From: Clostridiaceae bacterium
GTDB taxonomy: Bacteria; Bacillota_A; Clostridia; Acetivibrionales; Acetivibrionaceae
Direction: 5' to 3'
Assembly (NCBI GenBank): GCA_012513545.1
Contig: JAAZCB010000347.1
Location: forward strand, 1 to 9,177
DNA length: 9,177 nt
Shown one piece after another: positions 1 through 9,177 of this stretch. The stretch's first letter is position 1. Each line of letters begins with the position of its first letter. The position numbers and the translations under genes were made by a program. The notes below the pieces were generated by a model that made no database searches, was not told where the DNA came from, and saw only the letters and a program-made list of their open reading frames with translations.

Positions 1-840
1 ATGGAAAAGGCGAGTTATATAATTTTTCTCTTTGGCGTTGTTTTAGGAGGATTAATATTTACAGGTAAGGCAACAATTGGTTCTTATAGCATGTCATTTT
101 CCTATTATATGTTATTGCCCACAATCATTTTTTTAAATAAGTTTTTAGACAAATTGTCTTTGCAACTATTTATCATTACACTGGTTTCATTATTAATAAT
201 CCTATCTTTTGGCTCCAGAGGTCCAATTTTATGTGTGGCAGTATTTATTTTTCTTAAGCTTATAAGACCAGGCACTCAAATTAGTTTTAGAAAAGCAATT
301 GGCTATTTGGTAGTAACGGTAATAGGATTTAGTGGACTTATCTTCTACAATAGAATTTTTGAATCAATATATGATCTCCTATTGCTTTTTGGAATTAAAA
401 GCAGAAATATAACATTGCTTTTAAATGAAGGAGTTCATTGGAGTGGTCGTGATTTATTGTATGAAAATGTTATAAAGGAGATAATTGAAAACCCAATTAT
501 GGGCATTGGTTTAGCTGGCGATAGGGGCATTCTTGGTGGCAGATATGTCCATAACTTTTTTATCGAAGTAATTGCAAATTTTGGTTTTATAATGGGAGGT
601 ATACTATTAATTGCATTTCTATTATTGGTATTAAAATCGTTAATTCAAAACAATAGGGTGAAATATAATATGATCATTATTTGGTTATGCATAGGATTCA
701 TACCTTTAATGGTCAGCGGTTCTTATTTGACAAGTATGAATTTCTGGATATTTCTAGCTCTGATTTTAAACGGATTGTTTATACGCAACAAGAGCAATAT
801 GATTTCAAAAGACGAGGTGTTTTATGAATCCATTGGTTAG
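1..840 (+). CDS. Wzy/O-antigen ligase-like polysaccharide polymerase, probably N-terminally cut by the window edge
   Basis: Integral membrane protein of the O-antigen ligase/Wzy_C type, which joins polysaccharide repeat units or transfers chains on the outer face of the membrane. The 279 visible residues are mostly hydrophobic, with likely membrane segments near 5-20, 32-46, 55-69, 74-88, 100-116, 186-212 and 222-262. A GSRGP motif at 71-75 follows a membrane segment, as is usual in this family. The extracytoplasmic loop around 130-185 has GRDLLY (149-154), NPIMGIG (164-170) and HN at 184-185, matching the loop pattern of WaaL/Wzy proteins. Family members are usually around 400 residues, so the ATG at base 1 is probably internal and the true start lies upstream. 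The 3' end overlaps the glycosyltransferase by 17 bases. GC is very low (about 28-30%). The context of glycosyltransferase and flippase favours Wzy polymerase over ligase, but sequence alone does not decide this. Confidence 0.8.
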   Translation: MEKASYIIFLFGVVLGGLIFTGKATIGSYSMSFSYYMLLPTIIFLNKFLDKLSLQLFIITLVSLLIILSFGSRGPILCVAVFIFLKLIRPGTQISFRKAIGYLVVTVIGFSGLIFYNRIFESIYDLLLLFGIKSRNITLLLNEGVHWSGRDLLYENVIKEIIENPIMGIGLAGDRGILGGRYVHNFFIEVIANFGFIMGGILLIAFLLLVLKSLIQNNRVKYNMIIIWLCIGFIPLMVSGSYLTSMNFWIFLALILNGLFIRNKSNMISKDEVFYESIG

Positions 841-1813
841 TGTTTGTTGTATTACATACAATCATGAGAAGTATATTGCTGAAGCTATCGAGAGTTTTAT
901 TATGCAAAAGACAGATTTCCCGATAGAAATTATAATTCATGACGACGCCTCAACAGATAATACAGCGAATATCATCAAGGGATATGAAAAAAAATATCCC
1001 GATATAATTAAACCAATCCTACAAGAGGAAAATCAATATTCTCAAGGGAAAAGCCCAATGAGAGATTTTGTAATTCCCTTTGTTGAAGGGAAATATATTG
1101 CTACATGTGAGGGTGATGATTATTGGACAGATGTTGAAAAATTGCAGAAGCAGGTTGACTTTATGGAAAACAATAAAGATTATACAATGTGTTTTCATAA
1201 AGTAGAGGTAGTTGACATATATAAAAATCCAGTCGGACGCTATTTAGGGCTTAAGAAAAATTTCTCAAAGAAGATCAGTGTTGGTGATGCGGCAACCGGA
1301 GGGGTTGTACATGTGTCTTCAAGGTTGATAAAAGCAGATTTTTCTAAAAAGCAACGACCAGGTTGGATTAGAAATGCCAAACATGGCGATTATGCCTTTG
1401 CATTATATAGTGCTGCAGAAGGGTTGGTCTTTTATATGAATGAGGTTATGTCAGCACATAGAGTAGGGGTAGCAGATTCTATGATGACAAAATTCGGAAC
1501 GGAATTCTCCAAAGAAAAAATTATTGAATATTACTTAAATAGAATTGAAATATTAAGACTTGCAGATGAATACTACAACTATAGCTACCATCATGAGATA
1601 AAAAAGGTTAACCTATCAAGTCGGAGCATTATTGCTCTTTTAGAAAATGATTACACTGTTTCAGCTAGAAAGATATATATGGAATATATTAAATACAATG
1701 GTTGGGTAGGTTTCGCCAAAATGTTTGTTATAAATAAGCTTCCCAAAACAGCTGATTTGTTAGTCAGATTAAAAGGTTTTCTAGTGAAAAACAGCAGGTG
1801 GAACAGGTGGTAA
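824..1813 (+). CDS. Family 2 glycosyltransferase
   Basis: Inverting GT-A fold glycosyltransferase of family GT2, which uses a nucleotide sugar to extend a lipid-linked oligosaccharide on the inner face of the membrane. The N-terminus VSVCCITYNHEKYI (5-18) is the classic GT2 first strand. DDAS at 40-43 fits the nucleotide-binding aspartates, and EGDDYW at 96-101 is the DxD-like metal site of the subgroup with this motif. HGD at 187-189 and the AHRVG stretch near 211-215 fit the acceptor side of the fold. No clear membrane span is seen; the basic C-terminal tail may help membrane association. At 329 residues the gene looks complete. The ATG at 824 has GAGGTG at 814-819 and lies inside the end of the polymerase gene, so the two are likely translationally coupled. 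Its end overlaps the flippase start. The sugar donor cannot be predicted. GC is low, like the polymerase and unlike the flippase. Confidence 0.9.
   Translation: MNPLVSVCCITYNHEKYIAEAIESFIMQKTDFPIEIIIHDDASTDNTANIIKGYEKKYPDIIKPILQEENQYSQGKSPMRDFVIPFVEGKYIATCEGDDYWTDVEKLQKQVDFMENNKDYTMCFHKVEVVDIYKNPVGRYLGLKKNFSKKISVGDAATGGVVHVSSRLIKADFSKKQRPGWIRNAKHGDYAFALYSAAEGLVFYMNEVMSAHRVGVADSMMTKFGTEFSKEKIIEYYLNRIEILRLADEYYNYSYHHEIKKVNLSSRSIIALLENDYTVSARKIYMEYIKYNGWVGFAKMFVINKLPKTADLLVRLKGFLVKNSRWNRW
1794..1804 (+). repeat. 11-base direct repeat, copy 1 (5' edge of flippase gene)
   Basis: GCAGGTGGAAC occurs here and again at 3281-3291. The two copies bracket the flippase gene. Both include an AGGTGG ribosome-binding core, so the likeness may come from function and not from recombination. 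Confidence 0.4.
1796..1801 (+). promoter_or_regulatory. Shine-Dalgarno site of the flippase gene, inside the glycosyltransferase 3' end
   Basis: AGGTGG lies 5 bases before the GTG at 1807. It favours that start over the in-frame GTG at 1798, which overlaps the site itself. It forms part of an 11-base word seen again just after the flippase gene. Confidence 0.55.
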
Positions 1814-3249
1814 ATGAACATACCAAATCCCGTGTCCTTTCCTCCCTCTTCTGGAAGTTCATGGAGCGGGGCGGGACTCAGGGGATACAATTTATTGTTC
1901 AAATAATATTAGCCAGGTTGCTTCTGCCGGCAGATTACGGCATCATAGCACTGGTAGTAGTGTTTACCTCAATAGCTGCTGTATTTGTCCAGAGCGGGCT
2001 GAATACTGCGCTTATTCAAAAGAAGGATGCAGATGAAGTGGATTTTTCATCGGTATTCTATTTGAGTTTATCACTGGCTTTAATAATATACATACTTCTT
2101 TTCCTTGCTGCACCATCCATTGCTAAATTCTATGCCATTCCTCAGATAACACCGGTATTTAGAGCACTGTCTATTACATTATTATTTGGGGCCTTTAATT
2201 CGATTCAGAATGCGGTTATAGCTAGAAACTTGCAGTTTAAGAAACTGTTTTTCAGCAGTACTGGTGCTATTCTAGTATCTGGAGCCGTTGGTATTTATAT
2301 GGCCTATACAGGTTATGGCGTATGGGCTCTGGCTGGACAGCAAATAAGCAATCAGTTCCTTGTTACTTTGATTCTTTGGTTTACGGTAAAATGGCGTCCC
2401 CGGTTAGTATTTTCAATCAGAAGGGTTAAAAGCCTTTTCTCATACGGGTGGAAGCTTTTGCTGTCTGGATTGATCGATACCGTTTATCGGGAATTACGAA
2501 GTCTTATCATTGGTAAAATGTATGCTCCAGCAATGTTGGGTTTTTATGACAGAGGCAAGCAGTTCCCTTCCCTTATAATATCCAATATTGATGGCTCGAT
2601 ACAGTCGGTAATGTTCCCGGTATTATCAGCTGAGCAGGATAACAGGCCCCGGGTCAAAGATATGATGAGACGTGCTATTGTAACCAGTTCATTTGTGGTT
2701 TTCCCGGCTATGGTAGGATTGGCTGTTATAGCAGAGCCCCTGGTCAAACTCTTGCTTACTGATAAATGGCTGCCAGCGGTGCCCTTTTTACAGATATTTT
2801 GTGCCGTTTACGCATTAAGGCCCATACATACAGCTAATCTATCGGCTATAAAAGCATTGGGATATAGTGATGTATTTTTAAGATTGGAGATCATCAAGAA
2901 GATTATAGGATTATCTATATTGGCAGTAACTGTGTTCTATGGTGTTTATGCTATAGCATTGGGGCAGATCCTGAGTGGAATAATATCTTCTTTTGTAAAT
3001 GCGTATCCAAACAAAAGGCTCCTCAATTACAGTTACCTAGAACAATGGAAAGATATTTATCCTGCATTGATTTTATCTTTAGTAATGGGAGCTGTGGTTT
3101 ATAGCATCAAATGGATGGGTTTATCGGTAATATTGACACTGACTGTCCAGATATTAGTTGGAATCATTATATATTTTGCAATGGCCTGGATATTTAAACT
3201 TGAAAGCTTTCAGTATTTGATCAGTACAATGAGAAATTACATCGGCTAG
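1807..3249 (+). CDS. Wzx-type polysaccharide flippase (MOP superfamily, WzxC/TuaB-like)
   Basis: Polytopic exporter of the MOP superfamily that moves lipid-linked repeat units across the membrane before polymerisation by a Wzy protein. The start region LFWKFMERGGTQGIQF followed by ILARLLLPADYGIIALV is characteristic of the WzxC/TuaB group. About 480 residues with many hydrophobic helices fit the expected 12-14 spans. The middle segment with FYDRGKQFP and the following helices matches the second half of the transporter. I prefer the GTG at 1807 because AGGTGG at 1796-1801 sits 5 bases upstream; an in-frame GTG at 1798 would overlap that site and has poor upstream sequence. Either way the gene overlaps the end of the glycosyltransferase. 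Its GC is about 40-45%, against about 29% for the two genes before it, which suggests a different origin. Specific substrate is unknown. Confidence 0.9.
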   Translation: MVNEHTKSRVLSSLFWKFMERGGTQGIQFIVQIILARLLLPADYGIIALVVVFTSIAAVFVQSGLNTALIQKKDADEVDFSSVFYLSLSLALIIYILLFLAAPSIAKFYAIPQITPVFRALSITLLFGAFNSIQNAVIARNLQFKKLFFSSTGAILVSGAVGIYMAYTGYGVWALAGQQISNQFLVTLILWFTVKWRPRLVFSIRRVKSLFSYGWKLLLSGLIDTVYRELRSLIIGKMYAPAMLGFYDRGKQFPSLIISNIDGSIQSVMFPVLSAEQDNRPRVKDMMRRAIVTSSFVVFPAMVGLAVIAEPLVKLLLTDKWLPAVPFLQIFCAVYALRPIHTANLSAIKALGYSDVFLRLEIIKKIIGLSILAVTVFYGVYAIALGQILSGIISSFVNAYPNKRLLNYSYLEQWKDIYPALILSLVMGAVVYSIKWMGLSVILTLTVQILVGIIIYFAMAWIFKLESFQYLISTMRNYIG

Positions 3250-3257
3250 ATAATCAA

Positions 3258-3263
3258 TAGGAG
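3258..3263 (+). promoter_or_regulatory. Shine-Dalgarno-like site for a short competing ORF
   Basis: TAGGAG stands 7 bases before the ATG at 3271, which opens a different frame from the regulator gene. On sequence it is at least as good a start signal as the TTG at 3296. Confidence 0.4.
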
Positions 3264-3280
3264 AATCACTATGGCATGGG

Positions 3281-3291
3281 GCAGGTGGAAC
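3281..3291 (+). repeat. 11-base direct repeat, copy 2 (after flippase gene)
   Basis: Exact copy of GCAGGTGGAAC at 1794-1804, found 32 bases after the flippase stop codon. It contains the AGGTGG that serves the TTG start at 3296. Confidence 0.4.
3283..3288 (+). promoter_or_regulatory. Shine-Dalgarno site deciding the TTG start of the regulator
   Basis: AGGTGG lies 7 bases before the TTG at 3296. It supports that unusual start, which gives the natural N-terminus of the helix-turn-helix domain. Confidence 0.55.
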
Positions 3292-3295
3292 TATT

Positions 3296-4336
3296 TTGGA
3301 CATTGTGAAGGTTGGAAAAGCAATAGCATATTTGCGCAAACAGGCTGGATATACCCAAAAGGAGCTCGCCGAACTCATCGGGATAAGCGATAAAGCTGTA
3401 TCTAAATGGGAACGCGGCGTTGGGTTGCCCGATATTGCATATTTGGGAAGGTTGGCTGTTTTGCTCGACACCGACACAGACAGTCTCCTTGCAGGTGATG
3501 CTATGTCTCATGGTAAACGTTGGTCCGGCTTGTTGATTTTTCCGAAAAACTCATATGATGTCAAAGCCTCTACACAGGTATACGGCAAACCAGTAGTAAA
3601 TTTTCTGCTCAGCTATTTTCTTCTCGCAGGGATAAAAAATATAGTCGTTGCCGGAAGCGAGGAAGATAAAGATTATCTTGATTCCGAGTTTGGGGATGGC
3701 AATAAAATAGGTATAAATCTATCCTGTTTGGATGATTTTTATGATATTGATTCTGTTATAGATTGCAGCAATGTGATGGTGGTTTTCGGTCGTACCTTCA
3801 TATACGGAGCAAGTATGACTCGATTATTTCGAAGAGCTATGGCTAATAATGATCGTGCAACTGTCCTTTCTATTCCGAAAAGTGTAGAAGATAATTTGCA
3901 ACGATTATATTTTGATGTCAATAAGAAAGTTGTAAATATGGATAGCCTTGAAAAGAGAGAAACCCGTTATGATTATGCTCAGATCCCCATTTTGTTTTGT
4001 CCCAAATCAATACTTAACCGGGTGCTTGTGACAAATAAAACTAGACAGGGCCTGCTGTCAATCAACCTTTCTGACCCCAGTTTTCGTAACGAATTCTTGT
4101 ATACAGATTTTCCGGATCGAGGTTATATAGAATTTCCGATAGACACTTTAGATGATGTTGCAGATGCATCAATTTTTGTCAGAATGCTGGAGAAATCTTC
4201 TCGCTCTATTGTTTACTGCCTTGAGGAGATAGCATGGAGAAGAGGGATGATAAGCCTTGAACAGATGAAACAGCTAGGTAATGAAAAGGCAGGTACTGAA
4301 TACGGTAATTACATATTGAGTTTGTGCGATAGGTAA
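3296..4336 (+). CDS. HTH (Cro/C1-type) protein fused to a degenerate RmlA-like nucleotidyltransferase domain
   Basis: A 346-residue two-domain protein. Residues 5-62 are a Cro/C1-type DNA-binding domain: YTQKELAELIGISDKAVSKW (19-38), followed by ER and LPDIAYL. Residues 76-346 follow glucose-1-phosphate thymidylyltransferase (RmlA) along their length: YGKPVVNFLLSYFLLAGIK (96-114) matches the DKPMIYYPLSxLMLAGI region, GDGNKIGINLS (133-143) matches GDGSxxGLxLx, and CLEEIAWRRGMI (308-319) with YGNYIL (336-341) matches the RmlA C-terminus. The catalytic signatures are altered. The glycine-rich GGxGTRLxPxT loop is FPKNSYDVKAST (82-93), GDN is GRT (165-167), and EKP is EKR (219-221). The Asp of the DTGT region may persist at 283. 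It is therefore probably a regulator that binds a sugar nucleotide or sugar phosphate without making it. It starts at TTG. Its targets are unknown; the adjacent operon and polysaccharide genes are natural candidates. Confidence 0.85.
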   Translation: MDIVKVGKAIAYLRKQAGYTQKELAELIGISDKAVSKWERGVGLPDIAYLGRLAVLLDTDTDSLLAGDAMSHGKRWSGLLIFPKNSYDVKASTQVYGKPVVNFLLSYFLLAGIKNIVVAGSEEDKDYLDSEFGDGNKIGINLSCLDDFYDIDSVIDCSNVMVVFGRTFIYGASMTRLFRRAMANNDRATVLSIPKSVEDNLQRLYFDVNKKVVNMDSLEKRETRYDYAQIPILFCPKSILNRVLVTNKTRQGLLSINLSDPSFRNEFLYTDFPDRGYIEFPIDTLDDVADASIFVRMLEKSSRSIVYCLEEIAWRRGMISLEQMKQLGNEKAGTEYGNYILSLCDR

Positions 4337-4528
4337 TAGTTTTTAAACACACGAAAACAATATTTTATTTCAATCCATTTGCATCACTAGAAATATAAGG
4401 TAAACGAATAGTCGGTTGCTTTTTTTATTTGTGCCAGTAAGCTCGTAATAGGAGATGTGTTGTTTGCTAATGTGCAATACTCAGCCTTAATTTCTGGTTT
4501 AATAGGATATACGAAAAAGGATAATGGA
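4337..4528 (+). other. Intergenic region before the five-gene metabolic operon
   Basis: This 192-base gap is the largest in the window and the most likely place for the promoter of the downstream operon and for any operator bound by the HTH protein. I see no convincing -35/-10 pair. A T run at 4420-4426 has no clear stem before it. TATTTC at 4366-4371 and GAAATA at 4390-4395 form a weak inverted repeat with 18 bases between the arms. A Shine-Dalgarno-like AGGAG at 4450-4454 is followed by GTG at 4457 and TTG at 4460, both in frame with the dehydrogenase. Confidence 0.45.
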
Positions 4529-5497
4529 ATGAAAACTATTCTTCTTACTAATAAATATGACTCTGGACCTTATGAAATCATGAAATCTGTTGTTCCAGAT
4601 GATCTTGAACTGATTATGCTTGATGAAGTCACACAATCAGATTTGGAAAGAAAAGCCCCTAAGGCGGACTACATTTTAGCCAGCGGGCGATTAAATATAA
4701 ACGAAGCTGTCCTCACTAAAGCAACAAAACTTAAAATGATACAACGTACAGGTGTAGGCTTGAACTCACTGGACTTCGATGCGATTAATCTGCGTAATAT
4801 ACCGGTATACGTTAATAAAGGAGTCAATGCAGATAGCGTTGCGGAACATACAATTATGCTAATGCTTGCCTGCCTGAAGAAGTTGCCAGTTATCAGCAAC
4901 AATACCAAATCTGGCATATGGAATAAGCAGGCACAAGGCGTGCTGAATAGAGAACTTGGAACACAGACAGTCGGTGTTATTGGCATGGGGCATATAGGTC
5001 AGAAGGTGGCCAGGCTTCTCAGAGCATTTGGGGCAACGGTATTGTACTATGACAATAATAGAAAAGTTGAGGTCGAAGAGAATATTGGAATCAGGTACGT
5101 TTCATTGAAAGAGTTGTATACTACTTCAGACGTCATTACGCTGCATTGTGATCTAACGAATGAGAACAAAGGATTAATCAATCCATTTGCAATTGAAAAG
5201 ATGAAGAATGGAGTAGTGATTATTAACACAGCTCGTGGGCAACTCGTTGATGAAGATGCTTTGGCAGTCGCTTTGGCATCTGGCAAAGTTGCATTTGCGG
5301 GGCTTGATGTATTTGGGGTGGAGCCGCCGGCACATAATTCAGCCCTTTTATCCCTTGAAAACGTTATTGCAACTCCACATATTGCTGGAGTGACCTTTGA
5401 TTCGTTCTATAGAATGATGAGAGATGCTATGAGGAACATTGAGTTATTTGATATGGGGCGATTTGAAGAAATCGAAGAACATAGACTTGTGCTGTAA
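4529..5497 (+). CDS. D-isomer-specific 2-hydroxyacid dehydrogenase (phosphoglycerate dehydrogenase-like)
   Basis: NAD(P)-dependent cytoplasmic oxidoreductase that interconverts a 2-keto acid and a D-2-hydroxy acid. The Rossmann motif GMGHIG is at 152-157 and an acidic YYD follows the next strand, favouring NAD. The catalytic set is intact: Arg236 in TARGQ, Glu265 in GVEPP and His284 in TPHIAG. RTGVGLNSLD near 72-81 is the usual substrate-side loop. At 322 residues it has the minimal catalytic form, without the ACT domain of many SerA proteins, so I do not call it serA. I chose the ATG at 4529 because MKTILLTN is where the family fold begins and AAAAAGG lies 8 bases upstream. In-frame GTG 4457 or TTG 4460 would add about 24 unconserved-looking residues. 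It heads a five-gene run; the next gene starts 9 bases later. The true substrate is unknown. Confidence 0.88.
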   Translation: MKTILLTNKYDSGPYEIMKSVVPDDLELIMLDEVTQSDLERKAPKADYILASGRLNINEAVLTKATKLKMIQRTGVGLNSLDFDAINLRNIPVYVNKGVNADSVAEHTIMLMLACLKKLPVISNNTKSGIWNKQAQGVLNRELGTQTVGVIGMGHIGQKVARLLRAFGATVLYYDNNRKVEVEENIGIRYVSLKELYTTSDVITLHCDLTNENKGLINPFAIEKMKNGVVIINTARGQLVDEDALAVALASGKVAFAGLDVFGVEPPAHNSALLSLENVIATPHIAGVTFDSFYRMMRDAMRNIELFDMGRFEEIEEHRLVL

Positions 5498-5501
5498 GGA
5501 G
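5496..5501 (+). promoter_or_regulatory. Shine-Dalgarno site overlapping the dehydrogenase stop codon
   Basis: AAGGAG begins inside the TAA stop at 5495-5497. It is 5 bases from the ATG at 5507 and only 2 from the ATG at 5504, so 5507 is the better start for the MmgE/PrpD gene. The overlap suggests coupled translation. Confidence 0.6.
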
Positions 5502-5506
5502 ATATG

Positions 5507-6835
5507 ATGAAAACAACAGATGCATTCGTGGATTATTTGATTGAAATAAATGAGGTGGATCTTACTCCCAAGATTAAGAATACAGCACGCAATTGTTTGC
5601 TTGATTTTCTCGGGTGCGTTTATGTTGGGGCAACAATGTATTCTGGGAAACTTGATATGCTCACATCAAGGAGCGGAGATTCATCTGTAATTGGAACAAA
5701 TGCTAAGGCTGACCCGGCTATAGCAGCCTTCATTAATGGGTTTCATGCTCATTCAACAGAACTTGACGATGGCCATAGATTTGGCATGATACACCTTGGT
5801 TCTGTGATTATTTCAGCAGTACTTGCGATTTTTGAGTCGCAAGCCCTTTCTATGGATTCATTGCTGAAAGGTCTTGTGGTTGGTTATGAGGCCGCAGCTC
5901 GTTTAGCGATTTCTATCCAGCCGGGACATAAGAACAAGGGTTTTCACACAACCGGGACCTGTGGCACAATAGGGGCTGCTGTGGGATGTTCAATTGCAAT
6001 GGACTTTGACTATGCACAAATGAAAACAGCGATTTCTGCGGCTGCTGCCAGTGCTGCTGGAATACTAGAGATTCAGGAAGATGCTTCGGAATTGAAAGCA
6101 TATAATATAGCGCATGCAGCAATGTCTGGTGTTATGGCTGCATTGGTGGGAAGTACAGGATTAAATTGCCCGGATGATATTTTGTTCGGTGATCGCGGGT
6201 GGATGAAGTTGTTCAGTGATACTTTAAATGAGAAGAAAATCACAGAAAAGACCACCTATTACGAAATTGAACGCATATATAGAAAACCATATGCCGCTTG
6301 CAGACATTGTCATTCTGCAATAGAAGCGGTGCTTAAAATAACAGAAAATAATAGCCAGACTGCCGCTCTGGTCAATAGCATAGAGGTATCAACATATGAA
6401 CTTGCTATAAAAGGGCATGACCACAAGGAAATAAGAGGTATTGCTTCAGCAAAATTAAGTATGCCGTACAGTGTAGCTGCTGCATTTGTGTTGCACAGTT
6501 GTTCCCTTGATGCGTTTGATCAAATAAGTCTAGCCAATCCAGATATTATCGCATTGACCCAGAAAGTAAAAGTAATAGAAAATGTGGATTTTTCAAACCT
6601 CTCATCTGAAAAACGAATAGCTGAAGTTAGAATTGATTACATGGATGGCAGCGAAGCGATTCACAGAGTTGACTATGCCAAGGGTGACCCGGAGAATCCG
6701 ATGACAGATGCGGAAATACGGGAAAAATTCAAATTCATTATGGGATATTGCGGATTAACAAAAAAAGCGCAGGCGATTTTACAGTTGTTTGAAAATCCCT
6801 ATATCGATGTTGATAAATTTGTATCGATTTTATAA
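5507..6835 (+). CDS. MmgE/PrpD-family protein (2-methylcitrate dehydratase / cis-aconitate decarboxylase-like)
   Basis: Member of the MmgE/PrpD family, whose known members dehydrate 2-methylcitrate, decarboxylate cis-aconitate to itaconate, or isomerise related tricarboxylates. Using the ATG at 5507 (442 residues), the family signature is present: NGFHAH at 77-82, ELDDGH at 85-90 and a further His at 96. These are followed by GFHTTGTCGT (145-154), Lys197 in SELKAYN, KPYAACRHCH (260-269) and MPYSVAAAF (319-327). Those positions correspond to residues lining the active site of cis-aconitate decarboxylase, so the protein is probably catalytically active. Length is normal and complete. The family is broad and motif matches do not give the substrate. 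No methylcitrate synthase or lyase is near, so a role in propionate breakdown is unlikely. Its place between a 2-hydroxyacid dehydrogenase and an ATP-grasp ligase suggests that it acts on a hydroxy di- or tricarboxylic acid. Confidence 0.9.
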   Translation: MKTTDAFVDYLIEINEVDLTPKIKNTARNCLLDFLGCVYVGATMYSGKLDMLTSRSGDSSVIGTNAKADPAIAAFINGFHAHSTELDDGHRFGMIHLGSVIISAVLAIFESQALSMDSLLKGLVVGYEAAARLAISIQPGHKNKGFHTTGTCGTIGAAVGCSIAMDFDYAQMKTAISAAAASAAGILEIQEDASELKAYNIAHAAMSGVMAALVGSTGLNCPDDILFGDRGWMKLFSDTLNEKKITEKTTYYEIERIYRKPYAACRHCHSAIEAVLKITENNSQTAALVNSIEVSTYELAIKGHDHKEIRGIASAKLSMPYSVAAAFVLHSCSLDAFDQISLANPDIIALTQKVKVIENVDFSNLSSEKRIAEVRIDYMDGSEAIHRVDYAKGDPENPMTDAEIREKFKFIMGYCGLTKKAQAILQLFENPYIDVDKFVSIL

Positions 6836-6839
6836 GGAG
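6834..6839 (+). promoter_or_regulatory. Shine-Dalgarno site overlapping the MmgE/PrpD stop codon
   Basis: AAGGAG overlaps the TAA at 6833-6835 and lies 9 bases before the ATG at 6849. The 9-base word TAAGGAGAT recurs at both junctions of this part of the operon (5495 and 6833). Confidence 0.6.
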
Positions 6840-6848
6840 ATGTGAAAA

Positions 6849-7736
6849 ATGGAAGCGACGAGAAATTTCTTAAAATCGATTGGCTTGCCCGGTGGCGATG
6901 CTTATGATTTGCCGACTTCTGAAAAGCGGTTTGTTGATGGTGGGCAGTATCGTTTTGAAGTGCCAGGTATCCAGGGACCTAGGTCAATGGAAGCTTTACT
7001 GGGGACCATGGACAATTATGGTATCCATCTGCATCGTGTTACCCAGACCAGAGGCATCATGATGCTCACGGATAATGAAATTATAGAAATGGTTCGTCTG
7101 TCAAAAGAGGCACAGACAGATCTTATCCTTGCTATCGGCCCTCGTGCAACAACGGACACCAGTGCATCTGTTAATACACCTGAAGGTGTCCGCATGGGAT
7201 ACAGGCTGCGCGGACAGGAACAAATTGTTAGAGCAGTAGAGGATGTCAAACGAGCAGTGAGTTTCGGATGTAGTTCATTCCTCGTATATGACGAGGGATG
7301 TCTATGGCTTCTTAACGAAATGCGTAAAGCCAGACAGATACCTGCAAATTGCCAGTTCAAAGTTTCTGCTCATACCGGTCACGGTAATCCTTGCTCGGCA
7401 AAACTTTTAGAGATGATTGGTGCTGACTCCATCAACCCAGTTCGTGATATCCAATTGCAGATGTTGGCGGCTATGCGTCAGGCGACTGATATTCCTCTTG
7501 ACATCCATACCGAGAATCCGGCATCATCTGGCGGCTTTATACGCCATTATGAAGTGCCAGAGATGGTACGTATTGCAGCACCAATATATTTGAAAATCGG
7601 TGGTTCGGTTGCACAAACCCACAGCTGGGATTCAACAATTGATGATGCGAAGAAGAGGGCAAAGCAGGTTTTGCTGGTAAAGCGAATGCTTGATAAATAT
7701 TACCCTGAGGCTGTTCAATCGCCAATAGGAATATAA
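6849..7736 (+). CDS. Conserved protein of unknown function, probable TIM-barrel; relatives sometimes labelled U32 peptidase
   Basis: A 295-residue soluble protein with no signal peptide or membrane span. From memory, its close relatives share the opening LPGGDAYDLPTS (13-24) and are auto-annotated as 'peptidase' or U32 family; I could not check this. The alternation of short strands and helices suggests a TIM barrel: LILAIGPRA (92-100), SFLVYDEG (143-150), KVSAHTGHGNP (171-181), SINPVRD (194-200), PLDIHTENP (216-224) and IYLKIGG (246-252). The charged and polar ends of these strands (R99, D148-E149, H175, H178, N180, H220, E222, N223) could form a metal or phosphate-binding active site. No proteolytic activity is implied by what is visible. 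The PEP mutase/isocitrate lyase signatures are not seen. Start ATG 6849 has AAGGAG 9 bases upstream. Placement inside the operon implies an enzymatic step in the same pathway. Confidence 0.75.
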   Translation: MEATRNFLKSIGLPGGDAYDLPTSEKRFVDGGQYRFEVPGIQGPRSMEALLGTMDNYGIHLHRVTQTRGIMMLTDNEIIEMVRLSKEAQTDLILAIGPRATTDTSASVNTPEGVRMGYRLRGQEQIVRAVEDVKRAVSFGCSSFLVYDEGCLWLLNEMRKARQIPANCQFKVSAHTGHGNPCSAKLLEMIGADSINPVRDIQLQMLAAMRQATDIPLDIHTENPASSGGFIRHYEVPEMVRIAAPIYLKIGGSVAQTHSWDSTIDDAKKRAKQVLLVKRMLDKYYPEAVQSPIGI

Positions 7737-7743
7737 AATAAAT

Positions 7744-7748
7744 GGAGA
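7744..7748 (+). promoter_or_regulatory. Shine-Dalgarno site favouring the ATG at 7757
   Basis: GGAGA lies 8 bases before the ATG at 7757. It falls just inside the frame opened by the ATG at 7742, which itself has only a distant TAGGA upstream. The downstream start also gives the usual ATP-grasp N-terminus. Confidence 0.5.
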
Positions 7749-7756
7749 AGTTGCAA

Positions 7757-9010
7757 ATGAATAAGAAAACAGCAATAGTGCTTGGCGGAACAAGTCCGCA
7801 TATCGCTTTGATTCAAAAATTGAAAGACAGGGGATATTTCACTATTTTGATTGATTATCTGGATAATCCCCCAGCAAAACAAGCAGCAGATCTTCATATT
7901 CAAGAAAGTACACTTGACAATGATGCAGTGTATCGTGTGGCGAAGGAGTACGATGCAGATCTTGTAATGAGTGCTTGTGTCGATCAGGCTAACATCACAG
8001 CTTGTTATGTGGCTGAAAAATTGGGGTTACCACACCCGTATAGTTTTGAGTTGGCATCCAATATTACAAATAAAGGATATATGAAGAGGGTTATGTTTGA
8101 TAATGACATCCCAACGTCTAAGTATATTTATCTCGAACCAGATCAGGAGTTACCTGATATAGATTTACATTACCCTGTTATGGTTAAACCAGCGGATTCA
8201 TGTGCTGCTTCTGGAATAAAAAAAGCTGTTGGTGAGGCTGAAATGCTACGGTTTTACTCGGAAGCAAAAAAAATTAGCCGAAATGGCCGTGTTGTAATTG
8301 AGGAATTTGTCAAAGGTGACGAAGTTAGTGTTTATTCATTTGTGTCGCATGGAAAAGCTGAAATCATTATGATTTCGCAAAGAATGAGTGTCATTGAAGG
8401 TCAAGATCAGGTGATAAAGTGCTATGCGACCTTAGCGCCTGCACCAATAAGCAAGATTGTATTTGAGAAAATTCAATCTTGTTGCACGAAGATTGCTAAT
8501 GCTTTTGGATTAGATAATACTCCATTGCATGTTCAGGTAATGATTGATAAAGACGAAATTGAAATCATTGAAATTGCACCGAGGGCTGGTGGTGGAGTTA
8601 GTTATCAGACTATCAAATCAAATACGGGATTTGATATTTTGGAAGCAACTATTGATTCTTATTTGCAGGTACCAGTTAAAGTGCATTATGGAGAACCTAA
8701 GTATTACTACGCCGTAAACATACTGTATGGTATACCATGCGTTTTTGGTCATGTTGATGGTGAAGATGAGCTCATGGCTAATGATATAATAGAGAGTTTC
8801 CATTATCACAAAACCAAGGGTATGAAGATTACTTCTGATCGAGCAAGTGGGGGCAGGATAGCAGCAGCCGTTGTTAAAGGTAAAACTAAAGAAGAACTAC
8901 TGTCAAAAATAAAATTTATGATGAAAAAAATAGAGGCATATGACGACAAGGGAAATCCTGTGCTGAGAAAAGACCTCTATTTACGTGACTTTAGAGACCT
9001 TTCAAATTAG
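7757..9010 (+). CDS. ATP-grasp family carboxylate ligase
   Basis: ATP-grasp enzyme, expected to activate a carboxylate as an acyl phosphate and join it to an amine, thiol or similar acceptor in the cytoplasm. Counting from the ATG at 7757 (417 residues), the N-terminal pre-grasp Rossmann domain starts KKTAIVLGGTSPHI (3-16). The ATP-binding core shows TNKGYMK (104-110), YPVMVKP (139-145) with Lys144 as the likely nucleotide-binding lysine, and VVIEEFVKGDEVSV (178-191). HVQVM is at 258-262 and EIAPRAGGG at 272-280, with the metal-binding glutamate and conserved Arg. The layout is closest to the carbamoyl-phosphate-synthetase/PurK/amino-acid ligase branch. Residues past about 310 form a C-terminal domain seen in several amino-acid ligases, including SGGRIAAAVVKG (364-375). 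Substrates cannot be deduced. It lies 20 bases after the preceding gene and 30 before the next, so it is probably in the same operon. Confidence 0.87.
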   Translation: MNKKTAIVLGGTSPHIALIQKLKDRGYFTILIDYLDNPPAKQAADLHIQESTLDNDAVYRVAKEYDADLVMSACVDQANITACYVAEKLGLPHPYSFELASNITNKGYMKRVMFDNDIPTSKYIYLEPDQELPDIDLHYPVMVKPADSCAASGIKKAVGEAEMLRFYSEAKKISRNGRVVIEEFVKGDEVSVYSFVSHGKAEIIMISQRMSVIEGQDQVIKCYATLAPAPISKIVFEKIQSCCTKIANAFGLDNTPLHVQVMIDKDEIEIIEIAPRAGGGVSYQTIKSNTGFDILEATIDSYLQVPVKVHYGEPKYYYAVNILYGIPCVFGHVDGEDELMANDIIESFHYHKTKGMKITSDRASGGRIAAAVVKGKTKEELLSKIKFMMKKIEAYDDKGNPVLRKDLYLRDFRDLSN

Positions 9011-9025
9011 AGATAAATATTAATT

Positions 9026-9031
9026 GGAGGG
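9026..9031 (+). promoter_or_regulatory. Shine-Dalgarno site of the CitE-like gene
   Basis: GGAGGG stands 9 bases before the ATG at 9041. An in-frame TTG at 9035 is only 3 bases away, so the ATG is preferred. Confidence 0.55.
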
Positions 9032-9040
9032 CAATTGACA

Positions 9041-9177
9041 ATGTTCCATCATCAATACAATCCGGGGTACGAATTCGTCAAGGGACCCGTCGAATTTAAC
9101 AAGTATACAGATAGGAGTCTACTGCAGTATTGTTTGGGTGCAACGATGTATATGCCCGGTACGAAAGATTTCGCACA
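9041..9177 (+). CDS. HpcH/HpaI aldolase/citrate lyase (CitE)-like protein, N-terminal fragment cut by window end
   Basis: Only the first 45 codons are visible, running open to the edge of the window. After a polar lead (MFHHQYNPGYEF), the stretch LLQYCLGATMYMPGTKDFA (27-45) matches the first barrel strand of CitE-like proteins. It is closest to the branch whose members read LGATLYMPAT, a type I recall near TerD-type stress operons, rather than the LLFVPG form of true citrate lyase. The family makes or breaks a carbon-carbon bond next to a keto acid or acyl-CoA. The strong Shine-Dalgarno site and 30-base gap place it in the operon with the ATP-grasp ligase. The catalytic residues lie outside the window, so the identification is moderate only. 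Confidence 0.6.
   Translation, partial: MFHHQYNPGYEFVKGPVEFNKYTDRSLLQYCLGATMYMPGTKDFA

Follow-up and report, generated by a model that had tools for sequence, protein, structure and literature searches.

Phosphonates occur on some glycans, and the PEP-mutase phosphonate pathways are among the described systems closest to the locus reported here. A 2026 phosphonate preprint lists three pulls on phosphonopyruvate, namely decarboxylase, aminotransferase and 2-hydroxyacid dehydrogenase (PMC12871164). The cassette described below has the same alternative pulling enzymes for what would be an anionic 2-oxo acid, and its decarboxylases, where tested, pass the phosphonopyruvate decarboxylase model TIGR03297. 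However, the cassette core lacks PEP mutase, and it adds a TIM-barrel protein (TIM), a two-subunit fumarase-like hydratase (FumA and FumB, together FumAB), an MmgE/PrpD-family protein (PrpD) and a C-C lyase.

Further known relatives concern single enzymes. The MmgE/PrpD family (IDS-epimerase, cis-aconitate decarboxylase, 2-methylcitrate dehydratase) holds the nearest solved structures to the cassette PrpD, which nevertheless fails the NCBIfam cut-offs for the 2-methylcitrate dehydratase PrpD. CitE, malyl-CoA lyase, CLYBL and citramalyl-CoA lyase align with the C-C lyase at 16% identity, and the lyase scores far below the cut-offs of the CitE and RipC models. Compared with class I fumarases, FumA and FumB of one related locus (L025) fall below fumarate hydratase cut-offs. 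Ter-associated operons have TerD, TelA and a phosphoribosyltransferase as neighbours. Anantharaman, Iyer and Aravind are said to have described in 2012 the family PF15617 (C-C_Bond_Lyase) in such operons, with an ATP-grasp enzyme as partner. The cassette lyase belongs to the same Pfam family, but its partners differ, being PrpD, FumAB, TIM and a 2-oxo-acid arm, and no other Ter part was noticed among the selected annotated neighbour genes of the cassette.

Gene content of the window

The stretch of DNA analysed (the window, 9,177 nucleotides) carries five cassette genes, all on the plus strand and in the order dehydrogenase, PrpD, TIM, ATP-grasp enzyme and C-C lyase (Table 1), as a preliminary description of this DNA had given them. 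The families it named are confirmed by Pfam matches, for the fifth gene by way of the PF15617 protein of L025, and its call of a probable TIM barrel agrees with an AlphaFold2 model (mean pLDDT 89.7). Two of the gaps it listed between the genes (9, 13, 20 and 30 bases) stand; measured from the starts in Table 1 the gaps are 6, 13, 5 and 30 bases, because the values of 9 and 20 had been counted from the second ATG of the PrpD and ATP-grasp genes. The C-C lyase gene runs off the window end, and FumB and FumA probably lie just beyond, after the lyase. Consensus scans gave 18 promoter-like sites (shuffled mean 14.4, sd 3.9) and 5 terminator-like sites (shuffled mean 2.8, sd 1.6), counts near or little above those of the shuffles.

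Table 1. Coordinates and assignments of the genes in the window.
Feature	Position	Strand	Assignment
Wzy_C/O-antigen-ligase protein	1-840		context
GT2	824-1813	+	context
Wzx-type flippase	1798-3249	+	context
HTH_3/RmlA-like fusion	3296-4336	+	context
D-2-hydroxyacid dehydrogenase	4529-5497	+	2-Hacid_dh PF02826, 205 bits; arm A
MmgE/PrpD-family dehydratase/epimerase/decarboxylase-like enzyme	5504-6835	+	MmgE_PrpD_N/C, 167/117 bits; arm-specific
TIM-barrel protein	6849-7736	+	no Pfam/NCBIfam family; AlphaFold2 model; proposed shared trunk enzyme
ATP-grasp enzyme	7742-9010	+	ATP-grasp_4, 62 bits; putative carboxylate-amine ligase
PF15617 C-C lyase, 5' end (45 codons)	9041-9177	+	87% identity to L025 protein; arm-specific

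The dehydrogenase has all of the motifs GMGHIG (152), TARG (234), EPP (265) and TPH (282), which we take to have catalytic meaning; an in-frame GTG at 4457 is a possible longer start of its gene. By sequence, the closest solved relatives of PrpD are IDS-epimerase and B. subtilis IRG1, and the window protein scores well short of the cut-offs of the NCBIfam PrpD models (49.7 vs 575 and 38.9 vs 458 bits). An alignment of 70 PrpD rows shows residues D88, D89, H97, H148, K198 and H270 conserved in 90% of them or more. The L025 lyase matches PF15617 with 374.5 bits (gathering score 28.4), and the 45 lyase residues encoded in the window have no Pfam match of their own. A fold search placed the lyase in the CitE/malyl-CoA-lyase fold, and a PDB sequence search returned no match for it at E 0.01. 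FumA of L025 is below the cut-off of NF004885 (120.6 vs 276 bits) and above that of TIGR00722 (122 vs 100.65), and its FumB is below that of TIGR00723 (85 vs 145). Cys74, 200, 283 and 284 of the hydratase are conserved, which would fit an Fe-S enzyme. The ATP-grasp enzyme shows a weak LAL_C2 match (22.5 bits, cut-off 29.4).

At E 0.001 the TIM protein has no match in Pfam, and NCBIfam gave none either. No specific function can be read from its fold, for which Foldseek and VIA-align returned a large number of unrelated TIM barrels that scored almost equally, and PDB sequence and profile searches detected no significant relative. A distant likeness to U32 peptidases was found, with no Peptidase_U32 Pfam match over the gathering score. 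The commensal Blautia coccoides/producta has a TIM protein of 84% identity (P0076).

Recurrence and alternative arms

With the TIM protein alone, 80 related loci spanning at least five phyla were found; they are the best 80 of 270 TIM matches, and TIM divergence among them is therefore compressed. The hosts include many gut, rumen and other anaerobic bacteria. Neighbour genes were called by a longest-ORF script, which produced false reverse-strand ORFs in GC-rich loci and missed some genes; arm and core counts were therefore taken from tblastn matches, with identity thresholds set after a first listing. The co-occurrence that the preliminary description proposed to look for in other genomes is real: PrpD, C-C lyase, FumA and FumB share a strand within 9 kb of TIM in 57 of these best 80 of 270 loci, three of the four in 15 more and one or two in 8, several of these contigs ending inside the operon. 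The hydratase (FumA, FumB) is present in 71 of the 80, the C-C lyase is absent from its usual place in L028, L031, L035 and L080, and the exact seven-gene order of the window is kept in four of the 80. The five window genes appear to belong to a cassette of seven enzyme genes; the idea of a five-gene cassette was right as to recurrence and too small in size, FumB and FumA normally completing the set. No description of the cassette was found in open-access literature, in line with the preliminary description, whose author knew of no described pathway with this set.

The D-2-hydroxyacid dehydrogenase, earlier treated as a fixed part of the set, is instead one of three alternative arms, the labels for which were assigned after the loci had been seen. 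Within 9 kb of TIM, arm A (this dehydrogenase) occurs in 20 of the best 80 of 270 loci; arm B, a phosphonopyruvate-decarboxylase homologue, in 49, accompanied by an aldo/keto reductase in 46; and arm C (Ldh_2) in 5. One locus (L080) has both A and C, and five have no arm, three with short flanks (L006, L042, L047) and two with a D-2-hydroxyacid dehydrogenase of 36% identity (L015, L049). None of these best 80 of 270 has A and B together within 9 kb around TIM. In L048, an A-type dehydrogenase and a PrpD gene lie upstream of a full arm-B cassette, with some 10 kb between the A and the B genes and a single TIM in the 20.9 kb of the locus (a second might lie past its edge), as if one trunk could serve two arms. 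With L080 (A and C) and L048 (A and B), the arms are not strictly exclusive. Decarboxylases from 11 of the 49 arm-B loci were tested, and all 11 exceed the TIGR03297 cut-off of 312.5 with 399.5-422.7 bits; the window, an arm-A locus, shows no phosphonopyruvate decarboxylase gene. The one Ldh_2 tested has its best match, below the cut-off, in L-sulfolactate dehydrogenase (290 vs 500 bits). The substrate class common to all three arm families is 2-oxo or 2-hydroxy acids, and all would fit an anionic 2-oxo acid.

Histories of trunk and arm-specific genes

Trees were compared for TIM (81 rows, 80 loci and the window), C-C lyase (72), FumA (70), FumB (72) and PrpD (70, 69 loci and the window), leaving out short proteins; for the counts, L015, L047 and L049 were labelled A and L048 was labelled B, while L006 and L042 (no arm) and L080 (A and C) stayed unlabelled. 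On these quick trees, which have many open forks, the fewest arm-label changes are 18 for TIM, 17 for FumA and 16 for FumB, against 6 for the lyase and 5 for PrpD. All 45 arm-B rows of the lyase tree fall on one side of a branch with SH-aLRT 96, and an AU test rejects a single arm-B clade both for FumA (p 4.6e-5) and for TIM (p 1.7e-15). Mean identities within/between arm classes are.858/.847 for TIM,.711/.691 for FumA,.696/.682 for FumB,.746/.587 for the lyase and.484/.350 for PrpD. The lyase has seven positions with different fixed residues in different arms (none in 200 shuffles), and there are none in TIM, FumA, FumB or, at 90%, PrpD, whose split is one of identity and tree. TIM, FumA and FumB thus appear to have been exchanged between arms, whereas PrpD and the lyase follow the arm. 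Shuffled labels gave mean changes of 25.6 (TIM), 22.0 (FumA) and 22.8 (FumB), and none of 200 shuffles was as low as observed; since the labels are non-random on the trunk trees too, trunk exchange would be frequent but not free. The starred branches force B-label changes only 5 (TIM), 5 (FumA) and 3 (FumB) times. Linkage alone does not explain the split, because FumB is immediately 3' of the lyase in 54 of the 66 loci carrying both (among the best 80 of 270) and nevertheless shows the pattern of the trunk. Inheritance together with the arm might also mean that the genes encode upstream rather than downstream steps. The gene set, the alternative arms and the different co-inheritance of trunk and finishing genes are observed features of these loci.

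Genomic setting

The cassette usually lies beside surface-sugar genes. Of the 62 loci of 12 kb or more among the best 80 of 270, 46 contain one or more of 13 glycan-gene clusters and 16 contain none. In loci of this length, ATP-grasp clusters 7, 11 or 36 are present in 17 of 19 with arm A, 22 of 35 with arm B and 5 of 5 with arm C, or 44 of 59 overall; both counts are of ORF clusters with one Pfam-tested member each, which may miss genes or hold wrong members. Seven arm-B loci have a DctM-cluster transporter gene near PrpD (the one member tested is PF06808), which is the nearest upstream gene found in six of them, and six arm-B loci have a LysR-cluster gene near the cassette (one member tested). 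The link to polysaccharide that had been suggested therefore holds as a frequent setting, but a glycan-only role is weakened, because of the 16 long loci lacking the counted clusters and the seven with a DctM-cluster gene.

Proposed pathway and alternatives

We favour, with moderate confidence, a seven-gene biosynthetic cassette that joins a shared trunk to swappable finishing steps and, as part of the same explanation, would have spread horizontally. We infer the reaction order and direction, the 2-oxo acid, the ligation to a glycan and the product. TIM and FumAB, as the trunk, would make one common anionic 2-oxo acid of the form X-CH2-CO-COOH. TIM paralogues (48-55% identity) that stand next to fumarase-type, malic-enzyme and in part Ldh_2 genes speak for this reading. 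The D-2-hydroxyacid dehydrogenase of arm A, as in the window, would pull it off as a 2-hydroxy acid, Ldh_2 of arm C probably giving the same kind of product, and in arm B the phosphonopyruvate-decarboxylase-like TPP enzyme and the aldo/keto reductase would yield an alcohol one carbon shorter. PrpD may perform a dehydration or epimerisation, and the CitE-fold lyase a C-C cleavage or formation, on an arm-specific compound. The ATP-grasp enzyme would then activate the remaining carboxylate and join it to an amine, mostly of a surface-glycan sugar or amino-acid substituent. The hydroxy/keto-acid chemistry proposed in the preliminary description is supported. Several more specific chemistries were considered: an elongation like that of methylcitrate or citrate, a pathway forming and degrading itaconate, the use of trans-aconitate, oxaloacetate as the shared acid, and TIM joining pyruvate to fumarate in a Michael-type reaction. 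The evidence favoured none of these over the others, and we put none forward as the product.

Alternatively, the cassette might degrade an imported di- or tricarboxylate, with the arms as electron sinks and the glycan setting incidental. The same TIM paralogues adjoin fumarase-type genes (two FumA tested, 420 and 434 bits vs a cut-off of 276), malic-enzyme-type genes (one tested, 348 bits, below the model cut-off) and transporter genes that are TTT- or TRAP-like by eye, and the DctM- and LysR-cluster genes of arm-B loci point the same way. However, the single FumA tested from a cassette scores well under the fumarase cut-off (121 vs 276 bits), and the glycan-cluster genes and ATP-grasp clusters of most long loci speak against catabolism. 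Decarboxylation followed by carbonyl reduction would also be rather a biosynthetic or disposal order, and we regard the catabolic role as unlikely.

A different question is whether the common acid is phosphonopyruvate or sulfopyruvate. PEP mutase (TIGR02320) is over the cut-off in 13 of the 80 cassette genomes and 10 of the 49 arm-B genomes, with two more weak matches, and is not over it in 67 and 39, many of which are MAGs and may be incomplete; given these 39, the known phosphonate route is unlikely. Synthesis of either acid without PEP mutase would suit these genomes, the TIGR03297 scores, the nearness of Ldh_2 to sulfolactate dehydrogenase, and the decarboxylase and 2-hydroxyacid dehydrogenase as known alternative pulls (PMC12871164). 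In one genome (G037, L107), about 3.7 kb separate PEP mutase and cassette. Nine of eleven PEP-mutase places were examined, and each has a decarboxylase (Ppd) just 41-47% identical to that of the cassette in L001. The nine differ from 38 cassette decarboxylases at 15 near-fixed positions, among them position 359, which is Arg in all nine and Pro in 36 of the 38. The families of PrpD, the CitE-fold lyase and fumarase have known roles with carboxylates, and we noticed no phosphorus or sulfur gene in the cassette core. On balance we consider a phosphonate or sulfonate identity of the acid quite improbable, and it is very doubtful that TIM with its fumarase-like partner opens a new way to phosphonopyruvate or sulfopyruvate that needs no PEP mutase. 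If it did, arms A and C would provide phosphono- or sulfolactate-type groups, and arm B hydroxyethyl-phosphonate- or isethionate-type groups, for glycans. That common metabolic genes merely travel together on glycan islands as no single pathway is hardly credible, although each family is common and such islands move between genomes, as five gene families share a strand in 57 of the best 80 of 270 loci, arms A and B never fall in the same 9 kb of TIM, and the opposite histories of the lyase and its FumAB neighbours call for a functional explanation.

Implications

TIGR03297-passing proteins occur in many genomes without a detected PEP mutase, and the name alone is therefore a poor marker of phosphonate synthesis. 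The favoured shared trunk with swappable finishing steps would set out in testable form a pathway that seems not to have been described, with its trunk enzymes, its finishing enzymes and the compound class to seek. Gene histories compared inside one operon can in this way suggest pathway order ahead of chemistry.

Gene content and conservation of the cassette

The cassette is real and recurrent and is built mostly from known families. The evidence for how its genes are arranged is stronger than that for its chemistry, and as far as our literature searches go, no description of it was found. The gene families named in the preliminary description were all correct; two of the gap sizes it listed depend on the choice of start codon. 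The 295-residue product, a TIM barrel in its AlphaFold2 model (TIM protein), had no match in Pfam at E 0.001 and none among the NCBIfam models. The gene cut off at the window end encodes the N-terminal part of a PF15617 C-C_Bond_Lyase: over the 45 residues present it shares 87% identity with the N terminus of a 379-residue protein from locus L025, which scores 374.5 bits to this family. For the HTH/RmlA-like fusion upstream of the cassette, 2373 relatives were found with E values of 0.001 or lower. The GGxGTR motif, present in the RmlA control, occurs in none of the 120 listed relatives, the window's own protein included. This fusion looks like a pseudo-enzyme sensor that would regulate glycan loci.

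Features of the window and of related loci
Feature	Location	Strand	Basis
D-2-hydroxyacid dehydrogenase, MmgE/PrpD, 295-residue protein, ATP-grasp enzyme, start of a protein (45 residues)	window 4529-9177	+	gene calls and families
TIM protein gene	window 6849-7736
Wzy_C/O-antigen-ligase protein, GT2 glycosyltransferase, Wzx-type flippase, HTH/RmlA-like fusion	window, upstream of cassette		family matches
XRE-type HTH fused to RmlA-like domain without GGxGTR motif	window 3296-4336
A-type D-2-hydroxyacid dehydrogenase and PrpD	L048:8-2248
HMGL-like aldolase (PF00682)	L080:10108-11088
PEP mutase	L107:9033-9884

A search with the TIM protein found 5544 relatives with E values of 0.001 or lower, with identities of 82-100% among the 120 listed. 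Scanning species genomes with it yielded 270 loci, and the 80 best matches were examined; these are mostly metagenome-assembled, so that binning errors are possible, and their phyla include Bacillota, Bacteroidota, Fibrobacterota, Spirochaetota, and Lentisphaerota. The distribution is patchy: among 299 genomes drawn evenly from the phylum to which the L003 genome belongs, a TIM protein of at least 70% identity was encoded by just two, including the L003 genome, and in both it lies inside a full cassette.

On the TIM strand and within 9 kb of TIM, tblastn matches to PrpD, the C-C lyase, and both subunits of a fumarase-like hydratase (FumA and FumB) were all present in 57 of the 80 loci, three of the four in 15, and one or two in eight; FumA and FumB occurred together in 71. 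The C-C lyase was not found at its usual place in L028, L031, and L035. In L080, where it was likewise not found, the HMGL-like aldolase gene lies beside TIM. The window's exact gene order followed by FumB and FumA recurs in L007, L008, L025, and L029, and with additional genes in L011; FumB and then FumA would be expected beyond window position 9177. Both subunits carry Fumerase Pfam domains. The tested cassette FumA scored 121 bits, far short of the 276 set as the fumarate hydratase cut-off, and four cysteines and many arginines and histidines are conserved, which suggests a hydratase with another substrate, perhaps more acidic than that of fumarase.

Three alternative arms

The D-2-hydroxyacid dehydrogenase (arm A, as in the window), TPP decarboxylase (arm B), and Ldh_2 (arm C) families all handle 2-oxo acids. 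Within 9 kb of TIM, arm B was found in 49 of the 80 loci (46 with an aldo/keto reductase match), arm A in 20, arm C in five, and A plus C in one (L080). Five loci showed no arm in this range; three of these have a short flank (L006, L042, L047), and two contain a D-2-hydroxyacid dehydrogenase of 36% identity (L015, L049). Arms A and B never shared the same 9 kb around TIM in the 80 loci. Over whole loci the sole exception is L048, where a complete arm-B cassette is preceded, at a distance of about 9-10 kb, by an A-type dehydrogenase and PrpD. The sequence examined contains one TIM; here a single trunk may feed both arms, or the locus may include the edge of another cassette.

All 11 arm-B decarboxylases tested exceeded the curated phosphonopyruvate decarboxylase cut-off, and the tested Ldh_2 protein was nearest to L-sulfolactate dehydrogenase, below that model's cut-off. 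That three 2-oxo-acid enzyme families replace one another suggests a shared 2-oxo acid bearing an anionic group, on which all arms would draw. Nearly the same choice of pulling enzymes is found in phosphonate pathways: a 2026 preprint (PMC12871164) names three kinds of enzyme that pull phosphonopyruvate forward, namely decarboxylases, aminotransferases, and 2-hydroxyacid dehydrogenases.

Relation to phosphonate metabolism

A PEP mutase above cut-off was detected in 13 of the 80 cassette genomes (9/40 and 4/40), including 10 of the 49 arm-B genomes. Of eleven PEP-mutase places in one of the two sets of 40, nine (in seven genomes) were examined, and all of them include a decarboxylase that shares 41-47% identity with the cassette enzyme of L001. 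When 38 cassette decarboxylases were compared with these nine, 15 near-fixed positions and one gap column set the two groups apart. The cassette decarboxylase therefore probably acts on a distinct though related acid, or else the cassette makes phosphonopyruvate or sulfopyruvate in a new way; for the latter we see only a slim chance. That the cassette is the known phosphonate route is improbable, although one genomic neighbourhood argues for a phosphonate connection: in genome G037 (L107), a PEP mutase with its own, more distant phosphonopyruvate decarboxylase lies about 3.7 kb from the FumA of an arm-B cassette. The phosphonopyruvate decarboxylase label (TIGR03297) on arm-B proteins of the 80 loci is likely an over-annotation where the genome has no detected PEP mutase.

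Fate of the product

Among the 62 loci of at least 12 kb, 46 contained one or more of 13 glycan-gene clusters (one Pfam-tested member each), and ATP-grasp clusters 7, 11, or 36 were present in 17/19 loci with arm A, 22/35 with arm B, and 5/5 with arm C. Based on this frequency, we read the product acid as being joined to a glycan amine in most loci. A free metabolite is possible in some, since none of the counted glycan clusters was seen in the other 16 and some arm-B loci have transporter or regulator neighbours: a DctM-cluster transporter gene lies near PrpD in seven (L032, L044, L046, L060, L062, L072, L078), and a LysR-cluster gene is nearby in six, together with DctM in L044, L046, and L072. 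In the DctM-bearing loci the cassette may also have a non-glycan role. A CTP_transf_3-type cytidylyltransferase gene (one tested) occurs in arm-B loci L032, L052, L062, and L066.

Distant relatives of the TIM protein

Neighbours in 19 loci whose TIM proteins are more distantly related (L082-L100) reveal that the pairing of TIM with a fumarase type and a 2-oxo-acid enzyme also exists outside the cassette. In eight of them (L082-L089; TIM identity 48-55%), a gene of the malic-enzyme cluster was found in seven, FumA-type genes in five, and Ldh_2 genes in four. Two tested FumA proteins exceeded the fumarate hydratase cut-off, the tested Ldh_2 was again nearest to sulfolactate dehydrogenase, and the tested malic-enzyme protein fell below its own model's cut-off. 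Such operons look catabolic. Seven loci with TIM relatives of 32-45% identity carry a PanB-type gene, and all three tested were above cut-off. These neighbours, malic-enzyme and fumarase types or PanB-type, suggest that the TIM relatives make up a broader, so far uncharacterised family of enzymes acting on 2-oxo acids.
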